From positions 62,001 to 126,000 of the forward strand of contig CAMECH010000002.1 of assembly GCA_945913015.1 (NCBI GenBank): a stretch of 64,000 nucleotides of DNA. Direction: 5' to 3'. Within the stretch, counting starts at the first letter, position 1, and every line of letters starts with the position of its first letter. The notes under the pieces were generated by a model. The model made no database searches, was not told the DNA's origin, and saw only the letters and a list, made by a program, of their open reading frames with translations. This DNA comes from an uncultured Bacteroides sp. GTDB taxonomy: Bacteria > Bacillota > Clostridia > Lachnospirales > Lachnospiraceae. Made by a program: the position numbers and the translations under genes. This document shows, piece after piece, positions 1 to 64,000 of the stretch.

Positions 1-360
1 TCCGATTCCATCGAGATACTCTCCGTTAATGTATCCATAGATTCCGGTAAAATTCTCATCAATCTGCTCTGTCTCATGTTTTGCTTCGGCAGTCAGATAC
101 TTAAGAATCTCATCAGAAGATGCACCATTTTCCATCATGTAATTAACGGTATCCGCCGTAACCCACAATACATCCATACTTTTGTTAAGATAATTCTCAA
201 TCATTGCGGCTTCGCTCTTCATGTTGCTGACGCCAAGCTCCTCAATATTGCGTACAGAACTGTAATAAAATGATGAAAAAATATAGGTTAACATGGAAAC
301 CAACAGGCAAAATACCAATATAATTGTTATTAAGAATTGTTTTGAAATCGTGTTTTTCAT
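1..360 (-). CDS. Sensor protein N-terminus (TM + dCache-like extracellular domain), truncated by window edge
   Basis: Reverse translation from ATG at 360: MKNTISKQFLITIILVFCLLVSMLTYIFSSFYYSSVRNIEELGVSNMKSEAAMIENYLNKSMDVLWVTADTVNYMMENG...; open to position 1. Typical TM plus Cache helix. Confidence 0.7.
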   Translation of the reverse strand, partial: MKNTISKQFLITIILVFCLLVSMLTYIFSSFYYSSVRNIEELGVSNMKSEAAMIENYLNKSMDVLWVTADTVNYMMENGASSDEILKYLTAEAKHETEQIDENFTGIYGYINGEYLDGIG

Positions 361-470
361 TCCGTTTATTATCCCTTATTAAGTATTTTTACTTTCCTAA
401 CTGTTGCCTTATATGACCCCATTATATCATTGTGATGATTTTTAATAAATATCTTTTTTATTTAAATGTA

Positions 471-1658
471 CTATCCCTGAAATTTCCATACTTCAGTCTC
501 TTCAGTGATTCCGATGCTTCTTAAATAAAGACTCAGGCTGTTCAGCGCCTCCTCAAATCTTCTGCATACTTTCAAAGCAATATCAAATTCTTTCAACGCC
601 TCAGAAACATCCGATGCCTCCTTGGCAAGGAAGCAGGCAACCGCATGTTTATGAAGCTCTTCATGGGCATCAAACGTCTCATGGAACTCATCTGTATCAC
701 GAATCTGCGGATCTGTCATATTGGCACACCACAGGCCGAATTTGCACCGGTCCGGATTGTTCAACTGGGTAATTTTCAATGTCTCGTACTCAATTACATT
801 TAAATACAGCCTCCATGTCAATGTCAGGTGATCCACATAAAATACACTCAGCCTGTCAAGCATGGATGGTCTGCTGTTATGGCGAAACATATCATTTCTT
901 GCATTATCAATATCTCTTGAAATTCTATATAACTGGGAGCCGACGCCAAAGCAGTACCTGGACAGATTGCCATAATTATCTGTAAGGCACTTAAGTCCCT
1001 CTGCAAATGATTTAAACACATTTACTTTCTCGTTATCTCCCAGACATATTTCTCCAACATTTTTCCGGATAATCTTGGCCTGCTCCCCAAGTCCCGCAAC
1101 ACGCTCCGTTATTTCTTTAGAGCGTGTCAGAGCCTGCGCCTCCTGTTTTCTTGCGTTTTCACAGATACGCAGCATATCCTGCTTTTTCACAGTTTTCTGT
1201 GACAATACCTCATCGATTTCCTTAATGGAATTTTCCAGTGCCATTTCACTTTCCGTCATCTTCTTCACGCAAGGCATTATGGTATTATCAATCTGCTTGG
1301 ACATTGCCAGAGTTTCTACCAACTGTGTTTCATTCTGCCGAAGCTGAAGACTTAAAGTTTCATTGGCTTCCCGCATATTTTCAATCGGTTCCTTCTGGGA
1401 ATTTATCTGGGTAAGCATATCTTTTACATTGCTATTGTCCGCAATTCGCGTCATGGCATCATTAATTCGCATCAGGAAGTGATTGTTGTATTCCATAATG
1501 CTGTCTAACATCTCGTTATATGTATCTGCCACGGAGCCGTCTTCAAATGCAGAACCGTCAATTGCCTGAAAGTTTCTGTTTTTCAGTTGATTCATCGCAT
1601 ACATCAGGCGCTCCATATCATTATTGCCTTCCGGCATATATTTTTCCTTCTCCTGCAT
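471..1658 (-). CDS. Soluble coiled-coil protein with C-terminal CZB (chemoreceptor zinc-binding)-like domain
   Basis: Pattern H..TWRLY....CKFGLWC....HETFDAHEELHKHA matches CZB His/Cys/His...His arrangement; N-terminal long coiled coil. Confidence 0.7.
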   Translation of the reverse strand: MQEKEKYMPEGNNDMERLMYAMNQLKNRNFQAIDGSAFEDGSVADTYNEMLDSIMEYNNHFLMRINDAMTRIADNSNVKDMLTQINSQKEPIENMREANETLSLQLRQNETQLVETLAMSKQIDNTIMPCVKKMTESEMALENSIKEIDEVLSQKTVKKQDMLRICENARKQEAQALTRSKEITERVAGLGEQAKIIRKNVGEICLGDNEKVNVFKSFAEGLKCLTDNYGNLSRYCFGVGSQLYRISRDIDNARNDMFRHNSRPSMLDRLSVFYVDHLTLTWRLYLNVIEYETLKITQLNNPDRCKFGLWCANMTDPQIRDTDEFHETFDAHEELHKHAVACFLAKEASDVSEALKEFDIALKVCRRFEEALNSLSLYLRSIGITEETEVWKFQG

Positions 1659-1689
1659 TAAATCATCCCCTGTCTTTCAAGTTATACTC

Positions 1690-4416
1690 CTACATTGTCC
1701 AATTGCTTAATATCTCTTCGCATGTATCCACATCAATATTTTCAATCGCTTCTTTGAGATTTGCAAATGGCTCTTTCCACTGTTCCGGATAACGGTAAGC
1801 GCTCATATCTGCCCCGACGCTTTCCATTCCGTCTATGTCAAGTTCCTCCATTGCCTCACGCAGCCTTGTGAAAAACTCATTCAGTTTTTCTACCGTGATT
1901 TCCTCCTTGTCACTTTCATCTTCCTGTGTTTCAGGGAATAATGGTGCAAGGACAGCTTCATAGGACCGGTACTTTGTAAGCATTTCATCGGTATACTTCA
2001 TAATTTTGTCAATATCACGGGTATTTCCTGCCTTCTCAAGCTCTGCTGCCATTTCCGATAATCTCATGGCACCAATCTGCTTTGAGGCACTCTTTAATGC
2101 ATGAACTTCAACAGTATATGCAGCCCAGTCTTTTGTCTCGCGGAAATGCTCTATTGTGGCGGACTTTGAATGTATTACGCGGTAATAATCGTAAAATACC
2201 TTCCAGAACAGTTTCTCGGAACGAAGCAAATCCATAGCAGCCTTTATATCCAAATCACCTATTGTTTCCGGAATTTTACGAGTTTCTTCTTCAGTCTGCT
2301 GTCCATCTTCCTTTTCAACTGCCTTTTGAATCTTTTCATCCGGCAGCCACTGACGCACCTTATTAATTAACACACGTACTTCTATCGGCTTGGCAATAAA
2401 ATCGTTCATTCCCTCGCTTAAGAACATTTCCTTGGTTCCGCTTACCGCATTGGCAGTCAGTGCAATAATCGGCGTATCATCGCAATTCGTATACATTCTT
2501 CTGATAATTCTGGTAGTTTCAACTCCATCCAGTTCCGGCATCATGTGATCCATGAAAATAATATCATAGTGGTTGGAATTCAGTTTCTCCAATGCATCTT
2601 TTCCTGAAAGCGATGTGTCAATCTGCATATGCAGCGGCTCTAACAATCCTTCCGCAACCGTCAGATTAATCGCATTATCATCTACAATCAATACTTTTGC
2701 CTCAGGTGCCTCAAAAGAAGCATCTGCCTCATTGGTTGTAATTGTACCTAAATGTACTTCCTCCTGATTCAGCAGCCCCGCCAAATTCAATACTGATAAA
2801 GGTTTCTTCATAATCTGGAAAATGCTCTGATTCTTCCACCTTCTTACATCTGCAAATGCGTCAACAAGCAGTACCAGATGTGCCCTGTTGTAAATATCCG
2901 CATCAATATTGCTTGTATTAAGCTGCTCGTAAAACTCCTGTTCCATTATGATGTATGTTTCCTGGTCTTTATGGCGGTCAAGCCATCCCAGAACAGACTC
3001 ATTAATATTGGCCGCACCGGTCAAGTTGGCAGTATGCACACCGAGCTTCGATGCATCAGACTTGAAGTCCTCTGCCACATCCTCTCTTTTAAAAAATCCG
3101 GCAATTGCATATTTCTGCGGATTATCAAGAGAAACCGATGCTTTGCCATCCACCACCTTCTGCGGGATATCAAAGGAGAAGGTACTTCCTTCTCCATACA
3201 CACTCTCCACATAAATTCTGCCTTGCATCAATCCTAAAAGCTGCTTGCAGATTGCAAGTCCAAGACCGCTTCCTTCTACATTTCGGTTACGCTTACTGTC
3301 AACCTGCTGGAAGGAATTAAATAATTTATTAAAATCTTCTTCCTTAATACCGATACCGGTATCCTTTACCGATATCTTCAGAATAATATTTTCTGAATCA
3401 ACACGGTCAAACCGTACAGTCAGCTGCACATGTCCCTTGTTGGTAAACTTGGTGGCATTATTGGCAATGTTAATCAGAATCTGTCTGATACGCAAATCAT
3501 CACCGTACAGCTTGTACGGAAGATTTGGATCACAGTCCAATAGCAGTTCCACATCCTTATCTACAAGACGCGTCATGATAATAGTCGATACATCGTGAAT
3601 GAGACTTACCGGCTCATACTCAACTTCCGTAAGCTCCATCTTTCCCGACTCAATCTTGGAATAGTCCAGAATATCATTTATCAGTGTAAGAAGTGCACGT
3701 CCCGAAGACTTAATCTGATTAATATAGCCTCTTGCAACTTCCGGCAAATCCTCACGCAGTGACATTTCTGCCATACCTATAATTGCATTCATCGGCGTGC
3801 GGATTTCATGGCTCATGTTTGCAAGAAAATCTGACTTTGCACTGCTGGCATTTACAATATTTTCTCCTTCTTTCAACGCCAGATATTTTCCGTAAATCAT
3901 ATCCGAAAGGATTCCCGCAACAAAATAAATGAAGTTGGCCATGCGGTCTACCTCTTCCTTTGTATGAACCGGAACTTCCTTAGCAGCTTGCCACAACGCA
4001 TCCTCATCAATAGACAATTCTCTTGCTGTATTGCGTATGACATCTTCATCCGGAGTTTCCTCCAGCAAAATACCACTGGCAATATAGCCCATCATCCGCT
4101 CCTTAATCATAATTGGTGCTGCAGTTTTCATCATTCCGGCATGACAATAATTAAGCACTGCATGCCCTGCATGGTGGGAACTGTTCGCACTATACTTCAT
4201 GCATTGCACACAAAGTGCTTCTCCCATCTTATTCTGAAGTATATAGTCATTACAAAAGCTTGGGAAGCCTTCACTACCGGTTATCGGCTTTCCATCTGCA
4301 TCATAAATAACAACTGTGCCTCCGATAATCTCTACAAATGAATCCCGAATATGCTGCAATGTCTCCACATCAATCAATTCTGTTATTGTTATATCCTCAA
4401 TGCTTTTCACTGCCAT
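1690..4416 (-). CDS. Hybrid sensor kinase: PocR sensory domain, HisKA/HATPase, receiver, HPt
   Basis: ITELIDVETLQHIRDSFVEIIGGTVVIYDADGKPITGSEGFPSFC (PocR-like); SHEIRTPMNAIIG H-box; VLIVDDNAINL/IIFMDHMMPELDG receiver; C-terminal VHALKSASKQIGA HPt. Start set to MAVKSIED; upstream ORF codons lie in the leader repeat. Confidence 0.85.
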   Translation of the reverse strand: MAVKSIEDITITELIDVETLQHIRDSFVEIIGGTVVIYDADGKPITGSEGFPSFCNDYILQNKMGEALCVQCMKYSANSSHHAGHAVLNYCHAGMMKTAAPIMIKERMMGYIASGILLEETPDEDVIRNTARELSIDEDALWQAAKEVPVHTKEEVDRMANFIYFVAGILSDMIYGKYLALKEGENIVNASSAKSDFLANMSHEIRTPMNAIIGMAEMSLREDLPEVARGYINQIKSSGRALLTLINDILDYSKIESGKMELTEVEYEPVSLIHDVSTIIMTRLVDKDVELLLDCDPNLPYKLYGDDLRIRQILINIANNATKFTNKGHVQLTVRFDRVDSENIILKISVKDTGIGIKEEDFNKLFNSFQQVDSKRNRNVEGSGLGLAICKQLLGLMQGRIYVESVYGEGSTFSFDIPQKVVDGKASVSLDNPQKYAIAGFFKREDVAEDFKSDASKLGVHTANLTGAANINESVLGWLDRHKDQETYIIMEQEFYEQLNTSNIDADIYNRAHLVLLVDAFADVRRWKNQSIFQIMKKPLSVLNLAGLLNQEEVHLGTITTNEADASFEAPEAKVLIVDDNAINLTVAEGLLEPLHMQIDTSLSGKDALEKLNSNHYDIIFMDHMMPELDGVETTRIIRRMYTNCDDTPIIALTANAVSGTKEMFLSEGMNDFIAKPIEVRVLINKVRQWLPDEKIQKAVEKEDGQQTEEETRKIPETIGDLDIKAAMDLLRSEKLFWKVFYDYYRVIHSKSATIEHFRETKDWAAYTVEVHALKSASKQIGAMRLSEMAAELEKAGNTRDIDKIMKYTDEMLTKYRSYEAVLAPLFPETQEDESDKEEITVEKLNEFFTRLREAMEELDIDGMESVGADMSAYRYPEQWKEPFANLKEAIENIDVDTCEEILSNWTM

Positions 4417-4495
4417 AACACTCTCCATTTCTGAGCGGTTTGTCTGCCACAGTGCCTGTTTGCTTTTGCTCAGAAGCAAACAGCCGTGTGAAAAA
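4417..4495 (-). repeat. 5'-leader repeat, partial copy (upstream of PocR hybrid kinase)
   Basis: Minus strand TTTTTCACACGGCTGTTTGCTT...AAGCAAACAG...AGAAATGGAGAGTGTTATG; shares TCACACGGCTGTTTG and AATGGAG-SD with 34582-34693 and 53702-53818. Confidence 0.65.
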
Positions 4496-4612
4496 TCTTC
4501 ATATCAATAAATTTTTTCGCACTATTACCCTTAAACCATCAATATCTATAGCATATTTTACAATATAGTTGTGAAATAGACAACAATTTATCAAAAAGAT
4601 TGTGGGCGGAAT

Positions 4613-4662
4613 AAATAGCCCCAAGAACATATGTTATCAATGTCTTAGGGCCTATTTAGTAT
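4613..4662. terminator. Putative terminator hairpin
   Basis: AAATAGCCCCAAGAACAT...ATGTCTTAGGGCCTATTT imperfect inverted repeat in intergenic space. Confidence 0.45.
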
Positions 4663-4733
4663 GTTATTTACTTTATTTTAAAATTTTTCTTTCTCCTCCA
4701 TAACACTCATATATGTCGGACTAAACAAAGCCG

Positions 4734-5180
4734 TCATGGTCTGAGTTGCCTGTTTTTTTGATATTCGCTGAGTTCATGCATCATGTCATCGGCACTCTTT
4801 TTATCTAAAACCCATGAGATTACATTTACAATTACATATATAATAAAAACACTCATTGCAAATGAAATAATTTCATCTAAGTTATCAGCGCACAGATTCT
4901 GCCCCTGGAATGTCAGCAATATCAACATAATTTCAAGTGTTATGACCTGAAATATTTTCCTCACAATCAGCTGCCTTACAGTCAGTTCTTTCTTTGAATA
5001 TAAAATCCACATTGGTATTGTTCCAAACACCCCATACAGCGGAGGCTGCAAAAGTACTTCATATGAGAAGGTTGCTTCGCTTCTGTAAATACTGCCCAAT
5101 ACAAACATTGCAATATTAACAAATGTTGTAATAATAAAGAAATCCCTTATGGCTAACTTTGCGTATTCTTTTATACTCAC
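4734..5180 (-). CDS. DUF3021 family membrane protein
   Basis: Four TM segments, ~148 aa, directly follows and overlaps a LytTR regulator by 4 nt. Confidence 0.7.
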   Translation of the reverse strand: MSIKEYAKLAIRDFFIITTFVNIAMFVLGSIYRSEATFSYEVLLQPPLYGVFGTIPMWILYSKKELTVRQLIVRKIFQVITLEIMLILLTFQGQNLCADNLDEIISFAMSVFIIYVIVNVISWVLDKKSADDMMHELSEYQKNRQLRP

Positions 5181-5626
5181 CGGTTTTTGCCTCCTCTAAT
5201 TTTTTCCTTGAGATTTGGAACATATTTTCTTGAAATAATCACTTCCTCACCATTTGCAAGCACTGCACTGAATCTTCCGTTCAGTGCAGGCTTTATGGAT
5301 TTTATCTTTAACAGATTAACCACGACCGATTTGGAAATTCTTAAGAACGATTTATCTGAGAGTGTATCCTCCAGCTCGTATAGTCTCTGACGTGCTACAT
5401 ACACCTTCTCCTGCGTATATATAAATGTTCTGTTGTCAACAGATTCAATATAAAATATATTATTTACACCAATTTCATACTGCCTGTCGTCTAACTCTCC
5501 CGAAATGGTGCCCTGAAGCATCTCTACAAATTTCACAATTGCATTAACCTGTGACGTAACCTCATGGCATTCAATCAGAATTCTTTCGTTTTCTTTTTCC
5601 GGCACACGCGCTATTTTAATCTCCAT
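5177..5626 (-). CDS. LytTR family DNA-binding response regulator
   Basis: NNIFYIESVDNRTFIYTQEKVYVARQRLYELEDTLSDKSFLRISKSVVVNLLKIKSIKPALNGRFSAVLANGEEVIISRKYVPNLKEKI is a LytTR domain. Confidence 0.9.
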   Translation of the reverse strand: MEIKIARVPEKENERILIECHEVTSQVNAIVKFVEMLQGTISGELDDRQYEIGVNNIFYIESVDNRTFIYTQEKVYVARQRLYELEDTLSDKSFLRISKSVVVNLLKIKSIKPALNGRFSAVLANGEEVIISRKYVPNLKEKIRGGKNR

Positions 5627-7016
5627 AACATTCCTCTACTCTGAATGAGCCCATATTTTTCAATTTGCTGTTAAAGAATTCAAGAAGAACTCTGTTCATT
5701 TCATCCACGCATTTTCCGGCATCTATCGGACCTGTCCCGAGCATATTGGCAAGAACCGGACTAAACAGCGGAAGATCTGTGAAATTCATATGGCCTGCAT
5801 TCACAAAATATGTATCATACCCGTCCAATGCGTTATCCATGACCACATTATTAGCATATGGTACTCCTTGTTTTACGGCATTTACCCGTGAATTGTGATG
5901 TTCCTGATTATCTATTGAAAGAAGTGCAACAGGATAAGGCACCTCGTTAATCACATATTTTTCATGATATACAATGCCCTCAAACTCATATTCTTCACAT
6001 TTCACAAGTCCCTGCTGTTCTCCAAACATTGTGCCATCCAAATCCACAACAGCATCAATATCACTTCTTACACGCCCGAGTGCTTCTGCTGCCGCACCTC
6101 CCAGTGAATGTCCCATCAGACCTATTTTGTCCGTATTCATCATTGCCAGCGCATCAGTCAGCAAATTCTTTTCACCATTGATATACCACGCATCACTAAA
6201 GCCGTTAATTGCATTATATGCTTCAAGCGTATCAATTACAAATGATATATCATCCGTGCGAAGTTTTAACCATGTGGCAGAAAGCTCTGCAATCTCACTT
6301 TCGGGAGCATCTCCGCTGTTAATATACATTACATCGTTTATAAATTTTGTATTTACAATTATTGTCTTTCCTTCTGAATCTTTACTGAAGAATGAATGAT
6401 ACGGATGATCAAGGCTCACCACCACATACCCGTTTGATGCAAGCTCCATATAGGTTGAAGTATTGCTCTCATAATATCCAAAGGCTCCATGCGAAAACAC
6501 AACCACCGGAAATCTTTCGCCCTCTTTTGCATTTCCCGGATAATAGAAATGTACCGGAACTTCTCTGTATGAGCCATCATTTTCAAATACCTCAACCCGT
6601 GACTTATCAATGAGTATTGCCTCTGTTGATGCAACCTTGTAAGCTCCTGTCACCGTCCTGCCATGATAATCAGCAAAAATAAACGACACAGAAAGCCCCA
6701 TTGTAAGAAGAATAACCGATAAGACCGCACTGACAACTGCCGCAATTTTTTTCTTGTCCCCTTCAGCTTTTCTCCTGCAAAAATATATTATGCCGGACAC
6801 AAGCAATCTCACTGTAAGCACTGCAATCAATCCCTTAAATCTGAAGCCGAAATCAACTCCCGGAAACAGCGCAAACAAGATAAACACAAGAATTTCCAGT
6901 ACATTTACCAGCAAACGGTTGCGCACCCAGACCTTTTTTTGCCGATTTTCCATAAATGTGAAAACCACCAGGCCGGTCTCAATAACAATAAAAGAAATAA
7001 GTAAAAGAATATTCAT
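5616..7016 (-). CDS. Membrane-anchored alpha/beta hydrolase (PAF-acetylhydrolase-like)
   Basis: N-terminal ~4 TM; VVVFSHGAFGYYESNTSTYMELASNGYVVVSLDHPYHS, GLMGHSLGGAAA nucleophile elbow. Confidence 0.8.
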   Translation of the reverse strand: MNILLLISFIVIETGLVVFTFMENRQKKVWVRNRLLVNVLEILVFILFALFPGVDFGFRFKGLIAVLTVRLLVSGIIYFCRRKAEGDKKKIAAVVSAVLSVILLTMGLSVSFIFADYHGRTVTGAYKVASTEAILIDKSRVEVFENDGSYREVPVHFYYPGNAKEGERFPVVVFSHGAFGYYESNTSTYMELASNGYVVVSLDHPYHSFFSKDSEGKTIIVNTKFINDVMYINSGDAPESEIAELSATWLKLRTDDISFVIDTLEAYNAINGFSDAWYINGEKNLLTDALAMMNTDKIGLMGHSLGGAAAEALGRVRSDIDAVVDLDGTMFGEQQGLVKCEEYEFEGIVYHEKYVINEVPYPVALLSIDNQEHHNSRVNAVKQGVPYANNVVMDNALDGYDTYFVNAGHMNFTDLPLFSPVLANMLGTGPIDAGKCVDEMNRVLLEFFNSKLKNMGSFRVEECYGD

Positions 7017-7151
7017 ATTAACCCCCATTCCGCAGATGCTTTAACTTTTTTTCATATCATATTTCCTCGGAGCAATTTATACAATAGGGGATCATGTAAG
7101 ATGCATTTTATTGATGCAAGATGCAAAAATAATGTTGCCTGACTATAAAAA

Positions 7152-7182
7152 CGCCGGTATCCTGCCAAATCCGATACCGGCG
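7152..7182. terminator. Bidirectional-type terminator hairpin
   Basis: CGCCGGTATC-N11-GATACCGGCG perfect 10-bp stem. Confidence 0.6.
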
Positions 7183-7253
7183 CTGTATTATTTTATAATA
7201 AAATCATAGGAGTAAAACGCAGTCCGTTTTGCCTCCATTTTATCTTTAGGCTG

Positions 7254-7715
7254 TTAGTTTTGCGATTCCATCGCCATATTGATATCATCCTCAGATGCAG
7301 CCATCGCCTGTAATGTAAGTTCCAGTAACCGGTCAAGCTCCCAGCCGAGCTGCTCTGCGCCTCTTGCAATAACCTCGCGTGAACAGCCTGCGGCAAAACC
7401 ATTGCTCTTATATTTCTTCTTCAGGGATTTTAATTCCATGTCCTTTGTGCTCTTTGACGGTCTCATAAGTGCAGCCGCCCAGATAAGTCCTGTAAGCTCA
7501 TCTGCTGCAAAAAGTATTTTCTCCATCTCATGAACAGGCTCAACATCGATTGTTTTACCACATCCCACTGTGATTCCATATCCATGTGAACATACGGCAT
7601 GAATGATATCTTCGCCTACGCCGCCTTCACGCAGCAGTTCCGGTGCCTTGAGGCAGTGTTCTTCAGGATAAACTTCAAAATCTATGTCGTGAAGAAGTCC
7701 ATAATTCTTATATCC
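7254..7715 (-). pseudogene. 5'-truncated HD-domain hydrolase
   Basis: Frame reads GYKNYGLLHDIDFEVYPEEHCLKAPELLREGGVGEDIIHAVCSHGYGITVGCGKTIDVEPVHEMEKILFAADELTG...; in-frame TAA just upstream, N-terminal portion and start codon absent. Confidence 0.65.
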
Positions 7716-7731
7716 TCCTGTTATTTACAAA

Positions 7732-10542
7732 TCATTTCAATATTCCCGCTAATGCCTTCATCAGCTCATTTACGTTAATCGGTTTTCCAAGATGACCATT
7801 CATACCTGCGCGCATAGCCTCTCTTTTGTCCTCTTCAAATGCATTTGCCGTCATTGCAAGAATAGGTATGTTTGCTTTGTCAGTATCAGCTAATGCCCTG
7901 ATTGTCCTTGTTGCTTCATATCCATTCATATTCGGCATTTGAATATCCATAAGTATCAAATCATAATAATGTGCATCTGCCTTGTTAAGCATATCTACGG
8001 CCACCCGTCCGTCTTCTGCCCTTTCAATTTCAAATCCCGCCTCTTTTAGTATCTCGATTGCAATTTCAGCATTAAGTTCATTATCCTCGGCAAGCAGAAT
8101 ACGTTTACCCTGAAACAGCTTTGGATCAAGTTCTACACCTGCATGCTCTACAAGATTTGATTTATCTGCTATTTTATGCGAAATAGTAACGATAAATGTT
8201 GTGCCAACGCCTTTCTCGCTGTGTACCTCTATTTCTCCTCCCATAAAGTCTACAAGGCGCTTTACGATAGGCATTCCAAGTCCTGTACCTTCGACTTTAT
8301 TATCTGTCAACGAATTTTCTCTGGAAAATTCCTCAAAAATGTGCGGAAGGAACTCTTCCGACATACCTATTCCGGTATCTGTAATCGTTGTGCGGTACCG
8401 GGCATATCCCTCCCTGTCCGACGAAATCTCCTCAAGGTGCATATTTACCTTTCCACCGGGGTTGGTGTATTTGTATGCATTTGAAAGAATGTTGATGAAT
8501 ACCTCACGAAGCTTAATCGGGTCACAGAAAACATAGTGATGCTCCACATCAATCTGCCTTGTGAATTCAATTCCCTTATGAAGCATCATCTCCTGAAATA
8601 CAGAATACAGCGTATCATTAAACTGCGCTGCACTCCATGCGCTCTCTTCAGCTTCCAGTGTTCCTTTTTCAATACGTGCCATTTCAAGCACATTGTTGAT
8701 TATAGAAAGAAGAACTTTGTTGGAATCCTGTATCTTTCTCAGGTAGTCTGCTCTCTTTTCCGGATTTTCCTGATGCTTTTCCAAAAGGTCCGTGAAACCT
8801 ATAATCGCATTCATTGGAGTCCTGATATCATGCGACATATTAAAGAGGAACGTCGTTTTCGCACTGTTGGCTCTTTCTGCTTCAACTCTTGCTTCCTCAA
8901 TTATTTTATTCTGCTTTTCTTCCCTTTGCTTTTCTTCATGTATCATGCGCGATGCAATAAAGAGTGTTTTGATGTTTCCATCAGCATCCCTTTCACCGGC
9001 AATCATATATAACTGGCTCCATCCTGCTGTAATTCCTACATATTCGCAGGTAATAACATCTGTGCCCTTCATTCGCTCGTCAATAGTAGAAAGATTCACA
9101 AACTTACGCAGATTATCTGCTGTTTCCGGGCTAACCATATTTTCACATACCCTATACAGTGCTTCCTGCGCTTTACCTGATGAGCCTACATTATCTCTCA
9201 CAGTCTGAATATTGCTAATCTCTTCAAAGGTATCTTTTTTTACATCGACAAAAAACGAAGCAAAGTATATCTTACTCATGGACTGGATAAGGGCAATTCT
9301 GTTACTCAACGCTTCGTTAATTTCCTGTATTTCTTCAATCTGAGCTTCCTGCTCTGCTCCAAGTTCCTCAAGTTTTTTCTGCTTTTCCTCAAGCTGCGTA
9401 TTAAGAAGCTTTATCTCTTCCAACTGTTCTTCAATCTCACGCTTCTGTCGTTCTTCAGCAGTAATATCTCTTGTATAGGCAAATCCGATAATTTCTTTTG
9501 TGACATTATCCTGTGTCAGGATAATATTCTGCAAAATATATATTTCCTCTCCGGCCGAATCCGTAATCCAGTATCGTAAGGAGAGCTCCGTCTTTCCCTG
9601 TTCAAAGTTCTTTTTCAAATTTTCAGGAGAAAATGTATCCCTGTAACTTGCAGTATATTTTGGAAAAACTCTACCCGCCAGAAAATTATAGTATCCCGAA
9701 TAGCTATCATCCACCTGATTCGGTCGCTGTATGTAACAATTTTTCTCCAAATAGATTTTGCTGTCATAAATACAATCTCTGTCAACATTAAATTCATACC
9801 ATGACATAGAGGTCTGTGCCAGCGCAGTCTTCATATTATTTTTCTGTCTGTCCGCAGCACTGACGAGTACATTTTCACTCCGTTCAACCGAAATAAATGC
9901 ATACACAATCACGATTGCGATTTGGAATGCAACAGAAGTGCATGGTACGGCAACAAAATACACCTGAAAAAAATCAAATACCATCGGTACAACAGCAAAT
10001 GCTGTGATTATGGTATATTTTTTCCGTTCACTTTTCTCTCTTGCCTGAAAGAATTTAATAACCGAACATATAAAAATGACTATCAGATATCCGGTAGTTC
10101 CTATTCTTTCGATAACATACCATTTCCCTCTGGCATAGGAGTCCACTGTCTCGCCGATTGTAAAGAGTGCACCTGTACGGACATTGGCAATGACCATCAT
10201 AATTACCAGCACCACCGGAATCCCGGCCAGTACAAAAACCCATTTCTTAGGTTTGTCACTGTACAACAGTCTGTATAGAAATGAAAACCATGTGAATGCC
10301 AGAATTGCATTTGAGCAAAAATACAATGACGTAGCGATTTGCAATCCCAAAGGTCCCATCCCGATTTTATCGAAATAGGTAAGCCCCCAGAAAATATCAA
10401 TGATATTATGGCAGACTGCCAGTATAATCAGCTGCAGAAAACCTTTTTCCTGATATTTCATATTTGAGCTGAGTATTCGCAGTAAAATAATGACACCCGT
10501 TGCCAGCGCAATCACTGCAAACAGCATAAAATCAACATACAT
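7732..10542 (-). CDS. 7TM-PAS-histidine kinase-receiver hybrid sensor kinase
   Basis: ~7 N-terminal TM helices, PAS (TSMSWYEFNVDRDCIYDSK), SHDIRTPMNAIIGFT H-box, RILLAEDNELNAEIA/DLILMDIQMPNMNGYEATR receiver. Confidence 0.88.
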   Translation of the reverse strand: MYVDFMLFAVIALATGVIILLRILSSNMKYQEKGFLQLIILAVCHNIIDIFWGLTYFDKIGMGPLGLQIATSLYFCSNAILAFTWFSFLYRLLYSDKPKKWVFVLAGIPVVLVIMMVIANVRTGALFTIGETVDSYARGKWYVIERIGTTGYLIVIFICSVIKFFQAREKSERKKYTIITAFAVVPMVFDFFQVYFVAVPCTSVAFQIAIVIVYAFISVERSENVLVSAADRQKNNMKTALAQTSMSWYEFNVDRDCIYDSKIYLEKNCYIQRPNQVDDSYSGYYNFLAGRVFPKYTASYRDTFSPENLKKNFEQGKTELSLRYWITDSAGEEIYILQNIILTQDNVTKEIIGFAYTRDITAEERQKREIEEQLEEIKLLNTQLEEKQKKLEELGAEQEAQIEEIQEINEALSNRIALIQSMSKIYFASFFVDVKKDTFEEISNIQTVRDNVGSSGKAQEALYRVCENMVSPETADNLRKFVNLSTIDERMKGTDVITCEYVGITAGWSQLYMIAGERDADGNIKTLFIASRMIHEEKQREEKQNKIIEEARVEAERANSAKTTFLFNMSHDIRTPMNAIIGFTDLLEKHQENPEKRADYLRKIQDSNKVLLSIINNVLEMARIEKGTLEAEESAWSAAQFNDTLYSVFQEMMLHKGIEFTRQIDVEHHYVFCDPIKLREVFINILSNAYKYTNPGGKVNMHLEEISSDREGYARYRTTITDTGIGMSEEFLPHIFEEFSRENSLTDNKVEGTGLGMPIVKRLVDFMGGEIEVHSEKGVGTTFIVTISHKIADKSNLVEHAGVELDPKLFQGKRILLAEDNELNAEIAIEILKEAGFEIERAEDGRVAVDMLNKADAHYYDLILMDIQMPNMNGYEATRTIRALADTDKANIPILAMTANAFEEDKREAMRAGMNGHLGKPINVNELMKALAGILK

Positions 10543-10732
10543 CTCTTATTTTCACCCCCACCGTAAGACATCTCATACAAGCCAACGCTCAATACTAAAC
10601 CGACTGCCTTATTACGTATATTCCTTTGCATTTTATCATGTTGTCACATAAAAGTACAAGGAGAATCTCAGCGGGAGAAAACAGCATATCTTCTGCATAA
10701 AAAAATGAGAACCCGAAAGAGTCTATCTCTTA

Positions 10733-10842
10733 TCAAAACTTCAATCGCATTTGATACCATGTTGCGTCACCATGCACAGAATCGGATCTGCCCTCACTCA
10801 CAAATCCAAATTTTTCATAATAACAGATTAAATTCTTTTTAC
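10733..10842 (-). pseudogene. C-terminal remnant of a GNAT acetyltransferase
   Basis: Translation KKNLICYYEKFGFVSEGRSDSVHGDATWYQMRLKF* resembles the GNAT C-terminus; no upstream portion. Confidence 0.5.
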
Positions 10843-10846
10843 ACCT

Positions 10847-12811
10847 CTAATTCTCCAACAAATAGAATTTTTCAATAGGTTCATATCCAAGAGGTGTTAC
10901 CAGCTCATTCCAATTATCTGGTAACTCTATTTCAAATGTCACATATCCCCCTCCAGGCATAACCTGAAATTTATTTCTTGAAGCGTCACCTGTAATAAGC
11001 ATAGGTGTCTGCCCTTTATTCATTGTGGCTATTGTCATAATCTTATCATCAGACACAACACCCTTCATCCATTCAGGTGTATCAGTTAACGCTGCCTTCT
11101 CATCTGTATTATTCTTCAAATAGTAATATTCCTGTTCAATTGTTCTTTTATCATCCTGCTTACTTCCTGTATTGGCCCAACAATAAGCAAATGTTCTCAT
11201 CCATAAGGGACGTCTTGCCGTCTTTATAAGATCATCCTCCAAGCTTTCCTTTGATTTATATTTAACTGCAAGATCCTTAGCTACAGGCTCAGTAATAAAC
11301 ATTGTTCTGTAAACCTGAGGATTAGTGTTTCCGAGGCCATTTTGTTGCTTTTCAGTGATATCCCACGCCATTAAGTCCATTATAATCTCTGGATTATTAG
11401 TAGATGGCGTAACACTATTTCCCCATTCAAGGGCAGAACCTGCCGTAATAGTATTGTTATTCAGATTATATCCCTTAGTTACATGATATGGCTTCCAGCC
11501 CACCCTCAAGCAAGCCTCATCATCCTCTTCAAAGGTCCATGGAGTAAGATAGCCAAATGTCCCCATTCTATTATCCTTTACATAATAACCACCTATATTT
11601 AACATAGCTAAATCAATAAATCTTCCCAGCTTCTTATTATTCTCTTCAGAAATCATTCCCTGAGCACAGTCAATTCCTAACTGACGAGAAAGTGGACCAT
11701 TCATCCATGCATATGGTGTCCATCCATGAGTACTAGACAAGGTTCGCCTAAACTCTCCATCTCCTAAACATTTTACAATTGCTATACATATCGGCATATA
11801 TTCCTTTGGAACTCCCGCCATTACTGCATTAGCTGCAACAGTATAGGCATATGTCTTTCTATAAGCAGGTGCAATCATTCCAATTTCCGTACCCGCTTCA
11901 TAAGCGCAATACTTTAAATATTCATTTATAAGATTGTTTGTTGGGGGAATAACTGGCAGTCCATCTGTCCATTCATTAGCCTCTAAAAACTCCTGGATCT
12001 CATCAAATGTCCCATAATAAACAATCTCATCATATGGACGCTCTCCAGCTAATTCATAAATCTTTTCTTCCTCTTCTGTGATTGGATTAAGCAGTCCCTT
12101 CTCAATTTCCGGCCATAAATTTTCTCTTGTCTTCTTAACTAATTCATCTTTAGAGTCCGACGAAAATGCTCCTGGGTATGTGGCTGTTCTAAGTACTAAA
12201 ACTCCCCTATTAACCCCTGTTGAATGAATCTGATCCACAAAGGTTGGACCTCCAATAGTTACTGTAGGAATTCCAATATACTCTGCTGCAATTGAAGAAC
12301 CTGTTTCCTTAACTGTACATAATCCACAGCCACAATTTCCCGATATTACAGCATCTATTTCTAAATCCTTAAGCTTATCCTGAAACTGTTTTGTCTTCTG
12401 ACTTTGTGATCCTACCGAAAAAGGACCTCCCGTTCCAACCTCATCAAACATATAAACCTTCGCACTAGGATACTTTTCAAGTATACACTTTTTAATTTCT
12501 TCATGGGTTACATTTGCATTAAATGATCCACCCACTAATGCAATTTTTTTTCCATTAAGAGTATCTAGTCTTTTGGCCTGTTTTATCATCTCCACACTAT
12601 GATATCCTACAGGAGAAGAAATTGCATATATTTGATTTCCATCCTCATCCTCCTCTGGTATATCACAGGAGCCATCCATACATTCTTCTAAAGCTTTATC
12701 AGTATTATTTTCCTTGTTCTTTTGCAAAAAAAAGCCATCTGCCACAAGCATTATTACTAATACAAAACTGATGAGAATTATTATCATATTTCTATTCTTT
12801 AATGATTTCAT
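10847..12811 (-). CDS. Membrane-anchored UGSC-like domain fused to a WTDGLPVIPPT-type domain protein
   Basis: N-terminal TM anchor; ISGNCGCGLCTVKETGSSIAAEYIGIPTVTIGGPTFV resembles UGSC family; C-terminal FLEANEWTDGLPVIPPT...VAANAVMAGVPKEYMPI...STHGWTPYAWMNGPLSRQLGI. Confidence 0.6.
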   Translation of the reverse strand: MKSLKNRNMIIILISFVLVIMLVADGFFLQKNKENNTDKALEECMDGSCDIPEEDEDGNQIYAISSPVGYHSVEMIKQAKRLDTLNGKKIALVGGSFNANVTHEEIKKCILEKYPSAKVYMFDEVGTGGPFSVGSQSQKTKQFQDKLKDLEIDAVISGNCGCGLCTVKETGSSIAAEYIGIPTVTIGGPTFVDQIHSTGVNRGVLVLRTATYPGAFSSDSKDELVKKTRENLWPEIEKGLLNPITEEEEKIYELAGERPYDEIVYYGTFDEIQEFLEANEWTDGLPVIPPTNNLINEYLKYCAYEAGTEIGMIAPAYRKTYAYTVAANAVMAGVPKEYMPICIAIVKCLGDGEFRRTLSSTHGWTPYAWMNGPLSRQLGIDCAQGMISEENNKKLGRFIDLAMLNIGGYYVKDNRMGTFGYLTPWTFEEDDEACLRVGWKPYHVTKGYNLNNNTITAGSALEWGNSVTPSTNNPEIIMDLMAWDITEKQQNGLGNTNPQVYRTMFITEPVAKDLAVKYKSKESLEDDLIKTARRPLWMRTFAYCWANTGSKQDDKRTIEQEYYYLKNNTDEKAALTDTPEWMKGVVSDDKIMTIATMNKGQTPMLITGDASRNKFQVMPGGGYVTFEIELPDNWNELVTPLGYEPIEKFYLLEN

Positions 12812-12977
12812 ACATATCCCTCCTACCTACAATACATTTGTTAATCATATTGTAGGAATCGAAGTTCAATTAAAGTTCAAGCCAAAAAATATATTTATAT
12901 AATATATTAAGTGCATAAAACAAAGTAGTTATCATATAGCATTGATTTTATCTATGTTTTACAACCTCCTCCGTAAA

Positions 12978-13916
12978 TTAAAAATTTTTCCAACATTTTT
13001 TACGTAGGAATGCACCAATCACCTCTAACGGTGCTCCTTCATAATACTCTATCAATAGCTTTTTAAATTCGGAAACTTCCTTTTCCGGAATGACCAAAAA
13101 GCCATTTCCTTGTGCAATTAAATAATGATTTGCAAAAATTACAGATGCTCTCTTGTTGCCATCTTTAAACACTTGCGTCTTCATACAATACATACATAAT
13201 TCAATCGCTATATCTATTGGCTCTTTATCTTGCTTTCTTATCTCCTCGATTCGCTCCATAACTACAGTTTCAATTGGAAGCGGTGGCACATAACTTGTTC
13301 CACCAATTTGTACCGGAATGCCTCTTATTCTTCCACCATCATAAAAGAATCCTTCATTTACAAGCCTTGCAATATGACATAGCATATGATAATTGCTTTC
13401 ACTCTGTATTACATCTCTATCAAGAATAAATTCCCAAGCATGTTTTAGATTAAGAATCTTTTGTACATCTGTTGCAGATACGCCATTGACCTGTCCATTC
13501 TCAATAATATCCTCTGTCTGTGGAAAGGATGTAGCAACCCCCTCCAATACTGCCTGATCATAGATATTGGCTTTCATATTTGCTCTTGCAAAATCTAAGT
13601 TCTGCAATACTCTTGCAGACAGTTCCTTATCTTCATATCCAAGGCTAACTAATTCTTTATTAATTTTTCGAATCGTTTTATTTAGTTCTTTACGTTCTTT
13701 TGCATTACGTAACAATAACTGATATAAATCATCAGAATATACATCCACGTAGGTAGATGTCAATCTTCCTGACACTCTCTTACGCACATACAAATATTTT
13801 TTTCCACTTACTTCCTTAATCTCCGGATTACCATCATATGGCATTAAATTGATTCTTGCCTGTATATCAGCTCGTTGCTGCAATAATTCCTGTATTTCCG
13901 TATAATTTGCACCCAT
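12978..13916 (-). CDS. Fic/DOC family protein with QVFKDGNKR motif
   Basis: QAVLEGVATSF (inhibitory-helix-like), MKTQVFKDGNKRASVIFANHYLIAQGNGF Fic core. Confidence 0.85.
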   Translation of the reverse strand: MGANYTEIQELLQQRADIQARINLMPYDGNPEIKEVSGKKYLYVRKRVSGRLTSTYVDVYSDDLYQLLLRNAKERKELNKTIRKINKELVSLGYEDKELSARVLQNLDFARANMKANIYDQAVLEGVATSFPQTEDIIENGQVNGVSATDVQKILNLKHAWEFILDRDVIQSESNYHMLCHIARLVNEGFFYDGGRIRGIPVQIGGTSYVPPLPIETVVMERIEEIRKQDKEPIDIAIELCMYCMKTQVFKDGNKRASVIFANHYLIAQGNGFLVIPEKEVSEFKKLLIEYYEGAPLEVIGAFLRKKCWKNF

Positions 13917-14033
13917 TTAAAACACCTCTTTCTTGTTAGGGAACTTTTATATAAAGTATTATGCACAAAAATCCCCTAATTATCAACAAAAATTTAGGGA
14001 ACTTTTGTACATTTAAAATCTGCCAATCATTCC

Positions 14034-14288
14034 CTAATATATTTCACATAATGCCTGTGTGCTTGAATATATCGTTCTTTTTGCATCCCGAACACAGAAG
14101 CTCCCATATCCTAATCTTGCAGCTTTCGCCTGTATTGTAGGATATAATTCATCTCCTCCAAAGGACTGAAAAGGAGTTTCCAAAGCAGAATCTAATAAAT
14201 TATAATCCCTGACTCCATCGCTTCCACCAGTCTGCTGAATCAATTGAGTATGAAGCATGAGAATCTGCTCTTTGCTCAATTTTTTCAT
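14034..14288 (-). pseudogene. Doc-like toxin fragment
   Basis: MKKLSKEQILMLHTQLIQQTGGSDGVRDYNLLDSALETPFQSFGGDELYPTIQAKAARLGYG matches Doc N-terminus; HxFxDxNKR region absent, tail GSFCVRDAKRTIYSSTQALCEIY. Confidence 0.7.
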
Positions 14289-14483
14289 TTTGCCAGCACC
14301 TCATATGCTTCCTTATTCTGTTCCATAAGTTGCTTTGAAATGCTTAACACATCTTCATCAGATGCTGTAAAATCCTTATCTGCTCTGCTAAAGTCTATAA
14401 CAAGATATCTTGGCACATTATTTTTCAAAATTACTGCCGAACCGCATTCGTCTACCAGTCTTGCTACTTTAGAAAACTTGCTA
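14285..14483 (-). pseudogene. Phd/YefM-like antitoxin, 5' truncated
   Basis: Frame: FISKFSKVARLVDECGSAVILKNNVPRYLVIDFSRADKDFTASDEDVLSISKQLMEQNKEAYEVLAK* overlapping the doc start by ATGA; no start codon/N-terminus. Confidence 0.6.
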
Positions 14484-14577
14484 ATAAAAAATGCCGAATC
14501 GATTCATTTCTGACCCATCCGGCATTTCATCATTTAATTATTTTTTGCAATTTTGCAAATTAGCTGTTAATCGAAGA

Positions 14578-15969
<1,392 letters not shown>

Positions 15970-16197
15970 CTAAAAACATTATATTAAATTAAATTAATTT
16001 TTTCAAGGTTTTTCTTTGGTTTCAGTATATTTTATCAAGTAAAAACTTCTTTTTCTTAATATTTTTAATTTATTGGTTCTTAAATATTATTAATATAATT
16101 AATCTTCCGATATAAATTATAGAAGAATAGAAAGTTTTCCAGAATATGTTACAAGGATGTGGAACTGTTTACCGTTATATTTCAAGGAGGAAATGCT

Positions 16198-16479
16198 ATG
16201 GTAGATGTAAATGTATTCTCAGGCAAACCTATAGAACGCGTATCGGATGTAGCACGCATCAAGCCTCTTGACCGCAATCCCGATAAGAACAGGAACAGCA
16301 ACTCACAGTTTGAGGAAGTTCTTGAACGCGAAAAGAATGTATTAAAGAAAAAATCAGCCGAAAGCCGGAAACAGGTTGATGACATGCCGCTTACCTACGG
16401 TTTCATTAATTATTACAACGGCAAAGCACAGAATGCATATTTTTGCATGCTTAACTCAACCACCGACACCAAGGTCTGA
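16198..16479 (+). CDS. Hypothetical small protein
   Basis: ATG preceded by AAGGAGG; 93 codons; followed by strong terminator hairpin. Confidence 0.65.
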   Translation: MVDVNVFSGKPIERVSDVARIKPLDRNPDKNRNSNSQFEEVLEREKNVLKKKSAESRKQVDDMPLTYGFINYYNGKAQNAYFCMLNSTTDTKV

Positions 16480-16504
16480 CATCGCTGTATGTTTTTTATA
16501 CAGA

Positions 16505-16547
16505 AAATGCAGGTACTTCTTTAACAGAAGCACCTGCATTTTTTTGC
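16505..16547 (+). terminator. Rho-independent terminator
   Basis: AAATGCAGGTACTTCT...AGAAGCACCTGCATTTTTTT. Confidence 0.8.
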
Positions 16548-16558
16548 ATCTTTAATTA

Positions 16559-18187
16559 TTATCTCGCTGATGTTGTACCTGACTCAAGTGCCTTGTCTTC
16601 AAGGAACTGGTCAATATCAAACACCTCTCCGTTACGAACCTTGCTCATCAGCTCAATCGCTGTATTAACTGTATCATAGTTAGGAATTATTACTGACATT
16701 CCTGAAAGTCCTTCTATCTGACCGGTCTTTGTTGAACCTGTACCGGCCACGCTGTATGACATAATGTTCCAGCCTGTCATGTCATTAATCTGCGCCTTAA
16801 TCAAAGTTGAGATAGCGCTGTCCGGCATATTTGTTGCAATAAGCCCTGATACAGCATCCAGAACCTGATTATACTGTGTAAGAATGGCAGATGAAGTAGC
16901 CTTATCAATCATACCTGAGATTGCTGCCATCTGATTGCGTCCACGCTGGTTATCGCCGTCGGCAAATGCCTGACGCTCACGGCAGAACGCGAGGGCTTTC
17001 TCACCATCACACTCATTAGGTCCTACAACAAACTTATATGCTATCGGTGCTGCATCCTCTCCGTTAGTAAACGCAACATCAGAATTAATTGTAATACCGC
17101 CAAGTGCATCAATAACACCTACAGCACCTGTAAAGTTGACCTTTACATAATAGTCAATGTCAATTCCATACAGATTTTCAAGCGTTGCAATAGAAGAGTC
17201 AACACCATGATTACCTGCATGTGTAAGCTTATCATAGCCTTTTCTTACATTGCCGTTGTTGTCGGTCTTAAGAGTATTTATCTCTACCCAGTAATCACGA
17301 GGTGTAGATACCATTAACACCTGTCTTGTCTTCGGATTAAATGTTGCAATAATATTAACATCGCTTCGACCGTTGGCAGCAATAGCGCCTTCATTATCGT
17401 TACCTGATACATAAATTGTAAATGCATCAGAACTTGTATCCTTATTGACAACCTTTTCCTTAATCTGGGTTGTAAATGTCTTTGTATAAATTACCTTGGT
17501 CTTATCTTCAAAATCAGTAAACTGCTCTTCAAATGTTGTACGAGATGCTTCATTGAATACTATTGCCTGAACTTCCTTGTTGTAAAGCGCATTAACCAGC
17601 GAAGTTCCGTTGTCATACGTTCTTGTCTTCGCAGTTTTACCGATAGCATTGTTCACATCCTGAAGAACCTGCTCTGCCATATCCTTATCACTTACATTAT
17701 TGTATCCGAATGTATATGAGCCTGTATCGGTAAGCGAACCGGCAGGGTCATCTTTGAGAACAATAACTGAAAATGTATCTGTTTTCGTTGTGACGCCGGC
17801 AATATTACTGATTACGCTGTTGGCCTTACCCACATATGCGGATGCGACAAACATAATCGCCGACAGCAGCACCGCCAGCACTTTACCCAGCCAGTGAGCC
17901 TTTGTAAACTGTGAAAGAACATTGTACAGCGTAATGAGCAGAAGAACCGCAATCACCATTGCCATATACTTTGCAGGAATCATGTCCAGCTTAAACATTG
18001 CTATCAGAAACATTACAAGCGCCACAAGTTCCACTGCTATAAGAGCAAAACCTATTGTCATATTAATCATGCGCTTCTTCTTGCGCAACTCACGCCTGTT
18101 AAGAGTATCTGACTTAGCAAACATTAATTCCATACCTGACTTCTGAACTTTAGAAGACGAAGCCTTACTATTCTTAGAATTTGCCAT
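16559..18187 (-). CDS. LytR-CpsA-Psr (LCP) family protein
   Basis: NIIATFNPKTRQVLMVSTPRDYWVEI, KLTHAGNHGVDSSIATLENLYGIDIDYYVKVNF, AFCRERQAFADGDNQRGRNQ. Confidence 0.93.
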   Translation of the reverse strand: MANSKNSKASSSKVQKSGMELMFAKSDTLNRRELRKKKRMINMTIGFALIAVELVALVMFLIAMFKLDMIPAKYMAMVIAVLLLITLYNVLSQFTKAHWLGKVLAVLLSAIMFVASAYVGKANSVISNIAGVTTKTDTFSVIVLKDDPAGSLTDTGSYTFGYNNVSDKDMAEQVLQDVNNAIGKTAKTRTYDNGTSLVNALYNKEVQAIVFNEASRTTFEEQFTDFEDKTKVIYTKTFTTQIKEKVVNKDTSSDAFTIYVSGNDNEGAIAANGRSDVNIIATFNPKTRQVLMVSTPRDYWVEINTLKTDNNGNVRKGYDKLTHAGNHGVDSSIATLENLYGIDIDYYVKVNFTGAVGVIDALGGITINSDVAFTNGEDAAPIAYKFVVGPNECDGEKALAFCRERQAFADGDNQRGRNQMAAISGMIDKATSSAILTQYNQVLDAVSGLIATNMPDSAISTLIKAQINDMTGWNIMSYSVAGTGSTKTGQIEGLSGMSVIIPNYDTVNTAIELMSKVRNGEVFDIDQFLEDKALESGTTSAR

Positions 18188-18295
18188 AATGTAACCTCTC
18201 TTAAATTACCTTTCTTCTTTAATGCCTGTTTAGTTCTTGATTTTCTGTCCCCTGCAGAAAAAATACAAATTATATTATACTACAAAACCAAATTA

Positions 18296-19102
18296 TTACA
18301 ACAAAAACTTCTCAATTGCATGCGCAACACCGCACTCATCATTTGATAAAGTGATATAATCGGCATATTCTTTAACTTCAGGATATGCATTTTCCATTAC
18401 AACAGACAGTCCTGCATATTCAAGCATAGGGATATCATTCATGCCATCACCGCACGCAATCAGCTCTGTTCTGTCAATTCCAAGCTTTTCAAGAAGACTC
18501 TCAAGTGATGCCGACTTTTTAACTCCATTAGGAACAACCTCAAGAAAATATTCCTCCGAAAAAAATGCGTCCAGCACATCACCGTGCTTTTTAAGAAGCG
18601 CCTCCTGTACCGGCAGAAGCTTTTTATGTTCCCCTACTACAAGAAACTTAGATACCGGATAATCAACAAATGCTTCAAGATTATCAACCTTTTTCAGCGG
18701 AGCATTATTACATTTTACTTCTTTTAATACATATTCATCCGTATCATTCTCTGTTACAATCTCATCAATGGTGTATGTTAGTGCCACAACATCATTAGCT
18801 GCCGCCTGACTGCATATTTCATGGATACATTCAGAAGGCATCATTTTCTCATACATCAGTTCACCTGTCTTCCAGTCAATGATATTGCCTCCGTTGTAAG
18901 CAAGCACATATCCGCCTCTCTTATCAAGTTCCAGCTCATTGGCAAGCTCCGCAATTCCAAGCACCGGCCTCCCTGATGCTAGAATAACCGCACACCCTTT
19001 ATCAATAGCATTCCAGATTGCAGCCTTATTCTCTTTCGGCAGATTTTTGTTACTGTCAGTCAAGGTTCCATCCAAATCAAGCGCAAGCGCCCTGTAATTC
19101 AT
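18296..19102 (-). CDS. Cof-type HAD-superfamily phosphatase
   Basis: MNYRALALDLDGTLTDSNK; IACGDGMNDIPMLEYAGLSVVMENA; start moved from ORF-track start. Confidence 0.92.
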   Translation of the reverse strand: MNYRALALDLDGTLTDSNKNLPKENKAAIWNAIDKGCAVILASGRPVLGIAELANELELDKRGGYVLAYNGGNIIDWKTGELMYEKMMPSECIHEICSQAAANDVVALTYTIDEIVTENDTDEYVLKEVKCNNAPLKKVDNLEAFVDYPVSKFLVVGEHKKLLPVQEALLKKHGDVLDAFFSEEYFLEVVPNGVKKSASLESLLEKLGIDRTELIACGDGMNDIPMLEYAGLSVVMENAYPEVKEYADYITLSNDECGVAHAIEKFLL

Positions 19103-19210
19103 ATCAAATCTCCATTCCGCAGACACTAATCTGCATTCCGCAGTTTCATTATTTGTTGTACCGCTGCATAGAATATCTCTATGAACAACTTTACTGTAAA
19201 GGATTTTACC

Positions 19211-20923
19211 ATGCCGGCAGATTGCAGTCAAACTATTATATCTAACGATTACCGCGACTATATAGTAAGCTATACTCCAGCACTTTACAACGCGCTTCTT
19301 ACTGTTCCCGACATATGCATTAATGCTGTTGATAATGAATGGATTATAATACACTATCCGACAGCAGAGGATGTCAGCGTGAGCCGTCAGGGATATGTAG
19401 GAATACCTAAACTTTTTTCACTGATGGACACCTCAAGCATTGACGTTTCCGGAATTACACAGGTGCAGAACCAGCCTGTTCTCAAACTCACAGGCAGCGG
19501 TACAATTATTGGATTTATAGATACCGGAATCGACTATCTCAACCCGATTTTCAGCTATACGCGCGGTCTCAGCAAAATTGAAGCTATCTGGGACCAGACT
19601 ATAATATCAAATTCATTTCAAAATCCTTATAAATACGGCACTATATATTCAAATGAGCAGATAAATCAGGCGCTTAATGCATATGCCAACGGCGAAGACC
19701 CGTATGAAATCGTTCCGTCCAAAGACGAAGACGGACATGGAACATTTCTTGCCGGAATTGCTGCCGGCCGCCGTGACGCCGCCAATGATTTTATCGGTGC
19801 CGCCCCTGATGCTTCTATCGTTGTTGTCAAATTAAAGCCTGCAAAACAATATCTGCGTGATTATTTTTTAATACGCGAAGGTGCTGTTGCCTATCAGGAA
19901 AATGACATTTTAATGGGAATTAAATTTATGCGCGATGTGGCCGCAGAGCTTGAAAGACCACTTGTCATATGCATCGGTCTTGACACAGGCAGCGGGCCTC
20001 ATATGCTTGGAACCCCTCTTACAAACTATGTAAATACACTTTCCAACTCGCCGGGTATTGCCGTTGTATGCTGCATGGGAAATGAGGGTAACGCACGACA
20101 TCATTTTGCCGGTATCAAAATGGATTTCTCTGAATTTGAACCGGTAGAACTGAGCGTAGGCGAAAATGAGCCCGGATTTACCCTTGAACTGTGGGCTGAG
20201 CGCCCGGAATTATTTTCCATATCAATAACCTCTCCCACCGGTGAAGTTATTCCGCGTCTTCCTGCAAGAGACTCCCCTGACAGCAACATATTGCGCTTTG
20301 TATTTGAGGAAAGCACCGTTTACGTTGACTACAGAGTTGTTGAATGGCTGTCAGGTAACCAGCTTATATTCATGAGATTTGTAAAACCGACTGCGGGTAT
20401 ATGGCGGATAAATGTGTATGGTCTGGACGGAACCTCCGGTGTTTTCAATATGTGGCTTCCCGTGACTGAATTTCTCACAACAGATGTACATTTTGTAAGA
20501 CCATCTCCTGACACGACACTTACACAGACTGCCACAGCTCCGCTTGTAATCAGTGTAGGTGCTTATGACCACTTAAACGACAGTCTGTATATCCGGTCAG
20601 GGCGCGGCCCTACCGCAGACGGGCGGTTAAAACCTGATATTACTGCGCCCGGTGTCTCCGTATATGGCCCGGAGCCCGGCGGAAGCTACTCATACCGCAG
20701 CGGAACAAGCATTGCAGCCGCACATGTTGCCGGTGCAGCCGCCCTGATTTTCTCATGGGATATACGCAACGCACCGTTTTCGTTACTGTCATCTGTAAAT
20801 CTCAAAACAATACTGATACGCGGAGCAAGGCGCTCCGGAAATGTACGCTCATATCCAAACACGGAGTGGGGATACGGCACTCTTAGCCTTTATGACGCAT
20901 TTGAGAAAATGAGGCTTCAATAA
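19211..20923 (+). CDS. Subtilisin-like (S8) serine peptidase, CspBA-like
   Basis: Catalytic D (IGFIDTGIDY), H (DEDGHGTFLAGIAAG), S (SYRSGTSIAAAHVAGAAAL). Confidence 0.9.
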   Translation: MPADCSQTIISNDYRDYIVSYTPALYNALLTVPDICINAVDNEWIIIHYPTAEDVSVSRQGYVGIPKLFSLMDTSSIDVSGITQVQNQPVLKLTGSGTIIGFIDTGIDYLNPIFSYTRGLSKIEAIWDQTIISNSFQNPYKYGTIYSNEQINQALNAYANGEDPYEIVPSKDEDGHGTFLAGIAAGRRDAANDFIGAAPDASIVVVKLKPAKQYLRDYFLIREGAVAYQENDILMGIKFMRDVAAELERPLVICIGLDTGSGPHMLGTPLTNYVNTLSNSPGIAVVCCMGNEGNARHHFAGIKMDFSEFEPVELSVGENEPGFTLELWAERPELFSISITSPTGEVIPRLPARDSPDSNILRFVFEESTVYVDYRVVEWLSGNQLIFMRFVKPTAGIWRINVYGLDGTSGVFNMWLPVTEFLTTDVHFVRPSPDTTLTQTATAPLVISVGAYDHLNDSLYIRSGRGPTADGRLKPDITAPGVSVYGPEPGGSYSYRSGTSIAAAHVAGAAALIFSWDIRNAPFSLLSSVNLKTILIRGARRSGNVRSYPNTEWGYGTLSLYDAFEKMRLQ

Positions 20924-20970
20924 AACAGCCGTTACCTTCCTGTTTCAACAAAATATATTCCCATAATAAT

Positions 20971-21018
20971 AACGTGGCACACGATGCAGATGTTGCAAAA
21001 TGTGCCACGTTACTTTTT
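20971..21018 (+). terminator. Rho-independent terminator
   Basis: AACGTGGCACA-N19-TGTGCCACGTTACTTTTTT. Confidence 0.8.
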
Positions 21019-22401
21019 TCAGCCTCTCATCTCTATGACCGGGCCGCCCTTTTTATTAATATAATCCCCTGTAATTATCACTCTTCCGATATTATCATCC
21101 TTTGGAATCTCATACATAATATCAAGCATAAATTCTTCAATAATCGAGCGAAGCGCTCTTGCTCCCGTCTTTTTTTCAAGTGCCTTCTCTGCAATCGCCT
21201 CAAGCGCACTGTCATCAAACTGAAGCTCCACCTCATCAAGCGCCAGCAGCTTCTGATACTGTTTCAGTATCGCATTCTTCGGTTCTTTTAGAATACTTAC
21301 AAGCATATCCTTATCGAGCGGATTCAGTGTAAATATAACCGGCAGTCGCCCGAGGAATTCCGGAATCATTCCGAAATTACGCAAATCTTCAAGAGTAACC
21401 TGACTGAGTATTGTATTGTCATTGTCATATTTATCTTTGAGATCAGCAATAAATCCTATTGAAGCCTGCTTATTCAGGCGTTCCTTAATTACCTCCTCAA
21501 GTTCAGGAAATGCTCCGCCGCATATAAACAGAATATTGCGCGTATTGACAGTTGTAAGAGGAACCATTGCATTTTTGCTGTTGGCACCAACCGGAACCTC
21601 TATATCACTTCCCTCAAGGAGCTTAAGCATTCCCTGCTGAACCGACTCTCCGCTTACATCGCGGCTTCTTGTTTCTTTCTTCTTGGCAATCTTATCAATT
21701 TCATCAATAAAAATAATTCCCTGTTCAGCCTTTTCGACATCATTATCAGCCGCTGCCAGAAGCTTTGATACTACGCTTTCAATATCATCACCGATATATC
21801 CCGCCTCGGTAAGAGAAGTTGCATCTGCTATCGCAAGAGGCACATTCAGCAGTTTTGCAAGTGTTTTGACAAGATATGTCTTACCGCTTCCGGTAGGTCC
21901 AATCATCAGCATATTGGATTTTTCGATTTCAATGTCATCCATCGTATCGGTTGCAACACGTTTGTAATGATTATATACCGCAACAGACATGACTTTCTTT
22001 GCATAGTCCTGTCCAATTACATATTCGTCAAGCTTTGCCTTAATTTCATGCGGTGCCGGAATATCCTTAAGATTAATAATCGGCTCCCTTTTTTCTCCTT
22101 TTTTGCGCTTCTTTAAACGCTGGCTCTTCGGTATTTCCATGTCCTCGCTGTTCATTCCGAACATGTTCATACCGTTAAAGCTCTGATTTGACATCATTTT
22201 CATAATATCATCATAATTAATACTGCTGTTGTTAATGACATCAAATGAATGCTGCATACAGTCAGGGCAGACATATATATTGTTAGGCATTGAAATCATT
22301 TTACCCGTCTTACTCTCAGGACGTCTGCACACATAGCATATTTTTTCATATTCATCATTATCTTCGTCTTTAGAATTTGTGTTAATATTCTCTTCGTTCA
22401 T
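21019..22401 (-). CDS. clpX: ClpX-like AAA+ unfoldase with N-terminal zinc finger
   Basis: CYVCRRPESKTGKMISMPNNIYVCPDC; LMIGPTGSGKTYLVKTLAKLLNVPLAIADATSLTEAGYIGDDIE. Confidence 0.9.
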   Translation of the reverse strand: MNEENINTNSKDEDNDEYEKICYVCRRPESKTGKMISMPNNIYVCPDCMQHSFDVINNSSINYDDIMKMMSNQSFNGMNMFGMNSEDMEIPKSQRLKKRKKGEKREPIINLKDIPAPHEIKAKLDEYVIGQDYAKKVMSVAVYNHYKRVATDTMDDIEIEKSNMLMIGPTGSGKTYLVKTLAKLLNVPLAIADATSLTEAGYIGDDIESVVSKLLAAADNDVEKAEQGIIFIDEIDKIAKKKETRSRDVSGESVQQGMLKLLEGSDIEVPVGANSKNAMVPLTTVNTRNILFICGGAFPELEEVIKERLNKQASIGFIADLKDKYDNDNTILSQVTLEDLRNFGMIPEFLGRLPVIFTLNPLDKDMLVSILKEPKNAILKQYQKLLALDEVELQFDDSALEAIAEKALEKKTGARALRSIIEEFMLDIMYEIPKDDNIGRVIITGDYINKKGGPVIEMRG

Positions 22402-22413
22402 GTGATTCTCCGT

Positions 22414-23790
22414 TTAAACTGCCTTTAAGCCATCCAGATGCTTAAGCGTCTTTCTTAAAAATATTACTGACATTAAAAGTGACATAACCTCTGCGATTGG
22501 AAACGAAAGCCATACAAGTTCGAGATGCCCTGTAAGCGACAGAAGCCATGCAGCCGGAAGCAGCACTACAAGCTGTCTGCACACAGACATTATAAGGCTG
22601 TGCATAGGGTTTCCGATTGCCTGAAATACCGTGCTGCATATTATACAAAAGCCTGCGACAACAAAGCTTACTGCAATTATTCTGAGTGCCGGACATCCTA
22701 TTGAAAGCATTTCCGGTGACGCATCAAATATCGCAAGAAGCTTGTCCGGAAAAAGTTCAAATACAGCAGCACCAAATGCCATAATTGAAATTGCGTATGT
22801 CATTCCCAGCCGTATAGTTTTTTTAATTCTGTCAATCTTTACAGCTCCGTAATTATATGAAAGAATCGGCACCAGTCCGTTATTCATACCAAATACAGGC
22901 ATAAATATAAAGCTGTTCAGCTTAAAGTATACGCCGAATACCGCAACCGCCGTGGAAGAAAATGCCGCAAGTATCTTATTAAGTCCAAATGTCATTACAG
23001 ATGTAATCGACTGCATTATTATTGACGGAACTCCGACCTGATAAACCTTTGCAATTACCTCTTTATCAGGCTTTAACATTCCCTTAAAGCTAAGCCGGAT
23101 TTCATGGTTAAACTTTTTATTGAATATAAAGCCGAGTACTGCCGCGATAATCTGTCCTATGACTGTTGCTATTGCCGCACCGGTAACGCCGAGTTTCGGA
23201 AATCCAAGCAGACCGAATATAAGAATAGGGTCGAGAATAAGGTTGACTATTGCCCCTATTCCCTGTGTAAACATTGTAAATATAGTTTTACCTGTGGACT
23301 GCAACAGCCTCTCTGTAATAATCTGTCCAAAAATTCCAAATGAACATACACAGATAATAAACATATATTCCCTGCCATATTCAATAATCTGTGCATCACT
23401 TATCTGCAGCGCAAAATATACCCTTGAGAAAAAGATTCCGATGAGTGCAAATACAACATAGCTGCAGAATGCCAGAAAAACACCCATATTAGCTGACTCA
23501 TTAACCATTTTCTGATTTTTCTCACCGAGGCTTTTTGACAGCAGTGCGTTGACACCCGTTCCTGTACCCGCTGCAACAGCTATCATAAGATTCTGCATCG
23601 GAAACGCCATCGATACAGATGTAAGTGCAGCCTCATTAATCTGAGCGACAAAAACGCTGTCTACAATATTGTATAATGCCTGAACGAGCATTGAAATAAT
23701 CATAGGCAGTGACATCGTTATAAGAAGTCTGTTAACAGGCATCACTCCCATTTTATTTTCTTTCGGCATCGTAGTAGTCTCTGTTTCCAT
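22414..23790 (-). CDS. MATE family efflux transporter
   Basis: 12 TM; PMIISMLVQALYNIVDSVFVAQI, GTGTGVNALLSKSLGEKN. Confidence 0.92.
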   Translation of the reverse strand: METETTTMPKENKMGVMPVNRLLITMSLPMIISMLVQALYNIVDSVFVAQINEAALTSVSMAFPMQNLMIAVAAGTGTGVNALLSKSLGEKNQKMVNESANMGVFLAFCSYVVFALIGIFFSRVYFALQISDAQIIEYGREYMFIICVCSFGIFGQIITERLLQSTGKTIFTMFTQGIGAIVNLILDPILIFGLLGFPKLGVTGAAIATVIGQIIAAVLGFIFNKKFNHEIRLSFKGMLKPDKEVIAKVYQVGVPSIIMQSITSVMTFGLNKILAAFSSTAVAVFGVYFKLNSFIFMPVFGMNNGLVPILSYNYGAVKIDRIKKTIRLGMTYAISIMAFGAAVFELFPDKLLAIFDASPEMLSIGCPALRIIAVSFVVAGFCIICSTVFQAIGNPMHSLIMSVCRQLVVLLPAAWLLSLTGHLELVWLSFPIAEVMSLLMSVIFLRKTLKHLDGLKAV

Positions 23791-23812
23791 TGTTTAATGC
23801 TCCTGATATATT

Positions 23813-24148
23813 TTATATTTCAATATCTTCTCCTAAGAAAAACACCTTATAATAAAGTTCTATTGATTCCAGTAATTCCTGTTTCTCCTTTTGTATTCTT
23901 TTTACGAGCAGCCCGCAGGCAATATCATCATATAAAAGGTCACCTTCATCGGCTTCTGTCTCAATGAGAAGTGAACCGTTCTCGTCAAATCGCAATGTCA
24001 GTATTCCGCCTACCTCCTCGGTAAAAAGCACGCACATAATATGCAGTTCATCCTTTATTGTGTCGGGAAGTGAGCTGAAATCCTGATTGAAATAATATTT
24101 CTGTTCGTATGCACTCGAAGCACACAAAACCATTTTTTCATCATACAT
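23813..24148 (-). CDS. Conserved hypothetical protein
   Basis: 111-aa ORF in operon context between birA and MATE. Confidence 0.6.
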   Translation of the reverse strand: MYDEKMVLCASSAYEQKYYFNQDFSSLPDTIKDELHIMCVLFTEEVGGILTLRFDENGSLLIETEADEGDLLYDDIACGLLVKRIQKEKQELLESIELYYKVFFLGEDIEI

Positions 24149-24165
24149 TGGTCTGTCTCCTATAT

Positions 24166-25173
24166 TTAAACATATCCATATAATCCGCGTACTGACACTT
24201 CACCTGATATCACGGGCTTAACTGTGCCATCCTCTGACTTTACAAGAAGTTCCCCCATCTTATCAATGCCTATTGCAGTCCCTGTTTCGTCCTCAGCCCC
24301 TGCCGAAAGAATTCGCACCTGTCTTCCCACATTGACAAGCATATTGTTATACTGCTCAATAAGCCCGCTTAAATCCGCCGTTTTTATAAATGTTTTGTAA
24401 TGCTCCTCAAACCGCCTCGTAACCGCACCTATTATTCTGCTTCTCTGTATATGATATCCCGTCTGCGCTAAAATTGAAGAAGCATTCTCTCTGATTTCTT
24501 CATCAAATTCAGTTGTATTTACATTAATTCCTATACCGACTGCCACGTAATTGACACTATCAGGGTCTGCACTCATCTCCGTGAGTATTCCCACTATTTT
24601 TTTTGAGTTAAGCACAATGTCATTGGGCCATTTGATTACGCACCCGGCTTTGCCTCCCGCAGCTTTTATCACTTCGTTGATTCCGTCAGCCACAGCCATA
24701 GCCGCGACAAGCGTAAGCATTGAAGCCCTGTCCGGTGCAATATCAGGTCTTAAAAGATAAGTCATCCATATTCCTGTTCCGCGTGGTGAAACCCAGTTTC
24801 TTCCTCTTCTTCCTTTGCCTCCGGTCTGCTGCTCGGCAACCACAAGCGTACCATGTACGGCATTGTCCTCCGCCATCTTCTTTGCCACATTGTTAGTTGA
24901 ATCCACGACATCATTACAGCTTAAATTCTTTGCAAATACTTTAGTCCCTTCAAGCGCAATCACGCTCTCAATTTCACACTGTGTAAGCACATCAGGATAA
25001 TCCACTATGCGGTAACCTTTATTTTGTACTGCCTCAATCCCGTAGCCGTCTTCCTTAAGCTGATTAATCACTTTCCAGACGGCAGTGCGTGAAACACCAA
25101 GTTTTTCACATATTTCCTGCCCTGATACGTAATTATCGGCACTCCTGAGCATGGTAAGTATTTTTGTCTTCAT
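24166..25173 (-). CDS. birA: Biotin--protein ligase / biotin operon repressor
   Basis: N-terminal HTH; VVAEQQTGGKGRRGRNWVSPRGTGIWMTYLLRP; KWPNDI. Confidence 0.95.
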   Translation of the reverse strand: MKTKILTMLRSADNYVSGQEICEKLGVSRTAVWKVINQLKEDGYGIEAVQNKGYRIVDYPDVLTQCEIESVIALEGTKVFAKNLSCNDVVDSTNNVAKKMAEDNAVHGTLVVAEQQTGGKGRRGRNWVSPRGTGIWMTYLLRPDIAPDRASMLTLVAAMAVADGINEVIKAAGGKAGCVIKWPNDIVLNSKKIVGILTEMSADPDSVNYVAVGIGINVNTTEFDEEIRENASSILAQTGYHIQRSRIIGAVTRRFEEHYKTFIKTADLSGLIEQYNNMLVNVGRQVRILSAGAEDETGTAIGIDKMGELLVKSEDGTVKPVISGEVSVRGLYGYV

Positions 25174-25191
25174 TTTACCAGATTCCTCACA

Positions 25192-25491
25192 CTATCTTAT
25201 TCTGAAACAAATCACAGCCAATACGAATAAGAAGATTGTTATTGCTGTCAGCACAATTCCGCCGATACGGTTATAATTCATAAAATTCTTGGCAGCCGCC
25301 AGTGCATTATCAATACCGCCTGCCAGAAAAATAAGCGGAAATAAAAGGCTTCTGTGGTCATTCAGGAAAATAAGCGCCACAAAAAGTACAACTATTACAA
25401 TCGCAAGAACAATATTCAATGCATCTATTACCATTTTAGACCTGCGGTATGCTCCATATGTTCCCGTATTAGATGACGTAGTAAAATACAT
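25192..25491 (-). CDS. Small membrane protein
   Basis: ORF with three hydrophobic helices in operon context. Confidence 0.55.
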   Translation of the reverse strand: MYFTTSSNTGTYGAYRRSKMVIDALNIVLAIVIVVLFVALIFLNDHRSLLFPLIFLAGGIDNALAAAKNFMNYNRIGGIVLTAITIFLFVLAVICFRIR

Positions 25492-25565
25492 TGTTATTCC
25501 ACTCCATTTATCACAGGTGCCGGTTTGGCACAGGCATCACCGGCATCCGCTACATACCATTAATA

Positions 25566-26558
25566 TTAATAAGCTCCAAGTGTTGCAGCCATTACAGCTT
25601 TAATCGTGTGCATACGGTTTTCTGCTTCTTCAAATACAACCGAATACTCTGACTCAAACACTTCATCGGTTACTTCCATCTCGGTCAGTCCGAATTTCTC
25701 ATATATTTCCCGGCCAATTGTTGTCTTCAAGTCGTGAAATGCCGGAAGACAGTGCATAAATATAACATTGTCGGATGAATTTTTAACAATATCCATAGTT
25801 ATGCGGTAAGGTGTAAGTGCCTTGATTCTCTCAGCCCATACTTCGTCAGGTTCACCCATTGATACCCATACGTCTGTATAAAGCACATCTGCGTCCTTTG
25901 TTGCCTTCATCGGATCCTCTTCAAATGTAAGTGTTGCTCCGCTTTCCTTCGCATACCCGCGGCAAACCTCAATCAATTCCTCTGAAGGCCAGTATTCCTT
26001 CGGTGCACATGCCGTAAAATTCATTCCCATCTTTGCACAGGCAATCATCCATGAATTTCCCATGTTGTATCTTGCATCGCCCATATACACCAGCTTCACG
26101 CCCTTAAGACGTCCAAGCTTCTCACGTATTGTAAGCATATCCGCAAGCATCTGTGTAGGATGATATTCATTGGTAAGACCGTTCCACACAGGCACACCTG
26201 CGTACTTTGCAAGCTCTTCCACTATCTCCTGACCAAATCCGCGGTACTCAATTCCTTCAAACATGCTTCCGAGTACTCTTGCGGTGTCCGCAATACTCTC
26301 CTTCTTGCCAATCTGCGAACCCTTCGGATCAAGATATGTAGTTCCCATTCCGAGGTCATGTGCCGCAACCTCAAATGAGCAGCGCGTTCTTGTGCTTGTC
26401 TTCTCAAAAATCAGTGCAACATTTTTTCCCTCAAGCTTTTTTTCTACGATACCGTCTTTCTTCATCTTTTTTAGTTTTGCAGACAAATCAAGTAAATATT
26501 CAATTTCCTCCGCACTGAAATCACGCAGTGTAAGGAAATTACGTCCTTTTAAATCCAT
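25566..26558 (-). CDS. argF: Ornithine carbamoyltransferase
   Basis: [30 protein letters not shown]. Confidence 0.96.
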
Positions 26559-26707
26559 AACAATCCTCCATTCCGAAAACGACTTATGCTTTTCATATAA
26601 ACTCTCAATTTTTAAATATTGTTTCTATAATATCATCTTATTATAATCTTTTCAACTGACTGCGTAAAGTAAAAAGCTTCATACAAAACAAAAACGCAAA
26701 ATAAAAA

Positions 26708-26737
26708 GGTCCATGTACCGTTTCAGATACATGAACC
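26708..26737 (-). terminator. Terminator of SleB-like gene
   Basis: GGTTCATGTA...TACATGGACC followed by TTTTTATTTT on the minus strand. Confidence 0.65.
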
Positions 26738-26752
26738 CTGTGTTAATACATT

Positions 26753-27979
26753 TTAGTAGAAACAATGTCCACCTATAATAACATAGTCGGTAACTCTTGA
26801 GAAATCAATGTACTCTGTTCCATTAAACGCTGTGTAGTTGCCGATATTATTCTTTCCTGACAAAGCCTCCAAAGCCGCTTCCATACATTCGTCAGTACGC
26901 GGACCATTTGCAAGTCTTTCAGCGAATCTTGAAGATATCTGTCCGCCTGAAAGGACACCGCCAAACTGGCTTCTTGCATATACTACATCATGAACTGTAT
27001 CAGGATAATGTGAACTTCTCACACGGTTTAATACAATGTTTGCCACGGCAAGTTTGCCTTCATATGGCTCCCATCCCGACTCCCAGTCTATAATGCAGGC
27101 CAGTATCCACAAATCATCCTCAGAAATCTCCATAGTCGGATTATAAGTAAAATCTGTTCCTGATATTGTTCTCTCAATAATAGCCTTACGGCGTGCCTCT
27201 TCTGCAGCCTTTCTTGCTGCTTCTTCCTCAGCAGCCTTTCTTGCCGCCTCTTCTGCCGCTTTCCTTGCAGCTTCTTCTGCCGCAATCTTTGCAGCTTCCT
27301 CCTCAATCGTAAGTCCTGTGTCAAATCCGTAATCAATTACTGTCTCACTGCCAAGTACATATGCAGATGAACCATCAGCCTGTAAAATCTTTACATAATC
27401 ACCGATTCTGCTTACAGGTACAGCCTCAGACTCCGCTGTAAGTGTTCCAACCACCTCTGCCTCTGCTGCATATGAAGAATAAATTACAGCCTCGGAAGAT
27501 GCAGGTACAATTGAAACCTCTGTTTCAAGCTTTGCAACGCTTTCTGCTTCAGAATCAAAACAAAGTGCATTAGTCTCAACAAATCCCGTCAGAGAACCTG
27601 ATGTTATCTTTGTCCAGCCCTTATCCTGCGATACAACATCTGCAATATTGTATTCAAAGAGCTTTCCTGCCATCTCTGCGCTGCTGTCAGGCTCTGTCAT
27701 TACCGCAAGATATTCTGTATTGGTAGCAACCGCCTTGCCCTTGAAAATGCTTTCTTCAGTAAGTATGTCCTGCTTTGCATATGCTACGATATCAACTGCC
27801 TTTTCCTCATATGATGCTGTACGCTCTTCGCTGTCAGCCGTTCCTGCTGCATATGCTTCCTGAACTGTCTGTGTAGCAACATAATTAGGTATAATCGGCA
27901 TCAGCATTATTACTGTCATAATACCTATCAGCATTGCTACCCTGCTTTTTGATTTCATAAATAACCTTTCCGCCTTCAT
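26753..27979 (-). CDS. Secreted SleB-type cell wall hydrolase with SH3-like region
   Basis: Signal peptide; AEEAARKAAEEAARKAAEEEAARKAAEEARRKA linker; DLWILACIIDWESGWEPYEGKLAVANIVLNRVRSSHYPDTVHDVVY... Confidence 0.88.
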   Translation of the reverse strand: MKAERLFMKSKSRVAMLIGIMTVIMLMPIIPNYVATQTVQEAYAAGTADSEERTASYEEKAVDIVAYAKQDILTEESIFKGKAVATNTEYLAVMTEPDSSAEMAGKLFEYNIADVVSQDKGWTKITSGSLTGFVETNALCFDSEAESVAKLETEVSIVPASSEAVIYSSYAAEAEVVGTLTAESEAVPVSRIGDYVKILQADGSSAYVLGSETVIDYGFDTGLTIEEEAAKIAAEEAARKAAEEAARKAAEEEAARKAAEEARRKAIIERTISGTDFTYNPTMEISEDDLWILACIIDWESGWEPYEGKLAVANIVLNRVRSSHYPDTVHDVVYARSQFGGVLSGGQISSRFAERLANGPRTDECMEAALEALSGKNNIGNYTAFNGTEYIDFSRVTDYVIIGGHCFY

Positions 27980-28174
27980 TGTTTTAAACTATTCACGCCG
28001 CAAAATGTGCATGTATAACAAATCCGGCTGAGGGTTCAACCATCGATTGACCTCTCTGTAATATTAGTATATGAATAATTAATTACAATTATTACAAAAA
28101 TGTTACATTTATTACAGAAGCATTTTATCAAAGTTAAATATTTTTGTCAACCCCACGCAAACCCGCATAAAATA

Positions 28175-28200
28175 AGGCTTTCCACATTTCAGGAAAGCCT
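28175..28200. terminator. Terminator hairpin
   Basis: AGGCTTTCC-N8-GGAAAGCCT. Confidence 0.6.
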
Positions 28201-28240
28201 CTCTGGAAATTTTATCCATGTAATCCGATAATATTTTTTA

Positions 28241-29017
28241 TTATTTTCGTTGTCTTTTTGCCTCAAATAATAATATCGAGGCTGCAATTGCCGCATTGAG
28301 TGATTCCACCTGCCCGCACATAGGAATTCTTACACATCTTCCTGCTGCCTTTGCAGTTCTGTCAGTCAGTCCGTTGCCCTCATTGCCAATCAGAAATGCG
28401 CTCGGCACCCTGTAATCAGCCCCGGTGTATTCAACACTTCCCTCAAGATGTGCCGCATTGAGCATTATCCCTGCATTTTTCAACTGATTTAACGTATCCT
28501 CAAAATCCTGTGCATACATAAACGGCATTCTGTACAAAGACCCCATCGTCGAGCGTATCGTCTTCGGATTATATATATCCACAGTATTAGGGCTCATTAT
28601 CACTCCTGTAACTCCGGCACCTTCAGATGTACGAAGAATCGTTCCCAGATTTCCCGGGTCCTGCAGATTCTCAAGTATTACAATAAGCGGATTTTCTGCT
28701 TTAAGCATATCATCAAGAGTGTATTTAAGCATTTTTACAATTGCAAGGATTCCCTGAGGCGTCTTTGTGTCAGACATCTGCGCAAACACATTGTCCGAAA
28801 CCGTCTCGTAAGGAAAATTTAACTTCTCCATATATGAAGGATTTGATTTTACAAATGTTTCAGAAGCGTATATTTTAACAAGCCTGTCCTTCGGTGCCTC
28901 CGCTACCATCTTGTGTCCTTCTACAACAAACTCCTGACACTCTTTACGTTTTTTTGCTTTGCCCTGCAATTGTATTAAATATTTAACCTGTCCGTTTCCT
29001 GTACTTGTAATCATCAT
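28241..29017 (-). CDS. TrmH/SpoU family RNA methyltransferase
   Basis: VILENLQDPGNLGTILRTSEGAGV; LIGNEGNGLTD; VRIPMCGQVESLNAAIAASILLFEA. Confidence 0.93.
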   Translation of the reverse strand: MMITSTGNGQVKYLIQLQGKAKKRKECQEFVVEGHKMVAEAPKDRLVKIYASETFVKSNPSYMEKLNFPYETVSDNVFAQMSDTKTPQGILAIVKMLKYTLDDMLKAENPLIVILENLQDPGNLGTILRTSEGAGVTGVIMSPNTVDIYNPKTIRSTMGSLYRMPFMYAQDFEDTLNQLKNAGIMLNAAHLEGSVEYTGADYRVPSAFLIGNEGNGLTDRTAKAAGRCVRIPMCGQVESLNAAIAASILLFEAKRQRK

Positions 29018-30408
29018 TCCTCCGCGCCGGAGTTCTCATTTACCGCCGTGCCATACACAAGCCTGCAAAAAGCCTCTCCCCTGTCCTCGAAATTCTTAAA
29101 TATTCCGTAGCTTGCAGCCGCCGGTGACATTACGCAGCTTCTGCCCTCACCGGTGAGCTTTCTTGCCATTTCAACCGCATCTTCAAGATGTTCGGTAGGA
29201 TAAAGCCTGTCAGCACGCTCAAATGCATCCCCCATTGACTTTATTTCTTCAAAAATCCTCTTTCCTGATGCCTCCATCAGAATAATATTTTTCACAGGCG
29301 AAACCGCAAGGTATTCCTCAAGCTCCCTGTAACTTATCCCTCTGTCCATTCCTCCGATGATGACAGTATCTGCATCGCTAAGAGTGTTAAGAGCCTGAAT
29401 GGTTGTTTCATCAATTGTTGAAATCGAGTCGTCATACCATTTTATTTTATCCTGCACGCCTATAAACTGAAGGCGGTGCGGAAGCGGCTCATAAGTCTTT
29501 AACGCCTGTGAAAACACTTCGTCCGTCACGCCAAAATTCTTAGCCACAGCATAAACAAATGCTATATCAAAATAATTGTGTTCACCAATCAGTTTTATTT
29601 CATCCGCCGGAATTTTATATATGGCAGAAGTACCATCCTTTTTCTTATAACAAATGTCCGTGCCGTCCAGGTAAAAATCAACTGTATTCCTGTCAGAGAC
29701 ATTTTTTCTTCCAAATGTATTAATGTGCGCGCTGCATTTACCGGCAGACGGAGCGAGTGTATCAAGACAATACAGCTCATCGCCCGGAATCTGGTTTTTG
29801 TAAATATTTTCTTTTGCCGCCGTATATTTTGCCATTGTGCCATAATGGTCCAGATGTTCCTCATGAAGATTGAGATATACTGCGTGGTGTGCCGACACAT
29901 CCATATATTCAAGCTGGTGGCACGACAATTCAAGAACTGCCGTGGTTGTATCTTTCATCATATCCGCTATTTCAAATACCGGAATTCCTATATTACCTGC
30001 CAGCATAACATCCGCCCCCGCGCTCTTAAGCACATGATAAAGCAGTGTTGTTGTGGTGCTTTTCCCCTTTGTTCCGGTAATTCCTATAATTCTGTCGCGG
30101 TAGCAGCCAAAGAACACCTCCATCTGTGACACAATATTGCAGGTGTACTCATCAATCTCTCTGTCAAGCACAATTCCCGGGCTCTTAAATACAACATCAA
30201 AATCATTAAGGCAGTTGAGATAATCCTCTCCTGTAATTGTAATAACTCCGTCCGGGAGTTCGGCATTTATCGGTCTTGCATCCGCAATCGCAATAAGTCC
30301 GGCACCTGATGCTTTTATCAAAAACGGAAGTGTGGATTTTCCTTCCCGCCCAAATCCCAATATAAGAACTTTTTTACCGTTAATCAGTTCATGTATATAT
30401 TCTATCAC
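29014..30408 (-). CDS. murD: UDP-N-acetylmuramoyl-L-alanine--glutamate ligase (MurD family)
   Basis: GITGTKGKSTTTTLLYHVL; LNLHEEHLDHYGTMAKYTAAKENIY; GTG start overlapping upstream gene by GTGA. Confidence 0.9.
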   Translation of the reverse strand: MIEYIHELINGKKVLILGFGREGKSTLPFLIKASGAGLIAIADARPINAELPDGVITITGEDYLNCLNDFDVVFKSPGIVLDREIDEYTCNIVSQMEVFFGCYRDRIIGITGTKGKSTTTTLLYHVLKSAGADVMLAGNIGIPVFEIADMMKDTTTAVLELSCHQLEYMDVSAHHAVYLNLHEEHLDHYGTMAKYTAAKENIYKNQIPGDELYCLDTLAPSAGKCSAHINTFGRKNVSDRNTVDFYLDGTDICYKKKDGTSAIYKIPADEIKLIGEHNYFDIAFVYAVAKNFGVTDEVFSQALKTYEPLPHRLQFIGVQDKIKWYDDSISTIDETTIQALNTLSDADTVIIGGMDRGISYRELEEYLAVSPVKNIILMEASGKRIFEEIKSMGDAFERADRLYPTEHLEDAVEMARKLTGEGRSCVMSPAAASYGIFKNFEDRGEAFCRLVYGTAVNENSGAEE

Positions 30409-31862
30409 TGTCTTGGCGCCCTCTCCCTTAATTTTTCCTTAAGTGTTAAGTTCAATGCCTCTTCAAAATCCTTCGGAAGCATATTATATTCATCATAATA
30501 TCCAAAATATTTCTCACAATCCGGCAGGTTTTTCTCATAAAGTCCGGTACCGCAGTAATATCTGAACAAATACGGAAGCATTTCACCGGATGCTTTCATT
30601 TTCCTTATTGTAAGCGTGACCGCGGCATTTATCTCATCAACGCTTCCTACACATTCAAACGGCTTCTCGCTTGCAATTCCCACAAGCTTGTCAAAATCAT
30701 TCTGCATGCTCTCATCCTGCGCCATATTTGTGCCAAATATATCACAGAGCTCCTCCTGTGCAAGAAATGGTGAAAGTATAAGCCACACAAACAGGCATTT
30801 CGGGCAGTGTCCGCACCAGATATTCTGCTTACTTCCGACGTTACAGCTCTTGAAGATGTCATGATATTCCTTACACTCCGCGAAATCAGCCGCAATCTGG
30901 AACTCACTCAGCGGACGCAGCAGGCTGAAATAATAAGTATTACTCTTAAGGTAAACAGCCTCATATTCGTGAAAATCACGCTCAAACCTGAAGCTCTTTG
31001 AATACTGATGGTTTACGGTACTTCCCGGCACCGTACTCTCATTGGCGCTCGACTCATTGGACAGGGCAATATATGTTATATCATTCATATATGCGGCAAT
31101 TGTCGCAGAAAATGCCACTATAGCCGAGAAAGGCGTGTGACCGTTAAGAAATCCCTGTTTATTGAGTTCCAGCATATTTTTGTCAAGCGTTCTGTGCGCA
31201 GTAATTACATGGCTTCCGTCAAAATCCATGCCTGCTCTTTGGACAGTTTCAATTGTAGCGCCCCTCGGATTGATTATATATGCGTACACTGCATTTTTAT
31301 ATTCCTTCAGCACATCAAGCGATACCGCCGAATCCTTGCCTCCGCCCACAGGGACCATGCAGCGTGCGCCTTCCTTAAGCGTCTTAATATTTGAATTGCG
31401 CATTGCAATTGCAGCCTGCACATCGGCTTCACACTGGAGTGAAAGCACCGGCTCATTTATGCCGTATTCAGGCTCTATCGTCATAAAATCCTGCTCATTT
31501 TCAACAATGCCGTTAGTATAATAGAACTCACCGAGTCCGTTAAAATAAAGTGATTTCCACCAGGTAATCATATCCTCACTGAGTGACGCATTTTTAATGC
31601 GCACAACCGGCGGACATGCTATTTTCCAATAGCTTATAAGCTCCACCATTCCCAGTGAAAATGCCATATTGCGAAAAGTCTCATCAGACGCAAAATCAGC
31701 CTTTTTATCTTTTACCGGAAATGTCCACGTTGGTGCAAATTCAGAAAGTCCGTCAATTTCAAAATGATACGTCAGCTTTATGTTACATTCATCCTGCATG
31801 ATATCAAATCCCTGATACGTAAATACGGGATATTTTTTTCTAAATTCAATATATGATAACAT
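30405..31862 (-). CDS. MurL-like UDP-MurNAc-L-Ala-L-Glu epimerase
   Basis: MVPVGGGKDSAVSLDVLKEYKNAVYAYIINPRGATIETVQRAG...ALSNESSANESTVPGSTVNHQYSKSFRFERDFHEY...IWCGHCPKCLFVWLILSPFL; position next to murD. Confidence 0.75.
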   Translation of the reverse strand: MLSYIEFRKKYPVFTYQGFDIMQDECNIKLTYHFEIDGLSEFAPTWTFPVKDKKADFASDETFRNMAFSLGMVELISYWKIACPPVVRIKNASLSEDMITWWKSLYFNGLGEFYYTNGIVENEQDFMTIEPEYGINEPVLSLQCEADVQAAIAMRNSNIKTLKEGARCMVPVGGGKDSAVSLDVLKEYKNAVYAYIINPRGATIETVQRAGMDFDGSHVITAHRTLDKNMLELNKQGFLNGHTPFSAIVAFSATIAAYMNDITYIALSNESSANESTVPGSTVNHQYSKSFRFERDFHEYEAVYLKSNTYYFSLLRPLSEFQIAADFAECKEYHDIFKSCNVGSKQNIWCGHCPKCLFVWLILSPFLAQEELCDIFGTNMAQDESMQNDFDKLVGIASEKPFECVGSVDEINAAVTLTIRKMKASGEMLPYLFRYYCGTGLYEKNLPDCEKYFGYYDEYNMLPKDFEEALNLTLKEKLRERAPRQ

Positions 31863-31919
31863 GTGCTCCCCTTTCCATGAACAAACAAAATGTCCGCACA
31901 ATTATAATATAGTATGAAA

Positions 31920-31948
31920 AAATCCGCCCGGATAGCACCGGACGGATT
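31920..31948 (-). terminator. Terminator
   Basis: AAATCCGTCCGG...CCGGGCGGATTTTTTC on the minus strand. Confidence 0.7.
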
Positions 31949-32012
31949 TATTATAGTAGAAAATACAATTAAAAGCAATTGTGTATTTTGAATGACGCAT
32001 ATACATTTGAGG

Positions 32013-33542
32013 CTATTTTAGTTTTGCTTCTTCATTGCCAAATCTGATATTATCAAGCGTAAATGTATCCCCGTCATATGTTACATGGGAAGTTATGATA
32101 ATATCGTCTACATAATCTCCCGTAACATTAGGTTCATATACAAGCCCTGCATGTACCTTCATATACCATTCACCGTTTTCATGTTCCATATATCTTATTG
32201 ATGACAGGTCTGCTGCCTTAAGTGCGGTCTTGCCGTTTTCTTCGTAAGACTTTCCAATATCTGATGCTGCCCCCGTTTCCGCGCCGTCAACATACCAGTA
32301 TATTGTCCCGGAAGTATCATCAAGCCGCCATGTGACTCTTTTCATCTGTTCATCTGCATTATCAAAATCATGGATACTAAGTTCATTATCCTTACTTATC
32401 TCCATAATCTTCAGTCCGTAAATCGAAACTCCCGTTCCATGCCCTTCACACGTACTGTAGCTGTACTCGGTTACGCCGTCTTTGTCATAATCTCCGCAGG
32501 CAAACTCAACACCACGGTCACTAAAGCTTTTCCAAACCGGATAAACATTATCACCAACTCTCAGAATCATGGCACTCATACCATATAACCCATACAGTGC
32601 CGCATCAGATTCGGGTGCCTCTCCAAGAAGCAGAAAATCATCATTAAGCTCATAAATTTTATCCTTGTAATCTTTGGAATATAACGTCTTGGTCACCCCA
32701 CGCAGTCTTGATGCCGTTGCACTGTTTACATACTTTTCAGCCTGCCTGTATCCGTCTGCATACTCATCTTTAATTATGCTTAATACAAACCAGTATTCTC
32801 CATACTGCCTCATCACATAATTCAGATGACTTCCGTCTGCAAATGTATAAACAAGACATACACTGTCATCACCTGCCGGAATGTTTGCGGTCACGCTGCC
32901 ACCGACAGGGTGTACAATGCGTTCAAATGCCGTAACAGGATTTTTAAGTTCATCCGACTGCTTTCTTTCGGATAATAAAGCTGCCAGCGTCATTCCTTGT
33001 TCCTGACCTTCAATCCATTTATCCGCAATGGAAGTCATCGGAAATACCTGTAGTTTTCTGCCCTGCTCCGCCGTTTTGACAGAATCGCCGGTAACGTTTT
33101 CTGTCCCTTTTGCATATACCTTCATATCATCACCGACAACGCAGTGGACTATCGTCTGATATATTACAGGAATCAGGTCTTCATCAAGCTTATAATAGCG
33201 AAGATAAATATCATAGTCCTTAGACCATCCGTGTGCTTCATCATATCCTGTAAGCACCGGCCTGCTGTCAAGGGATTTTACATTTCCCGAAAGTTCACTC
33301 TGCCAGTATGACAAATATTGCTGCTCAAGGTCATAGGTTGACGGATAATTGAATTTATGCTCATCGCTTATATTTGCATGGTCACCATATCCAAGCATGC
33401 CTATATAAGTTCCGCCTTGCGGCTGTGTACTTGCCTCTGTCTGTGTTGGTGTAACATTTTCCTGTGTACCCTGCGCACATGCTGAAAGCAACATTGTCAT
33501 GGCTGCCAGCACCAAAAATACCGATTTTATTTTAATCTTCAT
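32013..33542 (-). CDS. Hypothetical lipoprotein
   Basis: Lipobox LLSACAQG after signal peptide. Confidence 0.7.
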   Translation of the reverse strand: MKIKIKSVFLVLAAMTMLLSACAQGTQENVTPTQTEASTQPQGGTYIGMLGYGDHANISDEHKFNYPSTYDLEQQYLSYWQSELSGNVKSLDSRPVLTGYDEAHGWSKDYDIYLRYYKLDEDLIPVIYQTIVHCVVGDDMKVYAKGTENVTGDSVKTAEQGRKLQVFPMTSIADKWIEGQEQGMTLAALLSERKQSDELKNPVTAFERIVHPVGGSVTANIPAGDDSVCLVYTFADGSHLNYVMRQYGEYWFVLSIIKDEYADGYRQAEKYVNSATASRLRGVTKTLYSKDYKDKIYELNDDFLLLGEAPESDAALYGLYGMSAMILRVGDNVYPVWKSFSDRGVEFACGDYDKDGVTEYSYSTCEGHGTGVSIYGLKIMEISKDNELSIHDFDNADEQMKRVTWRLDDTSGTIYWYVDGAETGAASDIGKSYEENGKTALKAADLSSIRYMEHENGEWYMKVHAGLVYEPNVTGDYVDDIIITSHVTYDGDTFTLDNIRFGNEEAKLK

Positions 33543-33559
33543 TTTTCCCCCTCTAAAAA

Positions 33560-33602
33560 GGCTTTCGCATACAGATATACTGTCTGTACAGCGAAAGCCT
33601 TA
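33560..33602 (-). terminator. pfkA terminator
   Basis: AAGGCTTTCGC...GCGAAAGCCTTTTT on the minus strand. Confidence 0.75.
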
Positions 33603-33606
33603 TAAA

Positions 33607-34581
33607 TTACTTGGAAATCATTGAGCTTACAAGGAATTCGTAATCATCAATATCCTTCTTCATTGCGAGTGCCTCATCAATGTCATAATCCACAAACTGA
33701 CCGTTCTTGTAGGCAACAACTCTGTTACTCTTGCCCTCACAGAGAAGGTCTACTGCTCTTGCTCCCATGACTGACGCATAAACTCTGTCCTTACATGTCG
33801 GATTACCGCCGCGCTGCATGTAGCCAAGAATTGTTGCACGAGTCTCAATTCCCGTTGCAGCCTCAATTCTTCTTGCCATGCCTGTTGAATGACCGATACC
33901 TTCTGCATTGATTATGAGATGATGCTTCTTACCTCTCTTGCGTCCTTCAATAATGTGATTAATAAGCTCCTGCTCGTCATTATTATAACGCTCCGGAAGA
34001 AGAATATCCTCAGCGCCATTGGCTATACCGCACCACAATGCAATGTAGCCTGCATTACGTCCCATAACTTCAATAATGCTGCATCTCTCATGGGAAGTTG
34101 ATGTATCACGCACCTTATCAATCGCTTCCATTGCCGTATTGACAGCAGTATCAAAACCGATTGTGTAATCCGTACATGCTATGTCCAAATCGATTGTTCC
34201 CGGAAGTCCGATTGTATTAACCCCTTGTGCCGCAAGCTTCTGCGCACCACGGAACGAACCGTCACCGCCTATTACAACAATACCGTCAATACCATGCTTA
34301 CGGCATGTCTCGGCTGCCTTCTCCTGACCCTGCTGTGTCATAAACTCAAGGCTTCGTGCCGTATAAAGCACTGTACCGCCGCGCTGTATTATATCAGATA
34401 CACTGTGCTTATCCATATCTATAATCTCATCGTTAATCAGGCCATTGTATCCTTTAAGTATACCCTTTACCTTAAGCCCTTTGGCAATTGCCGTTCTTAC
34501 TACGGCACGGATGGCAGGATTCATACCAGGTGCATCACCACCACTCGTCAGAACTCCTATTGTTTTAATCTCTTTTGCCAT
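33607..34581 (-). CDS. pfkA: ATP-dependent 6-phosphofructokinase
   Basis: [29 protein letters not shown]; start at 34581; the extra 33 codons in the ORF track lie in the leader repeat. Confidence 0.96.
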
Positions 34582-34693
34582 ACTAATCTCCCATTCCGCA
34601 GACGCTTTAGCGTCGAAGGAATCGCGAGCCGTCAGATTTAGCTCTGCGATAATGGCTTGTTTGTGGCGCCTGCGGCACAAACAGCCGTGTGAA
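34582..34693 (-). repeat. 5'-leader repeat, full copy (upstream of pfkA)
   Basis: ~53 nt identical to the mrp leader (53702-53818) plus covarying hairpins; ends in GCGGAATGGGAGATTAGTATG. Confidence 0.85.
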
Positions 34694-34791
34694 TAATTTG
34701 ACTAATTAATTTATATAATTCTAATCCAATCAAATTATATTTTCAATAATTTTTTGGAATTTCAACACTTTGCACTTAAACAACCGTTTTT

Positions 34792-37700
34792 TCACAGTGT
34801 AATTCGTATGTTTTGCTGACCGAATTCGTTATTTAACATCATGACAAGTTCGTCATTTATACAAATATTCCGGCTGCTTGGCAGTTTTTTTATCTGTTTT
34901 TCCTTTCGGCAGTATATTATTACACTGTCACGGCCGTCCGAATTGCGGATAAGCCCGTAAAGTCTGCTTTCATTTTCCTTAAAATGCTCAATATCTTCAA
35001 ACTGTATCCAGCATTTTCTCGGAACCTCGTCAAATGTCATAACTCTGCTAAGAATAAGTTTTCCCTTTTCATCAGCTCCCGCCGAAACTTTTCCGTTAAT
35101 AAATACCTTTTCATCAACCTCAAGCTTCGCCTTGTTATCTGCATAATTCTTAGGAAAAACAATGACTTCAACAGTTCCGTATAAATCCTCGACAGTAACA
35201 AATGCCATTAACTGGTTTGTCTTTGTCGTCTTTACCGTCTTTTCCGTAATAATTCCGCCGATAGTAACGATATCTCCGTCATTAAGCGCTCCCTGCCTTG
35301 CATCAGACGCTGCGCCCGTTCCTGCCTCACTGCCCTGCCCGCCTGACCTGCCGTCAGCCTGACCGTCCCTGCGTCCTGCATTATTTGCTCCGGGTACTGC
35401 CACCGGAGCCGGAACATAATCCTTCTTTCCTCCGGGTGTATTCATATAAAGAGCAAGGTCGACCTTTCTTTCGGCATCACTGATACCATCGTTACCATTA
35501 CTGCGTGTAACTTGGCCCTCCAATATGGTCTGCGGCACATCCTGTTCCTCATCCGGTTCAAAATCCGAAGATTTTGCCGTTGTAAACTTGTTCCACATAT
35601 CCATATATTCATCAAGCGGATGTCCGCTTACATATATTCCAAGCACTTCCTTTTCAAATGCGAGAAGCTCTTTCTTTGAGTATTCGGCAACCTCCGGCAT
35701 TTTAATCTCGTATGATGCCTTCTCTTCATCACTTACGAAATCAAACAGTGACATCTGTCCGCTCAGAGAATTCTTTTCATTGCGAAGCACATCGTCAAGT
35801 ATCTGCGGATATACAAGCATCTGCTGTCTTCTGTTTCCGTCAAAGCAGTCAAATGCTCCCGCCTTGATAAAGTTCTCTATTGTCCGCTTGTTGGCATCTT
35901 TATTCATTCGCTCAATAAAATCGCGGAGATTTTTGAAGCTTCCGTTTGCTTTTCTCTCTTCTACAAGTGCACCAATCGTAGGTCTTCCAAGACTTTTAAT
36001 AGCTGACAGCCCATATCGTATAGCATTGCCCGATACCGAGAACCCATATACTCCTTCATTTACATCTGGAGGAAGAATATCAACTCCCATCTGACGGCAT
36101 GTCATTACGTACTCGGCAACCTTTGAATTGTTATCAATTACTGAGGTCATAAGTGCCGCCATAAACTGTGTAGGGTAATGTGTCTTTAAAAATGCAGTCT
36201 GGTAAGCGACAACTGCATAACAGGCAGCATGCGACTTATTGAATGCATACTTTGCAAAATCAATCATATTATCGTAAATGCGTCCTGCAACCTTTTCATC
36301 TATTCCGTTATTGATGCAGCCCTTTACGCCTTCCTGCTCGTTGCCATAGATAAAGTTTTTGCGCTCCTGCTCCATGACATACGCCTTTTTCTTCGACATT
36401 GCACGCCGTACAAGGTCGCTTCGTCCCCAGGAATATCCTGCCAGGTCACGCACAATCTGCATTACCTGTTCCTGATAGACTATACATCCGTACGTCGGCT
36501 CAAGAATCGGCTCTAACTGAGGACAGTCATATACTATGCTGTCCCTGTCATTTTTGCCCCTGATGTACTGCGGAATAAAATCCATCGGCCCCGGACGGTA
36601 CAAAGAAATTCCGGCGATAATATCTTCCATGCTCTGCGGCTTCAGCTCTTTCATGAAGGATTTCATTCCTGCACTTTCAAGCTGGAACACGCCCTCTGTC
36701 TTACCTGAACCTAAAAGCTCATAAACCTCTTTGTCTTCATAGTCTATTTTATTAATATCAAAATCCGGAACAATTTCTCTTACCATATGCTCTGCGCTCT
36801 GGATTACAGTAAGAGTCCTCAGTCCGAGGAAGTCCATCTTTAAAAGTCCAAGTTCCTCAAGCGTTGTCATCACAAACTGCGCAACGATTGAGCCATCAGA
36901 GCCTCTCGAGAGAGGCACATACTCATCCACGGCTTTCTGGCTGATTACAACACCCGCAGCATGCATTGATGCATGACGTGGAAGACCTTCAAGCCTCTTT
37001 GCCTTGTCTATTAAGTCACGCACCGCATCATCACTCTGGTATAAAGCTTTCAACTCAGGATTCATCTCAAGCGCTTTATCAATTGTGATTCCTATTTCCC
37101 GTGGTATCATTTTTGACACTGAATCCACAAGTGCATAAGGCAGATCAAGTGCCCTTCCGACATCCTTAATTACAGCTCTTGCCGCCATTGTTCCAAATGT
37201 TACTATCTGGCACACTCTGTCCTTGCCATATTTTTCAACTACATAATCAATGACTCTCTGCCTGTTTTCAAAGCAGAAATCCACGTCAATATCAGGCATC
37301 GAAACACGTTCAGGATTGAGAAAACGTTCAAAAATCAGATTATATCTGATTGGATCAATGTCGGTAATTGCAAGGCAGTACGCAACAACGCTTCCTGCCG
37401 CCGAGCCACGTCCCGGTCCCACACTTATATCATTACTTTTGGCATAGTTAATAAAATCCCATACAATCAGGAAGTAATCAACATATCCCATTGAGTTAAT
37501 TACTGACAGTTCATAATCAAGTCTTTCCCTTACCTCTGCCGGTTCGTCGGGATACCTTTCCTTAAATCCCTCATCGCAAAGGTATTTCAGATATGAATAG
37601 GATGATTCAAACTCCGCCGGAGTATCATACTTAGGGAGCTTCTGAACACCAAATTCAATCTCAACATTACAGCGTTCTGCAATCTTTGCCGTATTATCAA

Positions 37701-38484
37701 GTGCCTGCGGAACATAAGCAAAAAGCTCACGCATTTCTTCCTCAGACTTGAGGTAGTATTGTCCACCCTCATAGCGCATTCTGTTCTCATCGGTTATTTT
37801 CTTGGAAGTCTGAATGCAGAGCAGAATATCGTGTGCATCTGCATCTTCTGCGTAAGTATAGTGAACATCATTAGTTGCCACCAAATCTATTGAAAGCTCT
37901 CTGCTCATTCTCATAAGCTGCTGATTGACATATTTCTGTTCAGGTATTCCGTGGTCCTGCAGTTCAAGGAAAAAATTGTCTTTTCCGAATATCTCCTGAT
38001 AACGAAGTGCTGCCTTTACGCCCTCGTCATACATGTTTCTTACAAGGTATCTCTGGACTTCTCCCGCAAGGCATGCGCTGAGCGCAATGATTCCCTCATG
38101 GTATTCCGAAAGCACATCATAATCAACGCGTGGCTTATAGTAAAATCCGTCAACAAATCCTTTTGACACAATTTTAATAAGGTTATGGTATCCCTTATCA
38201 TTCTCTGCAAGCAGCACAAGATGATAATATCTGTCATCACTTACTCCGGCTTCCTTGTCAAAGCGTGACCCCGGAGCAACATAAACCTCACATCCGATAA
38301 TCGGCTTTATTCCCTCTTTAACTGCGGCTTTGTAAAAATCTATTACGCCGTACATTACTCCGTGGTCGGTAATCGCAAGGCTGTCCATGCCCAGCTTTTT
38401 TGCCTGCGCCACAATCTCATTTATTTTACTTGAACCGTCAAGAAGACTGTATTCCGTATGCACATGTAAATGTGTAAATGCCAT
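34792..38484 (-). CDS. dnaE: DNA polymerase III alpha subunit (DnaE type)
   Basis: FTHLHVHTEYSLLDGSSKI PHP domain; VGPGRGSAAGSVVAYCL; PDIDVDF. Confidence 0.97.
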   Translation of the reverse strand: MAFTHLHVHTEYSLLDGSSKINEIVAQAKKLGMDSLAITDHGVMYGVIDFYKAAVKEGIKPIIGCEVYVAPGSRFDKEAGVSDDRYYHLVLLAENDKGYHNLIKIVSKGFVDGFYYKPRVDYDVLSEYHEGIIALSACLAGEVQRYLVRNMYDEGVKAALRYQEIFGKDNFFLELQDHGIPEQKYVNQQLMRMSRELSIDLVATNDVHYTYAEDADAHDILLCIQTSKKITDENRMRYEGGQYYLKSEEEMRELFAYVPQALDNTAKIAERCNVEIEFGVQKLPKYDTPAEFESSYSYLKYLCDEGFKERYPDEPAEVRERLDYELSVINSMGYVDYFLIVWDFINYAKSNDISVGPGRGSAAGSVVAYCLAITDIDPIRYNLIFERFLNPERVSMPDIDVDFCFENRQRVIDYVVEKYGKDRVCQIVTFGTMAARAVIKDVGRALDLPYALVDSVSKMIPREIGITIDKALEMNPELKALYQSDDAVRDLIDKAKRLEGLPRHASMHAAGVVISQKAVDEYVPLSRGSDGSIVAQFVMTTLEELGLLKMDFLGLRTLTVIQSAEHMVREIVPDFDINKIDYEDKEVYELLGSGKTEGVFQLESAGMKSFMKELKPQSMEDIIAGISLYRPGPMDFIPQYIRGKNDRDSIVYDCPQLEPILEPTYGCIVYQEQVMQIVRDLAGYSWGRSDLVRRAMSKKKAYVMEQERKNFIYGNEQEGVKGCINNGIDEKVAGRIYDNMIDFAKYAFNKSHAACYAVVAYQTAFLKTHYPTQFMAALMTSVIDNNSKVAEYVMTCRQMGVDILPPDVNEGVYGFSVSGNAIRYGLSAIKSLGRPTIGALVEERKANGSFKNLRDFIERMNKDANKRTIENFIKAGAFDCFDGNRRQQMLVYPQILDDVLRNEKNSLSGQMSLFDFVSDEEKASYEIKMPEVAEYSKKELLAFEKEVLGIYVSGHPLDEYMDMWNKFTTAKSSDFEPDEEQDVPQTILEGQVTRSNGNDGISDAERKVDLALYMNTPGGKKDYVPAPVAVPGANNAGRRDGQADGRSGGQGSEAGTGAASDARQGALNDGDIVTIGGIITEKTVKTTKTNQLMAFVTVEDLYGTVEVIVFPKNYADNKAKLEVDEKVFINGKVSAGADEKGKLILSRVMTFDEVPRKCWIQFEDIEHFKENESRLYGLIRNSDGRDSVIIYCRKEKQIKKLPSSRNICINDELVMMLNNEFGQQNIRITL

Positions 38485-38603
38485 TTGTTTCCCTCTTCAA
38501 ATTATATCTTTAACCATTGTACGCAAAATTATTTTCACAGTTAGTTATTATATCACGAATCACTCTTCAATTACAGTATTTATTTTACCTGTACAAATAT
38601 AAA

Positions 38604-38641
38604 AAAGTCACAGATACAGATTTTTTCTGTCCTGTGACTTC
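38604..38641 (-). terminator. Terminator of HPr-like gene
   Basis: AAGTCACAGG...CTGTGACTTTTTT on the minus strand. Confidence 0.7.
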
Positions 38642-38650
38642 GGCGTCTCT

Positions 38651-38911
38651 CTATTCGTTATTTTGGGTAAGGAAATTTGTAATTCCTTCTATTGCACTTT
38701 CAGCGTCATCTCCGTCTGCCGTTATAACAAGCTCTTCGCCTGACTTAATTCCAAGTGTCATCATTCCCATAATGCTCTTGGCATTAAATTTCTTTTCTCC
38801 GCTTATCACATGTATGCTGCTTTTATACTGGCTTGCTATCTGAACAATCATTGCCGTTGCTCTTGCATCTGTACCTGATGCGATTTCAACCTTAATATTT
38901 TTTGTTATCAT
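38651..38911 (-). CDS. HPr-family protein lacking His15 (Crh-like)
   Basis: EIASGTDARATAMIVQIASQYKSSIHV...FNAKSIMGMMTLGIKSGEEL; Asp at canonical His15, Ser46 kept. Confidence 0.85.
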   Translation of the reverse strand: MITKNIKVEIASGTDARATAMIVQIASQYKSSIHVISGEKKFNAKSIMGMMTLGIKSGEELVITADGDDAESAIEGITNFLTQNNE

Positions 38912-38942
38912 TTGATATCTCCTCCACTTAATTGTGCTGCAA

Positions 38943-39893
38943 TCACACTTTAGCGTCGCCTCGCAGGCTTTCTGCGATTTCGCTCAGCTTCCGGAGTCTG
39001 TGATTAACTCCTGATTTTCCAACCGGCGGAGACAAAAGTCCGCCTAAATCCTTCAGATTCATATCCGGATTTTCAAGCCGTGCAACTGCCACATCACGAA
39101 GTCCGGCATTCAGGCTTTCAAAGCCTATCGTATCACGTATACACTCTATGTCTTCTATCTGTCTTACTGCTGCCAAAACCGTTTTATTCAGATTTGCAGT
39201 CTCACAGTTTACCTGTCTGTTAAGGCTGTTGCGCATTTCCTTGAGAATTCTCACATTTTCAAAATTCATCAGAGATACGCTTGCTTCCATAACATTGAGC
39301 AGGTCGGAAATCTGTGTTCCTTCCTTGACATATACCACATAGTATTTTTTGCGCTGAATCACTTTGGCCTCAGCATCAAATGTATTCATGACATCCCTTA
39401 TCTGGCAAGCCTGAACAGGGGTATCACACACCACTTCAAAATGATAGAACTTGTTTGGGTCACTGACAGAGCCCGCCGCAAGAAATGCGCCTCTGATAAA
39501 CGCTCTTTTGCAGCACGTCATCTGAATCAGCATCGGATTAACAAGTCCATTCGGCAAAACAAGCTTTCCATCCTCAAGCACTTTAAATGCCTGAAGCATC
39601 TTTTGCACCTGTCTGTCATCATCCAGCTGTACCGTGTATGTATTTCCCTTTTTCAGATTAATATCCTCTTTAGGATTACAAGCATTTATATTAAATGTTT
39701 TTTCTAATAATGTAAAGCATTTTCTTATAACAATTTTATTTTCGGTAGAAATTTTTAATGAAAATAAACCATTTTCATCCTTCTCCACCCTGCCGCAAAG
39801 TGCCACAATCGCTGCCAGCTCTGCAATCTGACAGTGTCTTGCTGTCCCTGTATGGCGTGAAAGCTCTTCTTTTACATCCGCTGAAAACGACAT
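38943..39893 (-). CDS. whiA: DNA-binding protein WhiA
   Basis: MSFSADVKEELSRH...C-terminal LGGLLSPPVGKSGVNHRLRKLSEIAE. Confidence 0.95.
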   Translation of the reverse strand: MSFSADVKEELSRHTGTARHCQIAELAAIVALCGRVEKDENGLFSLKISTENKIVIRKCFTLLEKTFNINACNPKEDINLKKGNTYTVQLDDDRQVQKMLQAFKVLEDGKLVLPNGLVNPMLIQMTCCKRAFIRGAFLAAGSVSDPNKFYHFEVVCDTPVQACQIRDVMNTFDAEAKVIQRKKYYVVYVKEGTQISDLLNVMEASVSLMNFENVRILKEMRNSLNRQVNCETANLNKTVLAAVRQIEDIECIRDTIGFESLNAGLRDVAVARLENPDMNLKDLGGLLSPPVGKSGVNHRLRKLSEIAESLRGDAKV

Positions 39894-39927
39894 ATCCTTC
39901 CTCATTTCCAAGAGTCTGTTGCATAAT

Positions 39928-40812
39928 CTAACCCTTAGTCTTTATATCTTTGTCTATATCCCTGTGCTCTGTCTTAAGGCCGTATTCCATTCCCGAAAGC
40001 CGTTTTGCAATTGCATTCGCAAGCGTTACCGAACGATGTTTACCGCCCGTGCAGCCAATCGCAATTACAAGACTGTTCTTGCCTTCAAGCACATAGTTCG
40101 GAATCAAAAATCTTAACATATCCTCAAGCTTATCAAGGAACTGTGCGGCAGCGTCAAACTGCATGACATACTCCTGTATTTCCCTGTCATTGCCTGTAAG
40201 ATGCCTAAGCCCCTCAATATAATACGGATTAGGCAGAAAACGCACATCAAACACAAGGTCTGCATCTGCAGGAATCCCGTATTTAAAGCCGAATGACAAT
40301 ACTGTTATAAACAGATTGCTGAATTGCTGGTCATTGACAAATATTCTTTCAAGCTCCTGTTTTAATTCTCTTGTCAGAAGCTGGCTTGTATCTATAATAT
40401 AATCGGCTTTCTTCTTAAGAAAACTAAGCTTTTCACGTTCAAGCCTGATACCCTGGTCTACACGCCCCTCTTTTGCCAGCGGATGTGTACGCCTTGTCTC
40501 CTTATACCTCTTTACAAGGACATCATCACTGGCATCAAGATAAAGTATTCTGTAATCGAACCTGCGCCACTTCATCTCATCAAGTACATTTGAAAGCTCA
40601 TCAAGTGCATCACCGCTTCGGATATCCACGCCAAGCGCTATATCACTGCCTTCCTTCTCCTGTGAAAACGCAAGCTCTGCAAACTTCATTACAAGCGAAA
40701 TAGGCATATTGTCGCAGCAGTAATATCCTGCATCTTCAAGTACTTTTAATGCTGTTGATTTTCCTGCACCTGACATACCGGTCACAATTACCATTCTCAT
40801 ATCTGTCTCCAT
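39928..40812 (-). CDS. rapZ: RNase adapter / nucleotide-binding protein RapZ (YvcJ)
   Basis: VIVTGMSGAGKSTALKVLEDAGYYCCDNMP; GCTGGKHRSV. Confidence 0.95.
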   Translation of the reverse strand: METDMRMVIVTGMSGAGKSTALKVLEDAGYYCCDNMPISLVMKFAELAFSQEKEGSDIALGVDIRSGDALDELSNVLDEMKWRRFDYRILYLDASDDVLVKRYKETRRTHPLAKEGRVDQGIRLEREKLSFLKKKADYIIDTSQLLTRELKQELERIFVNDQQFSNLFITVLSFGFKYGIPADADLVFDVRFLPNPYYIEGLRHLTGNDREIQEYVMQFDAAAQFLDKLEDMLRFLIPNYVLEGKNSLVIAIGCTGGKHRSVTLANAIAKRLSGMEYGLKTEHRDIDKDIKTKG

Positions 40813-40828
40813 TTCAACTGCCAACACT

Positions 40829-41734
40829 TCAAATCTTCTTTACTTCAAGTTCAAGCTCGACTCCATAAATCTGCTTGATTTTCCTTTTGACTTCATCAGT
40901 CAGTTCTATGACATCACAGGCTGTAGCACTGCCTGTATTAATTACAAATCCGGCATGCTTCTCTGAAACCTGCGCTCCTCCGACCTTAAATCCCTTAAGT
41001 CCTGCATCTGCAATCAGCTTACCCGCAAAAAATCCTTCCGGCCTTTTAAATGTGCTGCCTGCGCTTGGATATTCAAGCGGCTGCTTCTCCCTGCGCTTTT
41101 CTGCAAGTTCTTTCATCCGGGAGCGTATCTGTGCCTCGTCACCTTTCTCCAGCTTAAATACCGCCAAAAGCACTATATATCCTTTTTTCTGGATAATACT
41201 TGTTCTGTACCCCAGTTCAAGTTCATCATTGGAAAGCGTCACCACATTGCCCTCTTGTGTAAGCACAGTTGCCGACACAATTATGTCTTTGATTTCTCCG
41301 CCGTATGCTCCGGCATTCATGACAACTGCTCCGCCTACCGTCCCCGGAATTCCCGATGCAAACTCAAATCCGGTAAGTCCTTTTGCCGCAGCCTCGTTGC
41401 CAATTCTCGAAAGCTTTGCCCCTGCCTGAACCGATATCATGTCATTATCCTGCATTGTGATATCCGAAAATTCCTCTCCGAGCCTGATAATCATCCCCCG
41501 GTATCCTTCATCACTTATCAGCATATTGCTTCCGTTACCAAGAACATAATATGCAATACCATGTCTTTTTGCACATTCAGTAAGCGCTTTTATTTCTTCG
41601 ATGCTTTCAGGTTTCACAAAATAATCGGCATTGCCGCCTATTCTGAATGTTGTATGCAATTTCATCGGTTCGTCAAGAAGCAATCTGTCTTCACCGACAA
41701 TTGCCTTCACCTCATCAACAAAAACTGATTCCAT
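40829..41734 (-). CDS. murB: UDP-N-acetylenolpyruvoylglucosamine reductase
   Basis: TFRIGGNADYFVKP; GIPGTVGGAVVMNAGAYGGEI; YPSAGSTFKRP. Confidence 0.96.
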   Translation of the reverse strand: MESVFVDEVKAIVGEDRLLLDEPMKLHTTFRIGGNADYFVKPESIEEIKALTECAKRHGIAYYVLGNGSNMLISDEGYRGMIIRLGEEFSDITMQDNDMISVQAGAKLSRIGNEAAAKGLTGFEFASGIPGTVGGAVVMNAGAYGGEIKDIIVSATVLTQEGNVVTLSNDELELGYRTSIIQKKGYIVLLAVFKLEKGDEAQIRSRMKELAEKRREKQPLEYPSAGSTFKRPEGFFAGKLIADAGLKGFKVGGAQVSEKHAGFVINTGSATACDVIELTDEVKRKIKQIYGVELELEVKKI

Positions 41735-41770
41735 AACTTACCTGACATGTTCCTTTCAAAACTAAATGAA

Positions 41771-42733
41771 TTAATTTTTTTGCATCATATTCATGACAAG
41801 ATGTGCTGCGCCATATATTCCGGCATCATTGCCGAGCTTTGCCTGAATAATTGGTGTGTTTCTGCTTGGATGGAATACATTTTTCTGATAGCTGCTGCGC
41901 ACAAGCTCCAAAAGGAAATCTCCTGCTGCCGCCATACCTCCGCCAAGCATTATGCACTCAGGATCTGCAATACCTGCGGCACACGCAAGTCCTATTCCGA
42001 GATACTCCGCCACTCTTTCTACAGTTTTCATTGCTATCGCATCGCCGCTCTTCGCCTCATCAAATATGACTTTAGCTGATATATAATTCTGGTTTCTGAG
42101 AGATGACGGTTGCTCCGATTCATTGAGAAAACGCATCGCGGTTCTGACAACTCCCGTAGCGGATGCCACCTGCTCAAGGCATCCTGTTTTACCGCAGTTG
42201 CACCGTTCAGTCTCATCAAAGACTACGGGAATATGCCCTATCTCAGCAGCAGCTCCGTTAGCACCGCAAAGCGGCTTTCCATCTATGATAATTCCTCCGC
42301 CGACACCCGTTCCGAGCGTTACAAAAAGCATGCTTGACACCTTCATGCCCGCTTCACAGTATTCTCCCAGTGCTGCCATATTTGCATCATTACCTGTAAA
42401 TACGGGAATCCCCGTCAAATCTTCAAGTATCTTTCCGGCATTAATAACTCCCCATCCGAGATTGACACATTTGTTGACTGTGCCGTCAGCCATTACAGAC
42501 CCCGGAACACCAAGTCCTATTCCTGCTATATTTTCAGACAAAAGCCCCGACTTAACCGTCTGTTCCTTCACAAAGTCTGCAATATCCTGCAAAATATGGC
42601 TTCCGCCTTCTTCCTTGTTAGTCGGAAACTCAAATTTGCCGCACAGCTTTCCGTCCTTGTCAAAAAGCCCCGCTTTAACCGATGTTCCTCCTATGTCTAT
42701 GCCATAATAGTACATATCAGATTTCATCATCAT
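41771..42733 (-). CDS. ROK family glucokinase
   Basis: YYGIDIGGTSVKAGLFD; GNDANMAALGE; CNCGKTGCLEQVAS. Confidence 0.92.
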   Translation of the reverse strand: MMMKSDMYYYGIDIGGTSVKAGLFDKDGKLCGKFEFPTNKEEGGSHILQDIADFVKEQTVKSGLLSENIAGIGLGVPGSVMADGTVNKCVNLGWGVINAGKILEDLTGIPVFTGNDANMAALGEYCEAGMKVSSMLFVTLGTGVGGGIIIDGKPLCGANGAAAEIGHIPVVFDETERCNCGKTGCLEQVASATGVVRTAMRFLNESEQPSSLRNQNYISAKVIFDEAKSGDAIAMKTVERVAEYLGIGLACAAGIADPECIMLGGGMAAAGDFLLELVRSSYQKNVFHPSRNTPIIQAKLGNDAGIYGAAHLVMNMMQKN

Positions 42734-43670
42734 CTTCCTCTGTCTTCATAAGGTTTTCCTGAACACGCCTGTAAAGTTCTTTGGCCGCATTATATCCCAT
42801 AGCCTTCGTTCTGTGGTTGACGGCAGCCGCCTCAACAATTACGGCAAGATTACGGCCCGGGCGTATAGGTAATGTATGGCACACTACCTTGTTACCAAGA
42901 TATTCAGTATACTCTTCTTCAAGTCCAAGTCTGTCATATTCTTTTTCACGATTCCAGTCCTCAAGCTTGATAACCATATCTATCTGCTGTGTCTCTTTGA
43001 CGCTCTCAACACCAAACTGTGTCTTTACGTCAATGATTCCGATGCCTCTTAACTCAATGAAATATTTTGTGATTCCCGGAGCTGTTCCTATAAGTGTTTC
43101 ATCGCTTACTTTGCGGATTTCAACGGCATCATCCGTTACAAGACGGTGTCCGCGCTTGATAAGCTCAAGGGCAGCTTCGCTTTTTCCAATACCGCTTTCG
43201 CCTGTTATAAGCACGCCTACACCATATACATCAACAAGAACACCGTGAATTACTATGCACGGTGCAAGCTGCACATTCAGCCAGCGTATTGTCTCTGCCA
43301 TAAATGAAGATGTTGCATCATGCGATTTAAGCACAGGCACTCCGTACTTCAACGCAATTTCAATCACACTGTCATCCGGCTCTAAATCCCTGCAGAATAC
43401 CACACATGGAATATTGCTTGACAAAAGCTGTGTATATCTTAATTTTCTTTCATCAGGCGACAATGAATCCAGATAAGCCTGCTCAACATATCCGATTACC
43501 TGAATGCGTTCATTGTCAAAATGGTCATAAAAACCTGCAAGCTGCAAAGCCGGTCTGTTTACATCAGGCTGATGTACCCATATTGATGCAGTATCAATCT
43601 GTGGTGTCTTGTTGATAAGCTGCATTTTCTTTATGATTTTGGATAATTTTACTTTTTCAGAAGCTGCCAT
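42717..43670 (-). CDS. hprK: HPr kinase/phosphorylase
   Basis: GVGVLITGESGIGKSEAALELIKRGHRLVTDDAVEI; ELRGIGIIDV. Confidence 0.96.
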   Translation of the reverse strand: MAASEKVKLSKIIKKMQLINKTPQIDTASIWVHQPDVNRPALQLAGFYDHFDNERIQVIGYVEQAYLDSLSPDERKLRYTQLLSSNIPCVVFCRDLEPDDSVIEIALKYGVPVLKSHDATSSFMAETIRWLNVQLAPCIVIHGVLVDVYGVGVLITGESGIGKSEAALELIKRGHRLVTDDAVEIRKVSDETLIGTAPGITKYFIELRGIGIIDVKTQFGVESVKETQQIDMVIKLEDWNREKEYDRLGLEEEYTEYLGNKVVCHTLPIRPGRNLAVIVEAAAVNHRTKAMGYNAAKELYRRVQENLMKTEEDDDEI

Positions 43671-43833
43671 ATTCTTCTTGTCTCCATTCCGGGAACACTT
43701 TTTCGCTCACAAAATGCTTATGGAAACGCTTTTTCCGCCGCACAGGATAATTTGTGGCATTCCCAACACAAATTCACTTATATTATTTACATTATAATCT
43801 ATCCAACTTTATCAATCAACCGCAAACACAATA

Positions 43834-45756
43834 TTAATGAAAATACCGGTATATGTTTTCCGCAACCTGCCTCGTTATGCCGTCTGCCTGCATAAGCTCC
43901 TCAACATCTGCATTTCTTATGACATTAATATCCAGAAAATGTTTCATCAGTGCACGTCTTCTCGCCGGACCTACCCCCTCAATATCATCAAGCACAGAAC
44001 TCACCTGTGCCTTGCTCCTCAGGCTTCTGTGATACTCAATCGCAAACCTGTGAGCCTCGTCCTGCACCCTTGTAATAAGCTTAAATCCTTCGCTGTGCCT
44101 GTCAATCGGTATTTCAATATTATTGTAATACAGTCCTCTTGTTCTGTGACTGTCATCCTTGACCATTCCGCATACAGGAATACTAAGTCCAAGCTCACCA
44201 AGCACCTCAAGCGCGATATTAACCTGCCCGCGCCCGCCATCCATCATAATCAGATCCGGATATACATTAAAACCTGACAGATGCACTTTTTCTGTTTTAA
44301 TTTCAGCATCATCCGCATTTACTATTATTTCCTGTTCTTTTAAAAGCCTGTCCTTGTGCTCCTGTTCCGTAAGAATTCTTTTTTCTTCCATTCCTCTTGT
44401 AAAACGCCTTGTAAGCACTTCTCTCATGCTCTTATAGTCATCGGGGCCTTTGACTGTCCTAATCCTGAACTTTCTGTAATCGTTGTTCTTCGGTCTTCCA
44501 TCCTCAAACACTACCATTGAGCCTACAGATTCAATACCGTTAGTATTGGAAATATCGTATGCCTCGACCCTCTTTATCTTCTCAATGCCCAGCCAGTCTG
44601 CAACCTCCTGCATTGCGCCGGTTGTTTTCTTCTGCTCGTTCTTAATGCGCTCATTATCCTTTTCAAGCACCATCTGCGCATTCTTAAATGCAAGCTCTAC
44701 CATCTTTTCTTTTGTACCCTTTTTAGGTGTAATGATTGACACCTTAAGTCCGCGCTTTTTGGTAAGCCATTCACTTATTACAGCGTTTTCTTCAAGCTCG
44801 TCCTGTACCATAATTGTTCCCGGAATAAATGGTGTTCCGCCATAATACTGCTTCATAAATTCCTGAATAATTTCGCTGCGGCTGTCATTGGCTGCGACAG
44901 ACATATGAAAATGTTCTCTTCCAAGAAGCTTTCCGCCCCTGATAAAAAATACCTGCACCACAGCATCATCTCCCTGCATAGCACAGGCAATAACATCCCT
45001 GTCCTCAAATCCGCTGTCTGTAATTTTCTGTTTCTGGGATATCTGCTTAACGCTTGCAATCAAATCACGGTACTCAGCAGCCTCCTCAAACTCAAGCTTA
45101 TCGGATGCCTCCATCATTTTACTCTTAAGGCTGTTAAGAATCCCTGTGTAATTACCGTTAAGAAAATCAATAACCTGCTTTATGGCTTCGTGGTATTCCT
45201 CCTCACTCACACAGCCCTGACACGGTGCACTGCACTGTTTTATGTGATAATTAAGGCATGGCCTGTCCTTGCCTATATCCGCCGGAAGTTTTCTGTTGCA
45301 CGTTCTGATTTTATACAGTTTGCACAGAAGTTCTATTGTATCCTTGACCGCTCCTGCACTGGTGTATGGTCCGAAATATCTGCATTTATCCTTTTTCATT
45401 GTTCTTGCAAAAAGCACACGGGGATATTTCTCATTAACAGTAACCTTTATGAACGGATATGACTTATCATCCTTGAGCATAGTATTGTACTTGGGACGAT
45501 GTTCCTTAATCAGATTGCACTCAAGTACCAGCGCTTCCAGCTCTGAATCCGTAATTATATATTCAAAATGGTCAATATTGGACACCATATGCTGGATTTT
45601 CACCGAGAGATTCCTGCTGCTCTGAAAATACTGCCTCACGCGGTTCTTAAGGCTGATTGCCTTACCTACATATATAATTGTGTCAGCTTTATCATGCATA
45701 ATATAAACTCCCGGTTTTGCCGGAAGTTTTTTCAATTCCTCTTCAATATCAAACAT
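43834..45756 (-). CDS. uvrC: UvrABC system protein C
   Basis: [59 protein letters not shown]. Confidence 0.97.
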
Positions 45757-45834
45757 ATCTTTCACACCATTTCCCATTCCAAGAACGCTTTATTGCAATT
45801 TATCCCACCGGCACTGCATAAAACACTCAGGGCA

Positions 45835-45881
45835 GGCACATCACGCATCAGATAATGCATGGCGTTCCTGCCCCTCTAAGC
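45835..45881 (-). terminator. ftsH-side terminator hairpin
   Basis: AGGGGCAGG...CCTGCCCT inverted repeat downstream of ftsH. Confidence 0.5.
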
Positions 45882-45890
45882 TGATTCCAA

Positions 45891-47804
45891 TCAATCTGCA
45901 AATTCTGCCGCAGCAGGTACAGGCTGTGGATTTTTAACTTCGTTATATATTTCCATAAACTGCTTTCCTGTTATCGTTTCCTCCTCATACAGGAAATCGG
46001 CAATTTTGTCCAATACACTGCGGTTTTTGGCAAGCAATGCTTTTGCCTCTTCAAAACATTTCCTAAGGAGTTCCCTCACCTCTGAATCAATCTCTGCTGC
46101 CGTTACATCGCTGCAATTAAGCACTGTACGTCCGTCCAGATATCTGTTTTCAACTGATTCAAGACTCATAAGTCCAAATTTATCCGACATTCCGTACTGC
46201 GTAATCATAGCTCTGGCCATACTTGTAGCCTTCTCTATGTCATTGGATGCACCTGTCGTGACGCTGTCAAACACAAGCTCTTCGGCTGCTCGTCCGCCAA
46301 GCAGCGTGACTATCCGGGTCATAAGCTCATCCTTTGTCATGAGGTATTTCTCTTCTTCAGGAACCTGCATTACATATCCGAGTGACCCCATAGTACGCGG
46401 TACAATCGTTATCTTCTGAACCGGCTCTGCATTTTTCTTCAAGGCAGTAATAAGCGCATGTCCGACTTCATGGTAAGCAACAGTTCTTTTTTCTTCTTTG
46501 CTTAAGATTCTGTCCTTCTTCTCCTTACCCGCAATGACTACCTCAACAGCTTCAAACAAATCTTTCTGTGAAACATATTTTCTCCCTGCCTTTACAGCCA
46601 TGATAGCTGCTTCATTAATCATGTTAGCAAGGTCAGAGCCTACTGCTCCGGATGTTGCAAGTGCAATGGCATCAAGGTCAACCGTATCATCCATAAGAAC
46701 GCCCTTTGAATGAACCTTAAGAGTATCGACTCTTCCTTTAAGGTCAGGTTTATCGACAATAATTCTTCTGTCAAATCTTCCCGGTCTTAAGAGTGCCTTA
46801 TCAAGCACATCCGGTCTGTTTGTTGCGGCAAGTATGAATATACCCTTGGAGGCGTCAAAGCCATCCATCTCCGACAAAAGCTGGTTGAGTGTCTGCTCAC
46901 GCTCATCATTGCCACCAAGCTTTGAATCCCTGCTTTTACCGATTGCATCAATTTCATCTATAAAAATAATACATGGTGCCGACTGCTGTGCCTGCTTGAA
47001 CAAATCTCTAACACGGGATGCACCCACACCAACAAACATTTCCACAAAATCAGAACCGGAAAGTGAGAAGAACGGAACTTTCGCCTCACCGGCAACTGCC
47101 TTGGCCAGAAGCGTCTTACCTGTTCCCGGAGGTCCTACAAGAAGTGCACCTTTCGGAAGCTTTGCACCGATATGCGAATATTTCTCAGGATTATGCAGGA
47201 AATCAACTATCTCAGTGAGTGATTCTTTCGCTTCATCCTGCCCTGCCACATCTTTAAATGTGACTCCGGTCTCCTTCTGTACATATACCTTGGCATTGCT
47301 TTTTCCGACACCCATGCCCATAATTCCGCCGCCGTTCTTGGCCATTCTCCTGTAAATAAGTCCGAACAGCAGATAAATGAAGAGAAGCGGCAGGACATAT
47401 GCAACCAGGAAATCAACTATTGATGAATTGGTGCTCGGTATATATCCGCTGAATTTTATGTTATTTTCTTCAAGTTTGCCTATTATCTCGTCATCATTAA
47501 GATATCCCGTATAGTACGTATACTTAACACCCATAGAATTATTCTGCTTCACGGGCTCTATCAGTATTCTGTCCGATTCAAACGAAACTTTGGCAATCTC
47601 TCCGTCATCAATCATATCAAGGAACTCATCATAAGTCACTTCCTTGTAAGTTGCGTCCTTAACCATGCTGTTAAGCCAGCTTATTCCGATAAACGTAATT
47701 AATGCCGCAATAATCAAAATTACTATTGTCTGATTAAATTTGGGACCACGGTTTCCATCCTGATTGCCGCCGTTGCCCTGACTGTTATTCTGTCTATTAT
47801 CCAT
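45891..47804 (-). CDS. ftsH: ATP-dependent zinc metalloprotease FtsH
   Basis: LVGPPGTGKTLLAKAVAGEA; RPDVLDKALLRPGRFDR; AYHEVGHAL. Confidence 0.97.
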   Translation of the reverse strand: MDNRQNNSQGNGGNQDGNRGPKFNQTIVILIIAALITFIGISWLNSMVKDATYKEVTYDEFLDMIDDGEIAKVSFESDRILIEPVKQNNSMGVKYTYYTGYLNDDEIIGKLEENNIKFSGYIPSTNSSIVDFLVAYVLPLLFIYLLFGLIYRRMAKNGGGIMGMGVGKSNAKVYVQKETGVTFKDVAGQDEAKESLTEIVDFLHNPEKYSHIGAKLPKGALLVGPPGTGKTLLAKAVAGEAKVPFFSLSGSDFVEMFVGVGASRVRDLFKQAQQSAPCIIFIDEIDAIGKSRDSKLGGNDEREQTLNQLLSEMDGFDASKGIFILAATNRPDVLDKALLRPGRFDRRIIVDKPDLKGRVDTLKVHSKGVLMDDTVDLDAIALATSGAVGSDLANMINEAAIMAVKAGRKYVSQKDLFEAVEVVIAGKEKKDRILSKEEKRTVAYHEVGHALITALKKNAEPVQKITIVPRTMGSLGYVMQVPEEEKYLMTKDELMTRIVTLLGGRAAEELVFDSVTTGASNDIEKATSMARAMITQYGMSDKFGLMSLESVENRYLDGRTVLNCSDVTAAEIDSEVRELLRKCFEEAKALLAKNRSVLDKIADFLYEEETITGKQFMEIYNEVKNPQPVPAAAEFAD

Positions 47805-48017
47805 TATTTTCTTTTCTCTTTCTATATTTAATGTGCATTTATTTACATGGGATTATTATATGGATTTTTTGCAATAAAATCAACTCCATATAATGTGAAT
47901 TTTATATGTACGAAATTTTTTTAAATACTTGTGGAAATTAAATTAGTTTCGTTGTATACTATAAAAGTGTTTGTAAATTGTTTGTAATATATGAACTTAC
48001 TACGAAGGAGGTTTATC

Positions 48018-49628
48018 ATGCCCGTAAAATATGTATTTGTTACAGGTGGTGTTGTTTCAGGTTTAGGAAAGGGAATTACTGCGGCTTCACTTGGTCGTCT
48101 TTTGAAATCCAGAGGATTTTCGGTCACAATGCAGAAGTTTGATCCATATATCAATATTGATCCAGGTACAATGAACCCGATTCAGCATGGTGAAGTGTTT
48201 GTAACTGATGACGGTGCTGAAACTGACCTTGACCTCGGACATTATGAGAGATTTATCGACGAAAGTCTTACTAAAAATTCCAATGTAACAACAGGAAAAA
48301 TCTACTGGTCCGTTCTTTCAAAGGAACGCCGCGGAGATTTCGGCGGAGGAACAGTTCAGGTAATTCCTCATATTACCAATGAAATCAAGGGACGTTTTTA
48401 CCGTGATTACTCATCTGATGAGACAAAAATTGCCATTATCGAAGTCGGAGGAACAGTCGGTGATATCGAAAGCCAGCCTTTCCTTGAGGCAATCCGCCAG
48501 TTCCAGCATGAGGTTGGCAGAGAAAATGCAATTCTTATTCACGTAACACTTATACCGTATCTTCGTGCTTCAGGCGAGATGAAGACAAAGCCTACACAGG
48601 CAAGCGTTAAGGAACTGCAGGGAATGGGAATCCAGCCGGATATCATAGTATGCCGTTCAGAGCATCCTCTTGATAAGGGTCTTAAGGATAAGATTGCTTT
48701 GTTCTGTAATGTTCCAAGTTCACATGTACTTCAGAATCTTGATGTTGACATTTTATACGAAGCACCTCTTGCAATGGAGGAAGAACACCTTGCGCAGGTT
48801 GCATGCGAATGTCTTAATCTTGAATGCCCTGAACCGGATCTTTCTGAATGGCGTGATATGTGTACTGCATGGAAGAATCCTAAGACAAGCGTAGATATTG
48901 CACTTGTAGGAAAGTATACACAGCTCCATGATGCATATATCAGTGTTGTTGAAGCCTTAAAGCACGGCGGAGTATTTAACTATGCTTCGGTCAATATCAA
49001 ATGGGTTGACTCAGAGCTTCTGAATAAAGATAACATCAATGAAATGCTCGGCGATGTATCAGGTATTATCGTTCCGGGCGGTTTTGGTGACCGTGGTATC
49101 GAAGGAATGATTCTCGCTGCGCAGTATGCACGTGAAAACAAAGTTCCTTATCTTGGTCTCTGTCTCGGTATGCAGATTGCGCTTATTGAATTTGCAAGAA
49201 ATGTTCTTGGTTACTCAGATGCACACAGTGTTGAGCTTCAGCCTGAAACTACTCATCCTGTCATCCATCTTATGCCTGATCAGGAAGGTATTGATGATAT
49301 CGGCGGAACATTACGTCTCGGTTCATATCCTTGTGTACTTAACACAAAAAGCAAGGCATATGAATTATATGGCAGTGAAACCATTCATGAAAGACATCGC
49401 CACCGCTATGAGGTAAACAACGATTACCGCAAGGCATTCACCGATAACGGCATGATGCTTTCAGGAATTTCACCTGACGGACGCATTGTTGAGATGATTG
49501 AAAATGTTAATCATCCTTGGTTTCTTGGAACTCAGGCACATCCTGAACTCAAGTCACGCCCTAATCGTCCGCATCCTCTTTTCAAGGGCTTCATAAAGGC
49601 AGCTCTTGATTATAAGGAAAATAACTAA
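48018..49628 (+). CDS. pyrG: CTP synthase
   Basis: [50 protein letters not shown]. Confidence 0.97.
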
Positions 49629-49640
49629 TCACGTACAGCC

Positions 49641-49698
49641 GGAGCTGTTTCATGAAGCCACGTAAATATCGCTTCGTGGAACAGCTTTTAAATTTTAT
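49641..49698 (+). terminator. pyrG terminator
   Basis: GAGCTGTTTCATGAAGC...GCTTCGTGGAACAGCTTTTAAATTTT. Confidence 0.7.
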
Positions 49699-49718
49699 TA
49701 ATACAGGAGTATCTGATA

Positions 49719-50456
49719 ATGAATATTATTGAAGTTACAGACATCAAAAAAAGCTACCGCCGCAAGAAAGTGCTTACCGGCGCTTCTTTTCATGCTACTC
49801 CCGGCGAATGCATAGGAATCGTCGGTGCCAACGGATGCGGTAAATCCACTCTTCTTAATATTCTGTCGGGTTCTCTTAAAGCTGACAGCGGGCAGATCTT
49901 ATATTCCGGGAAAAATCCTTTAAAATCACATCGAATTTTTTCGGAATACATTGGATTCGTACCACAGGAAAATCCTCTGATGAATCATTTATCTGTTTAT
50001 GATAATCTTCGTCTCTGGTACTGTGACAGCAAAAGAAGTCTTGAAGATGATTTAAATTCAGGAATTCTGGCGCATTTTGGCCTTAGTGCCTACAGAGATT
50101 ATGATGTGGCAACTCTCTCCGGCGGCATGAAAAAACGTCTTTCCATAGCCTGTGCCCTTGCAAAGGAGCCTCCGATACTAATTCTTGATGAACCCGGAGC
50201 CTCTCTTGACATCGTGTGCAAAGAGGACATTAAAAATTATCTTGCCTCATATCAGGCACAGGGAAATACCACTATTATTACAAGTCATGAAACCGGCGAG
50301 CTCTCTTTATGCGACCGTATGTATCTGCTCCAGAACGGAGTCCTTACGGAGCTTTATGAGCTTGCAAAACCAATCCGTCAAGACAGTGCAATTGCTGATA
50401 TACTGCTTAACCGCATTTATTCTTCAATTGCCGCTGCAGAATCGAGGCCGGATTGA
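49719..50456 (+). CDS. ABC transporter ATP-binding protein
   Basis: GIVGANGCGKSTLLNILSG Walker A; LSGGMKKRLSIACALAKEPPILILDEP. Confidence 0.93.
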   Translation: MNIIEVTDIKKSYRRKKVLTGASFHATPGECIGIVGANGCGKSTLLNILSGSLKADSGQILYSGKNPLKSHRIFSEYIGFVPQENPLMNHLSVYDNLRLWYCDSKRSLEDDLNSGILAHFGLSAYRDYDVATLSGGMKKRLSIACALAKEPPILILDEPGASLDIVCKEDIKNYLASYQAQGNTTIITSHETGELSLCDRMYLLQNGVLTELYELAKPIRQDSAIADILLNRIYSSIAAAESRPD

Positions 50457-51685
50457 AAAAATCATTATTACTGTTTTACCTTCGTGTAAAATCCGCATTT
50501 TTATCACTTCCGAAAATACTTGCAGCCACCGCTGCATTTTCAATAATTGTTACACTTATTGGTTTTGCCGGCACAAAGCTTCTGTACAGCGATGACGGAA
50601 TGCAGCCTATGGACGTTGCACTCGTTCTTCCTGACGGCAGTGGAATGTATACACGTGCTGCTTTTGCATTTATCAACGAGATTGACACCGTAAAAAGCCA
50701 TTGTTCATTTAGGGAAATGAGCGAAACTGATGCATTTGACGGCTTAAAAAGCGGAAATATCGATGCAATTATCTTTGTTCCCGATAATTTTATCGAGCAC
50801 ATTCTAAACGGCACTAACACACCTGCCGAAGTAATTCTTCCAAAAAGCGGAAAAACTTCATCATCTCCTCTTTTCAGAGAACTGATAAATGCAGGAGTCG
50901 GTGACCTCGCCATTGCACAGGCAGGTATTTATGCTGTGGATGATGTATGCGTAAGACACGGGCTTCGCAGTGAAATCTCCAAAGCGGAACTGTATCTGAA
51001 CGAAAAGTATCTTTCCTATGCATTAAACCGAACCGTCTACTTTGAAAAAGAAACCGTTACTTCCACCGGAAGCCTTACGCTCGTGCAGTTTTATATACGC
51101 ACCGCAATAGTGCTGCTGTTAATGTTTTCATCAATTTCATGTATGCACCTTCTTTTCCGTGAAGGCAGATGTCTGAATGCTTCTTTTTCACGGAAAGGAA
51201 TTAGTACACCGGTAGTTTTACTGAGCAAAACCATTGGGGTTTCTGTCATGTTTTTTGCACTCTCCTCGGTGCTTATACTATTTTGCGCAATAATATCCGG
51301 ATTTTCTGACAGATTTACCTTAATACTGCAACAGGTATCTTCCGGGTTGGGGATTACAGAATTTATTCTTATGTTTGTTGCCATATTTACAACATTCTCT
51401 GTTGCTCAGACAATACTTGGCATTTCGGATAATATTTCTGCTGATGTCGTACTGTTATTTTTACTGACGCTTATAATGATGTTTTTGTCCGGCGCACTTA
51501 TTCCATCTGCGTTTCTGCCGTCAGTCATTCAGAAAATCAGCATATTCATGCCTACAACGTGGATTTTAAATCTGTGGGGAAACATATTATCAGGAACGTT
51601 TGATGCTGTAAATGTAATTGCAAATATTGCTGTATGCTGTGTCTGCACGGCATTACAGGCTTTGTTAGTTAAAATTAATTCTTGA
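50453..51685 (+). CDS. ABC-2 type permease
   Basis: Membrane protein with large extracellular loop; TTG start overlaps the ATPase stop (TTGA). Confidence 0.8.
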   Translation: MKKSLLLFYLRVKSAFLSLPKILAATAAFSIIVTLIGFAGTKLLYSDDGMQPMDVALVLPDGSGMYTRAAFAFINEIDTVKSHCSFREMSETDAFDGLKSGNIDAIIFVPDNFIEHILNGTNTPAEVILPKSGKTSSSPLFRELINAGVGDLAIAQAGIYAVDDVCVRHGLRSEISKAELYLNEKYLSYALNRTVYFEKETVTSTGSLTLVQFYIRTAIVLLLMFSSISCMHLLFREGRCLNASFSRKGISTPVVLLSKTIGVSVMFFALSSVLILFCAIISGFSDRFTLILQQVSSGLGITEFILMFVAIFTTFSVAQTILGISDNISADVVLLFLLTLIMMFLSGALIPSAFLPSVIQKISIFMPTTWILNLWGNILSGTFDAVNVIANIAVCCVCTALQALLVKINS

Positions 51686-51704
51686 TTTAATTTAGGAGAT
51701 TTTG

Positions 51705-52787
51705 ATGAAAAAATATCTGCTTTGGTTCAGACTTCTTGTAAAAAGACAACTGCATTACAGGTTCATGCTTCTATTTCTTGCCGGGCTTCCCGTCTGCGTT
51801 TTTATTGTTGCGCACATTCCTGACGTGAAGGAAAACAGCAGCCCTAAAATCGGCATTTATATGTATGACAACGATTCTCTGAGCCATGAAGCGGCTGAAG
51901 CCTTAGTCTTTGGCAGCAATGACGTAGTAACTTATTATATTGCAGACTCTGAAGACTCTCTGAGGCAGTCAATTATTAAAGGAGATACCGACTGCGGATA
52001 TGTATTCAGAGAAAATCTAAGCGAAAAAATACGCAGCGGAAATTACAGAAATTCCATTCTGCTGCTTAAATCTCCATCCTCTGTAATGTCTTCACTGTCC
52101 AGTGAAATGGTTTTTTTCACAATTTTTCGTGAATTTGGTAAAGATACTGCCATAAATTATATTGCAGACAATGATGCTTTCGCAAGAGTAAAAGACAGTG
52201 CCGTTTCTTATGTAGATGAACGCTTTGACTACTATCTGAACGGTCCTGCAACTTTTCATGTAAATTTTAAGACACTTGACATATCTTCCGCAGCCACTGA
52301 ATACAGCATGCAGACTACTGACTATAATGCGCAAAGCGATTTATTTCCGCTGAGGGGAATACTTTCTGTCATTATATTTCTGGGAGGTCTTTTCGGCAGT
52401 GTACAATGGCTGACTGATAAAGAAAATGGTGTATTCATAACCCTGCCTACCCATTTTTCATCAACCAGCCGTATAATGTACCCGCTTGTACCAACAATAC
52501 TTTTTGCAATATCATCGATTGTGACATTAATTGCTGCCGGTATATTTACGGTGACATCAAAAGAAGTATTGGCAATGCTTATTTACATTATTCTTGTTAC
52601 AGCCTTCTCAGTTTTTATGTCACTCATCATAAGGCACAGCCATTTGTTGATAGCAGTTGTTCCTGCCATTATACTCTGTGCGCTTGTATGCTGCCCTATT
52701 TTCTTTGACTTAAGCTCTTATATGCCATTTATTGCTGTTATAAGAAAATTTCTTGTGCCATCCTACTATCTTAATATGTTGGCTTAA
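51705..52787 (+). CDS. ABC-2 type permease
   Basis: Same topology as preceding ORF; start preceded by AGGAG. Confidence 0.8.
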   Translation: MKKYLLWFRLLVKRQLHYRFMLLFLAGLPVCVFIVAHIPDVKENSSPKIGIYMYDNDSLSHEAAEALVFGSNDVVTYYIADSEDSLRQSIIKGDTDCGYVFRENLSEKIRSGNYRNSILLLKSPSSVMSSLSSEMVFFTIFREFGKDTAINYIADNDAFARVKDSAVSYVDERFDYYLNGPATFHVNFKTLDISSAATEYSMQTTDYNAQSDLFPLRGILSVIIFLGGLFGSVQWLTDKENGVFITLPTHFSSTSRIMYPLVPTILFAISSIVTLIAAGIFTVTSKEVLAMLIYIILVTAFSVFMSLIIRHSHLLIAVVPAIILCALVCCPIFFDLSSYMPFIAVIRKFLVPSYYLNMLA

Positions 52788-52831
52788 ATGTCAGCTTAAA
52801 TTCGCTGTATTATTGCAATGTTAAAACATTA

Positions 52832-52862
52832 CAGGTGCCGGCGAATTTCCCACCGGCACCTG
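52832..52862. terminator. Convergent terminator hairpin
   Basis: CAGGTGCCGG-N11-CCGGCACCTG perfect 10-bp stem between convergent genes. Confidence 0.6.
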
Positions 52863-52873
52863 CAATCAACATA

Positions 52874-53701
52874 TTATAACAGCTTTTCAAGCATTTCTTT
52901 TATTATATTAAAGCTTTCTCCCTCATATTTTTCTATTGTACCCGAATCAACACCGGCAACAAGGCTGGTATCAATAGGCAGCTTTGCGACATTGGCAATA
53001 CCAAAATTTGCTGCCAATTCTTCAATGTGACTTTTTCCAAATATCTCATGTCTCTTTTTGCAATCCGGGCACTCAAAATATGACATATTTTCCACTATTC
53101 CAAGTATCGGAACATTCATTGTTGCTGCCATGTTTACCGCTTTCTCAACAATCATTGACACAAGCTCCTGAGGCGTTGTTACAATAATTATTCCGTCAAC
53201 AGGCAGTGACTGGAATACCGTAAGCGCAACATCTCCTGTTCCCGGCGGCATATCAACCAGCATAACATCCACATCATTCCAAATAACATCCGTCCAGAAC
53301 TGCTGTACACAACTCGCAATAACAGGTCCTCTCCAGATTACGGGATCGGTATCATTGGCGAGCAAAAGGTTTGTTGACATAATTTGTATACCACTGTCTG
53401 AGCATACCGGCATCAGAACCTGTCCGTCACTTGAAGCTTTATTTTTTAATCCGAATGCTTTTGGAATTGAAGGTCCTGTTATATCAGCATCAAGAATAGC
53501 CGCATGTGCGCCTTTCCTCTGTGCAGCAAGCGCAAGCATTGAAGTCACCATTGATTTTCCGACTCCACCTTTGCCGCTTACAACTCCTATAACCTTTCTG
53601 ACTGTACTTCCTTCATGAAGCTGTTTGCGAAAGTCCTGCTCCTGCCTTGAATCACAGTTTTCTCCGCAGCTTCCGCAATTATGATTACATGATTCGCTCA
53701 T
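52874..53701 (-). CDS. Mrp/NBP35 family Fe-S cluster carrier ATPase
   Basis: MSESCNHNCGSCGENC...VIGVVSGKGGVGKSMVTSMLALA; true start at 53701. Confidence 0.93.
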   Translation of the reverse strand: MSESCNHNCGSCGENCDSRQEQDFRKQLHEGSTVRKVIGVVSGKGGVGKSMVTSMLALAAQRKGAHAAILDADITGPSIPKAFGLKNKASSDGQVLMPVCSDSGIQIMSTNLLLANDTDPVIWRGPVIASCVQQFWTDVIWNDVDVMLVDMPPGTGDVALTVFQSLPVDGIIIVTTPQELVSMIVEKAVNMAATMNVPILGIVENMSYFECPDCKKRHEIFGKSHIEELAANFGIANVAKLPIDTSLVAGVDSGTIEKYEGESFNIIKEMLEKLL

Positions 53702-53818
53702 ATTAACCTCCATTCCGCAGACGCTTATGCATCGGAGGAATCGCGAGCCAAATATCAGATTTGGCTCTGCGATAATGGCTTGTTTGTGGCGCCTGCGGCA
53801 CAAACAGCCGTGTGAAAA
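53702..53818 (-). repeat. 5'-leader repeat, full copy (upstream of mrp)
   Basis: See 34582-34693; ends in GCGGAATGGAGGTTAATATG. Confidence 0.85.
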
Positions 53819-53880
53819 ATCAGCGCATCTGCGTAATTTTTCACACTAACCTCCATTTTTCACGCAAAATCTTTATGAAG

Positions 53881-54080
53881 CATTATATCACGATTCGCAC
53901 TTCGTGCTTGACGATTTCTTCGAAATCTATCGTGATTGCCATTCGCCGCTCGCCATGAACAAGCTACGCTTGCTCCAGCTCGCTAACGCTCATTATATCA
54001 CGTCGACTGACGTCTCCGTGTAGTTTTGCCTTATGTCAATGTCCGCAAGCGCACATTGCCGCAAGGCTTATTATATCATA
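53881..54080. repeat. Cluster of nested palindromes bounded by ATTATATCA boxes
   Basis: ATCACGAT-[GCACTTCGTGC]-[GATTTCTTCGAAATC]-ATCGTGAT; CAAGCTACGCTTG; ACGTCGACTGACGT; GCCTT-CAATGT...ACATTG-AAGGC. Confidence 0.75.
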
Positions 54081-54230
54081 TTATAGACAGTTGTAAAACC
54101 CTATATCCACCACATTTGATTCAAACAGTCAATATAACATTTATTAAATCTTAATATAATTTTATTCTCTAATCTAATTTACACGCTTTAACAGGATATA
54201 CTGTTACACGGATATACTATTACACAAATC

Positions 54231-54274
54231 GAACGACCGTTATATCTGTACTTTCCAAAATACAACGGCCGTTC
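54231..54274 (-). other. Putative structured RNA hairpin
   Basis: Minus strand GAACGGCCGTTGTAT-N14-ATATAACGGTCGTTC forms a 15-bp stem with two G-U pairs. Confidence 0.4.
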
Positions 54275-54422
54275 TAAAACTGTTCGTTATTCAATTTTTC
54301 CCTTGTCCTCTCTTTCTTGTTACATTAATTATTATATATGTACCGATTATTTTAATAATATCAGAGTTTTGAAATAAGAACCCTATTCTTAATTTCTCAC
54401 AGCCCACTAAATATATCTTCCA

Positions 54423-54645
54423 TCAGTTCCTGTTACTTTCTTCTAACAATTTTGCATCCAGTGCCTTCAGCATATGCATTGTTTCAAAGTAGCTTCTTCA
54501 AAAACTTTCAGGTTGTATAAGTAGTACACTTTTTCTTCATCGTTTCTTTACACGAATCTGAAATCCCGGATATTACTTTTTGTGGTATTGTTCAATATGA
54601 CTGCCTCTTCAAGCTTATCATTGTTAGTCTCATTTCTTATCTTTC
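54423..54645 (-). pseudogene. Possible decayed short ORF
   Basis: Reads RNETNNDKLEEAVILNNTTKSNIRDFRFV*RNDEEKVYYLYNLKVFEEA(frameshift)YFETMHMLKALDAKLLEESNRN*. Confidence 0.3.
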
Positions 54646-55014
54646 ACATATTACTTTACCGATTATAATACATTAATCTAATATCAATTAACTATGATAT
54701 CTGCTCTTCGTTGCATTACCACTTCATATTGATTGTTATTTCGTATCTAACCCAACGGAATCGCCCTCTTTCTTTTTTGTTATGGTTGATTTATTTGATT
54801 TGGTTGTTTCTTGTTTATGTATGTATATTAACATTGTTTTTTACTTTTGTCAATACATTTTTACAATTTATCGAAAAATATTTTGTTTTATTTTCTATTG
54901 TTGCCATTCTTTTTATTAATTGTTTTATTTTAATAAAATATTCTGACAATTATTATAGTATGCTCACCCGTCTAATCCGGTTCACCTTATATTGACCTGC
55001 AATGTCACCTGTGC

Positions 55015-55263
55015 TCAGACCATGCAAGTAATAATTTCAATAATAATTGATATACCAACGCAAACCGACGGAATAATAAGCACGCAGCCCACAGCAATCA
55101 AAATATACGGAACCTTCGCTTTTTTATTATATTTCTTATTCTGCATATGTAATATAATTCCCGCTATAAGTAGTGCCAGTCCAACAAGTGCAACCCCAAA
55201 AACAACCAGCAAAAAAACTGCCGTAAAAATGATTGCTACCAGCAACACCCCCATAAATGCCAT
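55015..55263 (-). CDS. Small hydrophobic membrane protein
   Basis: 82 aa, two hydrophobic helices, RBS AGGAGG upstream. Confidence 0.6.
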   Translation of the reverse strand: MAFMGVLLVAIIFTAVFLLVVFGVALVGLALLIAGIILHMQNKKYNKKAKVPYILIAVGCVLIIPSVCVGISIIIEIITCMV

Positions 55264-55285
55264 TATTTTATCCTCCTATTTACAA

Positions 55286-56632
55286 TCATTTCATATATCC
55301 ATAAATTTTCCGGTTTTTCAGAATATAATAAACTGTCACTATCAAACTTATTCCTTCAACTGCTATTACTACTGTCCAAAGTCCATCCACACCTAATAAT
55401 ATCGGCAATAAATATATCATGATTAACTGCAAAATCAATGTACGTGTAACCGATAAAATTGCTGAAACCTTCCCGTTGCTTAATGCAGTGAAGAAAGCAG
55501 ATGCAAATATATTAAATCCAATAACCCAAAAAGCAACAGAGTAAATCCTCATTCCATGTATGGTTAATTCGTGCAGTTCCCGATTATATCCGACAAATAT
55601 ATCTGCCATAGATACTGTCAGGATTTCAGCCAGAACAAACATCGAAATATTTGTAATTGTAAGTATTATAACACTTTTTCTAAATATATTTTGAAGTTCT
55701 GACTTATTCCCTGCGCCATAGTGGAATCCGATAATCGGCGCAGTCCCCATGGAATATCCGATATATATCGCCACAAATATAAAGGATACATACATAATAA
55801 CACCATAAGCAGCCACACCATTTTCCCCAATATAATGCATCAATTGCAAATTATATAAGAATCCGACAATAGATGCCGATACATTTGACAAAAATTCGCT
55901 GACACCATTGCCACAAGTTTTAGCAATTACTTTAACTTCAAATTTTGTTCCTGTTAATTTTATGATACTTGATTTTGAAAGCATGAAATAGAAAAACGGA
56001 ACTGTACCACCGATTATCTGGCTGGTGACGGTTGCCCATGCTGCACCGGCTATTCCAAAGCCGCATATTCCTACTAAAATCCAGTCAAGCAGCATATTTA
56101 CACATCCTGCAAGCAGCGTTATGGCAAATCCTATTTTCGGTTTCTCCGCCGTAATCAAAAACGATTGAAACAGATTCTGCAGCATAAAAAAAACAACGCC
56201 TGCCATATTTATTCTTAAATACAGCACACAGTATGGCAGCATTGCTTCACTTGCACCAAGAAGTTTTGAAATACCGGGTGCCAGAAAAATGCTGACAGCA
56301 GCAAGAACCAGACCTATCCCAATCAGTGTATAAACTATAAGGGAAAAGTATTCCTTCGCTTTCTGTTTTTCACCAAGCCCCAAATACAACGATACTAATG
56401 CGTTACCACCGGCACCAAACATAAATCCGACTGACGCAATCATCATAATAAACGGCATAACCAGATTGAGTGATGCAAATGCTGTATTTCCTACATAATT
56501 TGAAACAAAGAAACCATCTACGATGCCATAAACAGATGTAAAGAGCATGGTACATATCGGAGCAAGAACAAATCTTAACAGCTTTTTATAAGTGAAATGG
56601 TCTGATAACTGAATACTATTGTGTCTTATCAT
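55286..56632 (-). CDS. MATE family efflux transporter
   Basis: TSVYGIVDGFFVSNYVGNTAFASLNLVMP; 12 TM. Confidence 0.92.
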   Translation of the reverse strand: MIRHNSIQLSDHFTYKKLLRFVLAPICTMLFTSVYGIVDGFFVSNYVGNTAFASLNLVMPFIMMIASVGFMFGAGGNALVSLYLGLGEKQKAKEYFSLIVYTLIGIGLVLAAVSIFLAPGISKLLGASEAMLPYCVLYLRINMAGVVFFMLQNLFQSFLITAEKPKIGFAITLLAGCVNMLLDWILVGICGFGIAGAAWATVTSQIIGGTVPFFYFMLSKSSIIKLTGTKFEVKVIAKTCGNGVSEFLSNVSASIVGFLYNLQLMHYIGENGVAAYGVIMYVSFIFVAIYIGYSMGTAPIIGFHYGAGNKSELQNIFRKSVIILTITNISMFVLAEILTVSMADIFVGYNRELHELTIHGMRIYSVAFWVIGFNIFASAFFTALSNGKVSAILSVTRTLILQLIMIYLLPILLGVDGLWTVVIAVEGISLIVTVYYILKNRKIYGYMK

Positions 56633-56945
56633 ATGCTCTTACTTCCTTTTCAAACTGCATTTTGAACTTTTCTATCAGTTCAAGATATTTATGTCTGTCT
56701 TCTTCAGTCCACGAAGCTAAAACACTTTCTTCCATATCGACTAACGGCTTCATCTTCTGCTCAATCAAAACTTGTCCTTTGTCCGTTATCACAATTTTCT
56801 TAGATAATTCATCAATTTCTTGTATTTTGAGCCATGCCGCTTTTGCCCCTATCGCTATTAACTCATCAGCTGAGCTAATCCCTACTTCAAGAAGTTGTTC
56901 TTCAACTATTTTTCCTATGTTAGGAAGTTTAGATAATTCTCCCAT
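56616..56945 (-). CDS. Chimeric TfoX C-terminal domain + MarR C-terminal segment
   Basis: MGELSKLPNIGKIVEEQLLEVGISSADELIAIGAKAAWLKIQEID (TfoX_C-like) then ELSKKIVITDKGQVLIEQKMKPLVDMEESVLASWTEEDRHKYLELIEKFKMQFEKEV (MarR C-terminus). Confidence 0.7.
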   Translation of the reverse strand: MGELSKLPNIGKIVEEQLLEVGISSADELIAIGAKAAWLKIQEIDELSKKIVITDKGQVLIEQKMKPLVDMEESVLASWTEEDRHKYLELIEKFKMQFEKEVRAYDKTQ

Positions 56946-57148
56946 ATAAAATACTCCTTTTTGATTGTCCGCAAATTCTAAGTTGTGCATTTTTACGAGC
57001 GGCGCGCAGGCAAGACGGAATACAGCCGTGATGAGCTTGCTCGCCAAAGGCTGTATTTCACGCAACAGCGCATAATGAGAAATGAAGCAAAGCGAAATGC
57101 GAATGGCACTGCTCGGTCAATTAGGAAACTAAAGTGCTACCTGAAACC

Positions 57149-57404
57149 TCTGCCATCTGCCTATTCTGGTATAAAAGGTGACTTTAGGCAGAGAAAATGT
57201 GGATATTCATGTCTTTTTCTTGCAGTATTTCTGCCCATACCAATACAGAACGCCATCTATGGCAGAAAAATATCGTCGTTTATTCCAAATTCTTCTGCCC
57301 AAATCAATGTAGAAAACCTTGCTTAGGTAGAAAGCATCGTCGTATTTGCCTTTTCTCTCCAGTTTTTTCTGTCCAAATCAATAAAGAACACAAGCTTAGG
57401 CAGA
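57149..57404. repeat. Four-unit degenerate tandem array, TCTGCC-N25/26-GGCAGA
   Basis: Units at 57156-57192, 57230-57266, 57294-57331, 57368-57404. Confidence 0.7.
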
Positions 57405-57807
57405 TAATGATTAATACCTTAAGAAGAACTCTCTTCCAATCTGTCAATCTCCGCAAATACCGATTGTATAATCACACAATTTAAGGGTTACATTAGCTGT
57501 TATTTTTTATTAATAAATTCCATGCTAACCCTTATAAACACTAACTTTTCTGTATGATAGCTTTCCCTTATATATTCCCTTGTGATATATTGTGTTATAT
57601 TGCATTACAAGGATTTGTGAATCCTCATAATATCAAAAATAAGGTCAAGAAAATTACATAATACATTATAACATAATATAAATGGGCTGTGTGAACTCAA
57701 TGAAATGCTTTCTACTAGAATATCTGACGCTTATTTGCTATAATAAGCAATGAAATGAAATTCTTATTTTCCTTTATATTGATAAGTAAAATAAATTTGG
57801 AGTGGAA

Positions 57808-58644
57808 ATGGTTTTTAAAAATGTGTTTTGTTCAAAATTATATAAAGAGACTTTTTCAAAATATCTGAGAATAAATGAGACTACTCATGAAGATGAAATT
57901 TTTGTTGATATGGCAGAGCCAATGGGGGATAAAATATCGTATTTGTATATGAAGAATGCACATAGCGTTTCTGACTGTAAAGCATTTGTAACTACAACAG
58001 ATGAAAGAGTTTTGATTGCGGTATATAATCTTTTTGGGGAATTCCATAAGTGTTATATAATAAATCATATTAGCTTATATAATATCGAGATAAAGAAGGT
58101 TTTTGGTGGGCAACAGATATCTTTTGAAGGACAATCACAGTATGGAAATGTGTCAATTAAAATGTATGTACCAAGCAAACAGTTTGGAACAGATTTGAAG
58201 GCACAGGATGAGCATTTAAGATTATTTGTAGAGAATTTAAATAAAATAAAAGAAAATCCTAAATCTTTCATTGATGAAAGATGCATTATTTCATCGATTG
58301 TTGAAAATGATGGATGGGTACACCGCTCAGATGATGAATTAATAATGAAATATTATAAGATGAAAAAAATCACAGAGCCAATTGATTGGAAAAAAGTTGC
58401 AAAGTCGCCTGTAAGGATTACGGATGTAGGTCTTGGTGGCGGAGAACGGTATGTTATACGCGGAAGTAATGGTATCGGAGAGTGTATTGATATGATTACC
58501 GGGTCATGCAACATAAGACTTATCTACGGAGATGAAGGTGTTGCAGGTACATTCTGGGGTGGTGGAGATGGAAGAGTAACTATTTGCTCTGAATATTTAG
58601 TACTTGTTTGTACTCTGGATGAATGTGATATTGAATTTTTGTAA
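57808..58644 (+). CDS. Hypothetical protein
   Basis: Long ORF with GGAG RBS; no recognised family. Confidence 0.7.
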   Translation: MVFKNVFCSKLYKETFSKYLRINETTHEDEIFVDMAEPMGDKISYLYMKNAHSVSDCKAFVTTTDERVLIAVYNLFGEFHKCYIINHISLYNIEIKKVFGGQQISFEGQSQYGNVSIKMYVPSKQFGTDLKAQDEHLRLFVENLNKIKENPKSFIDERCIISSIVENDGWVHRSDDELIMKYYKMKKITEPIDWKKVAKSPVRITDVGLGGGERYVIRGSNGIGECIDMITGSCNIRLIYGDEGVAGTFWGGGDGRVTICSEYLVLVCTLDECDIEFL

Positions 58645-58674
58645 TAGTGCTCGCTTTTCTCTTCAACCGAAGTA

Positions 58675-58788
58675 AGCGGGGTACAGATGCTGCTTTTCTT
58701 TATCCTGTACCCCGCTCACTTTCTCCTCCGCCGCCTGCCACACCTCCAGCGGGGTACAGAGACTGCAATTCGTGCATCTGTACCCCGC
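58675..58788. repeat. Two tandem GC-rich hairpins with identical stems
   Basis: AGCGGGGTACAG(58675-58686)/CTGTACCCCGCT(58705-58716) and AGCGGGGTACAG(58748-58759)/CTGTACCCCGC(58778-58788). Confidence 0.85.
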
Positions 58789-58792
58789 CCGC

Positions 58793-59344
58793 TCAATTCT
58801 CCTTCACCTCATTTAATACATCATTTACTATTCTTCTCAGTTTCAATGTACCAAAAAAATCCAACACCGGAATAAACTGCATTATCACTTGATTATTGGT
58901 AATTCCAATCCCTTTAATGTCACGCATATATTTTATATAACAATACCCATAAATTCCGCTTTGTATAATAAAAGAACAAGTTATTGCCACCGGTATCCAG
59001 ACAAATATAATAAATATTCCTCTGGAAGCTGCTACAAGAACAAACCACATTAAAAAGCTATATATGTAATTAACAATATAAAACGGTACAGTTTTTAACT
59101 TTAACAGCAACCATGCTTTCCTTAGTTCTTCTATATTGTTGTGTTTCAATAGTTTTCTTGCACTTACAGCGCAAATCCAGCCATACATCTGTATTGCTAA
59201 AACAATAATTACATATAACAAAATACATAACAATCCGCTTTTTGAATTGTATTTATTAGCAATAATAACAGCCATAAAAGGTGCCACCATACTCACCATT
59301 AAATGCAAATACATCAGTAATACCAACATTCTTGCTTTTTTCAT
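58793..59344 (-). CDS. Hypothetical membrane protein
   Basis: Multiple TM helices, 183 aa. Confidence 0.65.
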   Translation of the reverse strand: MKKARMLVLLMYLHLMVSMVAPFMAVIIANKYNSKSGLLCILLYVIIVLAIQMYGWICAVSARKLLKHNNIEELRKAWLLLKLKTVPFYIVNYIYSFLMWFVLVAASRGIFIIFVWIPVAITCSFIIQSGIYGYCYIKYMRDIKGIGITNNQVIMQFIPVLDFFGTLKLRRIVNDVLNEVKEN

Positions 59345-59451
59345 ATATTTATTACCACCATTTTTAGAATATTGTTTCGTCGTTATTTAAATGGTAAAAT
59401 ATGATAGAAAAAAAGTCAACCTGCGATAAATCGCTCAGAATGGAGGTTAAT

Positions 59452-59982
59452 ATGTCTATTGATAATGATGTTTTATCACTGATTCAAACAAGAAGAAGCA
59501 TCCGGAGCTTTAAGCCTGATATGATACCTAAAGATATTATAGACAAGATTATAACTGCGGGTACATATGCAGCAACAGGCAAAAATATGCAGTCACCTAT
59601 TATTATTGCGGTGACAAATAAAGACGTAAGAGACCGTCTTTCCAAGCTTAATGCTGAAATCATGGGAAAGAACAGTGATCCGTTCTATGGTGCACCGGTT
59701 GTTTTGATTGTCCTTGCTGACAAATCATGTGTCAACCATGTTTATGACGGCAGCCTTGTCATGGGAAATCTCATGCTTGCTGCTCATTCACTTGGCATCG
59801 GCAGTTGCTGGATTCACAGAGCAAAGGAAGAATTTGAACGTCCAGAGGGGCTGGAAATTCTCAAATCACTTGGTATCGAAGGTGAATATGAGGGAATCGG
59901 TCATTGCGTTCTCGGCTATGTGGACGGCGATTACCCGCAGACTCCTGCGCGCAAATCTGACTGGGTCTACTACATCGAATAA
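59452..59982 (+). CDS. Nitroreductase family protein
   Basis: LIQTRRSIRSFKPDMIPKDIIDKIITAGTYAATGKNMQSP; HSLGIGSCWIH. Confidence 0.92.
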   Translation: MSIDNDVLSLIQTRRSIRSFKPDMIPKDIIDKIITAGTYAATGKNMQSPIIIAVTNKDVRDRLSKLNAEIMGKNSDPFYGAPVVLIVLADKSCVNHVYDGSLVMGNLMLAAHSLGIGSCWIHRAKEEFERPEGLEILKSLGIEGEYEGIGHCVLGYVDGDYPQTPARKSDWVYYIE

Positions 59983-60061
59983 ACGTGTGAGAAATAAGCA
60001 AAATGTGTAAAATAAGCCAAAAATAAAAATAGGCTGAGTACATACGCTGAGCAACAAAAAT

Positions 60062-60101
60062 GACCCGGCGCACTAAGCATCTCAACTTAGTGCACCGGGT
60101 C
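60062..60101. terminator. Bidirectional terminator
   Basis: GACCCGGCGCACTAAG...CTTAGTGCACCGGGTC. Confidence 0.75.
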
Positions 60102-60112
60102 CCCTTTAATTT

Positions 60113-61327
60113 TTACACTGCAAAATCCACATGCTGTATGGTGCCCGCTTCACCATTTTCCTTCAGAAATACTCCTGTTTTTCTTATTACGGCCTGCACC
60201 GCATTATCCTCATCCCTCAAATGATACTGCGTTGAAGAATTTCCAAGATATACTGCGCCTACCCCGGCCTCCTTAAGACTTACCAGATTAGTTTCACCAT
60301 TCTCATCAAAGCTCCATACTTTCAGTTTTTCAAATACTGAATCCGCTTCATCAATCCATCCGTTGCCATCTTCATCATACGCTGCAAGATCAGCAAACCC
60401 GTCTCCCGATTTTGTTCCAAATAATTCGCTGCCGTCATTGATGATACCATCATTATTCTTATCAAGCGCAAGAAAACCGCTGCCGTTTCCAAGCCTTGAA
60501 ATCTCTTCATCTTTTCCGTCAGCATCAAGGTCAAACAAAAATTTCTGGTCACTGATTTTGGCTGTGTCCGCTCCGACATTAATTATAAGCGGGTCAACAC
60601 AGATATAATCCTGCATTGACAGTTCCTCGTACTGTTCGCAGAAGGCTTGCGAAAGCCCCAGCTCAATATTAAAATTAATCTGTCTTCCGTCTGCCGTATT
60701 AACCATGCCTGTCCCTGCAAATGTGACCGCCTCCTGCTCAGAAAATATCGTCTGTGCAGCCGTCACTCTGGTAAGCGTTGAGCCACCTGAATTTCCTGCG
60801 GCACCTGAAGGCACTAAAGCTCCTGAAGCCGGTAGTCCACCCGCCACACTCATCTCACCTGAAGCTGACGGTCCGCCCAAAAACCTCATCTCACCCGAAG
60901 CCGACATTCCGCCTGACACTGACAATGAAGCCTGCTGAACAGGATTCTGTTTAGCGCTGTGACGCTCATGCTCATTCAAATCCTTTGAAAGCCGCTCGTA
61001 TCTGCCGTACCTTCCCTTTCTTAATGCCTCAAGCATCCTTTCGATAAGCTCCAGCTTTAAATCATTGGTGTCTCCGATTCTTTCATCATACGACACCTCC
61101 GAACTTTTTTGGATAATCCCGACATACACCGCAGCCGAATTACTCTGCTGTTTTTTTGAATCATCCTTCAAATCCCTAAGTTTCTGCACAAGAGACTTTC
61201 CATCCTCAGAAATCTGCAGGGCTGCTGCATCATCCTTCTTCATAACAGCGGATTCCTTCTCTGAATAGAGAAAACTTGAATAGACGCGGTTTGAACTTAG
61301 CCCAACCGCACTGTTGCCGATTATCAT
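60113..61327 (-). CDS. Calcium-binding (RTX/hemolysin-module-like, EF-hand) protein with SASGEM repeats
   Basis: DLDADGKDEEISRLGNGSGFLALDKNNDGIINDGSELFGTKSGDGFADLAAYDEDGNGWIDEADSVFEKLKVWSFDENGE. Confidence 0.75.
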   Translation of the reverse strand: MIIGNSAVGLSSNRVYSSFLYSEKESAVMKKDDAAALQISEDGKSLVQKLRDLKDDSKKQQSNSAAVYVGIIQKSSEVSYDERIGDTNDLKLELIERMLEALRKGRYGRYERLSKDLNEHERHSAKQNPVQQASLSVSGGMSASGEMRFLGGPSASGEMSVAGGLPASGALVPSGAAGNSGGSTLTRVTAAQTIFSEQEAVTFAGTGMVNTADGRQINFNIELGLSQAFCEQYEELSMQDYICVDPLIINVGADTAKISDQKFLFDLDADGKDEEISRLGNGSGFLALDKNNDGIINDGSELFGTKSGDGFADLAAYDEDGNGWIDEADSVFEKLKVWSFDENGETNLVSLKEAGVGAVYLGNSSTQYHLRDEDNAVQAVIRKTGVFLKENGEAGTIQHVDFAV

Positions 61328-61745
61328 GGTCTCACATCCTTTCTCGTCCATGACGCATAAAATATCCGGCTTTGCAGATATACCCGCAAAGCAATGTCCT
61401 GCTGCCATCCGTGGCGCAGATAAAGCACATTTTACCGCGTATACAGCTAATCCCGCAGCTAATTTCTCAGCTGATACTGCAGCATATAAATATAATTATG
61501 CTTTACGATTTTGATATCGGCATATTTCTCACAAAAATTAACCCTTCCAAAAAATATTTTCCAGCAAATCCACCCCTTTCATAGCATAAAAAAGCAACCG
61601 GAACATCTCTGTTTCGATTGCCATAATAATATCATACCTGATTTTGCATTACAATTATGTCGTTGTTAGTCTGTCGTTAGTTCTGTGTTAGTCGACTGTT
61701 AGTATGCCGTTAGTCTTTCATCTGTTTATATCTCATTTTGTGTTT

Positions 61746-62369
61746 TTATTGTTGATGTTCAAAAAGACAGCTCTTAATCAAATTTTCCAACATATCATTG
61801 CTGGCATTTGCTGATTTAATACTGGCAGCTATCATTTCTTCTTTTGAAACATCGGTAAAATCAATTTCAAATCTACCATTGTTCAAACATAACTGCTCTA
61901 TGTATATTCTCTGAGTTCTCCCATTGCCTTCTCTAAAAGGATGAATCATATTAATCTCACCCAAGTAATAAGCAAGTCGCTTACTCATCTCTTCCTTATC
62001 TGTTATATCAGCTAAGAAATTTTCTTTTTTCAGATTACGATATAAATCATCAAATTGGCTTTCAATAAACTGCACCAAACAGAAAATTGTTCCTTTAGAA
62101 ATATCAACCGTTCTTGTCTTGCCTGCCCAAGAATAGACATCACTGAATAAATGCTTATGTATAGAACAAAGGTGTTTAAAAGAGAAATCACCTGTAACAC
62201 CTTGATTGACAAGTTCTGCCTGACGTACTGCTGAATAGTCTCTTTCAGCCTCGTGCAATGTGTCTGAATCTCTTATATCCAGCTTATTCTTTAATACATT
62301 TGTTCCCGGATAACAGTATTTAGCATCCTGTTCATCATCATAGAAATAATCATACTCTTGATCTTTCAA
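61746..62369 (-). CDS. Fic family protein (putative toxin)
   Basis: INMIHPFREGNGRTQRIYIEQL canonical Fic motif; VYSWAGKTRTVDISKG. Confidence 0.93.
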   Translation of the reverse strand: MKDQEYDYFYDDEQDAKYCYPGTNVLKNKLDIRDSDTLHEAERDYSAVRQAELVNQGVTGDFSFKHLCSIHKHLFSDVYSWAGKTRTVDISKGTIFCLVQFIESQFDDLYRNLKKENFLADITDKEEMSKRLAYYLGEINMIHPFREGNGRTQRIYIEQLCLNNGRFEIDFTDVSKEEMIAASIKSANASNDMLENLIKSCLFEHQQ

Positions 62370-62538
62370 CCTGCTTCTTGGATACTCTGTATTTCTTATT
62401 TAATTCTGTAATTGCATCTGCTGCGGAAACCTTCTTAACTAAGACATCTCTTACTCTTTGACGGCATTCTGCATCAAATGGCATACTCTCCATTTTGAAG
62501 CTGGATTCAATACTACTTACTCTTCTATCAATTGTCAT
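62350..62538 (-). CDS. VbhA-like antitoxin
   Basis: SSFKMESMPFDAECRQRVRDVLVKKVSAADAITELNKKY resembles the VbhA inhibitory helix SxxxE(G/N); overlaps the fic start. Confidence 0.75.
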   Translation of the reverse strand: MTIDRRVSSIESSFKMESMPFDAECRQRVRDVLVKKVSAADAITELNKKYRVSKKQVERSRV

Positions 62539-62679
62539 ACACGTATCCTTTCTCCTTTCTCTTTCACAGAAAGGTATTTACTCCTTTATAGTATACCACA
62601 AAATACTACATCCATACTACAATTTTTAGCATTATAAATAACGAACACCTCAGTGTTAATCCACCACCTGAAATATATT

Positions 62680-63981
62680 TTATTCCATGTATTTAATTTT
62701 ATTTGACTCAGTATCAAGGCTTTCAGCTTTAATGTAGCTTTCAGTGTCAGTCGGCAGGTCTCTCTTCTTAAGCTTGTTGCTTACTATTTCCCCTGCAATA
62801 TAATAGATAACCGCAAATGTAGGCACACCTAGAAGCATTCCTCCAAAGCCGAATATTCCTCCGGCTATAAGAATTGAAAACACAACCCAGAATGGGGAAA
62901 GCCCCGTAGAATCTCCAAGAATCTTGGGACCTATAATATTACCGTCAAGCTGCTGAAGCACAAGAATAAATATAACAAAGTAAAGTCCCTTGATAGGATT
63001 TGCAAGCGCAATAATAATAAAACTCGGCACAGCTCCTATATATGGTCCAAAAAACGGAATCACATTTGTTACACCTACAATAACGCTCACCAGTATCGGA
63101 TACGGCATGCGTAGTATCACAAGTCCGATATAACACAGCAGCCCGATAATAAGAGAATCAATTATTTTTCCGGTTATAAATCCTCCAAATATCTCGTTAC
63201 TCTTTCTTGCAGTGTGTATTATTATATTGCCTTTCTTTGCATCAAACAGCGTGTAAATAATCTTCTTTAACTGTCCTATAAAACGTTCCTTGCTTGCAAG
63301 CAGATATACGGATACTATGATTCCGACAAAAAGATTTATCACCAGCTTTGCCACGCTTACGACTCCGGTCGTAATAGAGACAATATAAGTATTTGCCTGC
63401 GGAAGCAGCTGCTCTTCAATCCACGTTTTCACAAACTCGGTGCTTGCTACAATACTTTGTTCAATCACCTGTGAAATCTGGGTATTCCCTTTTGATATAT
63501 TATCTACCCATGCAAGAAATGAATTAATCTCATCAGGGAGATTGCCCATGACGCCCTGTATACTCTCTATAATCTGCGGAATAATAAGTTCAAGCAGAAA
63601 TACTATAATAAATATAAGCAGCATAAGTGCACAGAATATGCCTATTCCTCTTGCAGCCTTTTTCGCCGCTTTTTCTTTCTTAATCCCCGGTGCCACAAAA
63701 CGCATAAACGCATTTTCCACAGTCATCATCACAGGATTTACTACATACGCAAGTACTATACCGATAATAAACGGCTGCATTATAGTCATCAGTTTGTTCC
63801 ATATCTTTGCAAATCCGCTGTATCTGTAGACAATGAAGAACAGCAGTATACATATAAAAAATGCTGCAACGGCCATAGACGCAATCACTGCGTATTTCTG
63901 AATGTCATATTTACTTTTTTTCCTATTTTCCGTTCCGGTCTGAATTTCATCAGTTCTCATTTCTTCATTCATACATGACAC
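62680..63981 (-). CDS. AI-2E (PerM) family transporter
   Basis: Multi-TM; NVIPFFGPYIGAVPSFIIIAL; GNIIGPKILGDSTGLSPFWV. Confidence 0.92.
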   Translation of the reverse strand: MSCMNEEMRTDEIQTGTENRKKSKYDIQKYAVIASMAVAAFFICILLFFIVYRYSGFAKIWNKLMTIMQPFIIGIVLAYVVNPVMMTVENAFMRFVAPGIKKEKAAKKAARGIGIFCALMLLIFIIVFLLELIIPQIIESIQGVMGNLPDEINSFLAWVDNISKGNTQISQVIEQSIVASTEFVKTWIEEQLLPQANTYIVSITTGVVSVAKLVINLFVGIIVSVYLLASKERFIGQLKKIIYTLFDAKKGNIIIHTARKSNEIFGGFITGKIIDSLIIGLLCYIGLVILRMPYPILVSVIVGVTNVIPFFGPYIGAVPSFIIIALANPIKGLYFVIFILVLQQLDGNIIGPKILGDSTGLSPFWVVFSILIAGGIFGFGGMLLGVPTFAVIYYIAGEIVSNKLKKRDLPTDTESYIKAESLDTESNKIKYME

Positions 63982-64000
63982 CCCTTTTAAATCCGCTGTT

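Follow-up and report, generated by a model that had tools for sequence, protein, structure and literature searches.

Integration into tRNA genes and insertion of Tn7 at attTn7 direct mobile DNA to safe sites where the function of the target is left working; the element described here differs from both in being gene-free and in targeting the ribosome-binding sites of many unrelated genes. The BOX, RUP and SPRITE repeats of pneumococci are regarded as parasitic and affect co-transcribed genes (PMC3049150). In the Bacillus cereus group, bcr1–bcr18 are described as interspersed repeats, some MITE-like and others with a conserved RNA structure and transcription within 5′ UTRs (discussed in PMC3446304). 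REP sequences, as presented in the available part of their description, are palindromes of 20–40 bp with tags (PMC3733652).

The element belongs with these small interspersed repeats of bacteria (BOX, RUP, SPRITE, bcr). Like BOX, RUP and SPRITE it is small, non-coding, multi-copy and tightly folded, and has modular subtypes (PMC3049150). Unlike them, it lies between a Shine-Dalgarno (SD) sequence and the start codon and has a covarying pairing between a loop and the SD side. Furthermore, BOX and RUP fold by pairing terminal inverted repeats (PMC3049150), whereas the ends of the present element (GTGTGAAAAAT and ...TGCGGAAT, reverse complement ATTCCGCA) do not match. The bcr repeats, compared by description only, come from a different lineage, and the available part of the source states no SD-adjacent placement or SD duplication (PMC3446304). 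With REP and BIME sequences, as far as the available part of their source describes them, the element shares high copy number, intergenic location, folding and hairpin-defined ends; it differs in having several stems in a unit of about 135 bp and in a host genome without a Y1 transposase (PMC3733652). A search of the open-access literature found no description of the element family, which appears to be undescribed. Nor did the Rfam comparison proposed in the preliminary description of the locus match any family above the gathering score.

The window, that is, the whole stretch of 64,000 nucleotides analysed, contains eight copies or fragments of the element, every one before a start codon. The preliminary description had reported a structured leader before pfkA and a second copy before mrp. 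The sequence and coordinates of the pfkA leader are right, and the described stems are real, as is the change of GACGC/GCGTC to GATGC/GCGTC that preserves pairing through G-U. That account had missed a 5′ hairpin (H0), the complementarity between loop 1 and the SD side, a perfect 8-bp repeat around the mrp copy and the six further copies or fragments. A full copy of about 135 bp starts with H0 (GTGTGAAAAAT...ATTTTTCACAC), followed by H1, H2, a small H3 and a 3′ end in ...CGGAAT. H0 is intact in the mrp copy and decayed in the pfkA copy; the two leaders are 97% identical over 66 nt and 90% over a further 40 nt. The features are:

34593–34706, minus strand: pfkA copy, type A, covariance-model score 105.5 bits; decayed H0 at the 5′ end (about 34687–34706), CGGAAT at the 3′ end (34598–34593)
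34654–34686, minus strand: H1 stem-loop of the pfkA copy, GGCTGTTTGTG / CACAAACAAGCC, loop CCGCAGGCGC at 34675–34666, with covariation
34621–34650, minus strand: H2 stem-loop of the pfkA copy, outer pairs ATCGC/GCGAT, inner stem 4 nt shorter through loss
34601–34614, minus strand: small hairpin H3 of the pfkA copy, GACGC TAAA GCGTC, its 3′ strand also used by the loop-1 pairing
34596–34605, minus strand: 3′ strand GCGTCTGCGG of the pfkA copy, complementary to loop 1 (34675–34666)
34588–34592, minus strand: pfkA SD, GGGAG, immediately 3′ of the element; pfkA ATG at 34581–34579
33607–34581, minus strand: pfkA, phosphofructokinase, 324 aa (PF00365, E 7.6e-106)
53712–53846, minus strand: mrp copy, complete with H0 (53810–53846), 136.4 bits
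53704–53711, minus strand: gene-side octamer GGAGGTTA, the mrp SD plus spacer, read directly
53847–53854, minus strand: upstream octamer GGAGGTTA, a perfect direct repeat of the gene-side octamer, read directly
52874–53701, minus strand: mrp, ParA/NUBPL-type P-loop NTPase, 275 aa (PF10609, E 2.9e-87)
4427–4522, minus strand: type S copy, H2 lost, loop CTGAGC pairing with GCTCAG, before the gene of a PocR-type sensor kinase (ATG 4416)
43671–43786, minus strand: near-full-length degenerate copy, loop GGGAA / TTCCC, before ATG 43670
7027–7040, minus strand: 3′ fragment before ATG 7016
19110–19143, minus strand: 3′ fragment with internal deletion, GCGGAATGCAGATTA-GTGT-CTGCGGAATGGAG, before a start codon
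26566–26578, minus strand: 3′ fragment TTTCGGAATGGAG before ATG 26558
59425–59446, plus strand: 3′ fragment of type D (GATAAATCGCTCAGAATGGAGG) before a start codon

Other repeats occur in the window. A repetitive, hairpin-rich stretch (GCATTATATCACGATTCGCACTTCGTGC...GAACAAGCTACGCTTGC) lies directly upstream of the mrp copy at 53880–54000, a palindromic unit (AGCGGGGTACAG...CTGTACCCCGCT) is present at 58675–58809 in two imperfect tandem copies 73 bp apart, and 24–27 bp tandem repeats lie within a coding region at 27198–27299.

The likeness of the pfkA and mrp leaders was taken from the start as more than chance, and the host genome (2.38 Mb, 51 contigs, 99.8% complete) bears this out. Queried with the pfkA leader up to but excluding the start codon, BLAST gave 44 matches, about 35 of them near full length and almost all running directly into ATG or GTG, so the resemblance is not due to chance. 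A covariance-model search returned 86 hits, the H0 pattern 42 matches (none in the control) and the exact pattern CGGAATGGRG-N5-8-ATG 77 matches (none in the control). In total, we read at least 79 recognisable copies or fragments, assigned to types A, B, b, C and D and the reduced types S and E, which are divergent and share a common plan. Contigs C18, C20 and C37 end within element copies; some recent, identical copies are therefore probably missing from the assembly.

Copies lie nearly always on the strand of the gene and at a constant short distance from start codons of unrelated genes, as the pair in the window had suggested. The start codon of an open frame was scored within 25 nt for 62 of the 79 copies or fragments, a count that missed several more with a start just beyond the scanned stretch. 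Since the ATG region is part of the covariance model, its hits lean towards start codons; neither the BLAST nor the H0 search has this lean. A comparison set of 48 copies came from 21 other genera and the two sister species; in 41 of them the start codon falls at the identical model position, and the genes that follow, named from their N-termini, are unrelated (metK, queC, an rdgB-like gene, dihydrofolate reductase, UDP-glucose dehydrogenase). The few copies away from ribosome-binding sites are L025, L038, L041, L068 and three b-type copies. An approximately 270-bp MITE with inverted termini (TTGTACAATA...AAACAAATCCATCGCAG) holds an identical b-type copy in mid-element at three positions (L048, L056 and L066; C3:132.4k, C7:85.8k and C14:65.0k). 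We therefore rejected b-type copies as autonomous elements, since they are located inside the MITE and amplified with it as a passenger.

The covariance-model search also covered the family, and 39 of the 299 sampled Lachnospiraceae genomes, representing 38 genera, had hits in a patchy distribution. In many of the positive genomes all scored candidates were positive, and one further family of the order Lachnospirales also has hits. One variant had named matches in Lachnospiraceae MAGs, Bacterium C-53, a Eubacterium MAG and a MAG labelled Clostridiaceae. Phage cargo was rejected as an explanation: IMG/VR had no match to one type-A motif, plasmids had no element match, and the phage-side matches are four unverified scaffolds. 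These four (MT837007, MT838414, MT836788 and MT839002; L207–L210) are unannotated faecal 'phage' sequences with the element and may be bacterial DNA.

The stems covary strongly. In H1 and H2, 95.9% of positions are paired and 21 of the 24 pairs are changed on both sides (13.9 in shuffles); the paired fraction falls to 33–49% in slid controls. In addition, the H1 loop is complementary over 7–11 bp to the strand beside the SD and covaries with it across genera. Each full type has its own partners (A, CCGCAGRCGC/GCGTCTGCGG; B, GAGAACG/CGTTCTC; C, TCGGAGC/GCTCCGA; D, CTGAGCGA/TCGCTCAG), and host-genome copies are 95.7% paired in this helix, with five pairs changed on both sides. For 60 sequences from more than 20 genera, the mean duplex energy was −16.6 kcal/mol when matched and −9.9 kcal/mol when mismatched, and none of 300 permutations was as good.

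Sister species speak to mobility. In two of them, pfkA, mrp, rplI, rimO, argC, rnhA, rlmH and moxR are without the host-genome copy, and some of these sites carry remnants of another short element type. The rpiB gene has the element in the host genome and an empty site in the sister species (GACTGGAGGAAGATAAAAGATG). The absence of the pfkA, mrp and other copies indicates that the element moves (or is lost), and single cases of presence and absence could be loss rather than gain. Copy number, covariation and presence/absence between sister species together give good support for a mobile structured leader element with one orientation at start codons, in line with the original proposal of a mobile leader. 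In sister species a further, shorter element of type F (...GTGCTTGTGCACAAACTTTGGATG...GGCAGGAATGGAG) is found at these same start codons (L096, L184, L232 and L233).

The flanks of the element resemble each other. In the sister pair L107/L177, the site reads TTTAATGGAATGGAGGATAATATG when empty; when occupied, it shows GGAGGATA on either side of the element. The pair L098/L182 has one octamer on both sides, given a 2-nt indel, and in L096/L183 the native GGAGAATAGT is on the gene side. At most loci the upstream octamer is SD-like (consensus GGRGNNNA), and the gene side carries an octamer that resembles or equals it. The two flanking heptamers agree exactly at 23 of 67 loci (7.3 by permutation), an excess which suggests that the host SD-spacer is often duplicated or that likeness to an SD-spacer is required for insertion. 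Some left flanks are remnants of earlier copies; when remnant-like left flanks are removed, exact octamers are still in excess (6 versus 1.1), although the heptamer test is cleaner because the script for this second test also caught some chance regex matches. Several recent copies (L009, L010, L018 and L026) have unequal flanks, so plain target-site duplication cannot be the full explanation. There is good support for it at some loci, but as a general rule it is unproven.

These flanks also qualify the earlier statement that the element brings its own SD, which holds only in part. CGGAAT is the end of the element proper; the SD after it is often a duplicate of the host gene's SD-spacer octamer, as in L107/L177, L098/L182, mrp and the native gene-side octamer of L096/L183. 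At other loci, such as rpiB, the gene-side copy of the flank looks element-like. It is better to say that a working SD remains beside the gene and is often the gene's own.

We consider it probable that the element is a family of non-autonomous mobile elements defined by structure, whose insertion is guided to SD sequences and leaves a duplicated or re-created SD-spacer next to the start codon. The invaded gene would then keep a working ribosome-binding site and tolerate the insertion, a safe-haven strategy, and selection would remove insertions within genes. The stems and the pairing of loop 1 with the 3′ strand may serve as recognition features for the mobilising machinery and may also hold the SD exposed; exposure of the SD is 0.45 beside real element bodies and 0.29 beside shuffled ones.

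Several routes of movement and one regulatory role compete with this reading. An alternative of fairly low probability is a circular DNA form that recombines, site-specifically or through short homology, between a junction (CGGAAT-GGRGNNNA-GTGTG) and SD sequences. Such a form would account for flanks that are correlated yet sometimes non-identical, for the orientation and absent inverted termini, and for loci where one flank looks element-like and the other native-like (rpiB and rnhA).

A SINE-like retroelement, in which target-primed reverse transcription in trans would place copies of a structured RNA at SD sites, seems doubtful to us. It agrees with the constant 3′ end and 5′ truncation of many copies, the duplicated target octamers, the lack of inverted termini and the strong RNA covariation. 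However, 5′ truncation can also be decay because selection acts only on the SD end. Furthermore, the reverse transcriptase domain (PF00078) is absent from the host genome and present in only 10 of the 20 element-bearing genomes.

A role as a cis-regulatory leader RNA is a rather improbable reading. Here, competition between loop 1 and the H3 strand for the segment next to the SD would be shifted by temperature, a ligand or a protein, tuning the translation of a dispersed regulon. Two mutually exclusive pairings adjoin the SD and covary, and the distance to the start codon is fixed. H3 shares its 3′ strand with the loop-1 pairing and has the weaker support of the two. The full 9–10 bp loop pairing may clash sterically with an intact H1, so the pairing may be partial or may alternate with H1 or H3. 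Yet the downstream genes (pfkA, mrp, rimO, argC, rnhA, rplI, rlmH and others) have no common function and their sister-species orthologues are without the element, both of which count against a dedicated regulon. Start codons also retain many 3′ fragments that lack H1 or H2, no Rfam riboswitch matches, and many copies are near-identical and probably recent insertions. A leader-peptide attenuator was rejected as well: frames from the GTG of H0 vary in length from 3 codons to over 60, occur in all phases and are not conserved.

That the element is a minimal form related to IS200/IS605-type single-strand transposons and mobilised by a Y1 transposase is very improbable. Such an origin would fit ends marked by hairpins rather than inverted repeats, and oriented insertion beside a short motif repeated at the right end. 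However, Y1 transposase (PF01797) is absent from the host genome, and the flanking motif is not a single fixed short sequence but changes from locus to locus.

Given the absence of both domains from the host genome, we rejected a reverse transcriptase or Y1 transposase as the obligatory mobiliser of the element. A recombinase acting on a circle is a possible mobiliser, as is a lost or unrecognised enzyme. We propose, tentatively, a new kind of bacterial mobile element that takes the ribosome-binding site as its target, is recognised by its fold rather than by terminal repeats, and regenerates the SD, which would allow dozens of genes per genome to be invaded while their translation is preserved.

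In one gut bacterium, unrelated genes have their start codons marked by at least 79 recognisable copies or fragments, and related elements do likewise in dozens of genera. If insertion is SD-guided and SD-restoring, the element would be a new answer to how mobile DNA can multiply where genes are densely packed. Its copies would further serve as a natural leader series for studying translation, as markers of true Lachnospiraceae start codons and as a starting point for finding the mobilising enzyme.
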